Below, one piece after another: positions 1 to 64,000 of a stretch of 64,000 nt of DNA. The notes under the pieces are model-generated. The model was given only the letters and a program-made list of their open reading frames with translations. It did not search any database and was not told where the DNA came from. Location of the stretch: assembly GCA_030606215.1 (NCBI GenBank), contig JAUWGW010000003.1, forward strand, positions 1-64,000, given 5' to 3'. The DNA is from a bacterium. Lineage in GTDB: Bacteria; NPL-UPA2; JAUVJM01. How positions within the stretch are numbered: the stretch's first letter is position 1; every line of letters begins with the position of its first letter. Position numbers and translations under genes: made by a program.

Positions 1-68
1 CCGCGCGACCACCGTATCAAAGTTTTTCGTTCGTCGTCATTCAGTATGACTTTACAAGCAACTCGCAT
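1..68 (-). CDS. IS630-family transposase, N-terminal fragment (runs off the window)
   Basis: Reading leftwards from an ATG at 68, the frame is open to the window edge and begins MRVACKVILNDDERKTLIRW. This resembles the N-terminal helix-turn-helix of IS630/Tc1-type transposases, which typically starts with a short strand followed by 'L..EER..L..W'. A strong Shine-Dalgarno (GGAGGTG on the minus strand, 75-81) sits 6 bases upstream of the ATG and supports the start. Only about 22 codons are visible, so the DDE catalytic core and the far inverted repeat cannot be seen and I cannot say whether the element is intact. It borders the defence island, as insertion sequences often do. The family call rests on a short stretch. 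Confidence 0.55.
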   Translation of the reverse strand, partial: MRVACKVILNDDERKTLIRWSR

Positions 69-162
69 TGGTTTCACCTCCAAGAGTATTTTAACCAATG
101 CAAAGATATATGTCAAGCTAATTATGAAACACTACACTAGATAAGATGGGAGGATAGCAAAG

Positions 163-2106
163 ATGAGAATACACCGTGTGATTATTAATAATTTCCGTTC
201 AATTAAATATCTTGATTTCAAACCTGATAAAATCAATCTACTTATAGGAGGCAATAACTCTGGCAAAACAAATGTCCTCCAAGCATTGGATTTCGCACTC
301 AATCCTTACAAAAACTGGCATGAAGGCGTCGTTACTGAATATGACTTTTACAATAGGAATACTGAAGAGAAAGGAATTTTGAATGATGGGACAGAATGTA
401 CCGGAATCAATATAGAAGCTTGGCTCAGTGACTTTGTAAATGGAGAAGAATGCCAAAATGATTGGGATACCTGTTTGGAGCATATAAACAATAAGAATGA
501 AATTATTTCCTATGATGAAGAGGACAATGAGAATGCAGAAAAAATTCTGCGAGTTACTGCTGAATGTCATGCGGATCTAAAGCCGTTATTTTATTTCACA
601 AAACCAGATGTAGGGAAGCGACACTTTGCTCGTCGTGATAAAGAACAACTAGGATTCCACTTTGTTCCTGCTTATCGTAATCCTCTGTACGAATTGTCTT
701 TCTACCAAAATTCTTTTCTTTCAAAGTTACTTGAAAGGGAGGAACTCAAGGAAAAAATTGAAAAAGTCATTGAAGAAATAGGTCAGTCTCAAGTTGTATT
801 ATTTGAAGACGAAAAATTCAAGGAAAACTTTGAATCACTTCAAAAGTCAATACAGGACCTTAAGTTAATTTCACCTGAAACCGGTGCTATGGGATTAGAA
901 CCATTGGGAATTAGCGAGCGACGAACATTGCAGAATTTTGGGCTTGTATTTCGTCCGCAATCTACTGAAAGACCTGTGCCTCTGAAAAATCAAGGTTTAG
1001 GGGCGCAAAACGCAATGCTCATTTTGGCAATACTTCATACTATTGCAGCAGCAAAACATGAAAATTTAGTCCTCGCATTTGAAGAGCCTGAACAGAATTT
1101 AGAACCTTACTATCAACGACTACTTATAAAGAAGCTACTTAAACCAGCAACAAGAAATTTCCAAATTTTTATGACGAGCTATTCTCAAGATGTTATTAAA
1201 AGCTTTAGCTTTGCTAATACTTTCTTAGTTCAAAATCAAGTGACGAAACATGTTTTGCTTAAAATTTCTCAGGAGGAGAACACAACGCTGGAGTGGCGTA
1301 AGTTTCTTAATCATCTTGAAAGAAGAAACAAAGAAGAGGTGATCGGTGGAATATTAGCCCGGTTTGTCTTATTAGTCGAAGGAGAAGCAGAAAAAGGTGG
1401 ATTGCCAGTATTTTCACAACTAAGCAGTAGAGGATTTGACAACGTAGGAGTTGAGCTTATTTGGTGCGAAGGCGTTGGAGAAATGCCCAAATATGCAGAA
1501 TATTTTAAAAGGCTAAATATTCCTGTCATTGCTTTATGCGATAAAGATGAAAATCTATGTAGTAAGAAACAGAGAAATGGAATTGCTCAAAAAGCAGATT
1601 TAACAATACTCTGGACTAACTACGAAGAAGCCTTGCTGACTTCCCCAGAATTATTTTCATCTTCAAAATTTGCTGAAATCTGTTGTAGTGAATATGATTT
1701 CAATGAAAATAGAAATATATTTCTAAAAAACACTTTTGATGCAAAAGAAGTCCCTAATGAATTAAAAGAATTTTACGAGGAAGAAAAAGCTCAGCTCAAA
1801 ACTTGTTCTGATTTAGAGAAACTTCTGGGCATTCTGGAAAAAAATGATTTACTTTATTGTTATCAGAGATTTTTCCTTCACAATAGTCTTGCGGGTGTTC
1901 GACAAGCGCGTCTTGTGGCGAAAGAAATGTGCCGGGAGGATGAGAGGAATATTCCTTCCGCAATTTGTAAACTAATTGCTTTAACAATCGAATTTTGCGA
2001 AGGAATGCTTCATGGAAATAGTGGGGATGTAATTAAGGTAGGCGGTTCTGAAATAGCGAAAGTAATTCAGAATAATCCTTTTATCGTAGAGATCCTCAAT
2101 GGGTAA
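163..2106 (+). CDS. gajA: Gabija GajA: OLD-family ATPase/TOPRIM nuclease
   Basis: GajA is the DNA-nicking subunit of the Gabija anti-phage system: an ABC-type ATPase head regulates a C-terminal TOPRIM nuclease. Visible motifs are a P-loop GGNNSGKT at residues 29-36, a Walker B/D-loop FEEPEQNLEP near 305, the TOPRIM glutamate in LLVEGEAEK near 403 and the TOPRIM aspartates in ALCDKDEN near 458. The start has a GGGAGG ribosome site 10 bases upstream. The 3' end overlaps the next gene by 8 bases (ATGGGTAA), and that gene is a UvrD-like helicase. An OLD nuclease with a downstream UvrD-like helicase is the defining Gabija arrangement (class 2 OLD). At 647 residues it is somewhat longer than the well-studied Bacillus GajA; the extra length appears to lie C-terminal of the TOPRIM core. 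A lone class 1 OLD protein is unlikely given the partner. Confidence 0.9.
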   Translation: MRIHRVIINNFRSIKYLDFKPDKINLLIGGNNSGKTNVLQALDFALNPYKNWHEGVVTEYDFYNRNTEEKGILNDGTECTGINIEAWLSDFVNGEECQNDWDTCLEHINNKNEIISYDEEDNENAEKILRVTAECHADLKPLFYFTKPDVGKRHFARRDKEQLGFHFVPAYRNPLYELSFYQNSFLSKLLEREELKEKIEKVIEEIGQSQVVLFEDEKFKENFESLQKSIQDLKLISPETGAMGLEPLGISERRTLQNFGLVFRPQSTERPVPLKNQGLGAQNAMLILAILHTIAAAKHENLVLAFEEPEQNLEPYYQRLLIKKLLKPATRNFQIFMTSYSQDVIKSFSFANTFLVQNQVTKHVLLKISQEENTTLEWRKFLNHLERRNKEEVIGGILARFVLLVEGEAEKGGLPVFSQLSSRGFDNVGVELIWCEGVGEMPKYAEYFKRLNIPVIALCDKDENLCSKKQRNGIAQKADLTILWTNYEEALLTSPELFSSSKFAEICCSEYDFNENRNIFLKNTFDAKEVPNELKEFYEEEKAQLKTCSDLEKLLGILEKNDLLYCYQRFFLHNSLAGVRQARLVAKEMCREDERNIPSAICKLIALTIEFCEGMLHGNSGDVIKVGGSEIAKVIQNNPFIVEILNG

Positions 2107-3925
2107 TTTTGATATTACAAAAGATAAAAAGCCGATACTTGATCTTATTGAAAAAACCCTTGGCGGGAAGCGTTTAATTATCGTAGAGGCCCCGCCAGGT
2201 GCAGGAAAGACTCTCTTGAGCGTATTGTGTGCAAAAAAACTAATTGAGACAAGAAGCATTGAGGTCAATCAGAAAGTGCTTTTGATGACTTTTTCACGTA
2301 ATGCTCGAGCTCAGCTTGATAAGGAAGCAGAAATCGTGTTCGCTTCCAACAGAGAAAAATTAAAACAGATAGAGATTACAAATTTTCATTCTTTCTTCCA
2401 AAAATATGTCTGGGCATATCGTTCTTATCTTGGTTTACCACTTGAATTAAATTTGGTCTGGCCACAGAAGAGACAAAAACAAATTCGTAGTATCCTCTCC
2501 AGTTTATCAAATCCTCCAGAGAAAACAATTGAAGCTCTTTCATCCTGTTTGGAATTTCAGCCTTGTGGTTTTATTCCCCCTCATTGTCCTCAAAAATATC
2601 GTGGGGACATTTCAAAAATTAGAGAGCATATTCTTATGCTGAATAAAAAGGGGTATATCGCCCATGAGGATTTGGCATATCACTTTTATCTGTTACTCAA
2701 AAAGTCCCCTTTTATTCTCGATACATTGAGATTTAAATATCCTTTTCTAATCCTTGATGAGTATCAGGATTCTTCTGATTTTCAAGATTTAATCGTGCGG
2801 GAGCTATTGGGAGAAAGCAACAAGGCAATCGTTTTCGCAGATGATATGCAGATGATCCATGGTTGGAGAGGGGCATCTCCAGACCGTATTAAACATTTAA
2901 AAGGGGACTTTGATTGTTTTTCAAAAGAACTGAACCTGTTGCCCCGCTATCAAGACTGTCCAAGCTTGAAAAGTATCTTTGAAGAACTCCGAAAAGCATT
3001 GAAAAATAACAATTGCATAAGTAAGATCAATTGTAGGGACAATGTATTAGAATTAAGACAAGCTAATATTTCAAAGCAGGAGATTTTTAAAATACCCAAT
3101 GACTATAGGAAGGAAAGAGCAATCAACAGTTACATTGCCCAATCAGATGTCTTGGGTCTGGTTAAAAGTATAAGCAGGGATTCAAGCATAGCAATTCTCC
3201 TCCCTTTTAATGCAGATGTAAGCAACTTTAAGCGCATTTTTAGGGAGAAGAACTTACCGGTAAAAGAGATAAGCAAGGGAGACAAACAGCACAATTTCGT
3301 TGGATTGTTAATTGAAAGCGTCGAAATCTCTTCTGAGCAGGAAAGGAAAATCTTTGTCTTGGAAGCAATGCACTATATTGACTTCGCAAAGATTCGAGAA
3401 GGATTAAGTTGGGAAAATCGGTTAGCGGCGGTCAAGAAAAAGCCGTCCCTTAAAATTGCTGGAAATAAAGAAGATATTAGAAAAGATTTGAGGCTTGATG
3501 AGATTGTAGGAAACTCTCAAAACTTCAAAGAATTATTGATTTCACTATATCATTCTGTAGAGAAAAACAAGGCGCAGCTGACTATTGATTGGGATATATT
3601 TCGGATATTCAGCAAAGTAGTCAGAAAAATAGTAGCAATGGAAGATGTTGAACTTAAAAAATTGTTTTCCAATGTTCTCTTACAGGAACAATATATGACG
3701 GCACACAAGAAATTGAAAGGAATCTATGTACTAAATGTCCATCAGGCTAAGGGAAAAGAATTTGTTTGGGTAATATTACCCGATGTTACAGAAGGTACTT
3801 TTCCCTCAGATAATAATGACAAGAAGAAACTCTTCTATGTGGCTGTAACTCGGGCAAGGCGCAAAGTTGTTATTTATGCCCGGAACAACCAGAGCAAAAT
3901 TTTGGATATCTTTCGTTTTTCATAA
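2099..3925 (+). CDS. gajB: Gabija GajB: UvrD/PcrA-like SF1A helicase
   Basis: Second Gabija subunit. Family knowledge says GajB binds the GajA tetramer and activates nuclease function on sensing nucleotide depletion or phage DNA ends. Sequence shows an SF1A helicase core: Walker A APPGAGKT at residues 31-38, motif II LDEYQD near 219, motif III ADDMQMIHGWRG near 247, motif V LNVHQAKGKEFVWV near 547 and motif VI YVAVTRARRKV near 583. The ATG at 2099 lies inside the gajA stop, so translation is probably coupled. It has 608 residues, longer than the roughly 500 of Bacillus GajB; the additional material lies between motifs III and V (residues about 290-530), the region that carries 2B-like insertions in UvrD helicases. 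Few alternatives: a generic UvrD repair helicase would not normally sit in an operon with an OLD nuclease. Confidence 0.9.
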   Translation: MGNFDITKDKKPILDLIEKTLGGKRLIIVEAPPGAGKTLLSVLCAKKLIETRSIEVNQKVLLMTFSRNARAQLDKEAEIVFASNREKLKQIEITNFHSFFQKYVWAYRSYLGLPLELNLVWPQKRQKQIRSILSSLSNPPEKTIEALSSCLEFQPCGFIPPHCPQKYRGDISKIREHILMLNKKGYIAHEDLAYHFYLLLKKSPFILDTLRFKYPFLILDEYQDSSDFQDLIVRELLGESNKAIVFADDMQMIHGWRGASPDRIKHLKGDFDCFSKELNLLPRYQDCPSLKSIFEELRKALKNNNCISKINCRDNVLELRQANISKQEIFKIPNDYRKERAINSYIAQSDVLGLVKSISRDSSIAILLPFNADVSNFKRIFREKNLPVKEISKGDKQHNFVGLLIESVEISSEQERKIFVLEAMHYIDFAKIREGLSWENRLAAVKKKPSLKIAGNKEDIRKDLRLDEIVGNSQNFKELLISLYHSVEKNKAQLTIDWDIFRIFSKVVRKIVAMEDVELKKLFSNVLLQEQYMTAHKKLKGIYVLNVHQAKGKEFVWVILPDVTEGTFPSDNNDKKKLFYVAVTRARRKVVIYARNNQSKILDIFRFS

Positions 3926-4060
3926 GGTAAAAAGATGTTAGATACAACTACAAAGAATAAGGGGAAACAATGTCAAGTTTTGCATTAATGCATTTTGGAG
4001 AGCAAGAAGGAAAGGGAACGTTTCTATTTTTCATAGCTTTGAAAGAGGGAGGTGAGGATA

Positions 4061-4297
4061 ATGGCATTTTCTGATGAAGTAGTCGCACAGGCATGGAGAA
4101 GAGCTGGTGGAAGATGCGAATGCAGAAGAACAACACATGACCACAATTATGTGAGGTGTAATAAAGAATTAGTGTGGGAAAATAGAGGAAGAGAAGGTCG
4201 TGGTGCTTGGGAGGCTCATCATATAAGTAGCACTGGTGGCGATACACTTTCAAACTGTGAAATTCTTTGTTGGGATTGTCACCAGCAAACTTTCTGA
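4061..4297 (+). CDS. Small HNH-type endonuclease-like protein
   Basis: A 78-residue protein with a compact HNH beta-beta-alpha metal fold: paired cysteines (CEC and a later C) near the N-terminus, the HH pair in WEAHHISSTGGDTLSNCEIL, the conserved Asn eight to nine residues later, and a C-terminal CWDCHQ that supplies the final His. I chose ATG 4061 over the in-frame GTG nine bases upstream because GGAGGTG at 4047-4053 is optimally spaced. The domain is almost all there is; no DNA-recognition module is attached, unlike the HNH proteins of restriction systems. It lies 135 bases after gajB on the same strand, so it may be a cargo gene of the defence island rather than a Gabija subunit. Nuclease activity is inferred from motifs only. 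Confidence 0.7.
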   Translation: MAFSDEVVAQAWRRAGGRCECRRTTHDHNYVRCNKELVWENRGREGRGAWEAHHISSTGGDTLSNCEILCWDCHQQTF

Positions 4298-4460
4298 AGG
4301 CAATAAGAGTGAAGTCGTTAGAGCAATGAATCATCCAAAAAGTCCGTGGGCTTTACGGGTTAAGTGATGAGGGAGTTGCTCGGGTTGAAGGGAAACGCTA
4401 ATTATAAAATAGCTTGCAAAATAACCAATAAAAGGTTAAAAGACAAGGTATTGGAAAATT

Positions 4461-5297
4461 ATGATTACATTATCCTTTTATAATATTGATGAATTCTGTT
4501 CAAAAATAGATTTAAGTGTAGGGAGACCTGTTATTGACTTATCAGATGTTTCATTCGTTGAGCCTTATGCTATAATTTATCTTGGATTGTTTATGAGATA
4601 TTACAACTCACTTGGAAAATATTTTGATTGGCGAGATTCAAGTGATACAAAGGTTAGAAAATATTTATCTCGTATGAACTTTTATGAGAGGTTTAATTTT
4701 AGTAAAGATGTGATAAAAGAAACAAAGCTAATACGATTTACATCTAATACATCGTTTAATGACATTATTGATATAGAGAAAGATGTTTGCATGCCAGATT
4801 CTATTGCCAATGAATTGAGAGAATTGTTGATTCGGCAGTATGAAATAAATAATGTTAAATTTGATATTCCCGTTGTGTGCGAGATTACTGCTGAAATAAT
4901 TGATAATTTTATTCAGCACTCTGATGAAAACTTGGCGGTAATGACAGTTCAATATTTTCCTAAAAAGCACACTTTATCTATTGCAATTGGAGATTGTGGG
5001 ATTGGCATTAAGAAAAGCTTATCGTCTGTGTCAAGATATTCTCATGTCAGGAATTTGTCGGATGAGGATGCAATTGAGAAAGCTTTTGATTACTTAGTAT
5101 CAAGAAAAATGGAGGGAGGCACAGGATTAAGTGATATAAGAGATACCATCTTAGAGAAAAATGGAAGTCTATATTTTTCCTCTAATGAGGGCTTCTATAT
5201 AATAAAGGATAGGAAGATACAAAAAGGAAGCATGTTTTTTGAGTTACCTGGTGTTCAGATTGAATATATTTTCAAAGAGGAGGTAAATGGGCTATGA
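4461..5297 (+). CDS. STAS-like/GHKL ATPase protein (anti-sigma-factor-type ATPase domain)
   Basis: The 278-residue protein has two parts. Residues 1-100 (VIDLSDVSFVEPYAIIYLGL) look like a STAS-type fold of the kind found in anti-anti-sigma factors. Residues 130-240 carry a GHKL ATP-binding fold: N-box EITAEIIDNFIQHS near 145, G1 box IGDCGIGI near 175 and G2 box GGTGLSDI near 218. There is no histidine-kinase phosphoacceptor domain or membrane segment, so it resembles anti-sigma kinases (SpoIIAB/RsbW style) more than sensor kinases. The gene overlaps its downstream partner by four bases (ATGA), and that partner is itself STAS-like, suggesting a kinase/antagonist switch. It could regulate transcription or act as an effector within the surrounding defence island; no target sigma factor is visible here. 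Confidence 0.75.
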   Translation: MITLSFYNIDEFCSKIDLSVGRPVIDLSDVSFVEPYAIIYLGLFMRYYNSLGKYFDWRDSSDTKVRKYLSRMNFYERFNFSKDVIKETKLIRFTSNTSFNDIIDIEKDVCMPDSIANELRELLIRQYEINNVKFDIPVVCEITAEIIDNFIQHSDENLAVMTVQYFPKKHTLSIAIGDCGIGIKKSLSSVSRYSHVRNLSDEDAIEKAFDYLVSRKMEGGTGLSDIRDTILEKNGSLYFSSNEGFYIIKDRKIQKGSMFFELPGVQIEYIFKEEVNGL

Positions 5298-5698
5298 ATA
5301 AAGATATCACAATAGACGTGGCAAAACTTGCAAAGTCTACAATTACGAGAAACCGTGGAAATGAGGCATTTGGTAATTTAGAAAGCATTATCAAAAATAA
5401 TCCACCCGACGTAGTAACTATTGACCTGACAAAATCTGGTATGGTTTCTTTATCATTTCTTGATGGCATGATTGTTAATATGCAGAAAAAATTAGAATTA
5501 CGAAGAGTAAAACTTTGCTTTATTGTCAAACTTGAAGATGTGCTCAAGAAGTTAAGAAAAGTAGTAACACTCAGAAATTTCAAGGGATATTACAAATACG
5601 CTAATGAAGATGATGTCAAGGAAATTGAAAAAGTTGAGATGAATTCGAATATGCGTCCAGAAGTGGTTAAAAATAAAGAGAGCCTAATAAAACTGTGA
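5294..5698 (+). CDS. STAS-like protein, DUF4325-type
   Basis: A 134-residue protein beginning MNKDITIDVAKLAKSTITRN, a typical opening for DUF4325/STAS-like proteins. The segment PPDVVTIDLTKSGMVSLSFLDGM (residues about 38-60; key features are the IDL strand, a Ser-containing turn and the SFLD helix start) corresponds to the strand-turn-helix of STAS domains that is phosphorylated in anti-anti-sigma factors. The ATG overlaps the stop of the GHKL ATPase gene by four bases, so the two are very likely translated together and to interact. The C-terminal 40 residues are charged. Family members are often annotated as unknown; the pairing with a GHKL ATPase is the best functional clue and suggests a phospho-switch. 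Confidence 0.72.
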   Translation: MNKDITIDVAKLAKSTITRNRGNEAFGNLESIIKNNPPDVVTIDLTKSGMVSLSFLDGMIVNMQKKLELRRVKLCFIVKLEDVLKKLRKVVTLRNFKGYYKYANEDDVKEIEKVEMNSNMRPEVVKNKESLIKL

Positions 5699-5710
5699 TA
5701 GGTGATAATT

Positions 5711-5826
5711 ATGCCAGCGCATGACATAATTGATAATCGCAAAGAAAATTGCAGGAATGCAACGAAGTCTATTGGGCAGCCTGCGAGTTGGTAAAGAATA
5801 GGCTAGAAAAAGCAAAGAGTGTATGA
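5711..5826 (+). pseudogene. Joined remnants of two deleted genes (tentative)
   Basis: An ATG at 5711 opens a 27-codon frame MPAHDIIDNRKENCRN that stops at TAA. Its start closely resembles the opening of the PLD-helicase at 9182 (MSDVIDNRKVRLGD), so it may be the 5' stump of a second helicase of that type. Partly overlapping it, in another frame from about 5746, is an open stretch ending CELVKNRLEKAKSV before a TGA at 5824-5826; it looks like the C-terminus of some other coding sequence. The simplest reading is a deletion that fused a gene start to a gene end. The pieces are too short for a firm call. Confidence 0.3.
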
Positions 5827-5865
5827 AAAAAATAATTAGAGGCAAAAACGCAGGTAGTCATTAAA

Positions 5866-6963
5866 ATGGGGAAATTACATATATTCCTTTGTGCGCTAAT
5901 TACCATTATTTCTATATCATTTACTCTATATAGCGTCCGTTCGAGTCAAAAAAGACATTTCATCATAATTGGAATTGCATTGATTGTTACATTATGGGCG
6001 GCACTAGGATATTTGATGAATAAAAGACAGAGAGAAGAAATAGTCGAAGAAGTGAAAGAAGTTAAGAGAGAGATAGAAAATCTACCTCAAAGGTTGAGTA
6101 TTTTACTAAATCCAATAATTGAAGCAAAAATTGAGCGGAAAGAGGAGTTTAATAAACCTACTATGGGGTTTGAAGAAATGTTATTCTCAGAAGCACGAGA
6201 AAATCAAGTGTTCATTCATAAAAATTTAGGAATCTATTACTATAAAAGGAACGATTTTGGTATTGCTGAAAAGGAATTACAGAGAGCAATTCAATTCGAC
6301 CGAAAGGACATAGATAGTCATAGGTATTTGGGCATCATTTATAGCAAGAAACAAGATTTTAACAGGGCAATTTCTATATATCAAAAAATAGTGAACTTGA
6401 AACCCGATGTTTCCACTCTTGAAGAACAATTACAGCTTGCTGTTTTGTACGAATATATTGGTCGTGATGCTTCAGCTTTACAGTCAGCTTTGAAACTCTA
6501 TAATCGTATTATTGGATTTAATGATGCTTATGTTAAGCTTGCAAAAGACAGGATAGAATATATTAGGCCACAAATAGAATATGAATTCGAACGAAAGAGA
6601 AGAAGTGGAACTATGCCTGTAGGTTTGATCCCACCGATTGTGGTAATTAGTTTGCCTTCTCCGGGATCCAAATTTGCTCTTGGGAGAGAAATCATTCTAA
6701 AAGGAACAATTGCAAACCCCAGATATGGTAATATCATTGATTACTATGTTGTAGAATATAGAAATCTTAGTAAGGAGGACGATTCTTGGCAGATAATTAA
6801 AAGTGTTGACTTTCAGGGAGCAAAGGATGAAATCATTGGTGGGGTAATATGCAAATGGACACCTATAAGCCTTGGGAGATATCTTGTTAAGGTTATTGCT
6901 AAGGATTTAAATGGGCATGAGGCTTCTCATCAAATTCAAATAATGGTTCAACCAAAAGAATAA
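5866..6963 (+). CDS. Membrane-anchored TPR protein with C-terminal Ig-like domain
   Basis: The 365-residue protein has two hydrophobic segments (residues about 5-22 and 31-50), a charged coiled-coil stretch rich in E and K (about 53-90), and then tetratricopeptide repeats: LGIYYYKRNDFGIAEKELQRA and HRYLGIIYSKKQDFNRAISI are clear consecutive TPR units (about 125-195), followed by a less regular unit. After residue 250 comes a beta-rich region containing PPIVVISLPSPGSKF, GREIILKG and GRYLVKVIAKDLNGHEA, the pattern of an Ig-like/FN3-like fold. The two membrane segments likely form a hairpin leaving both the repeats and the Ig domain on one side. It follows the STAS/GHKL pair on the same strand. 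I do not recognise the family; a scaffold role is inferred from the TPRs. Confidence 0.6.
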   Translation: MGKLHIFLCALITIISISFTLYSVRSSQKRHFIIIGIALIVTLWAALGYLMNKRQREEIVEEVKEVKREIENLPQRLSILLNPIIEAKIERKEEFNKPTMGFEEMLFSEARENQVFIHKNLGIYYYKRNDFGIAEKELQRAIQFDRKDIDSHRYLGIIYSKKQDFNRAISIYQKIVNLKPDVSTLEEQLQLAVLYEYIGRDASALQSALKLYNRIIGFNDAYVKLAKDRIEYIRPQIEYEFERKRRSGTMPVGLIPPIVVISLPSPGSKFALGREIILKGTIANPRYGNIIDYYVVEYRNLSKEDDSWQIIKSVDFQGAKDEIIGGVICKWTPISLGRYLVKVIAKDLNGHEASHQIQIMVQPKE

Positions 6964-7046
6964 ATATTTAATCAACAGTGTTCAGAAACTATAGGATGCT
7001 GGAGCAGGTGTTAAGCTAGCAAAAAGTTAAGATGATGGAGTGGAAT

Positions 7047-8030
7047 ATGGCTACAAAGGTATTTATAAGTTGTGGGCAGGCAACAGATAGAGAAATTGAA
7101 ACAGCTAAGAAAATTAAAGAATGGTTAGAAAATAAAGAGATTGGTTTTGAAAAAGCATACGTGGCAATTAGAGAACAGGAGATGCAAGATCTCAATAGTG
7201 CCATTATCAATAACCTGGCAGATTCGGATTATTTCTTGTTCATAGATTTCAAGAGAGAAACCATCAATGGGGGAAACCTCTTCAAGAAAGTGGTTAACTG
7301 GTTGCTTGGTAAAAAAAGCTATAGAGGCTCCCTCTTTGCTCATCAAGAATTAGCGTTGGCTTATTATCTTGGTTTTGAGGATGTGATTTTTCTTCATCAA
7401 GAAGGTGTAATTTCGGAAGGTTTTTTGAAGAGTATTCAAGGGAATTCCATTCCGTTTAGAGGCTATGATGAGATATTAGAGATAGTAAAGGAGCAGGTTG
7501 GAAAAAGATGGGATAAAAATTATTCAAGGCACCTTGTTGTTGGAGATATTACAAAATCAGAGGGTTCTTACGGTGACCATTCAAGCGATGGGCAAAAACG
7601 TCAACAAATCTGGCATTGTAGAATAGATAACAGGAGGAAACGAGAAGCGGCGCAAAATGTTGTGGCAAGATTGAAAGAAATAAGGGATGAAAAAGGGGAA
7701 GTGAAAAGCTCGCCGGATAAACAAGCGCTCAAATGGGCTGGCGCTTATACGAGTTATTCTTATGTAATTCCTCCACAGTCTGATGGAACTTTTGATCTTT
7801 TTTGCACTTTCCCTTACAAGCTCACAGAGATCTATCTGCACAGTCTTTTAGACGTTAAACCCCGGGAACCCATTATTAGAAAAGCGGGAGAATTTTATCT
7901 CATATATCAAATATCCGCTATAAATTTTCCTCGGCTTGAGTTTTCTGTGAAACTAAATTCAGGGAAAATACCGCTTGAAGTTAATATCGTTAAGAGTTCC
8001 GATGGATCAGGGATTTCTCTTATTATGTAA
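7047..8030 (+). CDS. TIR-like domain protein of unknown function
   Basis: I took ATG 7047, which has GGAG at 7037-7040 (6-base spacing), rather than ATG 7032. The N-terminus, MATKVFISCGQATDREIE, followed by a helix, YVAIREQEMQDLNSAIINNL and SDYFLFIDFKRE, has the alternating strand/helix pattern of TIR and nucleoside-deoxyribosyltransferase-like Rossmannoid folds. A glutamate in the QELALAYYLGFEDVIF helix (about residues 103-118) is a candidate catalytic residue of the TIR NADase type. The second half (after about 175) is a separate, beta-rich domain with tryptophan- and tyrosine-rich strands that I cannot assign. TIR-like proteins in defence islands usually hydrolyse NAD or make nucleotide signals, but that activity here is inference. 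Confidence 0.55.
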   Translation: MATKVFISCGQATDREIETAKKIKEWLENKEIGFEKAYVAIREQEMQDLNSAIINNLADSDYFLFIDFKRETINGGNLFKKVVNWLLGKKSYRGSLFAHQELALAYYLGFEDVIFLHQEGVISEGFLKSIQGNSIPFRGYDEILEIVKEQVGKRWDKNYSRHLVVGDITKSEGSYGDHSSDGQKRQQIWHCRIDNRRKREAAQNVVARLKEIRDEKGEVKSSPDKQALKWAGAYTSYSYVIPPQSDGTFDLFCTFPYKLTEIYLHSLLDVKPREPIIRKAGEFYLIYQISAINFPRLEFSVKLNSGKIPLEVNIVKSSDGSGISLIM

Positions 8031-8230
8031 CAATCTGATTCCTGTAGGGAGAAATTCATCATTTTAGAGATAAACATCGCACGGGGCTTGAGTGTTGACT
8101 ACAATGTGTATGCGATTGACTACAAAATGTATATGGAGGTTGACCGTGTTAGAAAAAAGCTTGACGGCATGGATATATCTGAGTATAATGAATTTGAGTT
8201 CAAAAAAATGAATTTGAGTTCAAAATTATG
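8031..8230 (+). other. Open reading stretch between genes, with possible coding remnant
   Basis: After the TAA of the preceding gene, the same frame continues without a stop for about 66 codons to a TGA at 8228-8230, reading ...EINIARGLSVDYNVYAIDYK... and KKLDGMDISEYNEFEFKK. Composition looks coding-like but there is no good start codon with a ribosome site. It may be a degraded small gene (for example an antitoxin-like protein) or a chance opening. Near-repeats of TTGACTACAA appear at about 8093 and 8113 but do not form a convincing promoter. Confidence 0.25.
8187..8226 (+). repeat. 20-bp tandem duplication just upstream of the MNT gene
   Basis: Two adjacent 20-base units (8187-8206 and 8207-8226), starting AATGAATTTGAGTTC, differ only in the last base. 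The second unit ends directly before the ATG at 8228. This is a fresh-looking slippage duplication in the leader of the toxin-antitoxin genes and could change the spacing between ribosome-binding sequence and start. Confidence 0.85.
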
Positions 8231-8761
8231 AAATTAAGAGATTTCTTCTTTGGTACAAGCCAGCAAAAAATTCTAAAATTTTTAGCTGATTTTCCTAATA
8301 AGACCTTCTTTGAGCGGGAAATTTCTCAGAGGACAGGAGTAAGTCGGGGAGCAACCAATATCGCTTTAAAACAATTGGTTAAAGGAAATTTAATTATTTT
8401 AGAAAAGAGAGGAAGGATGTCTTTCTATTCTGTAAATTTGAGAAATCCTATCATAAGGGAATGGAAAGTTCTAAATAATGTTATTAAAATCCACTCATTA
8501 ATAAAAAGAGTAGCAAAAATAAGTGATAAAATTATCTTATTTGGAAGTGCGGCAGATGGTATAAATATTAAAGGGAGCGATATTGACCTTTTCGTTCTGA
8601 CCAACTTCTCTAAAGAGGTAAAAGAGATAATTTCTAAGGATAAGAAAAAAATTCAACTAATTGTCAAGAAACCTTTAGAATTTGTAGAGATGAAGTCAAA
8701 AGACTCTGTATTCTATGAGGAGATATTGAAAGGAGTTGTCTTATGGGAGAAGATGGAATAG
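8228..8761 (+). CDS. Winged-helix MNT-type nucleotidyltransferase (antitoxin-like)
   Basis: Residues 1-75 form a winged helix-turn-helix: FFEREISQRTGVSRGATNIA is the recognition motif region and the following RGRMSFYSVN is the wing. Residues 100-177 form a minimal nucleotidyltransferase: the GS motif in ILFGSAADG (G106-S107) and the metal-binding pair in KGSDIDLFVL (D118 and D120). In MNT-HEPN modules the MNT protein AMPylates the HEPN toxin and so silences it, and the winged helix may autoregulate the operon. The stop lies 19 bases inside the next gene, a HEPN protein, which strongly supports that pairing. No good Shine-Dalgarno precedes the ATG; a 20-bp duplication lies there instead. Confidence 0.82.
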   Translation: MKLRDFFFGTSQQKILKFLADFPNKTFFEREISQRTGVSRGATNIALKQLVKGNLIILEKRGRMSFYSVNLRNPIIREWKVLNNVIKIHSLIKRVAKISDKIILFGSAADGINIKGSDIDLFVLTNFSKEVKEIISKDKKKIQLIVKKPLEFVEMKSKDSVFYEEILKGVVLWEKME

Positions 8762-9189
8762 ACCATGAGTTTAAAAAGTGTCTGGCAAAAGGGAAATTAA
8801 GGGAATTTCCTAAAGGCAAAGGTCTCTTTCCCAAAGAATTAGAAACGGCAGAGAGAGATTTGGAAGAAGCAAAGGATAATTACAAAAATAAGAAGTTTAA
8901 ATGGGCTACTATTCAGGGATACTATGCAATGTTTCATACTGGAAGGGCATTAATTTATTTCAGGGGATACAGAGAAAGGAGTCATTATTGCTTAATTGTA
9001 GCGTTGAGAGCTCTATTTGTTTCTAAGCGAGCCTTGAGTGCTCAAATAGTGGAAATGTTGCAACAAGGAAAGAGATTGCGGGAAAGTGCCGATTACTACA
9101 ACGAGTGGTCTCAAGAAGGAGCTCGCAGAATAATTGAGAGTGCTGAAGAATTTATCAAAAAGACAAAGGGGATTTTGCGTAGTGAGTGA
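8743..9189 (+). CDS. HEPN-domain protein (putative RNase toxin of the MNT-HEPN pair)
   Basis: A 148-residue alpha-helical protein with the HEPN layout: helix WATIQGYYAMFHTGRALIYF (residues 54-73), followed by the catalytic loop FRGYRERSHYC with R74 and H81, which fits the Rx4-6H motif of HEPN ribonucleases. HEPN toxins cleave RNA (often tRNA) and are held inactive by their MNT partner. The gene overlaps the MNT gene by 19 bases and the downstream helicase gene by 8 bases, so all three are likely made from one transcript with coupled translation. Having the intact R and H argues that it is an active toxin, not just a binding domain. Confidence 0.82.
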   Translation: MGEDGIDHEFKKCLAKGKLREFPKGKGLFPKELETAERDLEEAKDNYKNKKFKWATIQGYYAMFHTGRALIYFRGYRERSHYCLIVALRALFVSKRALSAQIVEMLQQGKRLRESADYYNEWSQEGARRIIESAEEFIKKTKGILRSE

Positions 9190-12100
9190 CGTAATTGATA
9201 ATAGAAAAGTGAGACTTGGGGATGCGATAGGTAAAATTTTGCCAAATGCTGAGCGAGCAAAGTTTGCTGTAGGCTACTTCTTCCTATCCGGACTTGAGGC
9301 TATCCAAAAACATCTTGCTGGGGTATCGGAGCTAAGACTTCTTATTGGTAATACAACAAACCGGCAGACTTTAGAACAGATTAGCGAAGGGTATAAACGG
9401 TTGGACTTAGCCCAGCAGGCTATGGATGACATTACCAAGTTCTCCAAGAGAAGCGAGAAGAAACACCGCATAAGTGAGACAGCAGAAAACTTAAAGGAAG
9501 CAGTGGCATTGATGGACCAGACCAATGAAGGCGAAGAACTAGTGAACATCTTAATCAGACTGATTGAGGAGAAGCGGTTAAAGGTGAAAGTGTATACAAA
9601 GGGCAGGCTCCATGCCAAAGCTTATATCTTTGACTACAAGCAGGATGGAAGATATGAAAAAGGAATTGCGGTTGTCGGTTCGTCTAACCTCACGCTTTCA
9701 GGGATAGAGCACAATACAGAATTAAATGTTGTAGTTCAGGGAAATGACAATCATAGAGAGCTAACTAAGTGGTTTGAAGAACTCTGGAGTGAGGCAGAGG
9801 ATTTTGAAACTCATCTGATGAATGAATTGAAGCAGTCCTGGGCTGTTGTTCCAGCTACTCCTTATGACATCTATATGAAAACACTTTATGCTCTTGTAAG
9901 GGACCGTTTAGAAGAAGGAGAAGGAGCAGAGATTCTCTGGGATGATGAGATTACAAGAGATTTAGCAGATTTTCAAAAGGTGGCGGTTAGACAGTCCATT
10001 CAGATGATTCGGGATAATGGCGGATGTTTTGTATCTGATGTTGTAGGTCTTGGCAAGAGCTATATCGGGTCAGCAATTCTCAAACATTTTGAGCGAACCG
10101 AACATGCCAGACCTCTGATCATTTGTCCTAAGACTTTGGAGGATATGTGGGAAGGATATAATGAAGTTTATCACTTGAACGCGAGAGTTCTTCCCATGAG
10201 TTTACTTAAAGCAAAGGATGAGGAAGATATCAATATGCTCCTTGAGGATGTCAAATACAGGGACCGAAATGTAGTTCTTGTTGACGAAAGTCATAATTTT
10301 CGCCATCATACTATACAACGGTATCAGATTCTCCAGACATTCTTTTCAACTGGTAGAAAATGTTGTTTTCTAACTGCCACTCCACGGAATAAGACTGCGT
10401 GGGACCTCTATCACCAGATTAAGCTATTTCATCCCGATGATAAGACTGACTTACCCATTGAGCCTCCTGACCTGAAGCAATATTTCAAGGCAATTGAAAA
10501 AGGGGAAAGAAAGCTTCCTGATATTCTTGCTCACATTCTAATCAGAAGAACTCGGCGTCATATTCTTCGTTGGTATGGATATGCTGAAGATACCAGTCAG
10601 CCTTTAAGGGAACTCTCAGATACGGTTTGTCAGCCATATCTTGATGGCGAGAGAAGAGCTTATGTAATGGTTGGTGCAAAGCACCAATATTTCCCTAAGC
10701 GAGAACTTGAAACCATGAGATATAGTATTGAGAAGACATATAGAGGTCTTTATCAACAGATTAGAGGATACCTGGGACGCCCGAGAGGAGAAAGGTATAA
10801 GCCTAAACCGGGGGTAGAACTTACCTATGCTCGTTATGGACTGTGGCATTATGTTCATGAAGATAAAAGAAGGAAGAAACCTTATAGTGACCTTCATCGT
10901 GCAGGGATTAATCTAAGAGGAATTATCCGGGTATTGCTTTTCAAACGATTTGAATCAAGTGTCGCTGCCTTCAGAGAGACTTTAAGACGGCTTATCAGAA
11001 TTCACAGCGCTTTTCTGAAATCGCTTGAACAAGGGGTTATCCCGGCTGGAGACGACGCTCAGCAGCTTCTCTATGAATCAGATAAGATTAGTGAGGTTGA
11101 CCTGTTAGAACAATTACGAGAACTGAGCGGGGCATATGAATCAAAGGACTTTTATGTGGATGAGTTGAAAAAACACATCAAGGCAGATAAAGAACTCTTA
11201 GAGACCATGTTTTCCCTTGTTGAACCAATTACCCCCAAGAACGATGGCAAACTTCAGACACTGTTCTCAGGGATGCAAAACGAGCCTTTATGTAGGGGTA
11301 AATGCTTGATTTTCACCCAATATGCTGATACTGCAAGATACCTGTATGAAAATCTCAACCCGGGGGATAAACAACCAGATATAGATGTGATTTATGGAGC
11401 GGATAAAAGCAAAATTAGAATGGCAGGGCGCTTTGCTCCTGAGGCAAATCCTGAATATAAATTTCAGAAGGGAGAGCGTGAAGTCCGTATCCTGGTTGCC
11501 ACAGATGTGATGGCGGAAGGGCTCAACCTTCAAGACTGTGATAAGGTTATCAATTATGACCTCCATTGGAATCCTGTTCGGTTGATTCAACGTCTGGGGC
11601 GTATTGATAGAATCGGCACTGAGCATGATATAGTGTGGGCATTTAATTTTCTGCCGGAGAGTGAATTAGATAAAGGCCTTAGAATAACTGAGGTTTTAGC
11701 CCGACGCATTGAAGAAATACACGATACTATAGGGGAAGATTCGGCAATTCTTGATAAAAGTGAACAACTGAACGAAGAGGCAATGTATGCGATCTATGAA
11801 AAAAAGGGAGGACAACTTACCTTCTTTGAGGAGGACGAGAAGGAATTTATTGATTTAAATGAAGCTGAAGAAATGCTCAGGCAGATGCGGAGAGAAAGAC
11901 CTGAGGAGTTTGACAGAATAGCGCATCTGCATGATGGCATTCGGAGTGCAAGGGTATCTGATACAAAGGGGCATTATGTTTTCTGTCAAGCAGGGCGGTT
12001 TCAAAAGTTATATTTAGTGGATGCGAAAGGAAAAATCATCTCCCGTGATATCCCACGGGTTTTGGGGACTATTAGATGTTCGCCAGTTGAGCCAACGGAA

Positions 12101-12499
12101 AGCCTCCCGCATGGTTATAACGACAAAGTTATGAGAGTAAAACAATTATTTGAGGAGGAAATCAAACATCGTAGGGCTGAAAGAGAACATACTCTTTCAC
12201 TAACTCAGGCTCAGCGGTATGTCCTCCGGGAACTGCGTATATTGTTCCAGCGTGTTGAAGATGAGGACACTAAAGCTCAAATCAATATACTTGATAAGGC
12301 ATTTCGGGTGACACCGACGGTTGCTGTGAATAGAGAACTGAATTATCTAAGGAGGAATGGAATTGTCGGAGAAAGTCTTCTTAAGAATTTGACACGCATT
12401 TATCATCAACATAGTTTGAAAGAGCGTGTGGACCAAAAAGCTATTACGAGTGACAGTGAGATAATTCCCAGGATAGTTTGTAGTGAATGCTTGGTCTAA
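9182..12499 (+). CDS. Phospholipase-D nuclease domain fused to SNF2-type helicase
   Basis: I took GTG 9182 (MSDVIDNRKVRLGD) because the protein similarity begins there; an upstream open frame merely overlaps the HEPN gene. Residues 1-210 are a PLD-type nuclease domain with one HxK motif (HAKAYIF near 143) followed by GSSNLTLSGI. Residues 250-830 are an SF2/SNF2 helicase: VGLGKS P-loop near 288, DESH Walker B near 365, TATPRN motif III near 398, IFTQYADTARYLYENL in the second lobe and QRLGRIDRIG motif VI near 803. A long C-terminal region of about 270 residues follows. This resembles the helicase-nuclease proteins seen in restriction-like and DISARM-like loci, but no methyltransferase lies nearby. 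Its 8-base overlap with the HEPN gene makes it part of that operon. Target and mode are unknown. Confidence 0.85.
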   Translation: MSDVIDNRKVRLGDAIGKILPNAERAKFAVGYFFLSGLEAIQKHLAGVSELRLLIGNTTNRQTLEQISEGYKRLDLAQQAMDDITKFSKRSEKKHRISETAENLKEAVALMDQTNEGEELVNILIRLIEEKRLKVKVYTKGRLHAKAYIFDYKQDGRYEKGIAVVGSSNLTLSGIEHNTELNVVVQGNDNHRELTKWFEELWSEAEDFETHLMNELKQSWAVVPATPYDIYMKTLYALVRDRLEEGEGAEILWDDEITRDLADFQKVAVRQSIQMIRDNGGCFVSDVVGLGKSYIGSAILKHFERTEHARPLIICPKTLEDMWEGYNEVYHLNARVLPMSLLKAKDEEDINMLLEDVKYRDRNVVLVDESHNFRHHTIQRYQILQTFFSTGRKCCFLTATPRNKTAWDLYHQIKLFHPDDKTDLPIEPPDLKQYFKAIEKGERKLPDILAHILIRRTRRHILRWYGYAEDTSQPLRELSDTVCQPYLDGERRAYVMVGAKHQYFPKRELETMRYSIEKTYRGLYQQIRGYLGRPRGERYKPKPGVELTYARYGLWHYVHEDKRRKKPYSDLHRAGINLRGIIRVLLFKRFESSVAAFRETLRRLIRIHSAFLKSLEQGVIPAGDDAQQLLYESDKISEVDLLEQLRELSGAYESKDFYVDELKKHIKADKELLETMFSLVEPITPKNDGKLQTLFSGMQNEPLCRGKCLIFTQYADTARYLYENLNPGDKQPDIDVIYGADKSKIRMAGRFAPEANPEYKFQKGEREVRILVATDVMAEGLNLQDCDKVINYDLHWNPVRLIQRLGRIDRIGTEHDIVWAFNFLPESELDKGLRITEVLARRIEEIHDTIGEDSAILDKSEQLNEEAMYAIYEKKGGQLTFFEEDEKEFIDLNEAEEMLRQMRRERPEEFDRIAHLHDGIRSARVSDTKGHYVFCQAGRFQKLYLVDAKGKIISRDIPRVLGTIRCSPVEPTESLPHGYNDKVMRVKQLFEEEIKHRRAEREHTLSLTQAQRYVLRELRILFQRVEDEDTKAQINILDKAFRVTPTVAVNRELNYLRRNGIVGESLLKNLTRIYHQHSLKERVDQKAITSDSEIIPRIVCSECLV

Positions 12500-12518
12500 A
12501 ACTCACAGTTTCCGTGTC

Positions 12519-12547
12519 TTGACAAATTAGATTTGGGGTGATAATAT
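12519..12547 (+). promoter_or_regulatory. Sigma-70-type promoter of grpE-dnaK-dnaJ
   Basis: TTGACA at 12519-12524 and TAATAT at 12542-12547 are separated by 17 bases, close to consensus, 39 bases before the grpE start. No CIRCE inverted repeat (TTAGCACTC-type) is visible around it, so HrcA control is not indicated here. Confidence 0.8.
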
Positions 12548-12586
12548 TTATCAAGTCAAAAGTCGTGGGATTGTGGAGGAGATTGA

Positions 12587-13210
12587 GTGACTGAGGAACA
12601 TAAAACTGAAGGGCATGAAGAGATAAAGGAAAATGTAGTTGAAAGTGAATCTACACCTGGGGAAAAGTTGGTTAAAGCATCTCAGGAAGGAGTGAAGAAG
12701 AAGACAGAGCGTAAGAGAACAGCGAAAATAAAAGTTTCGCGGGATGAATGGGGAAAGGTTCTCGAAAAAGCGCAGAAGGCAGATGAATATTTTGACCAGC
12801 TTCTCAGGTTGAAGGCTGAATTTGATAATTACCGCAAGCGGATGAACAGGGAAAGAGAAGAGTTTGCGAAATATGCCGCGGAGGAATTGATATGTGAAAT
12901 TCTTACTGTAGTTGACCATCTGGAAAATGCAATTTCGGCGTCCGGAAAGAGCGAAGATTATAAGGTATTAGTTGAAGGGGTAGAGATTACCAGAAAAGAA
13001 GCTCTGAGGATTCTCTGTCAGTGGGGATTAGAGGAAATCAAAGCGATTGGCGAAAAGTTTGATCCTGAGAAACATGAAGCAATTGAGTGTATTGATTGTG
13101 GAGAAGAAGAAGGTAAAATTGTGGAGGAGTTGAGAAAAGGATACTGTTTAAAAGGTAAACTTATACGGCCATCTATAGTTAAGGTGGCAGGGAGGAACAA
13201 GAATGGGTAA
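12587..13210 (+). CDS. grpE: GrpE nucleotide-exchange factor
   Basis: GrpE releases ADP from DnaK and resets the chaperone cycle in the cytoplasm. The protein has 207 residues: an acidic/basic low-complexity N-terminus (1-60), the long dimerising helix with [20 protein letters not shown] (about 80-100), and a C-terminal beta-domain ending [15 protein letters not shown], a typical GrpE ending. The start is GTG 12587 with GGAGGA 6 bases upstream. The 3' end overlaps dnaK by 8 bases (ATGGGTAA), and a near-consensus promoter lies upstream, so it heads the grpE-dnaK-dnaJ operon. hrcA, often first in this operon, is absent. Confidence 0.95.
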
Positions 13211-15143
13211 GGTAATAGGGATTGACTTGGGCACAACAAACTCGGTTGTTGCTATTATGGAAGCGGGTAAACCTACGGTGATTGTGAATCCTGAGGGCAT
13301 CCGCACTACACCCTCTGTTGTGGCTTTCACAAAGAGCGGTGAGAGGTTGGTAGGACTGACAGCAAAGAGGCAGGCTGTTACGAACCCGGAAAATACTGTG
13401 TTTTCCATTAAACGATTTATGGGGCGGAAGTTTGATGACTCTGAGGTTGTCAGGGCAAAGAAAATAGTCCCATATCGAATGTCTGAGGCAGGCAATGGTG
13501 ATGTTCAGGTAGAAGTTGGCGGTAAAGCTTACAGCCCGCCTGAAATTTCTGCAATGGTGCTTCAAAAGATGAAGCAGACTGCAGAAAATTACCTCGGTGA
13601 GAAAGTTACCCAGGCAATTGTTACAGTCCCTGCATATTTCAATGACAGCCAGCGCCAGGCAACAAAGGATGCCGGTAAGGTTGCAGGGCTTGAAGTCCTG
13701 CGGATAATAAATGAGCCCACTGCGGCTTCCCTTGCTTATGGATTGGAGAAGAAAAAAGAAGAGAAAATTGCGGTATTTGATTTAGGGGGCGGAACTTTTG
13801 ACATCTCAATCCTTGAACTTGGAGAAGGCGTTTTTGAAGTAAAGGCTACGAATGGGAATACTTTCCTTGGAGGGGATGATTTTGACCAGAGAATCATTGA
13901 CTGGCTGGCAGATGAATTCAAGAAAGAGCAGGGGATTGATTTGAGAAATGACAGGATGGCCCTGCAGAGGTTGAGAGAAGGTGCGGAAAGGGCAAAATGC
14001 GAACTTTCCAGTTCACTCCAGACGGAGATAAACTTACCTTTTATCACTGCTGATGCGAGTGGTCCGAAACATCTCAGCAGGACTCTGACAAGAGCAAAAC
14101 TTGAGCAGTTGACAGCTGACCTTGTGGAGAAGGTTGAGGAACCGTGTCGTCAGGCGCTTAATGATGCAAAACTTTCATCCGGTGATATTGATGAAGTTAT
14201 TCTCGTTGGAGGTCAGACGAGGTCTCCTGCTGTTCAGGAAAAAGTGAAGGAGATTTTTGGCAAGGAGCCTCATAAAGGAGTAAATCCGGATGAGGTTGTA
14301 GCTGTTGGAGCGGCTATTCAAGTGGGTGTGCTTGGCGGCGAAGTGAAGGATGTGCTTCTCCTGGATGTAACTCCACTTTCCCTCGGCATAGAAACTCTTG
14401 GTGCAGTTTTCACAAAGCTAATTGAGCGTAATACAACAATCCCGACTAAGAAGAGTCAGATTTTTTCTACAGCGGCGGACAGTCAACCTGCCGTGACCAT
14501 ACATGTTCTCCAGGGAGAACGTGGAATGGCGGCTGACAACAGGAGTCTTGGGCGGTTTGACCTGGTTGGGATACCACCTGCGCCTCGTGGTGTTCCTCAG
14601 ATAGAGGTTGCTTTTGACATTGACGCTAATGGTATTGTCCATGTTTCCGCAAAAGACCTTGGCACGGGAAAAGAACAGAAGATAAAGATTCAACCATCAA
14701 GCGGTTTGACAGAAGAGGAAATAGAGAAGATGAGGAAATCTGCTGACGCTCACGCTGAGGAGGACAGGAAGAAAAGAGAACTGGCTGAGGCGAAAAACCA
14801 GGCTGATAATCTGATATATACTACGGAAAAATCTCTCAAGGATATTGGTGATAAAATAGAGCCTGCTGAGAAGGAGAAGATAAGCACAGCTCTTGATAAG
14901 GTGAAAGAAGTCGTTAAGGGTGAGGATGCAGGAGAGATCAAGAAAGCGTGTGAAGAGTTAACGCAGGCTTCCCATAAATTAGCTGAGGCTATATACCAGC
15001 AAGCGGCTGCACAGCGTGAGAAGGAGGGGAAAGAGGAACCGGGGAAAAAAGAAGAGCCCGGGAAAGAAGATAAAGGGAAGAAAGAAGATGTAGTAGATGC
15101 GGAATATAAAGTTGAAGATGAGGAAGAAAAGAAGGGAAAATGA
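13203..15143 (+). CDS. dnaK: Chaperone DnaK (Hsp70)
   Basis: 646-residue Hsp70. The nucleotide-binding domain opens with [11 protein letters not shown], carries the [14 protein letters not shown] and [13 protein letters not shown] signatures and [14 protein letters not shown]; the linker [15 protein letters not shown] leads into the substrate-binding domain from about residue 385. The C-terminal lid ends in an acidic/lysine-rich tail (EDEEEKKGK). It is full length with no missing key residue. Start ATG 13203 overlaps the grpE stop and the 3' end overlaps dnaJ by four bases (ATGA), giving a tight grpE-dnaK-dnaJ operon. Role: ATP-driven folding and stress protection together with its two neighbours. 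Confidence 0.98.
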
Positions 15144-16288
15144 AGCGCGACTATTATGAAGTGCTTGGTGTGAGCAGGGATGTGAGTGAAGAAGAGATAA
15201 AAAAAGCTTACCGCAAGCTTGCGGTCAAGTACCATCCCGACAAGAATCAAGGCAGTAGAGAAGCAGAGGAGAAATTCAAAGAAGTTTCTGAGGCGTATGA
15301 GGTGCTTCGCGACCCTAAACTGCGTGCTCAGTATGACAGGTTCGGACATGAAGGTGTGCGCCAGGAATTCGCGCGAGCCGGGGCGGGCGGATTTGGTGGA
15401 CTTGGTGATGCTTTCAGAACGTTTGAAGAAGTTTTAAGAGAGTTTGGCGGGGGATTTGGCGGGGTTGATGATTTTTTTGGCGGAACGCGCACAGGAGAAT
15501 TTGTCGGTGAGAGAGGTGCTGACCTACAGTATGAACTTGGATTAACTCTTGAAGAGGCTGCGTATGGGACAGAGAAAAAAATCAGCATTCCAAGACTTGA
15601 GCAATGTCCTGAGTGTAAAGGTAGTGGTGCAAAGCCCGGGACAGGAAAAACTGTCTGCCCTGTGTGCCAAGGGCATGGGCAGGTGAGGAATCAAGTGGGT
15701 TTCTTCAGTCTGGCGCAGACCTGCAGTAATTGTAGAGGGGCTGGGGAGATAATAAAATCACCCTGTCAGAAGTGCCGTGGTCAGGGTAGAGTTCGGCACA
15801 GGCGCGATATCAAGGTAAAGGTACCGCATGGTATTGATACCGGCTCCCGATTGAGGATTGTGGGTGAAGGTAATGCTGGTTTAAGAGGGGCTCGTCCTGG
15901 GGATTTATATGTGGCGATACAGATTCTGCCCCATGAGATTTTCGAGCGGCATAATGATGACCTGTACTGCCGTGTGCCAATAAGTTTTTCTCAGGCGGCG
16001 CTTGGAACAGAAGTTGTTGTGCCAACTCTGAATGGCAAATTGAGAATGACAGTTCCTGCCGGCACTCAGACTGGAAAGACTTTCAGGGTCAGGGGGAGAG
16101 GGATTCCCCACCTGCACGGCTATGGCAGGGGAGATGAATATGTTGAAGTAGTGGTTGAAACTCCGACTAAGTTGACTAAGAGACAAAAGGAATTGTTGAG
16201 AGAAATGGCTGAATCTGAAGAAGAGGCATACCCGCTCAGAAAAAGTTTCATAAACAAAGTAAAGAAGCTGTGGGAAAAGAAAACTTAA
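15140..16288 (+). CDS. dnaJ: Chaperone DnaJ (Hsp40)
   Basis: 382-residue class A J-protein that delivers clients to DnaK and stimulates its ATPase. Residues 1-70 are the J domain with the HPD triplet in YHPDKN; a Gly/Phe-rich linker follows (about 75-120); the zinc domain has four CxxCxGxG units ([32 protein letters not shown]) at about 155-215; the C-terminal beta-domains run to the end. Complete and canonical. It overlaps dnaK by four bases and ends just before a fold-back repeat that separates it from rsmE. Confidence 0.97.
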
Positions 16289-16290
16289 AA

Positions 16291-16482
16291 ATCAAACCTT
16301 TGCATTTTTTCGCTTCCGCGTTATTTCACCCTGCCTTACAGCAGGGTCGGCAAAATCTGCACTTCGTCGGGGCAGAAATTAAACTCGTCGCAGAGCTCCT
16401 CAGACATAATTTCTGCTATTTCCCGACTATGTTTGATTTTGCCTAAAATAACGAAAGTCGCTCAAAAATACAGAGGTTTGAT
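16291..16482 (+). repeat. Fold-back repeat element, copy A (MITE-like)
   Basis: A 192-base unit bounded by imperfect terminal inverted repeats: ATCAAACCTTTGCATTTTTT at the left and its near reverse complement ending AGAGGTTTGAT at the right, extending inward to GTTATTT/AAATAAC. An inner hairpin (CCCTGC...GCAGGG) and a longer inner inverted pair (GGGGCAGAAAT with ATTTCTGC) are also present. It matches copy B at 23428-23640 along most of its length, including the shared phrase CACTTCGTCGGGGCAGAAAT. It carries no gene of its own. The rightmost part stays open into rsmE in the same frame as copy B does into lptE. Confidence 0.8.
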
Positions 16483-16495
16483 TGAGAAAGTTCAA

Positions 16496-17236
16496 TTGAT
16501 AAGATTTTATGTTCCATCTTCCAGCATTGCCGGGATTAAATTGAGGGTGACCGGTGAGAATTTTCATTATCTCAAGAATGTTTTGCGTATTGATAGGGGG
16601 GAGAGCGTAAAAGCTTTTGATGGAACAGGAAAAGAATATCTCTGCACTGTAGATGAAATTCGTTCTCGTCATATAGAGCTCAATATTATCCAGGTCTTCA
16701 AGTGTGAAACAGAACCAATTGTGGAAATACATCTTGTCCAGAGTTTAATCAAGATGGGACATTTTGAGCATGTTTTGCAGAAGTGCACTGAGCTTGGCGT
16801 GAAAAGGTTTATTCCTGCTGTTACAGAAAGAACGGTTGTAAAGTTGGAAGGGGAAAGAGAAGAAAATCGCAGGTTGAGATGGCAGAAACTCGCAAAGGAG
16901 GCGGCAAGACAGTGCGGCAGAGGAATCTGTCCGGATGTGGAGACTGTGATGGATTTTGAAGATGCGCTTAAATCCGCACAAGCCTGTGACGTCAGTATAA
17001 TCCCGTGGGAGGAAGAAAGAGCTTCTCCTCTAAAAAAGATGTTAGGGCAGGTGAAAGGTAATCCGAAGAAAATTATGGTTTTCATTGGCCCGGAGGGTGG
17101 ATTCAGTGAAAGAGAAATTTCATCTGCAAGAGAGTCTGGAGTTGTTCCTGTCACTCTCGGTCCACGCCTCCTGCGCTCTGAAACGGCAGCGATTGCTACT
17201 GTAGCAATCCTTATCCATGAATTAGATGACCGCTAA
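16496..17236 (+). CDS. rsmE: 16S rRNA (uracil-1498-N3)-methyltransferase RsmE
   Basis: RsmE methylates U1498 of 16S rRNA using S-adenosylmethionine (SPOUT/trefoil-knot fold). Evidence: N-terminal PUA-like region with HYLKNVLRIDRGESVKAFDG, then LVQSLIKMGHFEHVLQKCTELGV, and the knot motifs FIGPEGGFSEREI and TLGPRLLRSETAAI. The reading frame extends upstream into the repeat element to 16433, but family members begin at a sequence like the IRFYVPSSS seen here, so I chose TTG 16496; TTG 16478 and 16433 remain possible. No strong Shine-Dalgarno is seen. The original 5' end may have been altered by insertion of the repeat. Confidence 0.88.
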   Translation: MIRFYVPSSSIAGIKLRVTGENFHYLKNVLRIDRGESVKAFDGTGKEYLCTVDEIRSRHIELNIIQVFKCETEPIVEIHLVQSLIKMGHFEHVLQKCTELGVKRFIPAVTERTVVKLEGEREENRRLRWQKLAKEAARQCGRGICPDVETVMDFEDALKSAQACDVSIIPWEEERASPLKKMLGQVKGNPKKIMVFIGPEGGFSEREISSARESGVVPVTLGPRLLRSETAAIATVAILIHELDDR

Positions 17237-17249
17237 ATAGCACTTGTAT

Positions 17250-17648
17250 ATGAAGTCAAAGTTTTACACTTATCTCTTGCTCAGTCTTCTCTGGACAGCG
17301 CTGATTTTTCTAGTATCCTCAATCCCTTCAATTGAACTTAAAATTATAGAAGAGAAACCGTGGATAGGAATTCTGCGGAAGGTTTTCACAGACCCTGTTA
17401 TGCATTTCTGCGAATTTGCTATTTTAGCTTTTCTTATGATAAACACATTTGTAAATGTGGATAACCTGAGCAGAATCAGAATCCTGAAATTTGTCTTGAT
17501 TCTTGGGGCATCCATTGCTGTCCTTAATGAGGTATATCAGTATTTCATCCCATTGAGAGGTTTTCAAATTCAGGATATTGTAATGAATAGTTCCGGTGTT
17601 ATTTGCGCAAGTTATCTGCGGCTATTTCTGATGAAGATGTCCGCATAG
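17250..17648 (+). CDS. VanZ-family membrane protein
   Basis: A 132-residue protein with four predicted membrane helices. Conserved VanZ features are DPVMHFCEFAILAFL (polar His/Glu in helix 2) and NEVYQYFIPLRGFQIQDIV followed by a Ser/Gly-rich last helix; the Glu-x3-Gln and the Asp in QIQD are the conserved polar residues. ATG 17250 was preferred to TTG 17244. It follows rsmE by 13 bases and may share its transcript. VanZ-like proteins are widespread and mostly of unknown function; a few contribute to glycopeptide resistance. No vancomycin genes are near, so a resistance role should not be assumed. Confidence 0.82.
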   Translation: MKSKFYTYLLLSLLWTALIFLVSSIPSIELKIIEEKPWIGILRKVFTDPVMHFCEFAILAFLMINTFVNVDNLSRIRILKFVLILGASIAVLNEVYQYFIPLRGFQIQDIVMNSSGVICASYLRLFLMKMSA

Positions 17649-17657
17649 CCTGCATCT

Positions 17658-17694
17658 TGTCATTCTGAGGAGCGTTAGCGACGAAGAATCTCCT
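17658..17694 (+). repeat. Half copy of the TGTCATTCTGAG dispersed repeat
   Basis: TGTCATTCTGAGGAGCG followed by GACGAAGAATCTC is a dispersed intergenic repeat type found in many environmental bacteria. The same core, TGTCATTCTGAG, starts the complete fold-back copy at 40052-40136 in this window. Here only one arm is present, between the VanZ-like gene and nth. Confidence 0.6.
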
Positions 17695-17737
17695 GTGTGG
17701 TTCTACAAAAACTTCGGATGGAAAAGAAAGGAGCTTG

Positions 17738-18385
17738 ATGGAACCGGTTGAAAAGAGAATAAGACAGATAATAAGAATTCTGCGGAAGATTTATCCAAAG
17801 AGTCATACATCTCTACATTATAAAACACCGGTTCAGTTGCTGATATCAACCATTCTTTCAGCACAGTGCACTGATGAAAGGGTTAATCAGATAACCCCAT
17901 CTCTATTCGGTAAGTATAAGAAAGCTTTTGATTTTGCAAATGCAGATGGAAGTGTGCTTGAGCAGGAAATTCGGTCTACAGGTTTTTACAGGAACAAGGC
18001 AAGAAACATAATCTCTGCATGCAGGAAAATTGTTGCGGAATTCGGCGGGGAAGTTCCTGATAGTATGGAGAAATTAATTACTCTTCCAGGAGTGGCGCGC
18101 AAGACAGCAAATATTGTCCTATCATCCTGTTTCAGGAAAGCTGAAGGTATTGCGGTTGATACTCATGTGCGGCGGCTTGCCGAAAGGCTTGGCTTAAGCA
18201 AAAATGAGGGCCCTGATAAGATTGAACAGGATCTTATGAAGATTGTCCCGAAGAAAGACTGGCTGGATTTTAATTACATACTTGTAAACCATGGTCGCAG
18301 CATCTGTAAGGCGAGGAAACCCCGATGCCGAGAGTGCGTGATAATGGAACTCTGCCCTTCAGCGGAAAAGCAGAATGTGGTATAA
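17738..18385 (+). CDS. nth: Endonuclease III (DNA glycosylase/AP lyase)
   Basis: Removes oxidised pyrimidines and cleaves abasic sites in base-excision repair. The 215-residue protein shows the helix-hairpin-helix LPGVARKTANIVLSSCF with the catalytic Lys, the catalytic Asp in IAVDTHVRRLAERLGL, and the C-terminal 4Fe-4S ligands C-x6-C-x2-C-x5-C in ICKARKPRCRECVIMELCP. ATG 17738 has AAGGAG about 4 bases upstream and is preferred to TTG 17735. The gene ends just before a strong promoter for the next gene, so nth probably closes its own transcript. Confidence 0.96.
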   Translation: MEPVEKRIRQIIRILRKIYPKSHTSLHYKTPVQLLISTILSAQCTDERVNQITPSLFGKYKKAFDFANADGSVLEQEIRSTGFYRNKARNIISACRKIVAEFGGEVPDSMEKLITLPGVARKTANIVLSSCFRKAEGIAVDTHVRRLAERLGLSKNEGPDKIEQDLMKIVPKKDWLDFNYILVNHGRSICKARKPRCRECVIMELCPSAEKQNVV

Positions 18386-18390
18386 TTTGG

Positions 18391-18419
18391 TTGACACAAG
18401 TATGGCTCTGTTGTATAAA
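18391..18419 (+). promoter_or_regulatory. Strong promoter of the ABC ATPase gene
   Basis: TTGACA at 18391-18396 and TATAAA at 18414-18419 with a 17-base spacer, 29 bases before the ATG at 18449 and with TTGGAGG just upstream of it. Close to the sigma-70 consensus. Confidence 0.8.
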
Positions 18420-18448
18420 ATCCAGTAGGATGATATTGGAGGCTGAAA

Positions 18449-19552
18449 ATGGCTAAGGTTACTTTAAAGGATGTCAGCAAGGTCTTTCCCGGGGGAGTTC
18501 AAGCAGTCAATAGTGTAGAGCTTGAGGTAGAGGATAAGGAGTTCCTTGTTCTCGTTGGTCCATCAGGTTGCGGGAAATCTACTACCCTCAGAATGGTTGC
18601 GGGTCTTGAAGAAATAACTGAAGGGGAGATATATATTGGAGGCACACTTGTCAATGACATTCCCCCGAAGGACAGAGATATAGCCATGGTCTTCCAGAAT
18701 TATGCTCTCTACCCGCATATGTCTGTGTACAACAATATGGCTTTCGGGCTTAAACTTAGAAAATTCGCGCGGGCAGAGATTGACAGGCGTGTTAATGAAG
18801 CGAGTTCAATGCTTGGTATAAGGGATTTACTGCACAGAAAACCGAAAGAGTTGTCTGGCGGACAGAGGCAGCGGGTGGCAGTCGGTAGAGCAATTGTGCG
18901 TAAACCTAAGGTATTCCTTTTTGACGAACCTCTGAGTAATCTCGATGCGAAGTTGAGAGTTCAGATGCGAGCTGAACTCAGCAAATTGCATACAAGACTT
19001 CAGTCAACCATGATATATGTAACTCATGACCAGACAGAAGCTATGACTATGGGGGACAGGATTATTGTAATGAAAGATGGGTTTATCCAGCAGATAGCAG
19101 ATCCTCTGAATCTTTATGAGAAACCGTCTAACAGGTTTGTAGCCGGGTTCATAGGCAGCCCTCCGATGAATTTCGTTGATGGTAAGCTTGCGAAGAAGGA
19201 CGGTCGTGTCTACTTCCAAGGAGGGAGATTTGAGGTAGGGGTAGTGGATGATATTGTGCAGAAACTCGGCGATTATATTGACCAGGAGGTTATTTTTGGT
19301 ATAAGACCAGAAGATATCTATGACAGATTATTTGTGGGTCAGTCCTCGCCAGACAATACGGTTAAGGCTACAGTGGAAGTAGTTGAGCCAATGGGTTCGG
19401 AGATATTCCTCTACCTGAGTACGGGAGCGAATACTTTAACTGCCCGGGTAGATGTTCATACCCAAGCTTCTGTTGGGCAGGAGTTAGAATTTGTTTTTGA
19501 TATGGCCAAGATCCATTTCTTTGATAAGGATTCTGAAGAAACAATCGTCTGA
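18449..19552 (+). CDS. Sugar ABC transporter ATP-binding protein, UgpC/MsmK/MalK type
   Basis: A 367-residue MalK-like ATPase: Walker A GPSGCGKST, Q-loop FQNYALYPHM, signature LSGGQRQR, Walker B VFLFDEPLSNLDAKL and switch His in THDQTEA, followed after residue 235 by a regulatory TOBE domain (IGSPPMNFVDG, IFGIRPEDIY). This subfamily powers carbohydrate importers (glycerol-3-phosphate, maltose, multiple sugars). It stands alone with its own promoter and a terminator downstream; no permease or binding protein is adjacent. In such genomes one shared ATPase often serves several importers encoded elsewhere, which I infer here, perhaps including uptake for the sugar cluster after 39 kb. Confidence 0.93.
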   Translation: MAKVTLKDVSKVFPGGVQAVNSVELEVEDKEFLVLVGPSGCGKSTTLRMVAGLEEITEGEIYIGGTLVNDIPPKDRDIAMVFQNYALYPHMSVYNNMAFGLKLRKFARAEIDRRVNEASSMLGIRDLLHRKPKELSGGQRQRVAVGRAIVRKPKVFLFDEPLSNLDAKLRVQMRAELSKLHTRLQSTMIYVTHDQTEAMTMGDRIIVMKDGFIQQIADPLNLYEKPSNRFVAGFIGSPPMNFVDGKLAKKDGRVYFQGGRFEVGVVDDIVQKLGDYIDQEVIFGIRPEDIYDRLFVGQSSPDNTVKATVEVVEPMGSEIFLYLSTGANTLTARVDVHTQASVGQELEFVFDMAKIHFFDKDSEETIV

Positions 19553-19570
19553 GTTTTCTCTCCTGCTTGC

Positions 19571-19642
19571 CCCATTAGAAAGTTTCTTTCTAATAGGGAT
19601 TGAGAACTTACCTGCTCATTGACGAGCAGGGTTTATTTTTTT
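19571..19642 (+). terminator. Two hairpins with T-tract after the ABC ATPase gene
   Basis: A first hairpin (CCCATTAGAAAG / CTTTCTAATAGGG, 19571-19598, one bulged base) is followed by CCTGCTC-ATTGAC-GAGCAGG (19611-19630) and a T-rich tail (19632-19642). The second is a standard rho-independent terminator and ends only a few bases before the next start codon at 19648. Confidence 0.82.
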
Positions 19643-19647
19643 AAGTG

Positions 19648-20943
19648 ATGAGCGGAATTCTATTCTTCTTGAGTCTGGTTATAGTTGCCGCGTGGTTTTT
19701 CTGGGGTGTGGCAGGCGGTACAATCGTTACTACAATCTCCTCCGCTATATGTCTTATAATCTGCGCAGTTACGGGAAATGGTGTCTATATGAGGGAAGTT
19801 CTTCTTTTTGCAGGTATAGCGATTTTCTGTCATGTATTGCTGGAAAAAGAAAGGAAAGTGCGAAGGCGAGCTGAAACACGCCTGGAACGGATTCAAGGAA
19901 GCAAGAATACTCTTCAGCTTGCGTACAGTAAGCACAGGTTGGCAGGTAAGTCTTTGCAGACCAGGATAAACAGGTATTTGATGCTCAGGGAAGTTGCGCA
20001 GATTCTTGCTTCAAGTCTTGATTTTGAAAAGACAGCCGCATTAATTGTCAGGAAAACACTTGAGGTGATGGGTAAAAGAGGGTTCTGTCTTCTTTATCTA
20101 ACTGATGTAGAAGGGCAGAAACTTGCTCTCAAAGCTTCATGGGAATCTAAAATAAAGTCAAAGACAGGGGATGAGTTTGATGATTGGGTTCTGAAACGGG
20201 GGCAGGTGCTATTAGTGGAAAATGTTGAGAAGGATTTCAGGTTTGGAGTGAGCGATGCGGCGAAAGAACGCCGCGTTGGTTCATTAATAAGTGCACCTCT
20301 GATTTCAGGTGAGAGAATAATCGGGATTTTGAGAGTAGATAGTGAGGAGCTAAACACTTTTCTTACCGATGATTTGAGATTGCTGAGTATTCTTGCAACG
20401 CTTGCGGCTGTCTCAATTGAAAATGCGCAGTTGTATTGCAGGACGGAGGAACTCGCAATTACAGATGGATTGACAGGACTGTATGTTCACAGGTATTTTC
20501 AGGAGCGTTTAGGAGAAGAATTGGAACGAGCGATGCGAAGCAACTCATTCTTATCATTCCTTATGATTGATATCGACCACTTCAAAGATTACAATGACCG
20601 TTATGGACATAGTGTCGGGGACATTGTTCTGAAGAAGGTATCTAAGGTTCTCAAGGAGAAAGCTGGTGATGGCGCCATTGTGGCGAGGTATGGTGGGGAA
20701 GAATTTGCAGTTGTTCTCCCCAGAACAGAGAAGAAAGCTGCCATTAAGATAGCAGAGATAATTCGCAAAGCAATTGCTGATGAAGCCGTTACTGTTCGCA
20801 GAAAGAAGACAAACATTACTGTAAGTGCGGGGGTTGCAGCCTTCCCGGTAGATGCAATGATAAAGGGAGATATTATAAGAAAAGCAGATGAAGCGCTTCT
20901 TCGTGCAAAAACAGAAGGGAGAAACAGGGTCTGTGCCGCGTAG
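19648..20943 (+). CDS. Membrane GAF-GGDEF protein (diguanylate cyclase) 1
   Basis: A 431-residue protein likely to make cyclic di-GMP. Two to three hydrophobic segments occupy residues 1-65, a basic coiled region follows, then a GAF sensor domain (about 115-262, with LREVAQILASSLDFEKT leading in) and a GGDEF domain: the metal/substrate segment DIDHFKDYNDRYGH and active loop ARYGGEEFAVVLP (GGEEF near 350). The product-inhibition RxxD motif expected just before the active loop is absent. The start ATG 19648 has no clear Shine-Dalgarno and lies right after a terminator. It overlaps the second, similar gene. Confidence 0.88.
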   Translation: MSGILFFLSLVIVAAWFFWGVAGGTIVTTISSAICLIICAVTGNGVYMREVLLFAGIAIFCHVLLEKERKVRRRAETRLERIQGSKNTLQLAYSKHRLAGKSLQTRINRYLMLREVAQILASSLDFEKTAALIVRKTLEVMGKRGFCLLYLTDVEGQKLALKASWESKIKSKTGDEFDDWVLKRGQVLLVENVEKDFRFGVSDAAKERRVGSLISAPLISGERIIGILRVDSEELNTFLTDDLRLLSILATLAAVSIENAQLYCRTEELAITDGLTGLYVHRYFQERLGEELERAMRSNSFLSFLMIDIDHFKDYNDRYGHSVGDIVLKKVSKVLKEKAGDGAIVARYGGEEFAVVLPRTEKKAAIKIAEIIRKAIADEAVTVRRKKTNITVSAGVAAFPVDAMIKGDIIRKADEALLRAKTEGRNRVCAA

Positions 20944-22366
20944 ATTTATACCAGTGGTTTTATTGTTCTTAGCAATAATATTTGCACTTATTATGGTGGG
21001 TGGCGAAGAGTCCTCTTTATCTTTTGCCTTCCGTATATATTTTCTTCCTGTAGTGCTGGCTGCTTATTTAGGTGGAAAAAAAGGGGGTTATATTACAGCT
21101 TCAGTGGCTATTGTTCATGGGATAATGATGACTTTTACATCAGAGTATATTCTACCAAACATTTTATTTTTGCTTCTCTCATCGGGGATTTTCTTCTTTG
21201 CAATAAAGATTACTGTGGGATTTGATGAACGGTTGAGGAGAGTTTCAAGTTCCTGTAATGAAAAGTCTGAGAGTGCAAAAACTTCCTACGATGGTCTGAT
21301 TGCGGAGGATGAGAAACTTCTGAAAAACAACAGGGAGCTTGAGAAGAGAGGTGTGCGGTTAGCTGAACTATATGAGGCAAGTAAAGCTATGGGAGCCTCT
21401 CTTGATTTTGGGAAAATTCTTGAAATAGTGCGTGAGGCAGTTCGTGAAACTTTTGATTTTAGCAGAGGAGTTCTTCTTCTACAGCGGGGGAAGGGAAGTA
21501 AGAAGTTTGATTTCCAGTATCGTTTTGATAGTGGTGAAATAACAGAAGGGGATATTGAGAGCGGAAGAAATGAGGTTATTAATTGGATTATGAAGACTGC
21601 AAAACCGCTCATCATTCAGGAAGATGCGGAGAGAAGGAAATTTAACCTGCCTTCACAGGTCAGTTCAGTTTTGGGAGTACCACTCATATTGTCTGATAGA
21701 GTGATTGGTGTTTGCATACTTGAAAATTTTGCTCTTCGTGGTGTAGAGAGCAGGGAAGCAACGGGCGGTGGTCAAGTCTCTGGGGAGGAAATTACAGGCA
21801 TTTTCTCCATTCTCACAACTCAGTTTGCTCTTCAGATGCAGAAAGTAGCGCTCTATGAGGAGGTTGAAAAACTCTCAATTACAGATGGATTGACGCAGGT
21901 GGCGCTCCGGAGGTACTTCTTGCGGAGATTTGAAGAGGAATTGAAACGTGCTCGTCATTATGGTTTATCTCTTTCATTCCTTATGGCTGATATAGACAAT
22001 TTCAAGAGTTATAATGATAGATATGGGCATTTAGTTGGAGATGCTGTTTTGAGGGAGATAGCAAAAATCCTCCGCGAAGGAGTGCGTGAAGTTGACTTTG
22101 TAGGGCGTTATGGAGGGGAGGAATTCTGTGCCATGCTGCCTGAGACTGATAAAAAAGGCGCTTATGAAGTTGCAGAAAGAATTCGCTGGCTTGTGGGAAA
22201 TAGCCATTTCAAGGCGTATGATGAAAAAACTTCAGTTACTATAAGCGTAGGGGTGAGCAGTTTTCCTGTAGATGCTGATACAGGAGAGAAGTTGATGAAT
22301 AAGGCTGATGCGGCATTGCTTCGAGCAAAAGAGTCTGGACGAAACCGAGTTTGCAAATATGAATAG
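20888..22366 (+). CDS. Membrane GAF-GGDEF protein (diguanylate cyclase) 2
   Basis: Same domain plan as its upstream neighbour: about four membrane helices (residues 18-115), a coiled linker, GAF (about 165-320) and GGDEF with DIDNFKSYNDRYGH and GRYGGEEFCAMLP (GGEEF near 409). It differs in keeping an RxxD inhibitory site (REVD) before the active loop, so the two cyclases may differ in feedback. The frame opens at ATG 20888, which would overlap gene 1 by 56 bases; GTG 20933 (MPRRFIPVVLLF), overlapping by 11 bases, is an equally good start. Tandem duplication followed by divergence is likely. Confidence 0.87.
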   Translation: MKRFFVQKQKGETGSVPRRFIPVVLLFLAIIFALIMVGGEESSLSFAFRIYFLPVVLAAYLGGKKGGYITASVAIVHGIMMTFTSEYILPNILFLLLSSGIFFFAIKITVGFDERLRRVSSSCNEKSESAKTSYDGLIAEDEKLLKNNRELEKRGVRLAELYEASKAMGASLDFGKILEIVREAVRETFDFSRGVLLLQRGKGSKKFDFQYRFDSGEITEGDIESGRNEVINWIMKTAKPLIIQEDAERRKFNLPSQVSSVLGVPLILSDRVIGVCILENFALRGVESREATGGGQVSGEEITGIFSILTTQFALQMQKVALYEEVEKLSITDGLTQVALRRYFLRRFEEELKRARHYGLSLSFLMADIDNFKSYNDRYGHLVGDAVLREIAKILREGVREVDFVGRYGGEEFCAMLPETDKKGAYEVAERIRWLVGNSHFKAYDEKTSVTISVGVSSFPVDADTGEKLMNKADAALLRAKESGRNRVCKYE

Positions 22367-22398
22367 TGAACTAATGTTAGAGGAAGGGGTGATTGAGC

Positions 22399-22500
22399 AT
22401 GCCTTGTGGTAGAAAAAGGAAAAAAGCCAAGATGGGGACACATAAAAGGAAGAAGAGATTAAATAGGGACAGGCATAAGAAGAAAGGTAAGAAGCGGTGA
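22399..22500 (+). CDS. 33-residue mS38/bS22-like (AURKAIP1/COX24-domain) ribosomal protein
   Basis: A tiny, extremely basic protein reading MPCGRKRKKAKMGTHKRKKR then ending with KKKGKKR. The core, 'KRKK.KM..HKRKKRL...RHKKK', is the AURKAIP1/COX24 motif of mitochondrial mS38 and the bacterial bS22-like small-subunit proteins, known in Bacteroidetes/Chlorobi-type genomes and related phyla. A GGAAGGGG ribosome site precedes the ATG, and its TGA overlaps the GTG start of the next gene by four bases. It would bind 16S rRNA near the decoding centre. Such genes are commonly missed because of length. Confidence 0.8.
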   Translation: MPCGRKRKKAKMGTHKRKKRLNRDRHKKKGKKR

Positions 22501-23417
22501 CCCGCTACAAGATGCAAATGTTCAGTAGAACAAACATAATAAGTGTTGGAATGGTTGCGTGCCTTCTGGGTTTTTTTATTGCATTTACTTGCGTTGTAGA
22601 AGGCAGCAGTGAAGAAAAAGCGGAGCAGGAATTCGCAGAAACCCAGAGGGCTCTTGATAAATGTGAGATTGGATTTTCAGATGGGATAAGAAGATACAGG
22701 AGGGTTATCAAAAAATATCCTGAGAGTGAGGTATCTGCTCGCGCCTTTTATGCGATAGGGGACCTGTTTGAAAAACTTGGTGAAATGGAGAAAGCATCCA
22801 CAGCTTATATGAGTGTTATTGAAAGTTACCCTGACAGTGGGTGGTTCTCGCCTGCTGTTCAGGATTTATATCGTATAGGGTGTTATCTATTCAATCTAAA
22901 AGAAGAAAGATTCTTTAAAAATACTTATGAGCAGGCAGGGAAAATTTTCAGAAAGATTTTAGAAGTTGCTCCCTCTATTGAGAATGCAGGTGAAATCCAG
23001 TACAGGGTAGGCTATTGTTCCCTGGAACTTGGTGAGTATGAAGGGGCAGCTTCTGAATTTCAGAAGGTTATTGATAGCTATCCTGAAGAACCATGGCTTG
23101 AGAAAGCGGAGCATAAATTGGGGGTAAGTTTCTTCAAACAGTCCCTGCCAGCACAGCGCGACCAGACAATGACTGATAAGGCAATCGTTCAGTTTACTCG
23201 CTTCCTGAGAGAATATCCTGAAAGCCAGTTTGTTGAAAATGTGAAAGAGAAGTTATCTATCTTAAGGGAGAGAACAGCGGAGAAACTCTACTCTATTTGC
23301 TTGTTTTACCTGAAGCAGAAAGAAAAAAAGGCGTTTTTATTTTACTGTCAGGAACTAATACATCGTTTCCCTGATACTGAATGGGCAGAATTGGCAAGAG
23401 AACTTCTGGAGACATGA
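22497..23417 (+). CDS. BamD-like TPR protein (outer-membrane assembly)
   Basis: A 306-residue exported protein starting at GTG 22497, which overlaps the small ribosomal gene (GTGA). A signal segment at about 12-32 ends AFTC, which could be a poor lipobox. TPR units follow, each with the 'YP.S' turn typical of BamD/YbgF: RRVIKKYPESEVSARAFY, SVIESYPDSGWFSPAVQD, KVIDSYPEEPWLEKAEHK and RFLREYPESQFVENVKEK; the C-terminus RTAEKLYSICLFYLKQ...HRFPDTEWAELAREL matches the end of BamD. BamD acts with BamA to insert outer-membrane proteins. It sits upstream of lptE, another envelope-assembly gene. CpoB/YbgF is the main alternative. Confidence 0.75.
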   Translation: MTRYKMQMFSRTNIISVGMVACLLGFFIAFTCVVEGSSEEKAEQEFAETQRALDKCEIGFSDGIRRYRRVIKKYPESEVSARAFYAIGDLFEKLGEMEKASTAYMSVIESYPDSGWFSPAVQDLYRIGCYLFNLKEERFFKNTYEQAGKIFRKILEVAPSIENAGEIQYRVGYCSLELGEYEGAASEFQKVIDSYPEEPWLEKAEHKLGVSFFKQSLPAQRDQTMTDKAIVQFTRFLREYPESQFVENVKEKLSILRERTAEKLYSICLFYLKQKEKKAFLFYCQELIHRFPDTEWAELARELLET

Positions 23418-23427
23418 TACCGTTGTG

Positions 23428-23640
23428 ACTAAACTTTTGCATTTTTTTCGCTCCGCGTTATTTTCCCCTGCCTCTTTGGCAGGGTCGGCACAATCTTCAC
23501 TTCGTCGGGGCAGAAATCAAACTCCTCCCCCACCACTGCACGCAGTGATGGGGTCGTCAAACATAATTTCTGCTTTATCCCGACTACGTTTGCTTCTGCC
23601 TAAAATAACGAAAGTCGCTCAAAAAACGCAAAAGTTTAGT
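23428..23640 (+). repeat. Fold-back repeat element, copy B (MITE-like)
   Basis: 213 bases bounded by terminal inverted repeats ACTAAACTTTTGCATTTTTT (left) and the reverse complement of ACTAAACTTTTGCGTTTTTT (right), continuing inward to GTTATTTT/AAAATAAC with a few mismatches (about 35 bases per arm). It carries CCCTGCC/GGCAGGG and GGGGCAGAAAT/ATTTCTGC inner pairs and an extra CACTGCACGCAGTG palindrome lacking in copy A. The last 50 bases read LLPKITKVAQKTQK in the lptE frame. Confidence 0.85.
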
Positions 23641-24123
23641 TTCTTTATTCTTGTGGTTTTTGCAGTTTTAATTTCAGGTTGCGGATATACAATCCATTCC
23701 GGGGTGAGAAGCGATATTGCAACAATTAATATCGCGACCTTTGAAAACAGAACATTTGAGCATGGGCTTGAAGCAGAGCTATCAAAAGTCCTTACGAAAG
23801 AGTTTATTCTTGACGGGGCATTCTCTGTGGTGGATGTTTCCGAAGCTGATGTTCAGTTAAGTGGTGAGATTGTTGAGTATGTTCTGGAACCTTATACTTA
23901 TGGTGTGGATGAATCAGAGGTTGAACAGTATAGAGTGCGTATCCAGGCAAGCGTCTCCCTCCGACAGGTTGGCGGAAAAGAAGCCATGTGGGAGGAATTA
24001 ATGGAGGGGGATGCCACATATTACCTGAGCGGTGCTCTTGCCAGGACAGAAGAAGAAGCGTCCCGTCTCGCTCTTTATGAACTTGCGAAAAAGATTGTTT
24101 CAAGAACTGTGAGAGCATGGTGA
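23590..24123 (+). CDS. lptE: LptE-like LPS-assembly lipoprotein
   Basis: LptE plugs and supports LptD in moving lipopolysaccharide to the outer leaflet. With TTG 23590 as start, residues 1-30 form a lipoprotein signal (basic n-region, hydrophobic core FILVVFAVL) and lipobox LISGC with the lipidated Cys at 31, followed by GYTIHSGVRSDIATINIATF, a classic LptE opening; the rest shows VDVSEADVQLSGEIVEYV and ends AKKIVSRTVRAW. The frame continues upstream through the repeat to 23425, but that part is repeat sequence. Even the chosen n-region derives from repeat copy B. It is four bases before holA. Confidence 0.85.
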   Translation: MLLPKITKVAQKTQKFSFFILVVFAVLISGCGYTIHSGVRSDIATINIATFENRTFEHGLEAELSKVLTKEFILDGAFSVVDVSEADVQLSGEIVEYVLEPYTYGVDESEVEQYRVRIQASVSLRQVGGKEAMWEELMEGDATYYLSGALARTEEEASRLALYELAKKIVSRTVRAW

Positions 24124-24126
24124 ATA

Positions 24127-25107
24127 ATGAAGCTCGGTTATAAAGAGCTATCGGGGCATATTGAGGAAAATCCTTCCCCCGTGTATCTTTTTTCAGGTCA
24201 GGAAAATTTCTTGAAAGAAGAGTTGTTGAGAAAACTCATATCTAAATTCAGTCTCGGATTCAATTTAGATGTTCTCTATGGCGGGGAAAGTTCTGGTGAA
24301 GATATTGTGTCAAGAGCTCTTACTTTTCCATTTGGCACGTCTCGCAGATTGGTTGTTGTGAGGTCGGCAGAACAGCTGTTAGATGTGGACAGGGAAAGAA
24401 TTCTCTCCTATATTGAGAATCCATCACCTGATACATTGCTTATATTAGTGGCTGAAGTTAAGAGTGGTAGTGACCGATTCTTTAGCAAAGTTGCTGAAGT
24501 TAGTGTAGAAATTGATTTCAGGACTATGTATGAGAATGAAGTTGTCCCATGGCTTGTGAGTAGAGCTCGCGCTCTGGGGAAGCGGTTAACTCCAAAAGCC
24601 GCCTACGAGTTGAAGGAGCTCGCCGGGCGAGATTTGCGCCTTCTGGCAAATGAATTGGAAAAACTTTCTATAGAGGTGGGGGAGAGAAAAGAAATTAAAC
24701 TTGAAGATGTGCAAACCCTTGCGGGTGGAAGCAGGGTCAATACTACATTTGAACTTGTAGATGCAATTGGAAGGAAGAGAAGAAATCTTGCGTTGAGAAT
24801 ACTTTCATCGCTAATTCAGCAAGGGAAAGCTGCTCCTGAGATAATAGGCCTTCTTGCCTGGCAATTCAGGCGGCTCTGGAGGGTAAAAATTTATGTAGAG
24901 AAAGGGATGCAGTTACATGAGATTGCGAAGGTTTTAAAGATACCCGGTTTCCACACTCGCGGACTTATCGCCCAGGCAGGGAAGTTCTCTCATGAGAAAC
25001 TGAGGGAAAGTTTTACTGCGCTTCTTGAAACAGATGTTAAAACAAAATCAGGAGAGGCTCCTGCAATTGCTCTGGAACTACTGATTGTCAGACTTTGCCA
25101 GGGATAA
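24127..25107 (+). CDS. holA: DNA polymerase III delta subunit HolA
   Basis: Delta opens the sliding clamp within the clamp loader. The 326-residue protein begins MKLGYKELSGHIEENPSPVYLFSGQENFLKEE, of which VYLFSGQE and the following helix are the degenerate P-loop region; it continues with RRLVVVRSAEQL, FRTMYENEVVPWLVSRARALG, LKELAGRDLRLLANELEKLS and the C-terminal LLAWQFRRLWRV, all HolA hallmarks. Start ATG 24127 follows lptE by three bases, an lptE-holA order common in bacteria. The 3' end overlaps the convergent rpsT by 30 bases. Confidence 0.94.
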   Translation: MKLGYKELSGHIEENPSPVYLFSGQENFLKEELLRKLISKFSLGFNLDVLYGGESSGEDIVSRALTFPFGTSRRLVVVRSAEQLLDVDRERILSYIENPSPDTLLILVAEVKSGSDRFFSKVAEVSVEIDFRTMYENEVVPWLVSRARALGKRLTPKAAYELKELAGRDLRLLANELEKLSIEVGERKEIKLEDVQTLAGGSRVNTTFELVDAIGRKRRNLALRILSSLIQQGKAAPEIIGLLAWQFRRLWRVKIYVEKGMQLHEIAKVLKIPGFHTRGLIAQAGKFSHEKLRESFTALLETDVKTKSGEAPAIALELLIVRLCQG

Positions 25108-25335
25108 ATTTAGTTTCCGTGTGAGTCTGGATTTCTTGCGGGCGGCAGTATTCTTATGGAGCACTCCTTTACTTACTGCCTTATCAATCTGGCGAATAGC
25201 TTTCAGAAGAGTTGCCTTCACAGTATCAGCATCATTCCCCGAGATTGCCTCGTTCACTCCACCAATAGCAGTTTTGATGGAAGATTTCGTAACTCTATTC
25301 CGATACCATCTTTTCAAATTCCTTTTCTTTCTCAT
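25078..25335 (-). CDS. rpsT: 30S ribosomal protein S20 (bS20)
   Basis: An 85-residue basic protein on the minus strand, MRKKRNLKRWYRNRVTKSS, with the S20 hallmarks AIRQIDKAVSKGVLHKNTA and RKKSRLTRKLN, the helical hairpin that binds the 16S 5' domain. AAAGGA lies five bases before the ATG. It converges on holA with a 30-base overlap of 3' ends; holA-rpsT adjacency is widespread, usually with rpsT pointing opposite. A good promoter sits about 185 bases upstream, giving a long leader. Confidence 0.96.
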   Translation of the reverse strand: MRKKRNLKRWYRNRVTKSSIKTAIGGVNEAISGNDADTVKATLLKAIRQIDKAVSKGVLHKNTAARKKSRLTRKLNLSLAKSDNQ

Positions 25336-25519
25336 TTTATTCCTTTCACAGGTCCACCTTTACCTTAAGGCTACAAAACTACCGAGTCAACCCCAAAGTT
25401 TTCCAGTGCCGTAGCGCCAAGTAAAAAGAGAGAATTTTAAAGAATTAAATTTCTGCTAGCTATAAGCTCAACCTTTATTTGCTCTAAATAATCGTCAAGT
25501 ATTTCCCCTCCCAAAAAGC
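25336..25519 (-). other. Long leader of rpsT
   Basis: About 180 bases between the predicted rpsT promoter and its start codon. No ORF or RNA gene is recognised. A weak complementarity (GGCGCTAC with GTAGCC, minus strand) could form a hairpin. S20 is autoregulated in some bacteria, so a regulatory leader is possible but unproven. The rest of the gap to 25672 holds the rpsT promoter, a palindrome and the EF-G leader. Confidence 0.3.
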
Positions 25520-25548
25520 AGTTTACGATACGGTTTACATTTTGTCAA
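25520..25548 (-). promoter_or_regulatory. Promoter of rpsT
   Basis: On the minus strand TTGACA (25548-25543) and TAAACT (25525-25520) are separated by 17 bases. It points towards rpsT. Confidence 0.7.
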
Positions 25549-25616
25549 CACAAAATACAAAACTGGAAACCTAATTTTTATATAGATTTTTATATGAGGC
25601 AATGATACAATTTCAC

Positions 25617-25639
25617 CCAGCTCTTTGCAAAGAGGCTGG
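25617..25639 (+). promoter_or_regulatory. Near-perfect palindrome in the EF-G leader
   Basis: CCAGC-TCTTTGCAAAGAG-GCTGG is a 23-base palindrome with one bulged position, 33 bases before the GTG start of the EF-G-like gene. There is no T-tract, so it is more likely an operator or an RNA hairpin than a terminator. Confidence 0.5.
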
Positions 25640-25672
25640 AATAAATATTATGGCGATGCAGGAGGAGGATAA

Positions 25673-27736
25673 GTGAAAATCAGAAATGCGGCAATTGTAG
25701 GGCATAATGGGGCAGGGAAGACTTCACTGACTGAGGCATTAGCTTTTAATGCCGGGTTGACAAGTAGACTTGGGCGGGTTCAGGATGGTACCACTATTAG
25801 TGATTATAACTCTGATGAAATAAAAAGGCAGATGACAATTGATTCAAGCCTGCTTACCTCTGAGTGGAATGGACATAGAATTTATATGGTTGATACTCCG
25901 GGTTATGCAGATTTTAGCTGTGATGTGAAACAGAGTATGCGGGCATTTGATTCTGCTATTTTTGTGATTGATGCTACCTCTGGCATTGGGGTTGGAACTG
26001 AGACAGCATGGGAATATGCTGATGAGTTTAAAATGCCGCGCTTAATTTTTGTGAATATGATGGATAAGGAGTCTGCTAATTGGAATTCCATCCTTCAGGA
26101 ACTTCAGGAAAGGTGGGGTGGTGCTTTCAAGATAACTCCGATACAACTGCCAATCGGAAAGGAAGCAGATTTTAAAGGTGTGGTAGACCTTATCAGCATG
26201 AAAGTCCTAACCTATTCGGAGGGGAAGGAGACAGGAGGTGGGGAGATACCTGCTGAACTCTCAAAAGAAGTCTCAGAAGTTCGCGAGAAACTTATCGAAA
26301 CATCAGCAGAAAATGATGATGCGCTTGTTGAGAAGTATCTTGAGGGCAAAGAACTTACCGTGGAGGAGTTAAAAAGAGGACTCAGAATAGGAATTATTCA
26401 GAGGAAAATAGTTCCCGTCTTCTGTGGTTGTGCATACCAGAACATTGCGGTCAGGCCGCTGTATGATGCAATTATTGATTATATGCCTTCACCGGTAGAG
26501 TGTGAGTCTCTCCCGGTGACTATTCCCGGAGCAGGGAAGGAGGAAACCAGGGAGCTTTCTCCTGATGCGCCTTTCACAGCATATGTTTTCAAGACGATTA
26601 ATGAACCGCATTTAGGAGATGTATTGCTTTTCAGAGTTTATTCTGGAAAGCTTACTGCAGGTTCTGAGGTCTATAATTCGACAAAGGGAAAAACAGAGAA
26701 AATCAGTCAGATTTATCTTATGCGTGGAAGAAATCGGGAGGAAACTTCAGAAGTAGCTGTAGGTGACATTGCCTCTATTGCTAAACTTAAGATAACCAGA
26801 ACAGGGGATACTCTCTGCGATAAGAAACATCCGGTATTGGTGGAGCCTGTTAATCTTCCTGAAGGGGTAGCTTCAGTTGCTCTCAAACCAAAGACAAAGA
26901 AGGATCAGGAAAAACTCAGCACATCTCTCAGGAAACTGGCTGAAGAGGACCCTGTTTTACGGATACGACATGACCATGAACTCGGGCAGACAATTGTTAC
27001 GGGGATGGGAGATGTTCATCTTGATGTTGTTGTGGAGCGTCTCCAGGAGAGGTTTGGTGTTGAGGTAGTTGTTGAGAAGACAAGGGTTGCCTACCGGGAA
27101 ACAATTCGTTCAACTGCAAAAGTGCAGGGTAAATACAAGAAACAATCTGGGGGCAGGGGACAATATGGAGATGTGTTTCTTGAGATAGAACCTCTTCCGA
27201 GGGATAAGGATTTCGAGTTTGTTAATAAGATTGTGGGAGGTGCCATTCCAAGCAAATATATACCGGCAATTGAAAAGGGTGTGAAGGATGCTATGTCAAA
27301 AGGTATCCTGGCAAGCCATCCTGTGATTAATGTAAAAGCAACGGTTTATGATGGTTCATTTCATGATGTCGATTCTTCAGATATGGCTTTTCAGATTGCC
27401 GCATCGATGGCTTTCAAGAAGGCTTTTGCCGAAGCGAACCCTGTATTGTTAGAGCCAATTGTTGAGGTTCAAATAGTTATACCAGAAACATATGTCGGCG
27501 ATGTAACTTCTGATTTAAACAGCAAGCGTGGACGGATTATGGGGATTGAAATGAAGGGAGAAAGGCAGGTAATAAAAGCGCATGTCCCTCTTGCGGAAAT
27601 TAACAGGTATTCAACGGACTTAAAATCTATGACGCAGGGCAGGGGGAGTTATCAGGTGAAGTTCTCTCACTATGAGGAAGTCCCTGCCCGCGTAGGTGAA
27701 AAACTGATTAGCGAAGCGAAGAAATCTGAAGGCTGA
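25673..27736 (+). CDS. Elongation factor G-like GTPase (FusA2-type paralogue)
   Basis: A 687-residue translational GTPase with EF-G domains I-V: P-loop GHNGAGKTSL at residues 10-19, GTTISDYNSDEIKRQMTI (switch I region), VDTPGYADF (G3), G4 region VNMMDKE near 124, domain II from about 295, domain IV KQSGGRGQYGDVFLEIEPL and domain V VIPETYVGDVTSDLNSKRG. The GHNGAGKT P-loop marks the EF-G-like subfamily rather than canonical FusA, which has GHIDAGKT. The usual G4 NKxD reads NMMD, lacking the Lys. Start is GTG 25673 after GGAGGAGGA. It stands alone, not with rpsL/rpsG/tuf, so it is probably a second EF-G with ribosome-recycling or stress function. Confidence 0.88.
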   Translation: MKIRNAAIVGHNGAGKTSLTEALAFNAGLTSRLGRVQDGTTISDYNSDEIKRQMTIDSSLLTSEWNGHRIYMVDTPGYADFSCDVKQSMRAFDSAIFVIDATSGIGVGTETAWEYADEFKMPRLIFVNMMDKESANWNSILQELQERWGGAFKITPIQLPIGKEADFKGVVDLISMKVLTYSEGKETGGGEIPAELSKEVSEVREKLIETSAENDDALVEKYLEGKELTVEELKRGLRIGIIQRKIVPVFCGCAYQNIAVRPLYDAIIDYMPSPVECESLPVTIPGAGKEETRELSPDAPFTAYVFKTINEPHLGDVLLFRVYSGKLTAGSEVYNSTKGKTEKISQIYLMRGRNREETSEVAVGDIASIAKLKITRTGDTLCDKKHPVLVEPVNLPEGVASVALKPKTKKDQEKLSTSLRKLAEEDPVLRIRHDHELGQTIVTGMGDVHLDVVVERLQERFGVEVVVEKTRVAYRETIRSTAKVQGKYKKQSGGRGQYGDVFLEIEPLPRDKDFEFVNKIVGGAIPSKYIPAIEKGVKDAMSKGILASHPVINVKATVYDGSFHDVDSSDMAFQIAASMAFKKAFAEANPVLLEPIVEVQIVIPETYVGDVTSDLNSKRGRIMGIEMKGERQVIKAHVPLAEINRYSTDLKSMTQGRGSYQVKFSHYEEVPARVGEKLISEAKKSEG

Positions 27737-27761
27737 CGGCTGAGAGCTGGGGGCTATATTT

Positions 27762-28514
27762 ATGTCCGGACATTCTAAGTGGAGTTCTATAAAGCATAAG
27801 AAGGCAAAGATGGATGCCCAGCGGGGCAAACTTTTCGGCCGTATGATAAGGGAGGTAACAGTAGCAGCGCGGCAGGGAGGCGGTAACCCGGATGCAAATC
27901 CGAGGTTGAGAGCGGTAATTCAAACTGCAAAAAGTGTAAATATGCCGTCCGAAAATATAACCAAAGCTATAAAGAAAGGGACAGGAGAACTTCCCGGAGT
28001 AAATTATGAAGAGTGTGTTTACGAAGGTTACGCACCCGGTGGGGTTGCAATGATGGTAGAAGTTGTAACGGATAACAAGAATAGGACATCATCAGAACTC
28101 AGGAAGGTTTTCAGTAAATGTGGTGGACATTTAGGTGCAGGAGGGTGTGTTTCATGGCTCTTTCACAAGAAGGGGGTAGTAACTGTTGACAGGAAAAACG
28201 TTGGCGAAGATGAGTTGATGGAAATTGTGCTTGATGCCGGCGCAGAAGATTTGCGTCTTGACGGAGATACCTATGTGGTTACATCTCCTCCCGAAAATCT
28301 TGAAAAACTTAAAGCAGCTCTTTCAGAAAAAGGCATTGAAATTAGCTATGCGGAACTAACTCTTGTGCCTGAGAGCACTGTAGGTGTTGAAGGCAAAGTT
28401 GCTGAGCAGGTTCTGCGACTTGCTGAAGCATTGGAGGAATGCGAGGATACACAGCATGTTTATGCCAATTTTGATGTGCCTGATGAAATAATGGAGGAAT
28501 TGACCTCTCATTGA
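27762..28514 (+). CDS. yebC: YebC/PmpR-family protein (TACO1-like)
   Basis: 250 residues starting MSGHSKWSSIKHKKAKMDAQ, diagnostic for the YebC/TACO1 family, followed by PDANPRLRAVIQTAKSVNMP and GYAPGGVAMMVEVVTDNKNR. Members act as transcriptional regulators or, as shown for several bacteria, relieve ribosome stalling at proline-rich stretches. It lies directly upstream of ruvC (one-base gap), the usual yebC-ruvC-ruvA-ruvB order, so it is probably the first gene of that operon. Confidence 0.95.
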   Translation: MSGHSKWSSIKHKKAKMDAQRGKLFGRMIREVTVAARQGGGNPDANPRLRAVIQTAKSVNMPSENITKAIKKGTGELPGVNYEECVYEGYAPGGVAMMVEVVTDNKNRTSSELRKVFSKCGGHLGAGGCVSWLFHKKGVVTVDRKNVGEDELMEIVLDAGAEDLRLDGDTYVVTSPPENLEKLKAALSEKGIEISYAELTLVPESTVGVEGKVAEQVLRLAEALEECEDTQHVYANFDVPDEIMEELTSH

Positions 28515-28515
28515 A

Positions 28516-29004
28516 ATGCGCATACTCGGGATTGACCCTGGCACCTCAACAGTTGGATGGGGCATAATAGATGGAACAGATTACAGGTTACATTTGGTAG
28601 CGTATGGGAAAGTTTCCACACCTTCCAAATTTTCTTTTCCTGAAAAGTTGAAGAGAATCTCTGAGGGGATTGAGAAAGTTATCCTTGAGCATAAACCGGA
28701 AGCCCTCTCTGTTGAGGAACCTTTTCTTGCAAAGAATCCGAAGGCATCCCTCAGAATTGGTCAGGTAGTTGGAGCGATAGAACTGACTGCGCTGAACAGC
28801 GGAATTGAGGTCGCAGGCTACAGTGTTCTTGAGATTAAACAGGCTGTGGTTGGTTACGGCAGGGCAGATAAAGGACAGGTGCAGGATATGGTCAAGGTTC
28901 TGCTCCATCTGGATACAGTGCCTGAGCCGGAAGATGCGGCTGACGCTCTTGCGGCTGCAATCTGCCATCAGCATAGCAGAAATCCAAGGCTCAAGGAATT
29001 ATGA
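28516..29004 (+). CDS. ruvC: Holliday junction resolvase RuvC
   Basis: 162 residues, RNase H-fold resolvase that cuts Holliday junctions symmetrically. Catalytic acidic residues are visible: Asp7 in MRILGIDPGTSTVGWG, the Glu in LSVEEPF, and the two Asp in PEDAADALAAAICH. It is full length and overlaps ruvA by four bases. RuvC works with the RuvAB branch-migration motor encoded next. Confidence 0.96.
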   Translation: MRILGIDPGTSTVGWGIIDGTDYRLHLVAYGKVSTPSKFSFPEKLKRISEGIEKVILEHKPEALSVEEPFLAKNPKASLRIGQVVGAIELTALNSGIEVAGYSVLEIKQAVVGYGRADKGQVQDMVKVLLHLDTVPEPEDAADALAAAICHQHSRNPRLKEL

Positions 29005-29594
29005 TTGACTATATTTGTGGGAAACTCATAACTAAACTGCCGACTTATATAATGATTGATGTAAACGGGGTGGGGTATGGTTTGCATATCCCTCTTTCCA
29101 CATATGCTCGACTTGGTGAAGTTGAAGGCACTCAGGAAATTTATACATATCTCTACGTGCGTGATGATGCGATGCAGCTTTATGGTTTTGTGAGCAGGGA
29201 AGAGAAGGAACTTTTTGAATTGCTTCTTTCTGTTACAGGTGTGGGGCCAAGAATGGCTCTCGGAATTCTATCAACATTGTCTGTAGATGAATTCAGGCAG
29301 GCAGTGAACAGTGAAGATGTGTCTCTTTTAACAACGGTCCCTGGAATTGGAAGGAAAACGGGGGAGAGGTTGTTGCTTGAGCTGAGAGACAAGATAGGTG
29401 TGAGTATACCTGAACCTGTGACTGGGAAAATAGCGAAAGTTGCCGCGGACAGTGCAAGAGATGCGATATCTGCGCTGATGTCTCTCGGCTGTAAACCACA
29501 GGAGGCAGCAAGAGCAATTAGAACTGCGAGGAAGCATCTCCCCGAAGGATGCAGTCTGGAAGAATTAATAAGGGAGGCTTTAAAACACCTTTAA
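29001..29594 (+). CDS. ruvA: Holliday junction DNA helicase subunit RuvA
   Basis: 197 residues. The OB-fold begins MIDYICGKLITKLPTYIMID with GVGYGLHIPLSTY; two helix-hairpin-helix motifs follow (LLLSVTGVGPRMALGILS and LTTVPGIGRKTGERLLLEL); the C-terminal RuvB-binding domain has DAISALMSLGCKPQEAARAI. It binds junction DNA and recruits RuvB. The ruvA stop is immediately followed by the ruvB ATG. Confidence 0.96.
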   Translation: MIDYICGKLITKLPTYIMIDVNGVGYGLHIPLSTYARLGEVEGTQEIYTYLYVRDDAMQLYGFVSREEKELFELLLSVTGVGPRMALGILSTLSVDEFRQAVNSEDVSLLTTVPGIGRKTGERLLLELRDKIGVSIPEPVTGKIAKVAADSARDAISALMSLGCKPQEAARAIRTARKHLPEGCSLEELIREALKHL

Positions 29595-30614
29595 ATGAAA
29601 AAAAGTATAGTTACTCCGTCAAGGATGAAGGAAGATAGCGAACTTGATCTAAAACTTCGCCCGCAGTTTCTCAAAGATTTTGTTGGGCAGGAGAAAATCA
29701 AGGAACAGTTGCAAATATTTATTAAGGCTGCGAAAAAGCGCGGGGATGCTTTAGACCATGTTCTTTTCTACGGACCGCCAGGTCTTGGTAAGACAACTCT
29801 TGCTAATATAGTGGCGAGGGAGCTTGGGGTCAACATCAATGGCACCTCAGGTCCCGTCATTGAGCGTCCAATAGACCTCTCTGCAATTTTGAGTCATCTC
29901 AAGGAAAAAGATATTCTTTTCATAGATGAAGTGCATCGTCTAAACCATGTTGTCGAGGAAATCCTTTACCCCGCTATGGAAGATTTCAAACTGGACATAA
30001 TGATAGGTAAAGGTCCAAGCGCTCGCAGTGTAAAACTTGAACTTCCTCAATATACTCTCATTGGAGCAACAACAAGGGCGGGACTTATTACCTCCCCTCT
30101 GCGAGCGAGGTTCGGCATTATAATACGGGTTGGTTATTACAACCATGAAGAGATGGAAAAAATTGTGAGAAGGTCAGCAACTATCCTTGATATTGAGATG
30201 GAGGATAAGGGGGGAGTGGAAATAGCAAGAAGGTCGCGTGGCACTCCGAGGGTTGCCAACAGGCTGCTGAAAAGGGTAAGAGATTATGCGGAGGTTAAAG
30301 CTGATGGTAGAATTAGCGTGAATGTCGCAGGTAAAGCACTTGAAATGCTTGAGGTGGATGAATTTGGACTTGATGATATGGATAAATTTATATTGACAAC
30401 CATAGTGGAAAAATTTAATGGCGGACCTGTGGGTTTAAGTACTATATCATCCGCGGTTGGTGAGGAAAGCGATACTATTGAGGAGGTATATGAACCATAT
30501 CTTGTGCAGGAAGGTTATCTGGAAAGAACTCCCAGAGGACGTAAGGTTACCGAGCGAGGCTACGAATGTCTGAAACTTAAGAAAAGAAGCGGGAAACAGG
30601 GTAACCTATGGTAG
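29595..30614 (+). CDS. ruvB: Holliday junction branch-migration ATPase RuvB
   Basis: 339-residue AAA+ motor. Walker [11 protein letters not shown], Walker [11 protein letters not shown], sensor [19 protein letters not shown] with the arginine finger, and the C-terminal winged helix with [23 protein letters not shown] (key residues LD..D) and [15 protein letters not shown]. Complete. The last seven bases overlap queA, so DNA repair and queuosine genes share one transcript. Confidence 0.97.
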
Positions 30615-31639
30615 AAACAGTGGGTTTTGAATATGCGTTGCCGGAAGAACTAATTGCTCAGCAGCCTGCGAAAGTGCGCGATGAGTGTAATCTTTTGGTT
30701 CTTGACAGGAAGAAAAAGTCAATTTGTCACAGCATTTTCAAAGGCCTTCCCTCTTTCCTTGAAGAAGGGGACATTCTTGTGATGAATGATACACTTGTAA
30801 TCCCTGCCAGGCTCATTGGTGTTAAGGAAGAAACAGGTGCCAGAGTTGAGGTTTTTCTCCTCAGGGAAAGAGAGAATTCTTCCTGGGAAGTCCTTATGAG
30901 ACCATCGAAGAGAGTAAGAATTGGTGGAAGTATCAACTTCTGCGGGGGGAAATTAAGGGCAATACCAAAAGAAAAAGTCAATGATGGGAAATGGATTGTC
31001 ACCTTTGAGTATTCGGATGATTTCTACCGGATTCTTGAGGAAGTGGGCGAGGTTCCTCTTCCGCCGTATATCAGGAGAGAAGCCCGGATGGAGGATAGAG
31101 AAAGATATCAAACAGTTTATGCTGAAAAGCCCGGAGCAGTCGCGGCTCCTACTGCGGGATTACATTTTACAAAAGAGTTACTTAATCTACTCAGAGGGAA
31201 AGGAGTAAAAGTTGTAAATGTCACACTTTCCACAGGAGCGGGAACATTTAGACCGATTAAAGAAGAAAGGATTGAAGAGCACTTCATAGAACCTGAATTC
31301 TATGAGATTGGGGAATCTGCCTGCGGCATCATAAATGAAAGGGAGCCGGGGAAGAAGGTAGTTTCGGTGGGGACAACCACAACGAGGGTTCTTGAGACGG
31401 TTAGCGGTGAAGATGGGAAACTCAAAGCTGGGAATGGTTGGACTGACCTTTTCATCTATCCGGGATATAAGTTTAAAACAGTTAACTCTTTAATCACGAA
31501 TTTCCACCCTCCCCGTTCAACAACTTTTGTTCTTACCTGCACTTTCTGCGGAAGGGATTTCCTGCTGAAAGCATATCAGTCTGCTATTGAGAAAAAATAT
31601 CGTTTTTTTAGTTATGGGGATGCAATGCTTGTATTGTAG
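30608..31639 (+). CDS. queA: S-adenosylmethionine:tRNA ribosyltransferase-isomerase QueA
   Basis: 343 residues. QueA transfers the ribosyl part of SAM to preQ1 on tRNA to make epoxyqueuosine. Motifs: [53 protein letters not shown], and [12 protein letters not shown] near the end. Start ATG 30608 overlaps ruvB. Neighbouring tgt, which inserts preQ1, completes the last two steps of queuosine tRNA modification. Confidence 0.96.
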
Positions 31640-32758
<1,119 letters not shown>

Positions 32759-32780
32759 GGAATCAAAATAGGAGGATGAT

Positions 32781-33125
32781 ATGTTAGAAGAAGGCTATTG
32801 TTTAGCGGCAGCATCTGGTGGCGGGCTCCCTGGTGGCGGGCTTCCTCAAGCTCCAATGATTACATTATTATGGCCATGGATTGTTATCTTTGCCATATTC
32901 TACCTGCTTATCTTCCGCCCGCAGCGGTTGAAGCAAAGGGAGCTTGAGAAGACGGTCTCCGGATTGCAGAAGGGAGATAAAATTGTAACATCGGGTGGGC
33001 TTCTCGGGATTGTAGCAGGGCTTAAAGAGAAAACTGTTGTAGTGAAGATAGCGGACAATGTAAAAGTCGAGATTTTGCGAAGCTCCATCACGCATGTTGA
33101 GAAAACAAAAACCAACAGTTCATAA
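32781..33125 (+). CDS. yajC: Preprotein translocase accessory subunit YajC
   Basis: 114 residues with a single membrane helix (WPWIVIFAIFYLLIFRPQR, about residues 31-50) and the YajC cytosolic domain GDKIVTSGGLLGIVAGLKE...VVVKIADNVKVEILRSSI. A Gly/Pro/Ala-rich N-terminus precedes it. YajC associates with SecDF, which here is separated from it by an inserted toxin-antitoxin pair. Start ATG 32781 has AGGAGG upstream. Confidence 0.93.
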   Translation: MLEEGYCLAAASGGGLPGGGLPQAPMITLLWPWIVIFAIFYLLIFRPQRLKQRELEKTVSGLQKGDKIVTSGGLLGIVAGLKEKTVVVKIADNVKVEILRSSITHVEKTKTNSS

Positions 33126-33151
33126 GCAATGTTAGGTTTTAAAACAATTGC

Positions 33152-33180
33152 TTGACAGATTATTTTACAAGCGGTATAAT
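33152..33180 (+). promoter_or_regulatory. Consensus promoter of the Panacea toxin-antitoxin pair
   Basis: TTGACA (33152-33157), 17 bases, TATAAT (33175-33180): a perfect match to the sigma-70 consensus, 31 bases before the antitoxin start, with GGGGGG/GGTGAG as ribosome site. Such strength suits an autorepressed toxin-antitoxin operon. Confidence 0.92.
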
Positions 33181-33211
33181 CAGATTGAAAGATAAATAGG
33201 GGGGTGAGAAT

Positions 33212-34003
33212 ATGGATACTTTTTATAAGAGATTGGGTATAAGAATAAAGAATTTTCGAGAGCAGTTGGCGCTGTCTCAAGAAAGGCTTGCAGATTTATT
33301 AGGATTAGGTCGGGTATCTATTTCTCAAATAGAGAATGGCGAGAGAAAAATAAGTGCGGAAGAAATGGCCAAGCTCTCTAAAATATTTAATATCCCCACA
33401 GATGTTCTTCTCGACTTAGAGCAAGATATAAAAGTGGTATTGGAAAGGGAAAAAGGAAAAATTCCAGTGGCAAAAACAAAAATACGAATAAGTGTTCCTC
33501 AGAAAGATTTAGAGAAGTTTAAAGAGGTCTTAATCTATATTCTAAATAAGGTTGGATCAAAACCAAATATAGGGGAAACTGTCCTATATAAACTTCTTTA
33601 TTTTATTGATTTCAATTTCTATGAGAAATATGAAGAACAACTAATAGGAGCAACTTATTTAAAAAATCATTTTGGTCCCACTCCAAAGGAATTTAATAAA
33701 ATTGTAAAGGAAATGGAGGGAAAAGATTTAGTGAAGATTAAAGACAAATACTTCCAATATCCACAAACAAAATATCTTCCTTTGCGAGAGCCTGATTTGA
33801 CTAAGTTAAAGGCAAATGAAACAAAGATGATAGATGAAATTTTGGAAAAGTTTTCTAACATGAATGCTTCCGAAATAAGCGAATACTCTCATAATGATGT
33901 GCCCTGGCTAACTACAGAAAATGGCAAAATAATAGATTACGAATCAGTCTTTTACCGCACTGCTCAATATTCAGTAAGGTCTTATAGTGAAGAAGATATT
34001 TGA
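33212..34003 (+). CDS. XRE-HTH antitoxin with Panacea (DUF4065) domain
   Basis: 263 residues. Residues 1-65 are a Cro/C1-type helix-turn-helix (LALSQERLADLLGLGRVSIS with IENGERKIS). After a linker, residues 105-250 match the Panacea/SocA-like DUF4065 antitoxin domain: VLYKLLYFIDFNFYEKYEE, GATYLKNHFGPTPKEFNKIV and YSHNDVPWLT. In the PanAT class this domain neutralises a wide range of unrelated toxins, and the HTH autoregulates. The toxin gene overlaps its 3' end by 17 bases. Confidence 0.85.
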   Translation: MDTFYKRLGIRIKNFREQLALSQERLADLLGLGRVSISQIENGERKISAEEMAKLSKIFNIPTDVLLDLEQDIKVVLEREKGKIPVAKTKIRISVPQKDLEKFKEVLIYILNKVGSKPNIGETVLYKLLYFIDFNFYEKYEEQLIGATYLKNHFGPTPKEFNKIVKEMEGKDLVKIKDKYFQYPQTKYLPLREPDLTKLKANETKMIDEILEKFSNMNASEISEYSHNDVPWLTTENGKIIDYESVFYRTAQYSVRSYSEEDI

Positions 34004-34379
34004 TGAGGTTAAAAGACTTTCTGAATTTGAAAAAGATTTCAAAAAACTCTCCAGGAGATTCCGCACCCTTGAGAAAGATTTGGAAGTGTTTATAAAGACG
34101 CAACTTGAATTATTCCATAAGTTGAATATAGATAATAAAGGTATTGTTCAAATAGCCGATCTTGGCATAGACTATCCCAAAATATACAAAGCGAGAAAAT
34201 TTGCTTGTAAGTCTTTGAAGGGCAAAGGAGTAGCAAGTGGTATAAGAATAACATATGCTTATTGTGAAAGTGAAGACAAGATAGAATTCATAGAGATTTA
34301 TTATAAAGGTGATAAAAAGAATGAGGATAGGAGAAGGATAAAGAAATATTATGGGAAATGTAAAGTATACCATAAATAG
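33987..34379 (+). CDS. Putative RelE-superfamily toxin partner of the Panacea antitoxin
   Basis: 130 residues beginning at GTG 33987. The N-terminal part is a helical pair rich in Lys/Arg (EFEKDFKKLSRRFRTLEKDL), and the C-terminal part has the strand pattern of RelE/HigB-like mRNA interferases: KARKFACKSLKGKG, SGIRITYAYCESEDKIEFIE and YYKGDKKNEDRRRIKKYY. The basic residues and the terminal tyrosines are plausible catalytic residues. Overlap with the antitoxin and lack of its own promoter support a TA pair. The RelE assignment is by pattern. Confidence 0.7.
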   Translation: MKKIFDEVKRLSEFEKDFKKLSRRFRTLEKDLEVFIKTQLELFHKLNIDNKGIVQIADLGIDYPKIYKARKFACKSLKGKGVASGIRITYAYCESEDKIEFIEIYYKGDKKNEDRRRIKKYYGKCKVYHK

Positions 34380-34432
34380 TTTATTTGTCAGGACAATGTT
34401 GTTTATCAAGGTTTAAGGAGGGAAGGGAAGAA

Positions 34433-37036
34433 ATGAAGAAGAATCTTAAAGGAAGGATAGTTTTAGTTTGTATTGTTGTATTCATCTCTCTGATTTACGC
34501 AATTCCCTCAACTCCGATTTATCGCCGCTTGCCAACCGGAGTTAAGAGATTTCTCCCGGGGAAGAAAATTAATCTTGGGCTTGACCTTCAGGGTGGCACA
34601 CACCTTGTCCTTGAAATTGACACCGATGAGGCAATAGCGACTGCAGTCCGCCACTACATTACAGATATAAAACGGACATTGAACGGGAGGAAGATTAAAT
34701 TAGCTTCTATAACGCCTGATAAACACAAGTTGAGTATTAAAATTCAAGAAGAAGCTGACATGTCCACTGCATATCAGATTCTAACAAAAGAGTATAAGAA
34801 CTGGGAGGTTGAAACTGTGGGGGCAGATGAACTCTCCATGACTCTTCTTAGGAAAGAAGTGGAGGGGATTCAAGAGGCAGTCCAGCATCAGGCAGTGGAG
34901 ACAATCAGAAATCGTGTAGATGAGTTTGGTGTTGCTGAACCGTCAATTCAGCCTCAGGGCAGAAACAGGATTGTTGTGCAACTACCGGGGTTGAAAGAGC
35001 CTGAGAGAGCTAAAGCACTTATCGGCAAAACAGCGAAATTGAGTTTTCACCTTACAAAGAAAACATCTCAACTCACGAGGATAATAACTGAGATTGATGA
35101 GAAAAAAGGTGCAGGTATCCGAACATATCTGAGAGATGTTGAGGGGGTTGGAGTTGGCTTTCGTGTCGAAGACGCAGAAGAAATATCCGCAATCCTTGAA
35201 AGAGAGGATGTTGCCGAATCCATTCCGACTGGTTTTCGGTTTGCATTCGGGAAAACTGTTGAAGATGAGTCGGGAAGAAAATGTCAGGGGCTTTATCTGA
35301 TAAAAAAGAAACCTGAGCTTGGTGGAGAACTTCTTAAGAATGCCTATATTGGTTACGAGCGGATGCAGCCAATAGTTCATATAGAGTTCAAGAGGAGGGG
35401 AGCGCTCCTTTTTGAAAGAGTTACCGGAGCTAATGTTGGGGAACCTCTGGCTGTTGTTCTTGATGGGATAGTTCAGTCAGCGCCGATAATTCAAGATAAA
35501 ATAGAGCGGACAAAGACTGGATACATAAGTGGTCGTTTTACACCTGATGAAGCAAAAGACCTCTCAAATATGTTGAAGGCAGGTGCACTTCCTGCATCAA
35601 TCAGGATTGAGTTTGAGAGTACAGTTGGCCCTTCTCTCGGTCAGGATTCAATCCAGAAGGGTGTGAAGGCGGCTATGATAGGTGCTATATTTGTTCTGGT
35701 ATTCATGGCTGTGTATTATCTCCTGTGCGGTTTAATTGCTGATTTTGCCTTAAGTTTAAATTTAATCATAGTGCTTGCAGTTCTTGCCGGACTCGGAGGG
35801 ACTCTAACGCTTCCGGGTATTGCAGGAATAATCCTGACCATTGGAATGTCTGTTGACGCAAATGTTCTCATATTTGAAAGGATGCGTGAAGAAATAAGGA
35901 GCGGGAAAAGTATCCGTGTAAGTATTGCAAGTGGTTATAAAAAAGCTCTTCTCACAATCCTTGATTCAAATATAACCACATTAATTGCGGCAATAGTCCT
36001 CTTCCAGTTTGGAACGGGACCAATACGCGGTTTCGCTGTTACTCTGAGCATAGGTATTATAGCCAGTATGTTTACAGCACTGGTGGTAACGAGGCTTATT
36101 CTTGACATTCTGGCAAGCAGGCGAAGATTCACAAGGATTTTGATGCTTGAGCTGGTCCGCAGGTCAAACATACATTTTGTTGGGCGGAGGCGCGTTGCTT
36201 TTGTCCTCTCTACTCTCGTAATCATTACAGGTGTTATCTCCACAACCAGTAGAGGAGCTGATAATCTCGGAATTGATTTTAGAGGGGGGACACTTCTCCT
36301 CCGCACATTCACTGAACCTGTTGATATAGAACGCGTCAGAGAATGTCTTGGTAGAGTTGGTCTTGAGAAAAGTATCCTCCAGCAATTTGAGGGCGGCAAG
36401 GGGATAATTATCAGAACTGAAGTGGAAAGTGAAGTAGCTGCGCAGATTGATGATAGTCTCAGGGAGGAATTTGCGGGGATTCTTCAGGACCCGGGGAAAT
36501 TTGGTCAAACGAGTTTTGTCGGTCCGGTTGTAGGGAAGGATCTGAGGAAGCAAGCGCTCCTTGCAATCGTCTTTGCCCTGTTAGGGATTGTTATCTATAT
36601 ATCGTGGCGGTTTCAGTTCAAATTTGCAATTGCCGCAATAGCCGCGCTTGTGCATGATGTTCTTATAACAATCGGCATTTTCTCATTTACCGGCAGGGAA
36701 ATTACTCTTCCTGTAGTTGCGGCGCTTCTGATGATTATTGGTTACTCACTGAATGATACAATTGTTGTGTTTGACCGCATCAGAGAAAACATGCGTCTCC
36801 TCCGGAGGGAAAACTTCGCGCGAATCGTTGACAGGAGCATAAATCAGACGCTGAGCAGGACTATCCTCACTTCACTTACAACTTTCATAGTGGTTGTTTC
36901 TCTCTTCATTCTTGGTGGAGAGGTTATTAACGATTTTGCTTTCGCAATACTCATCGGGATAGTTGTTGGAACCTACTCCTCAATTTTCGTTGCAAGTCCT
37001 ATCCTCGTTGAATGGTATAAAAAAGGTGGAAGATAA
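34433..37036 (+). CDS. secDF: Protein translocase SecD-SecF fusion
   Basis: 867 residues from ATG 34433 (an upstream frame exists, but GGAGGGAAGGG precedes this ATG). SecD half: N-terminal helix, NLGLDLQGGTHLVLEID, the large periplasmic P1 domain and six membrane helices with SVDANVLIFERMREE. SecF half from about residue 575: a new N-terminal helix, NLGIDFRGGTLLLRTF, and the C-terminal helices with GYSLNDTIVVFDRIREN. SecDF uses the proton gradient to pull exported proteins through SecYEG. It is fused as in many PVC-type bacteria and some Gram-positives. yajC lies upstream of the inserted TA pair. Confidence 0.96.
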   Translation: MKKNLKGRIVLVCIVVFISLIYAIPSTPIYRRLPTGVKRFLPGKKINLGLDLQGGTHLVLEIDTDEAIATAVRHYITDIKRTLNGRKIKLASITPDKHKLSIKIQEEADMSTAYQILTKEYKNWEVETVGADELSMTLLRKEVEGIQEAVQHQAVETIRNRVDEFGVAEPSIQPQGRNRIVVQLPGLKEPERAKALIGKTAKLSFHLTKKTSQLTRIITEIDEKKGAGIRTYLRDVEGVGVGFRVEDAEEISAILEREDVAESIPTGFRFAFGKTVEDESGRKCQGLYLIKKKPELGGELLKNAYIGYERMQPIVHIEFKRRGALLFERVTGANVGEPLAVVLDGIVQSAPIIQDKIERTKTGYISGRFTPDEAKDLSNMLKAGALPASIRIEFESTVGPSLGQDSIQKGVKAAMIGAIFVLVFMAVYYLLCGLIADFALSLNLIIVLAVLAGLGGTLTLPGIAGIILTIGMSVDANVLIFERMREEIRSGKSIRVSIASGYKKALLTILDSNITTLIAAIVLFQFGTGPIRGFAVTLSIGIIASMFTALVVTRLILDILASRRRFTRILMLELVRRSNIHFVGRRRVAFVLSTLVIITGVISTTSRGADNLGIDFRGGTLLLRTFTEPVDIERVRECLGRVGLEKSILQQFEGGKGIIIRTEVESEVAAQIDDSLREEFAGILQDPGKFGQTSFVGPVVGKDLRKQALLAIVFALLGIVIYISWRFQFKFAIAAIAALVHDVLITIGIFSFTGREITLPVVAALLMIIGYSLNDTIVVFDRIRENMRLLRRENFARIVDRSINQTLSRTILTSLTTFIVVVSLFILGGEVINDFAFAILIGIVVGTYSSIFVASPILVEWYKKGGR

Positions 37037-37140
37037 GGGGCAGGGGCAACTCCCCTTGCTCCGGGGAGCCCCCTTTTTGCTTGCCGGAGACAAGCAAAAA
37101 GCATTTCCCTAAGTCGCTGCGGTGGAGTCGCCCCTGCCCC
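37037..37140 (+). repeat. Nested inverted repeat downstream of secDF
   Basis: Outer arms GGGGCAGGGGCAACTCC (37037-37053) and GGAGTCGCCCCTGCCCC (37124-37140) are complementary at 16 of 17 positions. Inside is a perfect 11-base hairpin CTTTTTGCTTG/CAAGCAAAAAG (37073-37083 and 37091-37101), and CTCCCC/GGGGAG. GC-rich unlike the surroundings. May be a mobile fold-back unit or a transcript-end structure; there is no terminal T-tract. Confidence 0.7.
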
Positions 37141-37170
37141 TGTAGCTAATGGGTGTGGATAATTTAAGTG

Positions 37171-37206
37171 AAAATAGCGAAAGTCGCTTACAAATGTAAA
37201 AGTTTG
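37171..37206 (+). repeat. Right-end remnant of the fold-back repeat (copy C, partial)
   Basis: AAAATAGCGAAAGTCGCTTA followed by CAAATGTAAAAGTTT resembles the right arm of copies A and B (AAAATAACGAAAGTCGCTCA ... AAAAGTTT). No left arm is seen, so this is a truncated copy lying before recJ. Confidence 0.6.
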
Positions 37207-37239
37207 GTATAGCTAATTGTAATAGATGAGTTCATTTTA

Positions 37240-38940
37240 ATGTCTGGTGTTTCATTTAAGAATATGGTCTGGGAAGTTTTAGCTCCTGATGCTCAATTGA
37301 GACAGACGTTGTCTCGGCAGTTGGGGGTATCAGAGTTACTTGCCGGATTATTGATAAATCGCGGGATAAGCACTGTAGAGGAAGCAAAAGTTTTCCTCAG
37401 ACCAGAATTCAAGAATTTGCATGACCCTTTTCTACTGAATGGTATGGAGGAAGCCGTCAATCGTATTAGAGAAGCGCTCTCTAAGAGAGAAAAAATACTC
37501 ATATATGGAGATTATGATGTTGATGGATTAACAGCTACAGCTCTTCTCACATCAGTTTTGAAGGAGATGGGCGGAAGTGTGTATTCATACATACCTCACA
37601 GGACGAAAGAAGGCTATGGGCTAAACGAAGAGGCAGTTCACCTTGCGTATAAGGATGGCGTGAATCTGATTCTAACGGTTGACTGCGGGACAAATTCTCT
37701 CCGTGAGGTAATCCTTGCGCGCAAATTAGGGATAGACACGATAATTACCGACCATCATGAAGTTGAGTCCGTTGCGCTGCCACCGGCGGTAGCTGTCATA
37801 AACCCGCATCAGTTGGATTGTTCTTATCCCTGTAAAGACCTTTCGGGTGTTGGGGTAGCATTCAAGTTAGCTCAGGGGCTCTCGGGACTTCAGAATGTGG
37901 AGGAGTATCTTGACTTAGTAGCACTCGGAACAGTTGCTGATATTGTTCCACTGAATGGAGAAAACCGTATCCTCGTAAGATATGGACTTGAGAAGCTGGC
38001 AAGGACTAAAAAAGTAGGATTAAGAGCGCTGATGCAAACGTCAGGAATTTCAAAGGACAAACTGACAGCCCGGGAAATATCTTTCATCCTGGCTCCGCGC
38101 CTGAACGCACCCGGAAGATTGGATTCGGCAGAGAAGAGTTTAAGGCTGCTATTGACCGAATCGGAGGAAGAAGCACTTTGCCTGGTGCGTGAGCTGGAAG
38201 AGAATAACCGCAGGAGGCAGGTGATTCAGGAGAAGATCCTAAGAGGGGCGCAGGAGAAAATAGAAAAAGAACCGGAGAAGAAACTATGCCCGGTGATTGT
38301 TCTTGCGGATGAGTCCTGGCACCCGGGACTTGTCGGTATTGTTGCATCCAAACTCGTGGAGAGTTACTGTCGTCCGGCAATTCTTATAGCGATGGACAAG
38401 GAAAAGGGCAAGGGGTCTTGCCGCAGTATAGAGGAATTTCACATTCTCTATGCGCTCAGGGAATGCAGTCGATTACTCACCAGGTTCGGTGGACATAGCC
38501 GGGCCGCAGGACTGACTATACCAAAGAGGAACCTTGAAAAGTTTTGTGAGCAGATGCAGGAAGTCGGGAGAGAAAAGCTTGCGGGTAAGGATTTGCTGCC
38601 GAGATTAAGAATTGATATGGAATTGGATTTATCTGATGTCACAGAAGAGCTGGTTAAGGATATTATCTGCCTTAAGCCATACGGTTCCGGAAATAGTGAA
38701 CCGGTGTTCATCTCACATAATGTGCAGGCAATACGTCCCCGCACTGTGTCCAACAGACATTTAAAAATGCAAGTTTTAAGAAATCGGAAAAGCATAGATG
38801 CAATTGGATTTGGTATGGGTGACTGCGCTGCAAATTTAAACAGGGGCGGGAGTATGGACATTGTTTATAACCCGCAGATGAATACCTGGGAAGGAAAGAG
38901 CGAACTCCAGTTGCAGATTAGAGATATCAGGGCTGGATAA
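37240..38940 (+). CDS. recJ: Single-stranded-DNA exonuclease RecJ
   Basis: 566 residues, DHH-family 5'-3' ssDNA exonuclease for recombination and mismatch repair. Motifs: YGDYDVDGLTATALL (I), LILTVDCGTNS (II), IITDHHEVE (III, DHH), ALGTVADIVPLNGENR (IV); then DHHA1 with HPGLVGIVASKLVE and FGGHSRAAGLTI, and a C-terminal OB-fold (residues about 440-566). Complete. It ends eight bases before a regulator gene that begins the accessory region. Confidence 0.96.
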   Translation: MSGVSFKNMVWEVLAPDAQLRQTLSRQLGVSELLAGLLINRGISTVEEAKVFLRPEFKNLHDPFLLNGMEEAVNRIREALSKREKILIYGDYDVDGLTATALLTSVLKEMGGSVYSYIPHRTKEGYGLNEEAVHLAYKDGVNLILTVDCGTNSLREVILARKLGIDTIITDHHEVESVALPPAVAVINPHQLDCSYPCKDLSGVGVAFKLAQGLSGLQNVEEYLDLVALGTVADIVPLNGENRILVRYGLEKLARTKKVGLRALMQTSGISKDKLTAREISFILAPRLNAPGRLDSAEKSLRLLLTESEEEALCLVRELEENNRRRQVIQEKILRGAQEKIEKEPEKKLCPVIVLADESWHPGLVGIVASKLVESYCRPAILIAMDKEKGKGSCRSIEEFHILYALRECSRLLTRFGGHSRAAGLTIPKRNLEKFCEQMQEVGREKLAGKDLLPRLRIDMELDLSDVTEELVKDIICLKPYGSGNSEPVFISHNVQAIRPRTVSNRHLKMQVLRNRKSIDAIGFGMGDCAANLNRGGSMDIVYNPQMNTWEGKSELQLQIRDIRAG

Positions 38941-38948
38941 GGAAAAGG

Positions 38949-39944
38949 ATGAGATTTAAGAAAATTGTAGAAAAGGAGATTTTAGATGATATAAGGAAAC
39001 TTTTTTATGAAGGGACCGGGCTCACAATCTCATTATGTGATATCGGGGAGACCGGGGCAGTTGATTTCTACCCGGAAAGAGAAAGAAACAAGTTCTGCAG
39101 GATTATCCAGTCAGATAGTGAGGGAATAAGAAGGTGTCTTGAATCGGATTCCGCAGCAGTCAAGGAAGCATCAAGAAAAGGTGAACCGGAGATTTACATA
39201 TGCCATGCCGGCCTGACAAATGTGGCAATGTGTCTCAAGGTTAAAGGAAAGCGTGTTGGTTCAATACTTGCGGGGCAGTTTCTATCTGAGCCTCCGTCTG
39301 ATAATGATTTCAAAGAAATAAAGAAAAGGGTGAAAGAGCTTGGAATAAACATGCTTGAACTGAAGAAGGCTTACATGAAAATTAAAGTTTTTCAGAGAGA
39401 TGAGCTTAACCTTGCTGTAAGATTGATATCGCTTATCTCCTCTTATATAATTGAGAAGGAACTATCTTATGCTTTGGAAAGACAACTTCTTAGGGAGCAG
39501 AAAAAACTCGTGGAAAAGATGAGGGAAGAGGAAAAGCTCAAAATGCAGTTAAAAAAAGCAATGCCGTTCCTCACTTTTGACAACCTGTCATCTGACTCGA
39601 AAATGAGAGATAGGCGAATAGTGAAAGCCGCAAAGGAGTTTATAGAGACAAATTACAATGAGTCAATAAACCTTGATATGATATCACAAACTGTTTTCTT
39701 AAGCCCTAATTACTTCAGCACTTTCTTTAAGGAGAATACAGGATATAATGTTAGCGAATATCTCATTAAGGTTAGAATTGAGAAGGCGAAAGAGCTTCTT
39801 AAAGATTTTAAGCTAACAGTAAGCAAGATATCTGAAATGGTTGGGTATGAAGACCCTAACTACTTCAATCAATTATTCAAGAGATTAGAAGGTATCCCGC
39901 CGGGAGAATACCGAAAAAAGGTTTCCCCACCGGAAAAATCCTAA
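38949..39944 (+). CDS. PocR-domain AraC-family transcription regulator
   Basis: 331 residues. Residues 10-165 are a PocR sensory domain: TGLTISLCDIGETGAVDFYP, then the Cys-rich small-ligand fold with CRIIQSDSEGIRRCLESD, ICHAGLTNVAMCLKVKG and SILAGQFLSEPP. A coiled linker (175-200) leads to an AraC HTH pair (220-325): SINLDMISQTVFLSPNYFST and VSKISEMVGYEDPNYFNQLF. PocR domains sense small hydrocarbon derivatives such as propanediol-type compounds. It lies just before the dehydrogenase cluster and probably activates it. Confidence 0.9.
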   Translation: MRFKKIVEKEILDDIRKLFYEGTGLTISLCDIGETGAVDFYPERERNKFCRIIQSDSEGIRRCLESDSAAVKEASRKGEPEIYICHAGLTNVAMCLKVKGKRVGSILAGQFLSEPPSDNDFKEIKKRVKELGINMLELKKAYMKIKVFQRDELNLAVRLISLISSYIIEKELSYALERQLLREQKKLVEKMREEEKLKMQLKKAMPFLTFDNLSSDSKMRDRRIVKAAKEFIETNYNESINLDMISQTVFLSPNYFSTFFKENTGYNVSEYLIKVRIEKAKELLKDFKLTVSKISEMVGYEDPNYFNQLFKRLEGIPPGEYRKKVSPPEKS

Positions 39945-40051
39945 AAAAACAAAGAAAAGATTAATATATTCTATTGTCAAACTTCTCTCGAAATGGGATA
40001 ATTTGTGCGAGGGCAAATGTTCTACCATGTCATTGCAAACACTTCGCAGGG

Positions 40052-40136
40052 TGTCATTCTGAGCCTGTCCTGAGTGAAACGAAGGATCTCCAGTTCCTTC
40101 ACTTCGTTCAGGACCGCTTTGCTCCTCAGAATGACA
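40052..40136 (+). repeat. TGTCATTCTGAG fold-back repeat (complete copy)
   Basis: TGTCATTCTGAG at 40052-40063 and its exact reverse complement at 40125-40136 flank inner arms GTCCTGAGTGAAACGAAGG and CCTTCACTTCGTTCAGGAC that pair imperfectly, giving an 85-base hairpin. It lies in front of the dehydrogenase gene; an open frame passes through it but is not the gene's true start. A half copy is at 17658. Confidence 0.8.
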
Positions 40137-40156
40137 GGCTAACAGGAGGGGGAGAT

Positions 40157-41197
40157 ATGACGGTTAGATTTGGTGTATTAGGGGCGTGTGGGATAGCTGA
40201 AAGAAGGACTATCCCTGAGGGAATACTGAAGGCAAAGAATGCAGAACTTGTAGCTGTCATGGATATTCAAAGGGAGAAGGTAGAAAAACTGGCTGAGGAA
40301 TATGGCGTGATGTACTTTACCAAAGAAGAGGATTTACTAAGTGATAGTAATATAGATGCAGTCTACATCGCTACACCGGTATATTTACACTACCAGCATG
40401 TGATAACTGCCGCTGCTAAGGGGAAACACATCCTCTGTGAAAAATCAATGGCGAAGACGGTTGAGGAATGTGAGGAGATGATTTCCACTTGCAAGAGGAA
40501 TGGAGTGAAGTTATCTGTAGGATTTATGATGAGGCATAACGTATATCATGAAAGAATCAAAGAGATGCTTGATAATGGTGAATTTGGCAAGCCGGTCATG
40601 GGAAGGGCACAGTTATCCTGTTGGTATCCTGAGATTAAAGGAGCATGGAGGCAGAACCCCGAATTAGGCGGAGGGGGTTCCCTTATTGATATGGGGAGTC
40701 ACTGCATTGACTTGCTTGAGATGTTTTTTGGTAGAGCAGTTAAAGTATCTGCTTTTACGAAGACAAATGCATTTAGCTATAAGGTGGAAGATACAGCAGT
40801 TGTAATACTTGAGTTTGAGAATGGTGCCTATGGGATAGTTGATACCTGTTTCAGCATCCCGGATAATTCCTCAAAGAATATGCTTGAGGTATATGGGACA
40901 AAAGGAAGTGTCATCGCGAGGGGGACGATAGGACAACTTCCCGGAGGTGAGGTTACTGCGTATGTTGAGAGGAGGACTAAGGGATATGAAGCAGAACAGG
41001 CACGAGCAGCGGGAGAGGGAGAGAAAATTGTTCTTGCTCCAAAGAATACTTATCAGAAGGAGATAGAAGACTTTTGCGAGATGATAGAGAATGGTGAAGA
41101 GTCTTCATCTACAGGAGAAGATGGGCTGTGGAATCAGAAAGTAGTTTTAGCGGCATATGAATCAAGTAATAGCGGGAGGAGTGTGAGGTTAATATGA
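40157..41197 (+). CDS. Gfo/Idh/MocA-family NAD(P)-dependent oxidoreductase 1
   Basis: 346 residues. Rossmann NAD-binding start MTVRFGVLGACGIAERRT, AVYIATPVYLHYQHVITA, and the EKP-like motif CEKSMAKTVEE (Pro replaced by Ser); second domain GGGGSLIDMGSHCIDLLEMF with the catalytic-region His. ATG 40157 has GGAGGGGGAG upstream; the longer frame to 39974 runs through the repeat and is rejected. Family members oxidise sugars, inositols or sugar acids. It overlaps the creatininase gene by four bases, so they likely act in one pathway. Confidence 0.9.
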   Translation: MTVRFGVLGACGIAERRTIPEGILKAKNAELVAVMDIQREKVEKLAEEYGVMYFTKEEDLLSDSNIDAVYIATPVYLHYQHVITAAAKGKHILCEKSMAKTVEECEEMISTCKRNGVKLSVGFMMRHNVYHERIKEMLDNGEFGKPVMGRAQLSCWYPEIKGAWRQNPELGGGGSLIDMGSHCIDLLEMFFGRAVKVSAFTKTNAFSYKVEDTAVVILEFENGAYGIVDTCFSIPDNSSKNMLEVYGTKGSVIARGTIGQLPGGEVTAYVERRTKGYEAEQARAAGEGEKIVLAPKNTYQKEIEDFCEMIENGEESSSTGEDGLWNQKVVLAAYESSNSGRSVRLI

Positions 41198-41973
41198 AAG
41201 TTAATCTTATGGAAAATATGACGGTAAAGGATGTGCGGGCTGCGTTGAGAAAAGTGAAGACAGTTTTGGTTCCACTTGGTGTAGTTGAACAGCATGGATA
41301 TCATTTGCCTTTAAGTACTGATATTCACAATGCATATGAGGTATGCAAGAGACTATCAGAGAAGACAGGTTGTGTTGTTGCCCCTCCCTTGAATTACAGC
41401 TTTTCAGGCGGAGAATTGCCGGGGACAATAAACATAAGCCCGCAGGTCATGTCACTGGTTGTTATGGATATTATAAGGTCCCTCACTCAGCAGGGATTCA
41501 GGAATGTAATACTGGTTCTTGGTCACGGTGGGACGGAAAATCTAAATGCTCTTGGGGAATGCACAAGGCTATTTCTCAGACAGACCCCGCATTCTGATAT
41601 AGTCCTTGTTGTTGCGCCGGTGTGGGAGTTTTCAAGAACATGGATGAGAGCAGTCAAGAAGCATGATTTCCATGCCGCATTAATTGAGACCTCACTTATG
41701 ATGTACTGGAAGCCTGAACTTGTGAGGGAAGACATTCAGGTCGATAAAGGGAAAATATATGAAGACATGAAGCTTAATCAGGATAATTATTTACAGGTGG
41801 AGAAACCTTTTGATAATAAATATGTTATTCCAAAACTGAGGCAGAAACCGGAAATTAAGGTTGGTGTCATGGGTGACCCAAGGGGAGCTAATGCAGAATT
41901 AGGGAAAAAAGTTTGTGAAGAAATAGTGAAAGGATTGTCAAAACTAATCAGGGATATAGAAGGGAGGAAGTAG
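41194..41973 (+). CDS. Creatininase-family amidohydrolase
   Basis: 259 residues. Metal-binding motifs of the creatininase fold are present: VPLGVVEQHGYHLPLSTD (Glu, His, Asp), LGHGGTENLNAL (His) and HAALIETSLMM (His and Glu). The family includes creatininase, mycofactocin MftE-type proteins and amidases of cofactor or sugar metabolism. It is translationally coupled to the upstream dehydrogenase (ATGA overlap) and followed by an aminotransferase after two bases. The substrate is unknown; a lactam or amide of the cluster's sugar is a reasonable guess. Confidence 0.9.
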   Translation: MKVNLMENMTVKDVRAALRKVKTVLVPLGVVEQHGYHLPLSTDIHNAYEVCKRLSEKTGCVVAPPLNYSFSGGELPGTINISPQVMSLVVMDIIRSLTQQGFRNVILVLGHGGTENLNALGECTRLFLRQTPHSDIVLVVAPVWEFSRTWMRAVKKHDFHAALIETSLMMYWKPELVREDIQVDKGKIYEDMKLNQDNYLQVEKPFDNKYVIPKLRQKPEIKVGVMGDPRGANAELGKKVCEEIVKGLSKLIRDIEGRK

Positions 41974-41975
41974 TC

Positions 41976-43286
41976 ATGGGAGAAAAAAGAGAAGAGAAGA
42001 TGTACACGGGGAGTGATACTGAAGGGGGGATAACCTCAGGTTATCAGATGAATGATGGGGTAAAATTAAAAGTCCCTTACTCCTTTTCCGGTTCTATTTT
42101 TGACGAAGAGGAAGAGAAAGCGGTCCTTTCTGCAATGAAACAGGATTCTCTTACCATGGGACCACAGGTTCAGTTATTCCAGGAAGAATTTGCAAAGGTT
42201 CACAACGTACCGCATGCGTTTGCCACGACAAATTGCACAACTGCAATGCATGTAGCAGCTCAGGTCTTTGACCTCAGGGAAGGGGATGAGGTAATCGTTA
42301 CACCAAATACGTTTATTGCGACGACACTTGTTCTTCTTAAAGAGAAGGTAAAACCTGTATATGCTGATATTGACCCCCGGACATTTAATATTGACCCGTC
42401 AAAGATAGAGGAGAAAGTTACCCCTCGCACAAAGGCGATTTATGTTGTTCATTATGGCGGACAGATATGCGATATGGACCCGATTATGGAGATTGCAAAG
42501 AAACACAGCCTTTTTGTTATGGAAGACTGCGCACATACAGTGGGAGCGGAGTATAAGGGAAAGAAAGCGGGTTCCATTGGAGACATTGGTTGTTTTAGTT
42601 TTCACTCACTCAAAAATATTACCACGCTTGGAGAAGGTGGTATGATAACAACAAACAGAGATGATTTTGTTGATGCGATTGGGAAAATGCGGTGTATGTC
42701 TATCGGGCAATGGCCGGAAGAACAGAAGACATTTAAGTTTGGGGATTATACCCTTACGAAGGAAGCAGTTACCGATTACTGGATTCCTTCTCATTTTGAC
42801 GTTATTTCCACAAAAGGGCATTTTGGCAATAACTACAGAATGAACGAGCCTCAGGCCGCCTGTGGACGTGCACAGCTCAAGAAAGTAGATATGCTCATTC
42901 AGAAAAGGAGAGAAAATAGCCGGTATCTGAGCGAAGGGTTGAAAGGAGTGAAAGGGTTAACTGTACCATATGAAGATGAGAATTGTTTCCATGTCTACCA
43001 CCTTTATACTCTCTGTGTAGAGGAAGAGAAATTGGGTGCTGGTAGAGATGAATTTATGAGGATTCTCTATAAAGAAGAGGGAATACAGGGGATTCTTCAT
43101 TATCAGCCAAATTACCATTTCACTGCATTGAAAGAGCTTGGGTATGGAGACCAGCACTGTCCAAATGCTGAGAAGTTTTTCTACAAAAGGGAATTAAATC
43201 TCCCAATGCATCCAAGATTGACAAAGAAAGAGCTAAATATGATAATAGAAGGTGTGAAAAAAGCTGCAGATAAGGTAAGGAAATGA
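41976..43286 (+). CDS. DegT/DnrJ/EryC1/StrS-family PLP aminotransferase
   Basis: 436 residues, sugar aminotransferase fold. Seen: TNCTTAMHVAAQVFDLREGD, VTPNTFIATTLVLL, VMEDCAHTVGAEYKG with the PLP Asp, and CFSFHSLKNITTLGEGGMIT with the PLP lysine in SLKN. Family members aminate or dehydrate nucleotide-linked or free ketosugars. ATG 41976 is used; ATG 42000 is possible. Adjacent dehydrogenase and creatininase suggest a shared route, for example oxidation then amination of a sugar. Confidence 0.92.
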   Translation: MGEKREEKMYTGSDTEGGITSGYQMNDGVKLKVPYSFSGSIFDEEEEKAVLSAMKQDSLTMGPQVQLFQEEFAKVHNVPHAFATTNCTTAMHVAAQVFDLREGDEVIVTPNTFIATTLVLLKEKVKPVYADIDPRTFNIDPSKIEEKVTPRTKAIYVVHYGGQICDMDPIMEIAKKHSLFVMEDCAHTVGAEYKGKKAGSIGDIGCFSFHSLKNITTLGEGGMITTNRDDFVDAIGKMRCMSIGQWPEEQKTFKFGDYTLTKEAVTDYWIPSHFDVISTKGHFGNNYRMNEPQAACGRAQLKKVDMLIQKRRENSRYLSEGLKGVKGLTVPYEDENCFHVYHLYTLCVEEEKLGAGRDEFMRILYKEEGIQGILHYQPNYHFTALKELGYGDQHCPNAEKFFYKRELNLPMHPRLTKKELNMIIEGVKKAADKVRK

Positions 43287-43304
43287 AATCAGAAAATTTC
43301 TATT

Positions 43305-44441
43305 ATGACTGAAAGAGAAAGGTTTCTGGAGACTTTATTATTTGGGAAGCCGGATAAGATACCTTTTGATCCTGGTTGGCCGAGAGAATCCACTTTAGCC
43401 GCCTGGCACAAACAGGGGCTTCCTGAATGGAAAAGCTTTGATGAAAATTATGAAGTTCTTCTTGAAATCTTAGAGATAGAACCTGAACCAACGAATCCTA
43501 AAATAAGTTTGGATGTCTCTTTCCAGATGATGCCTGCATTTAAGGAGGAGGTATTAGAACATAAAGATGGCCATTTCATAGTTAGAGATTGGATGGGAGC
43601 AATCACAGAAATTTCGGATGAGTATGATTATACTTATATCCGCTCAGCAAAAGATTTTGTTACCAGGAAATGGCATAAGTTTCCGGTAGAAAATGAAAAA
43701 GATTGGGAAGAGATGAAGAAGAAGTACAACCCGGATACAGAAGGTCGTTTTCCGGAAGACTTTGAAGAACGTTGCAAAAAATTGGAAAAGAGAGATTATA
43801 TTCTCAGCATTAATATCAACGGTCTTTTCTGGCAGCTGCGGGAATGGTGTGGTTTTGAAAATCTCTGTATATTAATGGTTGAAAAACCTGATTTTGTTCA
43901 GGAAATGGTTAATTTCTGGACAGAATTTGTATCAAAAGTAATGGAACGGATATTAGAAAGAGTTCAAATGGATAGTGTGTGGATTTCAGAAGATATGGCC
44001 TATAAAGGATATAGTATGATTTCCCCCAAGATGGTACGAAAGTTTTTGCTGCCTACTTGGAAACGCTGGGCTTCAGAGGTTAAAGAAGGTAGCTGCCCGA
44101 TATTTGATATGGATTCAGATGGCTATATTGGAGAGTTAATCCCTATCTGGATTGAGGCAGGAATCAATTGCTGCGACCCAATGGAAGTTGCAGCAGGAAA
44201 TGATATTGTAAAATACAGGGAAATTTATGGAAACAAAATGGCTTACCAGGGAGGGATTGATAAACGGGCTATTGCTAAAGGCGGTAAGGTAATGGAGAAA
44301 GAAGTGCTGCGGGTAGTTCATCCATTGTTGAAAGATGGAGGTTTTATCCCTGGCTGTGATCACGGTGTTCCATCTGATATTTCCTGGCAGAATTATGTTG
44401 AATATTCACGTCTATTAGCAAAATTGACAGGCTGGCTGTAA
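43305..44441 (+). CDS. Uroporphyrinogen-decarboxylase-fold protein (methyltransferase-like)
   Basis: 378 residues beginning MTERERFLETLLFGKPDKIP, the usual opening of UroD-like proteins such as MtaA/MtbA-type corrinoid:coenzyme M methyltransferases and related enzymes. The zinc motif HxCG of those methyltransferases is not seen; at the equivalent place is PIFDMDSDGYIGEL, while a single Cys-His appears in PGCDHGVPSDI. It therefore belongs to the large uncharacterised UroD-like group seen with sugar and demethylation genes. It follows the aminotransferase after 18 bases and converges with a PEP-CTERM gene. Confidence 0.82.
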   Translation: MTERERFLETLLFGKPDKIPFDPGWPRESTLAAWHKQGLPEWKSFDENYEVLLEILEIEPEPTNPKISLDVSFQMMPAFKEEVLEHKDGHFIVRDWMGAITEISDEYDYTYIRSAKDFVTRKWHKFPVENEKDWEEMKKKYNPDTEGRFPEDFEERCKKLEKRDYILSININGLFWQLREWCGFENLCILMVEKPDFVQEMVNFWTEFVSKVMERILERVQMDSVWISEDMAYKGYSMISPKMVRKFLLPTWKRWASEVKEGSCPIFDMDSDGYIGELIPIWIEAGINCCDPMEVAAGNDIVKYREIYGNKMAYQGGIDKRAIAKGGKVMEKEVLRVVHPLLKDGGFIPGCDHGVPSDISWQNYVEYSRLLAKLTGWL

Positions 44442-44474
44442 AAAAAAGAAGGGTATTTAACCTGATACAAATTT

Positions 44475-45263
44475 TTAAAACCTATTAACTTTTATCTTCC
44501 ACCTAAAAGCTAATATGCCTAATAACCCACTTCCCAGAAGTAGTAACGCAGATGGTTCAGGAACAATCTGGCCCGGGTGGTCATTTTGCCACTCAATTTC
44601 TCCCTTTGTCAGTGCCCGGTCCCAAATCCTGACCTCGTCGATTGTGCCGTTGAAAGGGTAAGAAGAGGCATCTCCATAATACCTTCCAATAACACAATCT
44701 ACATCAGCATTGGCTATTCCTGCTTTAATAGTTTGTGTTTGTTTTACACCATCTACATACAAATATCCCGTTGTCCCATCGTGAACTCCTACTATATAAT
44801 GCCAATTTGAATCAGTATACGCAGAATTTGAAAAAACGTAATTCCGAGTAACATTAGAAAACTGAAATACAAACATATCGTTGCTCCATTTTGAGAGACT
44901 AAATCCGGAGTATGCTAATGGGTCAGCAGTCTCAATCCCACCTATTCCTTGATAGACTCCAGTTTTACTCGTCCTCGCCCATGCCTCAATCGTAACCGCA
45001 TCAGTAAAATCCAAACTACTATCACTCCCGCAATTAACATAATCACCATCTCCACCAAAAGAACCGCAGCGACCTAGACCTTCTTTGCCACTATCGGCAA
45101 ATGTTGCGCCATATGACGTTCCATCATTTTCGTTACCGCTAGAATCGCTCCAGTTGTCTTCCATCTTCCACGAACCGAGAAGCCCTGCGTCCGCGTTAGA
45201 GTTGAATGCAAATAGCAGTATAACAATAATAGTTGCTATTATACCTAATTCTTTCCTTATCAT
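44475..45263 (-). CDS. LamG-domain PEP-CTERM protein
   Basis: 262 residues on the minus strand; ATG 45263 chosen because GGGAGG lies eight bases upstream. A signal peptide (ELGIIATIIVILLFAFNSNADA) precedes a concanavalin/LamG fold (LLGSWKMEDNWSDSSGNEND, GYLYVDGVKQ, FNGTIDEVRIWDRALTKGEI). The end VPEPSALLLLGSGLLGILAF plus basic residues is a PEP-CTERM sorting signal processed by an exosortase. Likely surface-attached and carbohydrate-binding. It has its own promoter and is divergent from the LacI gene. Confidence 0.9.
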   Translation of the reverse strand: MIRKELGIIATIIVILLFAFNSNADAGLLGSWKMEDNWSDSSGNENDGTSYGATFADSGKEGLGRCGSFGGDGDYVNCGSDSSLDFTDAVTIEAWARTSKTGVYQGIGGIETADPLAYSGFSLSKWSNDMFVFQFSNVTRNYVFSNSAYTDSNWHYIVGVHDGTTGYLYVDGVKQTQTIKAGIANADVDCVIGRYYGDASSYPFNGTIDEVRIWDRALTKGEIEWQNDHPGQIVPEPSALLLLGSGLLGILAFRWKIKVNRF

Positions 45264-45307
45264 TTTCATTGCCTCCCTTTTTATCTTAACCATTAACATC
45301 ATTGTGA

Positions 45308-45336
45308 ATTTTAACATACCGCCAAAACTTTGTCAA
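45308..45336 (-). promoter_or_regulatory. Promoter of the PEP-CTERM gene
   Basis: Minus strand TTGACA (45336-45331), 17-base spacer, TAAAAT (45313-45308), about 45 bases before the start codon. Near consensus. Confidence 0.78.
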
Positions 45337-45349
45337 GTAAAAAATTAAC

Positions 45350-45571
45350 AGGAAATATAAACGCTTAATAAAACAAATAACATTACCAATAAACACTTGC
45401 CATTAAATCCGCTCACTTCTTTACCACGTCTTCGCCACTTTCCTACTTCTTCGTATATTATTTGTTTTTATTTCTTTTTTTCACTGTGTCCGTATTCTTC
45501 TAACCTCAAAATAATTTTTCTCTTGACAGAGAGGGGGTTCTTGAGCCATTATATTAATAGGAAATATAAAC
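45350..45571. promoter_or_regulatory. 13-bp direct repeats in the divergent regulatory region
   Basis: AGGAAATATAAAC occurs at 45350-45362 (just upstream of the PEP-CTERM promoter) and again at 45559-45571 (just downstream of the LacI promoter). They may be operators for the LacI-family protein. The bases between (45363-45522) are AT-rich with no gene seen. Confidence 0.5.
45523..45552 (+). promoter_or_regulatory. Promoter of the LacI-family gene
   Basis: TTGACA at 45523-45528 and CATTAT at 45547-45552 with an 18-base spacer, about 40 bases before ATG 45592. The AGGAAATATAAAC repeat lies just after the -10, where a bound repressor would block transcription. Confidence 0.6.
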
Positions 45572-45591
45572 AGCCAATCTGGAGAATTTAA

Positions 45592-46599
45592 ATGAAGGAA
45601 GAGGGAGTAAGTTTGAGGACAATTGCAAAAGCAACAGGTGTATCCCGAGCTGTGGTCTCTGCGGTAATAAACAAAAAAGAAAACCAGAGAATTTTCGTCA
45701 GTCAGAAAAAGAGGGAAGAAATTCTCAAACTAGTTGAAGAATATGGATACGTTCCGAAGAAAAGCGCCCGAGACCTTGGTTCCCAACGAACTAACACAAT
45801 CGCACTTCTTTTTCACTGGCTAACTCCCTATTTCTCTTCCCTTTTGGAGGAAATACACAGGCAGGCATTCAAAAAAGGACTTGAAGTAATTCCTTATATT
45901 ACCGAAGGATATCCGGACAAAGAAGAAGAATATTTGAATCTGATGAGGGATGGAAGGGTTGATGTAATTCTAGCAGCTGCTTTCACGGAAGGTAGTCCTG
46001 ATCGTTACATGAAATTTTCGTCCCCACCATATAATTTGAAAATCGTGACAATAAATCCTCCTGTAGGAAATATTCCGTCTGTTCATTTTGATGAAGAAGA
46101 TGCCGGGAGACTTGCCGCACAACACCTGATTGAAATCGGCTGTAAGAACTTGTGTTTCATAGATGGAGGAGGAATAGTAGAAAAGAGAATGGAGGGATTT
46201 GCGCACTATATTAGAGAAAGAAAACTCCCGGTTGCCTCAGTAATTCAACCTATGGGTCTTTTTCCCGATGGGGTAGCGCTTGCAAAAAAGGTTTTTAACC
46301 TGGAAAAACTTCCGGATGGGATTTTTGCTTATAACGACCCGCTTGCAATAGCTGTGCTAACGGAAGTTTTAAGAAGAGGTCTGAAAGTGCCGGATGATAT
46401 TGCGATAGTAGGATGCGATAATACAGAGGTCTGCCTTTACTGTTACCCCGCTTTAACGAGTATTGATACAAACGTCTCTCAGGTTGTGAAAATCGCTCTT
46501 CAAAAAGTGGTTGATTTAACGAACGGAATGGAGGCAGAACCCCGCCATACAAAAGTTCCGGTAAAGCTGGTTATCAGAGAGTCAACAAACCGAGTTTAA
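45592..46599 (+). CDS. LacI-family transcription regulator
   Basis: 335 residues. N-terminal HTH SLRTIAKATGVSRAVVSAVI and the hinge helix region PKKSARDLGSQRTNTIALLF, then a periplasmic-binding-protein-like ligand domain (VDVILAAAFTEG, CKNLCFIDGGG, GIFAYNDPLAIAVLTEVLRR, IAIVGCDNTEVC). It should sense a sugar and control nearby carbohydrate genes; candidate operators lie in its own promoter region. Start ATG 45592 follows GGAGAATTTA. Confidence 0.93.
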   Translation: MKEEGVSLRTIAKATGVSRAVVSAVINKKENQRIFVSQKKREEILKLVEEYGYVPKKSARDLGSQRTNTIALLFHWLTPYFSSLLEEIHRQAFKKGLEVIPYITEGYPDKEEEYLNLMRDGRVDVILAAAFTEGSPDRYMKFSSPPYNLKIVTINPPVGNIPSVHFDEEDAGRLAAQHLIEIGCKNLCFIDGGGIVEKRMEGFAHYIRERKLPVASVIQPMGLFPDGVALAKKVFNLEKLPDGIFAYNDPLAIAVLTEVLRRGLKVPDDIAIVGCDNTEVCLYCYPALTSIDTNVSQVVKIALQKVVDLTNGMEAEPRHTKVPVKLVIRESTNRV

Positions 46600-46618
46600 A
46601 TGAAGGGGGGAGGTTAAT

Positions 46619-47290
46619 ATGAGAACAAAGCGTAAGAGAAGATTGGGCGTTTTACCGTCGACAAACGGATTTACTTTAATTGAGCTTTTGGTGGTCATCG
46701 CTATCATCGCTATACTGGCGGCGATGTTGCTTCCGGCTCTTCAGCAAGCCAGAGAGAAGGCACGGCAGGCGGTATGTATGAATAATCTTAAGCAGGTTGG
46801 ATTGGCTTTGATAATGTATTGTGATGATTATGATGGCTGGTATCCAACAATATACTATAGTGGATCTTATCCATATGCCGACCAATGTGAACCTTTCCAT
46901 TGGTATGCAAATGGTGGCTTCTTGGAATACCTGAACCTGGAGCCATTTGTTCATAAGAAAGGAACGGTGATGAATTGCCCTAGCCATCCTGGCGGTAACT
47001 GGGGAGGAGCCTTCTCGACTATATACATAAGTTATGCTGGCAACAAATTCCTTGGCTCTGACCAGGATGGACGGAGAAAAGAGGCTAGTTTCAGAAAGTC
47101 TTCTCTCACTCTGGGTTTTGCTGACGGGTCAGATTATCGTGCCCGGGCAGGGCTGCTCAACTTTGACTACCGCCACGGCAGTCGTATAAACGTGCTCTAT
47201 TTAGATGGACATGTCAGCACAAGGACGCCGGAAAGCATACCACCAGACTGGGCTGATAGATTTGACCCTTTTTGGGATTCCCAGAATTAA
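46619..47290 (+). CDS. Pseudopilin-like protein (type IV pilin N-terminus, DUF1559-like) 1
   Basis: 223 residues. Class III prepilin signal: basic leader, then [20 protein letters not shown] with Gly before Phe at the cleavage site and Glu at mature position 5. The body has [20 protein letters not shown] and the terminal [15 protein letters not shown], as in the DUF1559/H-X9-DG-type proteins of Planctomycetes, Lentisphaerae and relatives. Processed by a prepilin peptidase and exported by a type II-like machine. The 142-base 5' segment is almost the same as in the gene at 55275. It precedes a giant secreted protein by 18 bases. Confidence 0.9.
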
Positions 47291-47308
47291 TTAAGGAGAA
47301 CTTTCATA

Positions 47309-50300
47309 ATGATGCAAGAAAAAAATTATTGGGTATTGGGAGTAGTATCTTTTATTTTATGTTTGTTCATTCCGCTGGAAGCTGCTGAGATGAGTTTAAC
47401 TAAGTTTGAATATCAAGGACAGAAATGTCTTTTGGTGGAAAGTGATTTCTACTATGCAGTAATCAATCCATCTGAAGGTGGAAGTATATCCTCACTTACA
47501 CTAAAACCTTGTGGGACTCAGCTCACTACGCGGACCGGATTTTGCAATGATATGGGGCACACAGGTTCGCCTCAATTTGGAAAAGCACCTTTCAGTTACC
47601 AGGTAATCAAGGAGACTTCTTTTGAGGTAAGTATTGCTTTAACCAGCCTGCCTATTGAGGATATCCAGATATGTAAGACCTATAGCTTTTTCTCAAATTC
47701 TCCCATAATAGGTGTTAAGGTAAGTGTCGCTAACTTTGGGAATAAACGAGATTTTGGCTACAGAACACATAACTTTGTCAAGGCATCTAAGAAGGGAATA
47801 AAAGGAGGGGATTCATATTTCGTGCCGGTATCTACTGGATGCAGGCAACTTACGGTTAATAAGATGAAGGATGGCAATTACTTCACAGATGTGGTTCCTG
47901 GATGGGGTGGTTGTATTAACAAAAGTAGCAAGAAAGGCATTGCAGTGAGGATTCCGAAAACTGAATCACTGAAGCAAGTTTTAATCTGGAAGTGTTCAGA
48001 CTCTGCTACATTTGAGTTATATTTTCCCAGTTACCTTTTTGCCCGTGGGGAGAAGAAAAATTTCACTTTTGAAATATTTCCTTTTCACGGGATAGGAGAA
48101 CCGAATTTGGTCAGCCAATCAGCAAAAAGTGCGGTTAATAGAAAACAGGGTTCTCTACGCGTGTTGTTCTGCCATGGTTTAGTTAGTGCTGAACCGAGAA
48201 CTTACCCGGGACTCTATGGAATTGAAAAAGCACTAAGGGAACTACCCGGTGGGGTAAGTATTGTCAGTTTGGATTATATCTACAATTATACGCAGTACAA
48301 CGTTGGCTATGTAAAGGGATTCCCTATGGAAACTGCTGACATGGCTAATTATAATGTAGTAGTGCTGGCTGATATTCCTGGGTATGCATTGAACCCCGCA
48401 CAGCAAAAAGCTTTAAGAGAATATATCAAGAAAGGGGGCATCGTACTCTTTTTGGGAGAGCAAGCAGTCGGATTTGCCGGCACAGAACTGGAGAAAATGT
48501 TACCAATTGAAGTTGACAGATCAGAGAAAGTCAGGAGTGCAGCAAAACACCGGGACCAGTATGATAATATTTTATCCGACCTCCCAATAAGTTTCTCTTC
48601 GCATCCAGCTTTGCATTTTGTTCCACAAAATAAGACGACCAATTGCAATGTTTACAAAAGTAAAGCAAAGAAAGGTTCTCAAGTCCTGGCGTCCTGCGAG
48701 AGTACACCGCTTCTGGTAGTTTCTCAATTTGGCGAGGGCAAGATTATATCCTTCCCTATAAGTCTTATACCCAAAGTTAATCCTGCCTCTTGCGACGAAA
48801 TAAGAGGGCTAAGTTGGAAACAATGGAATGGGAAACTTCCTGTATGGGACTATTATGACGAATTGCTCCGTGGATTGGTTATGTGGGCAATTAACTCGGA
48901 ACCTGAACCAAAGGTCGTTTATCTGGTAACACCAAAGGATGTTTCCTATAAACCACCGGCCACACTTGAAGTAAGTGTCTGCCTCAGAAATGACAGTACC
49001 GTAGACCAAAAAGGCAAATTAATACTCACGGTAGCTGATAATTTTCAGCGTGTAGTTAAACAAGATGAGAAAACGTTTGTGCTGAGGCAAGAGGAAGAAA
49101 AGGAATTCAAGCTACAGGTCGAACATCTGCTCTCAGGGAGATATAAATTCCGAATTGAGATGTCACGTGAAGAAAGTCAGTCTTTGCTGATTGCTAACGC
49201 AGAATTTATGGTAAGACCGTCGACTTATCTAAACGTCCAAGTAGAAAAACCGGGTGTCCAGACAGTCTTTGGCCGCAATGGTAATATTCAATTTCAGGCC
49301 TCTCTGGGTGGAGAACCCCCAGACGAACGGGATTATTTTGTTAAAGCCGAGATTTCTTCAAAAAAGAGTGGCCAGATGCTCCGGAGTAAGCAAGTAAAAT
49401 TTGAATCGGCGTCAGTAGTCAAAGATACGATAGCTATAGGCAACCTGGCTTATGGTGAATATCGATTAGTCTTTCATCTCTTAGATTCAGCTGGAAAAGT
49501 ACTTGACCAATTCCATAAACCTATTTACATCGTCCCTGCAGTTGATAAGGAAGATTTTTTCCCTCTGGCAAGCTATGGGCTGGGTCTTTACGGTTTCAGG
49601 GATGAAGATTTTAGAAAATCATTGAGCCAGGCCAGGGATGTAGGAATAAATGCATGCTGTACCTGGCTGACAGGTGATTTCCCCGTTGGGAGTGCCCGCT
49701 TGAGACAGATTGATTTTATGATGCGACACGGCTTTGCTCTTATTCCAAAATGGTCGTTGGGGCGTTTTTTTCACTATGATTTTGCACAATATTCTAAATC
49801 TCCAGTGGGTAAACCTGATTTTGAGGGTGTGAACAAGAGCAAAGAGACTCTCCTCGATGGGATTTTTCGAAGTAATCCGCGTATATTGAATTTTTACGTT
49901 GTTGATGAACCAAACTTGGAACGGCAGCGAGTTACCCAGAAACATCGCCAGCTTTTCGAAGAACGTTTCGGCACTCCAGTGCCGACAAACCATTCCAGCC
50001 GCTACTGGTGGCAATGGTGGCGTTTCCGCTGCAATCTGGCTTCAGAAGGAGGTCGCCAGATGCATAGGTGGGCAAGCAATAATGGAATTAGATTATCGGG
50101 TACTTTCAATGCTCTGATGAATGGAGACATGGAACCGGTTGGCATGGCGGAAGCGATTGATGACCTGGCAGTTGATATCTATACTCATGGTTGGCGGGAG
50201 AATATGTATCTGGATATGCTTCGCAGTGCGGCAGGATTTCGGCGGATATGGTTTATAGCTGTAGCTGGAGAGTATGGAGCAACACCATGTTATCCTGAGA

Positions 50301-51616
50301 GCGCTGGTCAGTCAGTTTATTCCGCTTTGGCTCATAACTGTGAGGGAATATATTGGTATGAGTGGAACTGGCCAGGGCATGGAGGATTAGCCGATCCTCA
50401 AGGAGGAAAACGAGGTATTGAATGTTTGGCCCAAGCAAATAATGAGATGAAAGTTATTGGACCTGCTTTTAAACATCTTAATAAGGTTCGTTCCAGGATT
50501 GCATTACTTACACCATGGACCAGCCGTGTTCTTCAAAACATAAATCCGTATGCGGACGCAGACCTTGTAAGCCTTTACTCTTTACTTCGGAATACCTACG
50601 GTCAAATAGATATTCTCCATGAAGCCCAGTTAGAAAAAGAAAAGTATCTTAAAGATTATAAAGTACTTGTCATTCATAATTGTCCGTATCTTCCCAAGAA
50701 GGTGATGCAAGAAATATCTTCCTGGGTGAAGTCAGGGGGGATATTGATGTGTCCAATAGGTAATGCTTTAAAGAACGAATTTCAGGAAGCAGATACTACA
50801 CTATCATCTCTCTTTGGGGTGTCAGCTGGTACAGAGATTGTTTCGCAGGTCTCTGGTGTTTCCGAGATACTGCCTCTTGCAGGAGTTGAGTTAAAAGCAA
50901 CTACCGCTATTCCAATAAACTACTATCAATCCGGAGAAGTAGCCAGTACAAGAAATTCATACGGGAAGGGTCAAATCTATGTCTGGGGATTTGAGCCAAA
51001 TATGAAAAAAGCTCTTACTGGCTTTGTTCAAGCGTCTGATGTGCTGGTTTGTTCCGGGGAAAAAAGAGATATTGATGAAGGGTTATTTACCGATAGCTTT
51101 GGCAGTAGCTTCTATCTGGCGGCTGTCAACTTTGAGCATAGGGAAAGAGTCGACAGAATCCGCATGCAGCTTCCCCAAAAAAGGTTCTATGCTTTTGATA
51201 TGTTATCCGGTGAGGAGATACCAATTTTACAGAAGGATAACTTTACGGAGGTTTCGCTTGAGTTTAGGCCCAATTGGGGTAGAACAGTCGCTTTTCTACC
51301 AACCAAACCCGAACATCTGCGGGTTAGTGTACATCCTGAAAATGTACCACAGGGAGAAATGGTTTCGCTCAGGATAGATATGCTGTCAGGAGATAACAAA
51401 CTTGTTCAGGCAACCTTACCGGTAGAGATAATCGTCTACGATCCTAGCAACAAGATAGCTGAAGGATATTCAGCGAAGCGGTCGGTAAAAGGAGGAACCA
51501 TGATGGTTAAATTGAGAGTAGCTGACAACGACCCCGTAGGAATGTGGCAGATAAAGGTAAGTTCTCCGATGGTTGCACGTTCTGTGACAGCCGGGTTAAA
51601 AGTCATAGGAGGGTAA
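47309..51616 (+). CDS. Giant secreted putative glycoside hydrolase (GH42-like architecture)
   Basis: 1435 residues with a signal peptide (SFILCLFIPLEAAE). Order: beta-rich module (30-290); GATase-like fold (about 295-420: LRVLFCHG, ADIPGYALNPAQQKALREYI, GGIVLFLGE); Ig-like beta domains (545-770); a TIM-barrel-like domain (about 775-1065) with RILNFYVVDEPNLER, WFIAVAGEYGATPCYPE and IYWYEWNWPG; a second GATase-like fold (1070-1250; VLVIHNCPYLPKKVMQEISS) like the beta-galactosidase trimerisation domain; and a final beta domain. Barrel plus trimerisation-like fold points to a GH42-type enzyme, but the family is not certain. Glu in DEP and in GEYG are candidate catalytic residues. Confidence 0.65.
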   Translation: MMQEKNYWVLGVVSFILCLFIPLEAAEMSLTKFEYQGQKCLLVESDFYYAVINPSEGGSISSLTLKPCGTQLTTRTGFCNDMGHTGSPQFGKAPFSYQVIKETSFEVSIALTSLPIEDIQICKTYSFFSNSPIIGVKVSVANFGNKRDFGYRTHNFVKASKKGIKGGDSYFVPVSTGCRQLTVNKMKDGNYFTDVVPGWGGCINKSSKKGIAVRIPKTESLKQVLIWKCSDSATFELYFPSYLFARGEKKNFTFEIFPFHGIGEPNLVSQSAKSAVNRKQGSLRVLFCHGLVSAEPRTYPGLYGIEKALRELPGGVSIVSLDYIYNYTQYNVGYVKGFPMETADMANYNVVVLADIPGYALNPAQQKALREYIKKGGIVLFLGEQAVGFAGTELEKMLPIEVDRSEKVRSAAKHRDQYDNILSDLPISFSSHPALHFVPQNKTTNCNVYKSKAKKGSQVLASCESTPLLVVSQFGEGKIISFPISLIPKVNPASCDEIRGLSWKQWNGKLPVWDYYDELLRGLVMWAINSEPEPKVVYLVTPKDVSYKPPATLEVSVCLRNDSTVDQKGKLILTVADNFQRVVKQDEKTFVLRQEEEKEFKLQVEHLLSGRYKFRIEMSREESQSLLIANAEFMVRPSTYLNVQVEKPGVQTVFGRNGNIQFQASLGGEPPDERDYFVKAEISSKKSGQMLRSKQVKFESASVVKDTIAIGNLAYGEYRLVFHLLDSAGKVLDQFHKPIYIVPAVDKEDFFPLASYGLGLYGFRDEDFRKSLSQARDVGINACCTWLTGDFPVGSARLRQIDFMMRHGFALIPKWSLGRFFHYDFAQYSKSPVGKPDFEGVNKSKETLLDGIFRSNPRILNFYVVDEPNLERQRVTQKHRQLFEERFGTPVPTNHSSRYWWQWWRFRCNLASEGGRQMHRWASNNGIRLSGTFNALMNGDMEPVGMAEAIDDLAVDIYTHGWRENMYLDMLRSAAGFRRIWFIAVAGEYGATPCYPESAGQSVYSALAHNCEGIYWYEWNWPGHGGLADPQGGKRGIECLAQANNEMKVIGPAFKHLNKVRSRIALLTPWTSRVLQNINPYADADLVSLYSLLRNTYGQIDILHEAQLEKEKYLKDYKVLVIHNCPYLPKKVMQEISSWVKSGGILMCPIGNALKNEFQEADTTLSSLFGVSAGTEIVSQVSGVSEILPLAGVELKATTAIPINYYQSGEVASTRNSYGKGQIYVWGFEPNMKKALTGFVQASDVLVCSGEKRDIDEGLFTDSFGSSFYLAAVNFEHRERVDRIRMQLPQKRFYAFDMLSGEEIPILQKDNFTEVSLEFRPNWGRTVAFLPTKPEHLRVSVHPENVPQGEMVSLRIDMLSGDNKLVQATLPVEIIVYDPSNKIAEGYSAKRSVKGGTMMVKLRVADNDPVGMWQIKVSSPMVARSVTAGLKVIGG

Positions 51617-51617
51617 A

Positions 51618-52511
51618 ATGAGGAAGATCTATTATGCGATGGTTTTGGTCAATTGTTTAATGCTGACTGTTTTGGTAAAACCAGGGAACAGTGAAGAGTT
51701 TACTATCCTGGACTCCGGCTTTAAAGATTGGGAAGGAATGAGATGGATGAAAAAAAGAGGAGATAATACCCACGTACTCAGTAGAACTTTCCGGTTTGTT
51801 ATCGACTCATCAGCCGAGAGTGATTCGCCAGGTTTGAAGTACTGGGCAACTTTGGAGAATGGAAATATACGTGCGCAGAAGCGGTCTCAGCCAGGAAAAC
51901 CCGGTGAACCGCCAAGTTCAATGCTGGGCATAGGGCTTATGCCTGGTTACGGATGGTACCGGCAGGGTTTCATTAACATTACTGTCAACGGCAAGGTAGT
52001 GCCACGAACTTTGCCAGAAGCGAGAGTGAACAGTCCAGAAGGTTCGGTAATTCTTGTCTATCCCGGGCCACCAAAGGTAGAACTGGACTTTATGCATGAC
52101 CAGGTCCAAAAGCATGGCGTAATGATGCGTGTACGTGTCCCTGATGAAAGTGACGGTAGGATAGAATTGCGACTTATATGTCACCCGGGTCACTATAAGA
52201 AGCCGGAGATGGCACGTTTTACTAAATCTATCGGCGGCCTTGTAGTTAAGGCTTCTAATGAGGAACATAAGATTCCTGTTCAGGATAACCGTTTGTTCTA
52301 TTTCGATGCACGATATCATCTAATAAATGGCTCCTGTGGTTTAGAGTGGAAGTCTGAGGAAATGGATGCAGTTAAGGTACGAGGTATCTACCCAATATCT
52401 ACTATCCTGCAGGCAAAGTCGAACCAAAGGGAAATACATATCCGGCTCTGGCAATTCTCTGGTAAGATCAGCAACGAAGAAGCATACGAGGCAGCCACCG
52501 AGTATAAATAA
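51618..52511 (+). CDS. Secreted protein of unknown function
   Basis: 297 residues with a signal peptide (IYYAMVLVNCLMLTVLVKPG). The mature part is beta-rich (TFRFVIDSSAES, GFINITVNGKVVPRTLP, VKVRGIYPISTILQ) without a recognisable catalytic motif. It begins one base after the giant enzyme and so probably shares its transcript and substrate; a carbohydrate-binding or accessory role is inferred. I do not recognise the family. Confidence 0.6.
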   Translation: MRKIYYAMVLVNCLMLTVLVKPGNSEEFTILDSGFKDWEGMRWMKKRGDNTHVLSRTFRFVIDSSAESDSPGLKYWATLENGNIRAQKRSQPGKPGEPPSSMLGIGLMPGYGWYRQGFINITVNGKVVPRTLPEARVNSPEGSVILVYPGPPKVELDFMHDQVQKHGVMMRVRVPDESDGRIELRLICHPGHYKKPEMARFTKSIGGLVVKASNEEHKIPVQDNRLFYFDARYHLINGSCGLEWKSEEMDAVKVRGIYPISTILQAKSNQREIHIRLWQFSGKISNEEAYEAATEYK

Positions 52512-52553
52512 TGGGTATTACGCGGTTATATAGGGGGAAAAGGGAGGAATAAC

Positions 52554-53720
52554 ATGTTGAGGGTCGGTGTCATTGGATATGGGAACCGGATACAACACAT
52601 GGTTCCACGCATGAGAAAGTTCAATATACCGTTTCGGGTAGCTGCCGTGGCTGATCCCCTATCGGAAAAAATCCGTGCTGCCAATGACTACGCGTTGACC
52701 AAAACCCATTTTTATTCCACTGCTGAGGAGATGCTTGAAAATGAAAACCTTAACGGCGTCATGATTGGCACCCGATGTCGTCTTCACGCTGAGATGGCAT
52801 GCAAGGTTGCCCCATATAATCTTCCCCTTTTTGTTGAAAAACCCGTTGCGATCACATTCGAACAGTTGAAGTTACTTGATAAAACTTTCGCCAAGGTTAC
52901 TGCGCCAACCGTGGTGAGTTTTTCTCTTCGTGTGAGCCCGCTCCTTACCACAGTCAAGGAAATCGTTGATTCCGGGCAAATCGGTACAATCGAGCAGATG
53001 GTAGCTTTCAATGACGTTGCATATGGCGAAGTTTACTTTAGCCTCTGGTATCGCAATCATGAGGAGACTGGTGGACTGTTCCTTCAGAAAGCTACACACG
53101 ATCTTGACTATCTGTATTATCTTGTAGGCGCTAAGCCTAAGTCGATTTGTGCCATGAAAGCACAGCGGTTTTATGGCGGCGACAAGCCGTTTGATCTACG
53201 ATGTGAGGACTGCGATGAATACGAACAGTGTATGGAAAGCCCGTTTAACTGGTTCTACAAACGGAAGTTTTACTCTTTTGTGGGAGAGGACGAACATCTA
53301 AAAAAGCGAATGTGTGTTTACAGCAAAGGAATCGAAAATCAGGATATAGGTGAGTGCATCATTGAGTATGAAAACGGTGTGCAGGCCGCATACACGCAAA
53401 ATTTCTTTGTGCGGAACCAAGCTGGGCGCCGCGGTGCACGGATCTACGGTCGCAAAGGGACAATTGCTTTTGACTGGAGAAAGAGCCAGATAAAGGTCTT
53501 CTCACATGTGACTCCAAAAGTGGACACTATTGATTTTCCAACGCCGGGTGAACATTTTGGCGGCGATTTAGAGCTATCATACGATTTTCTCACAGCTATG
53601 CGAGATGGTAAGACTTCGAGAGTATCGATTCAAGACGGTATTTTGAGTGCCTTGACCTGTCTCTGGGCACGTGTCTCAGCAGAGAATCGCACCTTCTGTG
53701 AAGTCAAAATGCCGGAGTAA
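52554..53720 (+). CDS. Gfo/Idh/MocA-family oxidoreductase 2, with Cys cluster
   Basis: 388 residues. Rossmann start MLRVGVIGYGNRIQHMVPRM, GVMIGTRCRLHAEMA and VEKPVAIT (EKP motif); second domain GGLFLQKATHDLDYLYYLVG with catalytic-region Lys/His. Unlike the other three dehydrogenases here it has a Cys cluster at about 220-230, LRCEDCDEYEQCMESP (C-x2-C-x5-C), typical of a sub-group that inserts a cysteine-rich loop. Base composition is somewhat more GC-rich than neighbours. Substrate unknown. Confidence 0.88.
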   Translation: MLRVGVIGYGNRIQHMVPRMRKFNIPFRVAAVADPLSEKIRAANDYALTKTHFYSTAEEMLENENLNGVMIGTRCRLHAEMACKVAPYNLPLFVEKPVAITFEQLKLLDKTFAKVTAPTVVSFSLRVSPLLTTVKEIVDSGQIGTIEQMVAFNDVAYGEVYFSLWYRNHEETGGLFLQKATHDLDYLYYLVGAKPKSICAMKAQRFYGGDKPFDLRCEDCDEYEQCMESPFNWFYKRKFYSFVGEDEHLKKRMCVYSKGIENQDIGECIIEYENGVQAAYTQNFFVRNQAGRRGARIYGRKGTIAFDWRKSQIKVFSHVTPKVDTIDFPTPGEHFGGDLELSYDFLTAMRDGKTSRVSIQDGILSALTCLWARVSAENRTFCEVKMPE

Positions 53721-53831
53721 AGAGAAAATATTAACACATCCAGGAATTCAATGCTTCCCTTGAGAATATTTCCGGCTGTCAGTGCATAAACTGTGGTTGG
53801 GGAGAGAGCAATTTCCTAAAGGAGAGAAATT

Positions 53832-55193
53832 TTGGATATAAAGTTTGTATTAGTAGGCGGAGGCAGCTACGGCTGGACCTATAAACTTATTACAGATATT
53901 TGCTGTATCCCTTTTTTAAAAGGTATGCATGTAGTCCTTTATGATATTGACCCGGAAACACTGCATTTGGTTGTTCCTCTTTGTGAGAAGATATCCAGTA
54001 TGGCCGGAGCGGATATTAGAATAGAAGGCTCGACAAATTTAGAGTCATCTTTAAAAGGAGCTGATTTTGTAGGACTTACCATAAGCACTGCTGGAGATGA
54101 AGGTACCGAGTTAGATCATTCCATCCCGGAAAGATACGGAATATTGCAAACAGTCGGGGATACTGTAGGCCCGGGAGGCTGGAGCAGGGGCTTGAGGAAT
54201 ATTCCCGTGGTTGTTGATATTGTAAGAAAAGTCGAGCATATTTGTCCCAATGCATGGTTCATGAATTACTCTAATCCAATGACGGTTCTTACCAGGACAT
54301 TACAACGGGTCAGCAAAGTGAAGTCCATGGGGATTTGTCACGAACTACAGGGTTTGCTTTTACATATGGCGTATTTTTTGGGAGTAGACTGGCAGAAAGA
54401 TATACAGGTGAGGATGGCAGGGATTAATCATCTGATTTGGATTTTAGAGGCGGATGTATGCGGCAGAGATGGGTTGGAACTTTTCAAAGAATATTTTAAA
54501 GACCCGGAAAAGTTTAAGCCGATAAAAAGGAGAAAAATACCTGAAGAACTTATTGAATCCGGCGGAGTGTATTTACACCATGAGATTAAACTGGACTTAT
54601 TAAAGCGCACTGGCAGCCTTCCTGCTGCCGGGGATGCCCACACAGCTGAATTTTTCAGCCATTATATAAAAGAAGGCGTGGAAAAATGGGGTCCCTCAGT
54701 CAGTAGAGAAGCCCATACATTTGCGCATGTGAGAGATCGTGATAAGAGGAAACAGAAGGTTCAAGCCCTTCTAAACGGGAAGGAGAAAATATGGTTGAAG
54801 CGCTCCCACGAACATGCTAGCAAAATAATAGCTGCTCTCTCAGGCGGTTTAAAGAATCTGCTTACACCTTTAAACCTGGCTAATACCGGGCAGATAAGCA
54901 ATCTTCCTCAAGAATCGGTGGTAGAAACCCTGGCTATTGTCAATAAAGAAGATATACAGCCTGTAGCCGTAGGTGAGCTTTCACAGATATTGACCCTTTA
55001 TATCATGAGGCATATTCCTATTCAGGAAATGATTGTTGAAGCCGGTTTGAAAGGCGATAAGGACCTTGCTGTCTTAGCATTGAGCTGTGACCCTTTGATT
55101 CCAAGCCCCGATATTGCTAAAAAAATAGCGGATGATGTTTTTAACGAATTCAAGGACTGGCTGCCGCAATTTAACGGCAAATGGTCTTATTAA
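53832..55193 (+). CDS. GH4-family glycosidase (NAD- and Mn-dependent)
   Basis: 453 residues. The NAD-binding start is FVLVGGGSYGWTYKLI, followed by GPGGWSRGLRNIPVVVDIVR, NYSNPMTVLT, the Mn ligand Cys in GICHELQGLL and His in AGINHLIWIL. GH4 enzymes (alpha-galactosidase, alpha-glucuronidase, 6-phospho-glucosidases) cleave by oxidation at C3 with NAD. The start is TTG 53832 with GGAGAG seven bases upstream. No signal peptide, so it acts in the cytoplasm on imported oligosaccharides. Bond specificity cannot be read. Confidence 0.93.
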   Translation: MDIKFVLVGGGSYGWTYKLITDICCIPFLKGMHVVLYDIDPETLHLVVPLCEKISSMAGADIRIEGSTNLESSLKGADFVGLTISTAGDEGTELDHSIPERYGILQTVGDTVGPGGWSRGLRNIPVVVDIVRKVEHICPNAWFMNYSNPMTVLTRTLQRVSKVKSMGICHELQGLLLHMAYFLGVDWQKDIQVRMAGINHLIWILEADVCGRDGLELFKEYFKDPEKFKPIKRRKIPEELIESGGVYLHHEIKLDLLKRTGSLPAAGDAHTAEFFSHYIKEGVEKWGPSVSREAHTFAHVRDRDKRKQKVQALLNGKEKIWLKRSHEHASKIIAALSGGLKNLLTPLNLANTGQISNLPQESVVETLAIVNKEDIQPVAVGELSQILTLYIMRHIPIQEMIVEAGLKGDKDLAVLALSCDPLIPSPDIAKKIADDVFNEFKDWLPQFNGKWSY

Positions 55194-55274
55194 TTCCTGT
55201 GTTTTTTATACCTTGCTGGTTATCTTAGCTGCAAGGATGTGTTAGGAACTATAATGAAGGGGGGAGGTAGTATC

Positions 55275-55907
55275 ATGAGAAAATTGATGAGAGGGAATAC
55301 AAGAGTAATACCGTCGACAAACGGATTTACTTTAATTGAGCTTTTGGTGGTCATCGCTATCATCGCCATACTGGCGGCGATGTTACTCCCGGCTCTACAG
55401 CAAGCCAGAGAGAAGGCACGACAGGCGGTATGTATGAATAATCTTAAGCAGACAGGATTAGCGTTCATGCTGTATGCCCAGGATTACGATGAACAGTTGC
55501 CTGCGGCATACATGGCGGATGATGACTACAAGGCGTGGACTTACAAGCTTTACAAATATGGTTATCTAAACGATCCGCCGGGGGTTCTTATATGTCCCAG
55601 TTTCTATCCCTATCGCTGGGGTGCTGAGGCAACAGCTTACAGAACGTATGGGATGCGTCTGGTAGACGACACGTACCATTATTCATTCAAAACTACGCAA
55701 AACCCGAGTGGTCAATGGGTACTTGCTGATAGCGTGTATACTGGCGGCAGTCCCCCCACACAGAATTACATCATAGTCTCAACCAGTAGCACACAATGTG
55801 CTCATACAAGACATACGGGCAAAGCTGATGTCCTTTTTATGGATGGCCATGTCGAAGGCAAGCACAGACAATTCTTTCTTGACGATGGTTACCCCGTTTA
55901 TCCCTGA
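55275..55907 (+). CDS. Pseudopilin-like protein (DUF1559-like) 2
   Basis: 210 residues from ATG 55275 (GGGGGAGG seven bases upstream; a longer frame to 55239 is not favoured). Prepilin signal [20 protein letters not shown] and [20 protein letters not shown] are as in the gene at 46619, and the first part of both genes is nearly identical in DNA. The rest differs: [20 protein letters not shown] and a terminal [10 protein letters not shown] with H and DG. It stands before the second giant secreted protein. Confidence 0.9.
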
Positions 55908-55968
55908 TTGAAATTAGCTTAAACGTGCAGTGGGGGAAGAGCAAATAGAGACACAGGAGCGAACGATT

Positions 55969-58900
55969 ATGTCAAAAAAGCAGGTTATCGTGATAATGAT
56001 GTTTGCTATATGCGTATGTATTTCAACCTCTGTTTTCTCTGCTGAGGAGAATATGATTTTCTGTGCTTCTTTTGATACTGGTGTGAAGGCAGACTACGCA
56101 GGGGGCTCAGCCGGAGGCACAGCAGAGCTTGAGCTGCAGGAAGGGGTTTCTGGAAATGCAGTGGTGGTTGGAGTAGAGAAAAAAGAAGGAGAAGAAAAAA
56201 GGGGTTACTATTGTGGATATCAAGGATTAAATAATGTAAATTTAGAAGAAGGAACGATAACATTTTGGGTAAAATCCCTGGACTGGTATGGAAAAGATGG
56301 ACATGTCCATCTTTTCTTTGAAGCCTTTGGACAAGATAGCCGGCTTACCATTTATAAATATGATGTTCGTGATAATCCCATAGGGTTTATATTCGGCCCT
56401 CCGAAGCAGAAAGATGATACATTTATATGGACACTGACTAGATGTTCTGTCATGGATTGGGAACCGGGAGAATGGCACCATATCGCCTGTAGCTGGGATT
56501 TTGCAACAGCAAAGCTCTACATAGATGGTGAACTGAAACACTCAAACAAGATAAAGAACTTTCCTACTACGCCCTTTACGTCTTTCTATGTCGGTGGTAG
56601 AAATCCTAAAAATTGGAGCAACACTGGTCCAGGTAAATCTCTAATTGATGAGCTCAAGATTTACAACATTGCCATAGATACTGAAGAAATCCAAGAACAA
56701 TGGAGAAAATTCAGCCCTTCTGGCTCGAAAAAAGAAAGCAATACCCCTCTTATTGAACAACGGAGGAAATTAAACACTTCTGCGAAGAAAAAACGCATTA
56801 CTCCTCTGATTTCAGTTGGTAGGATACAGCAGGCCCCAAAAATAGACGGAAATATTCATGATAATGAATACAGTTTTAAAACTACAGGTTTTATGGGAAT
56901 CTGGGATCAAAAGTATAGTGCTGAACAAAGCGATGTTCATTTCGCCTATGATTCTGACAATCTCTACATAGGAATAGTTTCTCCAGTCTCAGGTAAGCTT
57001 TCCTCTCAAGTAGAAGGAAGGGATGATGTCAATATTTGGCAGGATGATGCTGTTGAGGTGTATCTTAACCTGGATCCTGAGACCGATGGATTCTTCCAGT
57101 TTATTTTTAACTCAGCCGGTACGCTCTATGACAGCAAGAACAATGATATTAAGTGGAGCATAGACTTTCCCTATAGCAACCAAGTGAGCCCGGATATATG
57201 GACATTAGAGATGGCTATCCCTTTTGAGAAGCTGGGGATTAGGGTCCCAGAAGAAAAAGAGCATTGGCGTATTAATATCTGTCGTTCTTTTTCTTCGTCA
57301 GGTACGTACACTTCTATATCTCCGGTGAGAAGAAATTACTGTGATATTCCCAGATTTGCCGACCTTAAATTTCTGAAGGAATCTCCTGTAGTAAAACTTA
57401 CTTCTATCGGGGACCTAGTTTCCGGCGATCTGAGTTTTGAGCTTTTTCTGATTAATTCCGGCCTAAACCCACAGGATGTAGAAGTATCAGTGAACTTAGA
57501 AACAGGTAAGAAGACATTTTTAGATTATAACAAAAAATTGGTATTGGAAAAAGGGGCGGAGATAAGAATCCCTCTTTCCAGGAAAAGCATTGAAGGCGAG
57601 GGTAGATTTAAGGTTGAGATATCCTCTTCTCAAAAAGGAGAGTTGTACTCGGCTATATTGCCCTTTTCGACAGTTACTGAAAATCCTTTAAAATTATCTT
57701 ATCTGTACACTATCCCCAGGCAAAATGTAATTAAACTAGGGCTATTGCAATCTGAACTTTCACGCTTTGGGAAACCACTTGCTGTGAGAGTTCGGTTCTT
57801 GGATGATAAGAAAAAGGTAGCATTGGAGAAATCTTTTCAAAAATCAATCCGCAGGTACGAACTGGAAATGGATATAAGACAGTTGCCTCCAGCCAATTAT
57901 GAAATGGAAATATCTCTTACAAGTCCTGATGGAAGGGAGATCTCCACGCTCCGAGAGGCCTATACCAGATATTCCTCTCCAACACCCTGGGAAGGAAACC
58001 AAATTGGAATAACTGATAAGGTGCCTTTGCCCTGGACTCCTCTGAAAATGTCAAAGGATTCCGTCATATGCTGGGGGAGAGAATATTGCTTTGAGAACAG
58101 TTTGCTGCCTTCCCAGATAGTATCCCAGAAAAAAGAATTGCTTGTTTCTCCAATCAGGTTAGTAGCTCTCAAGCACGGGAAAGAGATAGAACCAGTAAAG
58201 GCAGAAATAAGCTGGAAAGAAAAAAGTGAGAGCAAAGTAAATCTTTTGACAGAAGGCAGCCTTGATTCTATTAAACTGTCCGCTGATATTGTAATTGAGT
58301 ATGATGGTTTCATGTGGGTAACGTTACGTTTAACACCTTCTTCTCCCACAAAGATAGATAGACTTATTTTAGAGATTCCATTAAAGAAAAGGTATGCCAC
58401 TCTTGTAAACTCCGGCCATGGTTATCTGGAACAAACCGGAGCATTCCCTATGCAAGGCTGGCACAAGAACTTAAAAACAGAAAGTCCTATTTTTTGGGTG
58501 GGCAATGAAGAAATGGGCCTTCAGTGGTTTGCCGAGGATCTGAGCGGTTGGTATGTCAAAGACCCTGGCCACAGTGCTGAAATAGTTTCTCAAGGAGATA
58601 AAGTCATAGCTCAGCTTAGTATTATTGATACACCACTCATTTTGAAGGAAACGAGAACTGTATCGTTTGGGTTTATGGCTACGCCCGTAAGGCCAAAACC
58701 GGAGGGATGGAGGAAATGGAGAATATCCGGTACAGGAGTGAAAAGGAATATTTCTTTTATGGACTTATCGGTCACATATCTTATTACTCCGTTATTCAAT
58801 TACCCGGAGCTCCAGGACAGAGAAAACCTTGTAAATATATTTAATGATCATAAAACTCGTGGCATAAAAACATGTGCATATTTTTCTCTTGCTGTTTCAT

Positions 58901-59940
58901 CACCTTTTTCTCCGGAGTTCAAATATGAAGGGCAATGGTGGAGAAGGCTACCCGGAGCAGGAGCAGTCCAATGGGACAGCAAAATGAAAGATAGACGGGA
59001 TCTTTTTGTGAACATCTGTCCGGAATCAAGTTCTTACCGGGACTTTTACCTCTGGAAACTAAGTAAGGTCGTGCGGGATTTAGATTTAGAGGGTTTGTAC
59101 TTTGATTTTGGAGAATCTCACACCTGTCAGAACAAGTTGCATGGCTGCGGGTGGCGTGATGAAGAGGGAACAATATGCCCTACGTTTAATATCTTGGGAA
59201 CGCGAGAATTGACTAAAAGAATCTATGTGATGATGAAAGAGCATGACCCAAATTCTCTTATAGTCTATCATATGTCAGGAAAAGTGGAAATGCCGGTACA
59301 CTCTTTCGCAGATATCATGTACGATGGAGAACAGCTCACCCGGAAAGTAGGAAAAGAAGAATCTTATTATAATATTTTACCTCTAGATAAATTCCGGGCG
59401 GAATACATGCCTCATCAATGGGGGCCTATCACAACCTTTTTGCCTGAGTTTACTCGTTCCGCGCAACTTTTTAATCCGGAACGGCTTAAATTTTGGTGGA
59501 CCAAAGAAGCTGCAAAGCCAATTAATCACCTTATAGGTCTTGTTCTGGTGCATGACTCAAAATGCTTCAGTGGCAATATTGCTCCATACCTGGGTAAAGT
59601 CCGCGAAATACAGGATGAATTTGGCTGGGATGAACAGGTTGAATTTATCCCTTACTGGAATAATTCCCAGTATGTAAAGATGCTTTCTCCCGAATCGACA
59701 GACATAGTGGTATCGCTCTTTAAAAGGCCGGGGGCAGTCATGTTAATCCCTTTCAATAATACCGATAAGAATATTAAGTTGAAGCTTCGGGTTGACTTCG
59801 ACAAATTAAACGTCTCTGGAGGCGATGTGATACACTTAATAGATAAACTAACCAACGAAAAATTCAGTATCGGAGAGGGTAATACGTTGGAAATACCCGT
59901 GGACAGCCGCGCTTTCAGAATGCTTGTTATTAGAAGATAA
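55969..59940 (+). CDS. Giant secreted LamG/CBM9/DUF6067-like glycoside-hydrolase protein
   Basis: 1323 residues from ATG 55969 (AGGAG nine bases upstream; the frame opens earlier at 55930). After a signal peptide (IVIMMFAICVCISTSVFSAE) come a LamG fold (about 35-245: HHIACSWDFATAKLYIDGEL), a CBM9/DOMON-like domain (about 285-470: APKIDGNIHDNEY, IWQDDAVEVYLNLDPETDGF) and a large C-terminal region that looks like the DUF6067/GH123-type catalytic module (TDKVPLPWTPLKM, LYFDFGESHTC, YDGEQLTRK). Probably degrades an amino-sugar-containing or other modified glycan outside the cell; the exact family is inferred. Confidence 0.65.
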   Translation: MSKKQVIVIMMFAICVCISTSVFSAEENMIFCASFDTGVKADYAGGSAGGTAELELQEGVSGNAVVVGVEKKEGEEKRGYYCGYQGLNNVNLEEGTITFWVKSLDWYGKDGHVHLFFEAFGQDSRLTIYKYDVRDNPIGFIFGPPKQKDDTFIWTLTRCSVMDWEPGEWHHIACSWDFATAKLYIDGELKHSNKIKNFPTTPFTSFYVGGRNPKNWSNTGPGKSLIDELKIYNIAIDTEEIQEQWRKFSPSGSKKESNTPLIEQRRKLNTSAKKKRITPLISVGRIQQAPKIDGNIHDNEYSFKTTGFMGIWDQKYSAEQSDVHFAYDSDNLYIGIVSPVSGKLSSQVEGRDDVNIWQDDAVEVYLNLDPETDGFFQFIFNSAGTLYDSKNNDIKWSIDFPYSNQVSPDIWTLEMAIPFEKLGIRVPEEKEHWRINICRSFSSSGTYTSISPVRRNYCDIPRFADLKFLKESPVVKLTSIGDLVSGDLSFELFLINSGLNPQDVEVSVNLETGKKTFLDYNKKLVLEKGAEIRIPLSRKSIEGEGRFKVEISSSQKGELYSAILPFSTVTENPLKLSYLYTIPRQNVIKLGLLQSELSRFGKPLAVRVRFLDDKKKVALEKSFQKSIRRYELEMDIRQLPPANYEMEISLTSPDGREISTLREAYTRYSSPTPWEGNQIGITDKVPLPWTPLKMSKDSVICWGREYCFENSLLPSQIVSQKKELLVSPIRLVALKHGKEIEPVKAEISWKEKSESKVNLLTEGSLDSIKLSADIVIEYDGFMWVTLRLTPSSPTKIDRLILEIPLKKRYATLVNSGHGYLEQTGAFPMQGWHKNLKTESPIFWVGNEEMGLQWFAEDLSGWYVKDPGHSAEIVSQGDKVIAQLSIIDTPLILKETRTVSFGFMATPVRPKPEGWRKWRISGTGVKRNISFMDLSVTYLITPLFNYPELQDRENLVNIFNDHKTRGIKTCAYFSLAVSSPFSPEFKYEGQWWRRLPGAGAVQWDSKMKDRRDLFVNICPESSSYRDFYLWKLSKVVRDLDLEGLYFDFGESHTCQNKLHGCGWRDEEGTICPTFNILGTRELTKRIYVMMKEHDPNSLIVYHMSGKVEMPVHSFADIMYDGEQLTRKVGKEESYYNILPLDKFRAEYMPHQWGPITTFLPEFTRSAQLFNPERLKFWWTKEAAKPINHLIGLVLVHDSKCFSGNIAPYLGKVREIQDEFGWDEQVEFIPYWNNSQYVKMLSPESTDIVVSLFKRPGAVMLIPFNNTDKNIKLKLRVDFDKLNVSGGDVIHLIDKLTNEKFSIGEGNTLEIPVDSRAFRMLVIRR

Positions 59941-60000
59941 ATCTGTTCATTCATCATTGACGACTATTTATGGGAAAATATCCCGGGTTTAATTTAAGGT

Positions 60001-61023
60001 ATGTATATGGAAAAAATTCGAACAGTGGTGGTTGGTCTTAACCATGGAGCTGAATATATCCCAATCATCCTGAAACACCCTCACATGGAACTTGTAGGAT
60101 TGGTTGATATGGATTCAAGCTGTTTACAGAGACTGGTTTCTCAGCATAATGTTTCGGGCTTTGGTAATGTTAAAGAAATGGTTAAGTCTGAAATTGCAGA
60201 CGCAGTCATTATTGCTGTGCCGACGCGTTTTCATGCTGATATAAGCATTATCTGTCTGGAGGCAGGGCTTCATGTGCTTCAGGAAAAGCCGCTCTGCTGC
60301 ACAGGTGAAGAGGCGTCCGCCATCGGGAAAGCTGTCAGCCGGAGCGGAAAGATATTTCAGGTGGGCTATGAGGTTCGTTCTTCACCGTTACACATTTCCA
60401 TAATGCGGCATATTAGAGACGGAGATTTGGGAATAGTAACTAATGTTTGGTATAACCAGCATACATTGGAGTCCAGAACGGCTGGCTGGTGCAGTGAACG
60501 GAGCGGTATGGGGGGCAAATTGTTTGATTGTGCAGTACACTATCTGGACCTATTGCAACAGTGGGCTGGTGCGCCGGTATGCCGAATTGCCGCACTTGGC
60601 AATCGCTTGGAAATGACGGGTCCCTGTGAAAAGGACATCCCCGATAGTGCTGCTATTTCAATTGAATATCAGAACGGGGTGCGTGGCACTTTTAATTTTG
60701 GCTCAAAGAACGATTTTCACAATGATTCCTCCTTTGGTGTGGCAGGGACGACAGGACAGATTATGGGTGACCCCTGGTATCCGGAAGGCGCAGGTTCTTA
60801 TGACCTGCGAATGGATAAAGGATTGTATAAATGCCGGATAGTTTTTGATGGAAAACTAACATCACCTGGCCACTTAGGTTTTAAGGAACAACTGGACAAT
60901 TTTGTGAATACCGTTTTGCATGGGTCCGCCAATATTTGTTCTTTTGAAGATGCCCTGGCGGTTCACCGGCAGATGAAAAGTATAGACCAGTCACTTTCTT
61001 CAGGTCAGGTTATAACGATTTAA
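60001..61023 (+). CDS. Gfo/Idh/MocA-family oxidoreductase 3
   Basis: 340 residues. MYMEKIRTVVVGLNHGAEYI NAD-fold start, ADAVIIAVPTRFHADISI, QEKPLCCTGEEAS (EKP motif) and GGKLFDCAVHYLDLLQQW in the second domain. ATG 60001 or ATG 60007 could be the start; AAGG lies eight bases before the latter. Follows the giant protein by 60 bases and precedes an acyltransferase. Likely sugar oxidation; partners unknown. Confidence 0.9.
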   Translation: MYMEKIRTVVVGLNHGAEYIPIILKHPHMELVGLVDMDSSCLQRLVSQHNVSGFGNVKEMVKSEIADAVIIAVPTRFHADISIICLEAGLHVLQEKPLCCTGEEASAIGKAVSRSGKIFQVGYEVRSSPLHISIMRHIRDGDLGIVTNVWYNQHTLESRTAGWCSERSGMGGKLFDCAVHYLDLLQQWAGAPVCRIAALGNRLEMTGPCEKDIPDSAAISIEYQNGVRGTFNFGSKNDFHNDSSFGVAGTTGQIMGDPWYPEGAGSYDLRMDKGLYKCRIVFDGKLTSPGHLGFKEQLDNFVNTVLHGSANICSFEDALAVHRQMKSIDQSLSSGQVITI

Positions 61024-61072
61024 CAGCCAGAGCATAAGTTTGTCAGCGCGGCCAATATTGCAGGAGGTATCC

Positions 61073-61753
61073 ATGAGTGACACGGAAGACACGGGCAAAG
61101 GTCTTTCGCCCGGGTTGATAGCTGAGCAGAAGCGTCGCATGGATGAAGGCGTTTACGACAACAGTTGGTGGAGCCCCGGACGGGGCTGGTGGTGGCAGGC
61201 GCTGTGGAAGGTGATCGGCATGCCCATCTTCAGGTGCAGCACGGACGAACTGTTCAGTTTCTATTGGTCGTCGCGATTTCGTGGGTGGCTCTTGCGGTTG
61301 TTTGGAGCCAGGACCGGCAAGAACGTCTACATTCGTCCGACTGTGCGCATTACCTACCCGTGGAATCTGGAGATCGGCGACAATTCGTCAATCGGGGATT
61401 GCACGTGGATCTATAACCTGGTTCCAGTCAGGATCGGCAGCCGCGTGTGCGTGTCCCAGAATACGTTTCTTTGTACCGGGGGACATGACCCTTATGACAT
61501 GACAATGGAGCTGATTGCCGGCACCATTGTCATCAGCGACTATGCGTGGGTCTGCGCGGATTGTTATATCAACCACGGGGTGACGATCGGCGAAGGAACC
61601 GTGGTGGGTGCACGCAGCGTTGTAATGAAGGACATGCCGCCTTGGAAAATCTGCGTTGGCAATCCGTGCAAGCCGGTGAAGGACCGGGTGCTGAGGAGTG
61701 AGGAGGAAGTTTTTTTTGACAATAACGGGGGTGATTTTAGGAGGGAAAGATGA
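61073..61753 (+). CDS. WcaF-like hexapeptide acyltransferase
   Basis: 226 residues; ATG 61073 follows AGGAGGT. A left-handed beta-helix built of hexapeptides is seen in VYIRPTVRITYPWNLEIGDN, SSIGDCTWIYN, VPVRIGSRVCVSQNTFLCTG, ending INHGVTIGEGTVVGARSVVM and NPCKPVKDR, the WcaF/CysE-type acetyltransferase layout; the His in TGGHD is the probable catalytic base. It would acetylate a sugar or polysaccharide. The DNA is strikingly GC-rich: bases 61081-61200 hold 74 G/C of 120 by hand count, against 23 of 60 in 61801-61860, so it may be acquired. Overlaps the next gene by four bases. Confidence 0.9.
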   Translation: MSDTEDTGKGLSPGLIAEQKRRMDEGVYDNSWWSPGRGWWWQALWKVIGMPIFRCSTDELFSFYWSSRFRGWLLRLFGARTGKNVYIRPTVRITYPWNLEIGDNSSIGDCTWIYNLVPVRIGSRVCVSQNTFLCTGGHDPYDMTMELIAGTIVISDYAWVCADCYINHGVTIGEGTVVGARSVVMKDMPPWKICVGNPCKPVKDRVLRSEEEVFFDNNGGDFRRER

Positions 61754-63207
61754 AAGAGCGGAGTAGTGTAGATATTCTCAAAAGAGAAGATATAGACTTG
61801 ATCTTTAACAATGCTGTGAGGATTCTTTCTGAAGTCGGGATTGTGGTGGAAAACGATAAACTTTTGCAACTCTTAGCTTCTGAAGGAGCCGATGTGAATT
61901 TTGTTGAAGAAAGAGTTAAATTCTCTAAAAAATTCATAGAAAAGTTTATTTCTGAATCAAGTGAAGAATATGATGACGTGGATGGACTTGAGGTTTCTTG
62001 CCTTTTCCCTTATGGTAAGAGGGGAGAATATGCTAATGGGCTTGAAGTAACAGCAGGTACTTATCCTCAGTACTATCTCACTCTGGAAGGAGAAATTGTC
62101 CCTCATAATTTGGAAAGTGCAGCAGGTATGACGAGATTAGCTGACAAATTGGAAAATATTGACAGGCTTGGTGCTATGGGTGTTCCTTCTGATGTCCCTC
62201 CAATATTAGGCCCTCTTTACATGCGTCTTATTGCCTGGAGACATGCCCAGAATAAGTTGAGCAGTTGTGGTGAGGTGCGTACTGCAGAACTTATTCCCTA
62301 TATTTGGGAGATGGGACAGGTAATGGCTGAATACAGAAATGTACCCGTAAGAAAATATACTTTTGCGGAGGTAGAGTTAATCTCTCCTTTAAAATTTACT
62401 CGGGTGGAGGCTGATATATTTGTACAATTCTGGAAAAAGGGATTACTCGCCGGTATTGGATTTATGCATTCTGCAGGCGGCTCCTCACCGGTAACCTTAG
62501 CCGCTACTGTCTCTCTGGCCGTTGCAGAATCACTATTTATAAATTTTCTGTATAGATTCTGTTATGGGTTTAAAAAACTATGGTTTCAATGTAATTCTTC
62601 TATTATGGATATGAAAGCCGGCATGTTTCCTTTCGGCAGGCCTGAAAGGGGTTTGATCGCTCTGGCAATGGGACAGTTAGCAAGACATTTTAAAGCTGGC
62701 CTCTGGGCGAGTGCAATATATGCCGATGCTAAACTGCCTGGAATTGAGGCCGGGATGCAGAGTGCTTTTAATACCATACCAACAATTTTGGCAGGTAGTT
62801 TAGGGATAGAATGTTTTGGTATTCTCTCCGGAGCTGAGACGGGCTCTCCTGTACAACTGGTTATGGATAATGAATATGCTGGTGCTTTGAAAAGATTTGC
62901 CAGGGGGTTTGAAGTAAATGAAGATACACTTGCTTTTGAGCTTATCAAAGAAGCTGGTCCTGGAGGATTTTTTGCTGGAACCGAACATACTGCTCTTCAT
63001 TACAGAAAGGAACACTGGCAGCCGGAGATATTTTCAAGAGAAGGACTAAATAGCTGGCTTGCAGCAGGCAAAACTGTAGATGTTGACATAGCGCGGAATA
63101 TTTGCGAACATATCTTTCAGGAATACCATCCAAGGGGCATTGATGAGAGCACAGAAAAACAATTAGTAAAAATTATTGAAAGTGCCGGAAAGATGCTGGT
63201 TAGGTGA
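61750..63207 (+). CDS. MttB-family methyltransferase without pyrrolysine
   Basis: 485 residues of the trimethylamine methyltransferase (MttB) superfamily: ILKREDIDLIFNNAVRILSE, LEVTAGTYPQYYLTLEGEIVP, LSSCGEVRTAELIPYIWEM, FKKLWFQCNSSIMDMK and the C-terminal EYHPRGIDESTEKQLVKI. There is no in-frame amber codon, so it is not a pyrrolysine TMA methyltransferase but one of the MtgB-like group that demethylates glycine betaine, carnitine or other N- (or O-) methyl compounds onto a corrinoid protein. No corrinoid protein is visible in this window. Overlaps the acyltransferase stop by four bases. Confidence 0.9.
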   Translation: MKERSSVDILKREDIDLIFNNAVRILSEVGIVVENDKLLQLLASEGADVNFVEERVKFSKKFIEKFISESSEEYDDVDGLEVSCLFPYGKRGEYANGLEVTAGTYPQYYLTLEGEIVPHNLESAAGMTRLADKLENIDRLGAMGVPSDVPPILGPLYMRLIAWRHAQNKLSSCGEVRTAELIPYIWEMGQVMAEYRNVPVRKYTFAEVELISPLKFTRVEADIFVQFWKKGLLAGIGFMHSAGGSSPVTLAATVSLAVAESLFINFLYRFCYGFKKLWFQCNSSIMDMKAGMFPFGRPERGLIALAMGQLARHFKAGLWASAIYADAKLPGIEAGMQSAFNTIPTILAGSLGIECFGILSGAETGSPVQLVMDNEYAGALKRFARGFEVNEDTLAFELIKEAGPGGFFAGTEHTALHYRKEHWQPEIFSREGLNSWLAAGKTVDVDIARNICEHIFQEYHPRGIDESTEKQLVKIIESAGKMLVR

Positions 63208-63327
63208 AAATAAAAGAGCTTATCGTTGCCGAAGCCTGGGGCAGGAACATCACGAATAGATTACTGCCGTAAATATTAGCACTTTAAATCTTATTTCGGT
63301 AACATTTAATATGACGCAATTCGTAAT

Positions 63328-63355
63328 TTGATATTTTGCATCTTTATGATATAGT
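63328..63355 (+). promoter_or_regulatory. Promoter-like sequence before the SGNH-like gene
   Basis: TTGATA at 63328-63333 and TATAGT at 63350-63355 with a 16-base spacer, 55 bases before ATG 63411, which has AAAGGAGG upstream. Confidence 0.55.
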
Positions 63356-63410
63356 ATATAGGAAAACAAAAAACGGCTTTACTTTAACACTATTTAAAGG
63401 AGGAGCACAA

Positions 63411-64000
63411 ATGGCGTTTGATGTCAGAAAAGTGTTAGATGCAGCGGCGTACCATCCGGTTGAAATTGATAGGATTCTGGATCCGGAACATCCATCGTTC
63501 ATCGAGTTCGACCCTGAACTGGGATATGTCCTGAAAGATTATATATTCAGGGACGGTATGCGGAAGACCCTGTCTACATATACCTACGAGAAACACGGTG
63601 GTCACCGAAAGATGATAAACTGTGCAGACCAACCCTGCCGTATCAACACATACGGTAACAGCTTTACACAGTGCGCGCAGGTCAGCGACGGTGAGACCTG
63701 GCAGGAGATTTTGGCGGCCCATATCAGAGAGCCCATCCGCAATTTCGGTGTAGGCGGATACGGAGTATATCAGGCTTACCGCTGCGCTATGAGAACAGAA
63801 GTAATCAATGACCTGGCTGCCGAATATATCATTCTGAACGTCTGGGACGATGACCACATGCGCAATATTGATGCGGCCCGTTGGAACCGGGTCGGCTGGA
63901 TGTGCCGCGACCTGCCCAGAGGAACCAAAGATGGTTATCCTGTGCATGGTTTTCCCTGGGCGCATGTCCGTTACGACCTCAGTAAAGGAAGTTTTGTGGA
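63411..64000 (+). CDS. SGNH-hydrolase-like protein, partial (runs off the window)
   Basis: 196 codons visible. An N-terminal region (IDRILDPEHPSFIEFDPELG, ending about residue 65) leads to NTYGNSFTQCAQVSDGETWQ, which matches the first conserved block of SGNH/GDSL proteins though with Asn in place of the usual Asp (GNS for GDS). NFGVGGYGVYQAYRCAM and EYIILNVWDDDHMRN follow, as in related membrane or secreted esterase-like proteins of these phyla. Start ATG 63411 has AAAGGAGG. Function would be deacetylation of a glycan; the call is by similarity of the motif pattern and the C-terminus is outside the window. Confidence 0.65.
   Translation, partial: MAFDVRKVLDAAAYHPVEIDRILDPEHPSFIEFDPELGYVLKDYIFRDGMRKTLSTYTYEKHGGHRKMINCADQPCRINTYGNSFTQCAQVSDGETWQEILAAHIREPIRNFGVGGYGVYQAYRCAMRTEVINDLAAEYIILNVWDDDHMRNIDAARWNRVGWMCRDLPRGTKDGYPVHGFPWAHVRYDLSKGSFV

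Follow-up and report, generated by a model that had tools for sequence, protein, structure and literature searches.

SNF2 motors translocate along DNA, HKD nucleases cleave it as dimers, and type IIG-like methyltransferases mark adenine. BREX-related (BR) type 2 systems carry DUF499 and DUF3780 beside an HKD-SNF2 helicase and a methyltransferase (MTase) (PMC12839542). A toxin-antitoxin (TA) pair can also be embedded in a restriction-modification (R-M) operon: in the type I R-M island (RRDM) of EPEC, DarTG2 is placed between HsdS and HsdR, and this island protects E. coli against phages (PMC12255303). As for the TA pairs themselves, two reports describe HEPN RNases that are nucleotidylated by MNT antitoxins (PMC7641770, PMC11586414), and the PADLOC candidate system PDC-M05 is described as TA-like, unverified and archaeal-enriched (PMC12988326).

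Here we describe an operon that joins a winged-helix (wHTH) MNT nucleotidyltransferase, a HEPN protein and a PLD-SNF2 helicase-nuclease (Table 1). It lies in the window, the stretch of 64,000 nucleotides of bacterial DNA that was analysed, which starts at the left end of its contig. The locus probably belongs to an R-M-like system, built from an Eco57I/type IIG-like MTase and the PLD-SNF2 protein, with an exchangeable slot for TA or abortive cargo that is occupied here by a type VII-like MNT-HEPN pair. In our best reading, what is new is that the known principle of R-M with an embedded TA pair appears with replaceable cargo, and with the MTase missing from the assembled sequence. A literature search of partial coverage found no description of the MTase-slot-PLD/SNF2 arrangement and no experimental work on a member of the family.

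Table 1. Coordinates of the operon genes, their overlaps and their motifs in the window
Feature	Position	Strand	Remarks
wHTH-MNT nucleotidyltransferase, putative antitoxin	8228..8761	+	177 aa; winged helix ~residues 10-65, catalytic domain 88-175
MNT catalytic motif GS-x10-DxD	8543..8587	+	residues 106-120, intact
AAAGGAG, Shine-Dalgarno-like	8729..8735	+	7 nt before HEPN start; read from sequence
MNT/HEPN overlap, 19 nt	8743..8761	+	
HEPN, putative toxin, AF0298-like subclass	8743..9189	+	148 aa; PF05168 E=1.5e-16
HEPN R77...H81, alternative histidine in the helix 2-3 loop, end of the predicted 'Rx6H'	8971..8985	+	
HEPN R113-ESAD-Y118, homologous to canonical Rx4-6H position, H absent	9079..9096	+	
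HEPN/helicase overlap, 8 nt	9182..9189	+	
PLD-SNF2 helicase-nuclease	9182..12499	+	1105 aa; GTG start at 9182
PLD HxKxxxxD (HAKAYIFD) ... GSSN motif	9611..9688	+	PF13091
Walker A GLGKS	10046..10060	+	columns invariant in 22 orthologs
DESH (motif II)	10283..10294	+	
QRLGRIDRIG (motif VI)	11588..11617	+	

The overlapping three-gene operon of the original prediction holds in its coordinates, its overlaps and its domains (ORFs, Pfam). The proposed winged-helix MNT has both a winged helix and Polbeta/NTP_transf_2 domains, with Pfam matches to PF18765 (1.2e-10), PF01909 (4.3e-09) and MarR_2 (1.4e-04), and the proposed helicase with an N-terminal HxK phospholipase-type nuclease has a PLDc_2 match (1.8e-13) followed by SNF2 and Helicase_C. 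The G, S, D and D of the MNT motif are invariant across nine aligned MNTs, and the protein falls below the NCBIfam MntA cut-off (34.8 vs 60). Like type VII TA systems (MntA-HepT), the window pair is adjacent and antitoxin-first, combines a GSx10DxD MNT with a HEPN fold, and keeps a tyrosine at the HEPN catalytic position; unlike them, its HEPN is a PF05168 protein without the canonical Rx4H and its MNT has an N-terminal winged helix. Both proteins also match PDC-M05 (M05A at 1e-20, M05B weakly at 4e-05), but no helicase is named in the description of that system beside its nucleotidyltransferase and HEPN protein. The overlap between MNT and HEPN is ordinary, with the majority of related pairs overlapping too.

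An intact Rx6H motif had been assigned to the HEPN protein, which proved to be a misassignment. The stretch concerned, FRGYRERSH, falls between helices 52-73 and 93-114 of the predicted fold (pLDDT 84), with H81 in the loop joining helices 2 and 3; the canonical site is elsewhere. At that site, the end of helix 3, Rx4-6H is absent and the residues read R113-E-S-A-D117-Y118, as in AF0298 (2HSB), the closest solved fold (sequence match 1.8e-07). R113 and Y118 are conserved in all 18 aligned proteins found via the window MNT and in 27 of 28 other aligned relatives. Anantharaman et al. 2013 (PMC3710099) describe the AF0298-like HEPN subclass: several cases have D at the position of H, and a different conserved H, supplied by the helix 2-3 insert, may take over its role. 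Because the canonical histidine is missing, RNase activity of the window protein rests on this alternative-histidine proposal. The HEPN may thus be active, not through the motif first named, and its proposed role as an abortive arm under MNT control is plausible.

In the helicase, the motifs HxKxxxxD (residue 144), GSSN (166), GLGKS (289), DESH (368) and QRLGRIDRIG (803) are intact, and the predicted model (pLDDT 74) resembles RapA and other SNF2 motors. Decay of the gene was considered and rejected, since none of the 204 columns invariant in 21 orthologs is changed in the window copy. The best profile matches are PADLOC C3a139 'HKD+Snf2' (5e-85) and the NCBIfam anti-phage PLD protein NF042964 (1e-47), but the curated cut-off of the latter is missed (163 vs 1100 bits). 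The helicase also matches PADLOC PLD_Helicase and DrmD, the DrmD match (4e-45) reaching 154 bits vs a cut-off of 610. DISARM class 1 (DrmD-DrmMI) likewise pairs an SNF2 helicase with a large adenine MTase, both from the broad families seen here, whereas the window family has the PLD domain on the helicase itself. Neither DrmA nor DrmB was seen next to the operon, where the only trace is a partial DrmA-profile match of a 278-aa ATPase-like protein, and the sole MZB (DUF1998) place in the genome is on another contig. BR type 2 is similar in that an SNF2 helicase with an N-terminally fused HKD nuclease accompanies an N6-MTase (PMC12839542); it differs in that the MTase of the relatives here is Eco57I/IIG-like, and a Pfam search that covered the operon plus its four upstream genes found no DUF499 ATPase, N6-MTase or DUF3780. 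The DarTG2 island of EPEC resembles the present arrangement in that a TA pair precedes the gene of the restriction subunit inside an R-M operon, but its R-M class and TA are others, and the slot content of the window family varies.

A two-sequence helicase alignment, used in a single scan of genome contigs, yielded the ortholog set: 80 genome loci (designated by L numbers) with an orthologous helicase of 46-73% identity over the full length, spanning Chloroflexota, Deltaproteobacteria, Nitrospirae, Verrucomicrobia, Poribacteria, Cyanobacteria and others, and further copies on two viral contigs. An Eco57I/type IIG-like MTase (PF07669 8e-33; PADLOC REase_MTase_IIG, DrmMI-like) lies upstream on the same strand in 43 of the 46 loci whose upstream sequence extends over 5 kb or more. 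Three loci at first seemed to be without it (L055, L070 and L106); the upstream sequence of L106 is only 5.4 kb, and in L055 a 44th MTase became visible ~8 kb upstream once 9 kb was read (L191).

Between the MTase and the helicase is a slot of variable content. It is empty in 13 loci, where the MTase ends at or near the helicase start, so the module is dispensable; in the remaining loci, a gap of ~0.6 to 8 kb is filled with other genes. At least 10 unrelated module types were found there, as typed by Pfam, clustering and profile search, although the names TIR, OLD, PIN (in part) and reverse transcriptase were given by eye from translations and not by family match. MNT and HEPN genes occur as wHTH-MNT with HEPN, as MNT with HepT, and as HEPN with MNT in the reverse order. 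The other contents are AbiEi/AbiEii, PIN proteins, Fic with a TIR-like protein, a nucleoside deoxyribosyltransferase, an OLD-like ATPase, Schlafen-AlbA, AAA_14-DUF4143, a YhcG nuclease and a reverse-transcriptase-like gene. Panacea proteins precede the helicase in two contigs, both of which end before an MTase could be seen. On the helicase tree, the presence of MNT/HEPN requires at least 9 gains or losses, and the cargo type at least 25 changes. In L037, the MNT stands alone and the HEPN is cut to its first residues; a further small gene pair follows (L037:5311-5865), which by eye looks like another TA, DUF4258/DUF2283-like.

How might such a locus work? The operon anatomy, the family context, the exchange of slot contents and the conserved motifs are observed; for an R-M-like system with a cargo slot, we infer DNA cleavage, nucleotidylation, RNase action and a backup or addiction role as follows. 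The core would consist of an adenine MTase and the PLD-SNF2 protein, the latter serving as the DNA-cleaving motor subunit: its SNF2 motor would translocate on DNA and its HKD nuclease dimer would cut unmarked DNA. The slot that separates these core genes within the operon takes interchangeable TA or abortive-infection modules. In the window copy, the MNT would be made first, bind DNA by its winged helix and nucleotidylate the HEPN to keep it silent. If gene expression is stalled by infection, or if the locus is lost or inhibited, HEPN that is left unmodified would cleave RNA and arrest the cell, which would both back up restriction and make the locus hard to lose.

It is possible, if in our judgement doubtful, that the TA module serves only to keep the defence island from being lost, with no immune role. 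Such pure addiction would agree with the classical TA modules that swap in the slot (PIN proteins, Fic, Panacea, AbiE, MNT-HEPN) and with the second TA-looking gene pair of L037 where the HEPN is cut away. However, immune-type effectors that lack an addiction logic occupy the slot as well (OLD-like, Schlafen-AlbA, TIR-like, YhcG nuclease, reverse-transcriptase-like), so backup immunity fits better.

The observation that no MTase is nearby is correct for the assembled window but fails as a property of the system, whose other members nearly all have an Eco57I-type MTase. No MTase was found in the 9.18 kb from the contig start to the helicase, a search bounded by the contig edge, and a blastp comparison with the ORFs from every locus revealed no MTase remnant between 8031 and 8227. 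A profile of six family MTases detected no cognate MTase elsewhere in the genome, which is rated 93% complete; it scored only two MTases, those of contigs 5 and 21, each partnered by another PLD helicase, the best stretch reaching 167 bits. The source genome has two further PLD-SNF2 helicase genes (L123:5649-12307 and L124:5905-12680), each directly followed by an Eco57I-type MTase. With no cognate MTase assembled, self-protection would come from an unassembled or non-cognate MTase, or would have been lost.

Because the window starts at the left end of its contig, the main genes from 163 to 12499 all point in the same direction (+ strand), and long slots of 6-8 kb exist elsewhere (L059, L108; L191), the MTase could lie beyond the contig edge. 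The stretch from 163 to 12499, with Gabija, four genes, MNT and HEPN, would then be one long slot of a complete system. Against this stand the lack of a cognate MTase in a genome of that completeness and a transposase-like minus-strand ORF start at the contig edge, and we regard the long slot as conceivable rather than likely. That ORF start (MRVACKVILNDDERKTLIRWSR, window 1-67) by eye resembles an IS630-type transposase. With no MTase in the 9.18 kb upstream and no cognate copy in the genome, the R-M part of our reading may also not apply here. A derivative free of MTase, in which the TA pair controls an intact restriction helicase-nuclease and the locus works without a DNA mark, seems distinctly improbable.

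The upstream region contains other genes of interest. A Gabija-like pair occupies window 163-3925 (GajA, 3e-59; GajB, 5e-50), which places the operon in a defence island. Window 4461-5698 encodes a HATPase-like protein (the partial DrmA-profile match, 5e-11) and then a STAS-like DUF4325 protein, both weak matches. The 332-aa protein of window 7032-8030 has no match in Pfam, PADLOC, NCBIfam or PDB, and its start is TIR-like by eye.

Is the MNT-HEPN pair beside the helicase by chance, and where did it come from? The original prediction would have been undone by a helicase only incidentally next to such pairs, and the neighbourhood statistics upheld the association in 17 loci from several separate clades. 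MNT/HEPN modules lie no more than 1.3 kb upstream of the helicase in these 17 loci (90 kb), vs 1 match in the other 651 kb of flank; within-pair matches and related loci are not independent, which makes a binomial p too small, but the contrast is still large. The association is thus real. The pairing is, however, not obligate: the ~1 kb flank past HEPN contains the helicase in none of 29 inspected loci of the TA family, and none of 11 close relatives of the window pair is next to it. These nearest relatives are stand-alone, mostly overlapping pairs with 33-46% identity in MNT.

A common origin of the window pair with the cargo of other loci was rejected by the AU test (p-AU 1.2e-8 for MNT, 1.1e-4 for HEPN), with a near set that was picked by similarity to the window; a first set of sequences for the MNT and HEPN trees had put the window on long branches and was replaced by one with nearer relatives. 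Since the clade with sister-locus cargo is rejected although the window helicase shares 70-71% identity with those of sister loci L037 and L098, the window pair was recruited separately into the same position; by its sequence relationships it comes from a lineage of stand-alone TA pairs. In L148:3-2506, a stand-alone-type wMNT-HEPN pair directly follows an MTase-profile match (2e-17), with no helicase in view.

These relationships bear on the idea of a composite defence system, of which the recurrent association of MNT/HEPN with the helicase stands, whereas a dedicated three-part machine probably does not exist. In such a machine, the helicase-nuclease would sense foreign DNA, signal via the MNT and release the HEPN. 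Overlapping starts and recurrence of the association in separate clades speak for it, but the same helicase occurs with unrelated TA types or with none, the window pair differs from the pairs of sister helicases (AU p of 1e-8 for MNT and 1e-4 for HEPN), and its relatives stand alone, which leaves the proposal unlikely. That a mobile TA pair merely landed before the helicase gene is very improbable: the TA family is common (a related MNT is present in 71 of 386 genomes) and most of its members stand alone, but the MNT/HEPN density in the slot is far above that of the flanks, recruitment took place in several clades, and the HEPN overlaps the helicase start.

If the R-M-like reading with exchangeable cargo is true, one backbone across many phyla offers a plug-in slot for suicide modules. 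The family would then be a natural experiment on the coupling of restriction and abortive infection, in which the same helicase occurs with MNT-HEPN, AbiE, PIN, Fic, OLD or nothing, and reading the slot would be a route to new toxin and immune genes. The window copy in turn raises the question: can such a nuclease stay intact without its methyltransferase?

Several minor observations were made in the related loci and around the operon. In L070, an OLD-like ATPase and a UvrD-like helicase (L070:9940-13048), Gabija-like by eye, lie directly downstream of the MTase-less orthologous helicase. A sigma-70-like protein is encoded directly upstream of the helicase in L192 (reverse strand, 7636-9039) and in L102 (6227-6976); that of L192 comes after a region resembling an MTase N-terminus, and no MTase was seen there. 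A 1085-aa ORF with an Eco57I match (L125:3373-6630) lies within an apparent V-type ATPase operon. In the window, a short direct repeat, ATGAATTTGAGTTCAAAA, is present in two copies at 8188-8225, just 5' of the MNT start, and grpE-dnaK-dnaJ-like genes, recognised by eye from translations, follow directly 3' of the helicase (12587-16288).

Follow-up and report, generated by a model that had tools for sequence, protein, structure and literature searches.

A palindromic MITE-like repeat apparently inserted into the 5' end of lptE and encoding the n-region of its signal peptide

Can a mobile repeat supply part of the export signal of a conserved cell-envelope protein? The question is raised by a locus in the 64,000-nucleotide stretch analysed here (the window), where one copy of a repeat, copy B (23428–23640, + strand, 213 nt, a long imperfect palindrome), lies between a bamD-like gene and lptE. 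The bamD-like gene (22497–23417, +, stop TGA at 23415–23417) encodes a YfiO/BamD TPR lipoprotein (Pfam YfiO, 1.6e-24; NCBIfam BamD TIGR03302, 9.3e-37, over the cut-off). From a GTG at 23425 the reading frame is free of stops across all 71 codons of copy B and continues into LptE, so that lptE can be annotated at 23425–24123 (+, 232 aa), with the lipobox cysteine as residue 86. An earlier note on this DNA had suggested that copy B encodes the n-region of the LptE signal peptide and that the hydrophobic core and lipobox come right behind it, and the sequence bears out both points. The n-region LLPKITKVAQKTQK plus FS occupies 23593–23640 (+), as read from the sequence and the listing of start codons; the LLPKITKVAQKTQK codons (23593–23634) are entirely within the repeat, and F-S (23635–23640) is its outermost arm. 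Directly after the arm follows FFILVVFAVLISG-C, and the core with its lipobox, FFILVVFAVLISGC, spans 23641–23682 (+), with ISGC inside this segment and the Cys codon at 23680–23682. Read by eye, this signal peptide has its core and ISGC in place, and an n-region obtainable solely from the repeat. PKITKVAQKTQK falls in the portion of the repeat that is conserved between copies.

The repeat is not a chance resemblance, as a search of the whole genome at the DNA level matched copies A and C to B at E = 4e-40 to 2e-42, and a covariance model built from A, B and C (R1) recovered all three at E about 1e-56. Copy A (16290–16483, +) lies between dnaJ and rsmE. Copy C, the third full copy of this genome, is on contig C9 between what we take to be an Na/Pi-transporter-like gene and a phosphoenolpyruvate-carboxykinase-like gene (pckG). 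The two copies that had been noticed in the window are thus real, and the family is larger, with three full copies in the genome plus remnants. Copies are 188–215 nt long and about 80% identical to one another. In the one genome of the same family that was compared, G001 (sister genus; MAG CSMAG_454, of a series from a cold-seep catalogue, PMC10491686), R1 found five full copies plus one short, and it found distant versions in three further genomes of the phylum. Rfam 15 gave no match at gathering score in the window.

Copy B is predicted to fold as RNA at -79.8 kcal/mol (z -8.7), and A and C are similar. Across eight copies, 92.6% of pair cells were standard and 14 pairs were changed on both sides, 11 of them in the outermost helix; the covariation score was reached by none of 500 shuffles. 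The outer arms of copy B, ACTAAACTTTTGC and GCAAAAGTTTAGT, are 13 bases each and perfectly complementary. Between copies the arms are only 41–57% identical, vs 88% for the core, and they pair within their own copy (86.6% of cells). This combination of arms that vary by copy yet remain self-complementary with a near-constant core could be explained by compensatory change or by copying of an arm at insertion. An origin of the arms as inverted copies of flanking target sequence was considered and seems unlikely, as the likeness between copies near the GCATTTT end is too high for purely host-derived arms. No consistent direct repeat, sought by eye as a target-site duplication, was seen at the copy ends. 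With a length below 500 nt, no transposase gene and several unrelated gene-pair sites in two genera, copy B belongs to a MITE-like family of non-coding, palindromic repeats in the phylum. Every copy examined lay in sense orientation between co-directional neighbours, a short way past the stop codon of the preceding gene, with a typical gap of about 20–27 nt to the next start.

The protein behind copy B is LptE (Pfam PF04390 at residues 99–228, E 1.1e-11, 45.9 bits, above the curated cut-off of 23). Its mature part (23680–24123, +) is 70% identical to the orthologue in G001, which itself matches PF04390 with 49.7 bits. With dN at 0.20 and dS saturated, the comparison indicates that the coding part is under purifying selection. 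LptE is required for LPS assembly in the bacteria studied. Because the gene is conserved and no second lptE match was found anywhere in the genome (1.52 Mb, 34 contigs), LptE here is probably functional.

Where, then, does it start? The earlier note had proposed comparing lptE starts in relatives that lack the repeat, and this comparison gave short signal peptides and a start at the bamD stop. In relatives of the phylum the LptE signal peptides are about 20 residues long, ranging over about 17–27, and free of the repeat; in G001 the signal peptide begins MSWVGRTSVILISLVLIPGC. The bamD stop is followed immediately by the lptE ATG in G006 and G008, and by a GTG in G005. Since lptE of relatives begins at or right after the bamD stop, ATG 23414, which overlaps that stop here (ATGA), is probably the ancestral lptE start. 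This putative former start (23414–23428, +) now reads MIPL and then TGA (23426–23428), a stop completed by the first base of copy B. We infer that the genus of the window once had an empty, repeat-free lptE site. Excision of 23427–23641 would give an in-frame MIPLFFILVVFAVLISGC, which we set aside as weak support because the result depends on the boundaries chosen (removal of 213 nt would not give it) and has a 1-in-3 chance of arising.

We enumerated the in-frame lptE starts and judged Shine-Dalgarno sites by duplex energies. The usual start codons in frame are GTG 23425, TTG 23437, TTG 23476, GTG 23545, ATG 23548, TTG 23590 and GTG 23653. The only Shine-Dalgarno-like site near any of them is GGAG (23408–23411, +), 2 nt from ATG 23414 and 13 nt from GTG 23425; the latter codon would put 85 residues ahead of the cysteine, far more than in the signal peptides of relatives. 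Inside copy B, ATG (23548–23550, +) and TTG (23590–23592, +) would give 45 and 31 residues, to and including the cysteine, but neither these nor any other usual start codon within the repeat has a Shine-Dalgarno site by duplex energy. Strong sites of this kind are common in the genome, with half of 32 genes of the window at -8 kcal/mol or better, but among genes in tight operons several are without one. A non-standard candidate is ACG (23626–23628, +), a site that is ATG in the tolB remnant of the same genome and also in copies C and D. We dropped the idea that this ACG is a mutated ATG, as T is what most copies or remnants of this genome have at the site but C is usual in the sister genus, and C may therefore be ancestral.

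Use of a start beyond 23640 was the finding that the earlier note had named as fatal to its claim. Two such codons are present in frame, ATT 23647 and GTG 23653, the latter being the only usual start between 23640 and the lipobox, and relatives' lptE does begin close to the cysteine. It could accordingly be supposed that LptE is initiated at one of these weak or non-standard codons and that the repeat encodes nothing. However, they leave just 11 and 9 residues before the cysteine, none of them basic, as compared to the 17–27 residues usual in the phylum, and neither has a Shine-Dalgarno site. We regard a late start as quite improbable. As the basic n-region is encoded by the repeat for every other plausible start, any exportable LptE made here must, on this reading of the sequence, take its charged signal-peptide start from repeat-encoded residues; the n-region is predicted to come from the repeat unless LptE has no n-region at all.

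An open frame through the repeat is by itself no evidence of translation, as the other copies show. Copies A, G1a and G1f are in frame with rsmE, yebC and a presumed purQ, and each of these genes starts downstream by itself (MIRF..., MSGHSKW... and MKKIAIIQYPGSNC), in alignment with relatives or with its family. Being in frame is a 1-in-3 accident. Read in the KITKV frame, most copies lack stops at the right end, and A, B, C and G1c lack them over the full length, with stops in the other full copies; the left half is read in differing frames by copy, so that the right-end (I/L)LPKITKVA is the only shared peptide. The stops and the differing left halves led us to reject the possibility that the repeat itself is protein-coding, and codon-position variation in the tail gave no clear coding signal. 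What sets the lptE case apart is the lack of a usable later start.

The tolB gene (identified by the NCBIfam TolB equivalog) offers a parallel. In G001 the interval between it and a tolA-like gene holds a full copy, and the frame reads KITKVAHKTQKSAVRNLSCAILIVLCAARVGAVDLYLDV. The in-frame tail is KITKVAHKTQK, and the only start after it is a TTG at the hydrophobic stretch; the tolB n-region in the sister genus is thus, as judged from the reading frame, encoded by the same repeat. The orthologous tolB of the present genome, 73% identical, retains only the tail, ACGAAAGTCACTCACAAAATGCAAAAG (tail remnant ACGAAAGTCACTCACAAAATGC), and its CTCACAAAA spacing is otherwise confined to the tolB copy of G001. 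Here ATG CAA AAG of the remnant stands at the start of the signal peptide and opens MQKLANSSLFVVGLIVMFTGSLWA. An alternative in-frame ATG upstream, inside the tolA-like gene, would still take in the tail, and the next ATG in frame comes only towards the end of the hydrophobic core. A weaker case than tolB is the bamD-like gene, which may also start in a tail remnant (CGCTACAAGATGCAAATGTTCAGT, 22503–22526, +, 15 nt identical to remnant D).

Tail remnants also survive as plain spacers, at gatA-gatB, the cysS-like gene and recJ, and persistence of the tolB tail is therefore in itself no proof of selection. Tail-only remnants of about 40 nt make up entire stop-to-start spacers (L091 1042–1063; L103; L096; and, as a possible remnant between secDF and recJ, window 37177–37197, +). 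In gatA and the cysS-like gene the TAA stop codon comes from a tail remnant.

Taken together, we favour a reading, to which we give a probability of roughly 0.68, in which insertion of copy B cut off the old lptE start and LptE now begins in the repeat or at its edge, with an n-region provided by the repeat. The original start of lptE would have been ATG 23414, which overlaps the bamD stop. The repeat would then have inserted about ten bases beyond this ATG, severing the start and leaving MIPL and a stop, while the stop-free frame of its right end happened to be in phase with the remaining signal peptide. Translation would now start within the repeat or at its edge, with the basic peptide PKITKVAQKTQKFS serving as n-region. 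GTG 23425 is a candidate start, as it is within reach of ribosomes re-initiating 8 nt past the bamD stop and has the only Shine-Dalgarno site; the other candidates are ATG 23548, TTG 23590 and, among non-standard codons, for instance ACG 23626. From this arrangement we infer both the sequence of steps and the start codon used. The insertion could have survived since what an n-region requires is positive charge and not a particular sequence.

Possibly the gene was instead damaged by the insertion, so that the protein is not made, or the assembly captured a minority allele. The severed ATG and the internal starts without a good Shine-Dalgarno site would fit such damage, but the coding sequence is undamaged and conserved (dN 0.20, dS saturated), the gene is the genome's only lptE match and studied bacteria need its product for LPS assembly. 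Moreover, as the repeat copies are only about 80% identical to each other, the insertion is probably not recent. We find damage just as improbable as a late start. A different matter is whether anything was gained. The repeat-encoded peptide may be no better than the original n-region, a tolerated accident with the same physical picture and no new function, and this has a fairly good chance of being true. The open tail frame is a general property of the repeat, other copies are in frame without being needed, and n-regions are flexible in sequence. That lptE and tolB both depend on the tail, and that the tolB tail was kept in both genera, mildly suggests retention instead, which is offset by the tail-only remnants persisting at sites that encode no protein. 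Of the exaptation proposed in the earlier note, the repeat-encoded n-region therefore stands, with tolB as a parallel; a gain does not, as a tolerated insertion in a flexible n-region fits equally well, and a repeat within a signal peptide has a precedent in YPO1552. The broader idea that the right end is a recurrent n-region donor, recruited and kept at lptE in this genus, at tolB in both genera and possibly at bamD here, with an ATG in place of the ACG of the tail furnishing tolB of this genome with a proper start codon, appears doubtful to us and is offered tentatively.

The precedent is the Yersinia RU-2/YPAL repeat, which makes up part of the signal peptide predicted for YPO1552 (Delihas 2007, PMC2759123). 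YPO1552 is a putative exported protein without an assigned role, whereas the proteins here are LptE and TolB, with the n-region alone derived from the repeat. Rickettsia palindromic elements (RPE; Ogata et al. 2000, reviewed in PMC2229807 and PMC10969869) lie in frame within conserved proteins. Like the present repeat they are small, palindromic and mobile, with stable stem-loops and an open frame, and are tolerated in conserved proteins. They differ in being mostly inside the protein body, as compared to the protein start here, where the repeat forms the n-region of a signal peptide, and in having a conserved in-frame peptide; in our family only the right-end peptide is shared and the frame is not conserved along the repeat. 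ERIC/RU-1 and Correia/NEMIS, likened by description, are likewise intergenic palindromes of 100–200 nt with a stable fold and co-transcribed with their neighbours, but unlike theirs the outer arms here differ between copies while being complementary within each copy. A literature search, for which most subscription papers were beyond reach, gave no report of a MITE supplying the n-region of LptE or TolB. What is new is thus the repeat family, its position over the beginning of a conserved envelope gene and its second appearance at tolB; a repeat in a signal peptide is precedented. If our reading is true, this is a clear-cut example of a selfish palindromic repeat turned into a working export signal of conserved cell-envelope proteins, and a natural test of the minimum sequence information needed for an n-region and of gene survival after loss of a start codon. 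It also calls for caution in the annotation of gene starts, since a frame that runs open across a repeat can mislead and was no more than an accident in three other copies.

Comparison of the two genera illustrates the mobility of the family. Between fusA and yebC there is a 25-nt gap here vs a 205-nt copy in G001, and dnaK and dnaJ, which overlap by 4 nt here, are separated by a repeat copy in G001. Conversely, G001 is without this repeat before lptE, rsmE or pckG. The site between the tolA-like gene and tolB is common to both genera, and some insertions therefore predate the genus split. The G001 gaps that lack this repeat carry other palindromes, e.g. GTCCCGAAAGCATTCGGGAC and CAGGCTAAAGCCTGCG (L016 2002–2142; L111, upstream of pckG; L084). 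Two other repeats were also observed. In the window, a 183-nt direct repeat (46653–46835 and 55309–55491) forms the conserved N-terminal portion of two pseudopilin-like genes. On contig C123 of G001 (L060 1501–1551), a leuA/cimA-like ORF terminates in a perfect 25-base inverted repeat, and the next ORF also ends in RGSSLAL.
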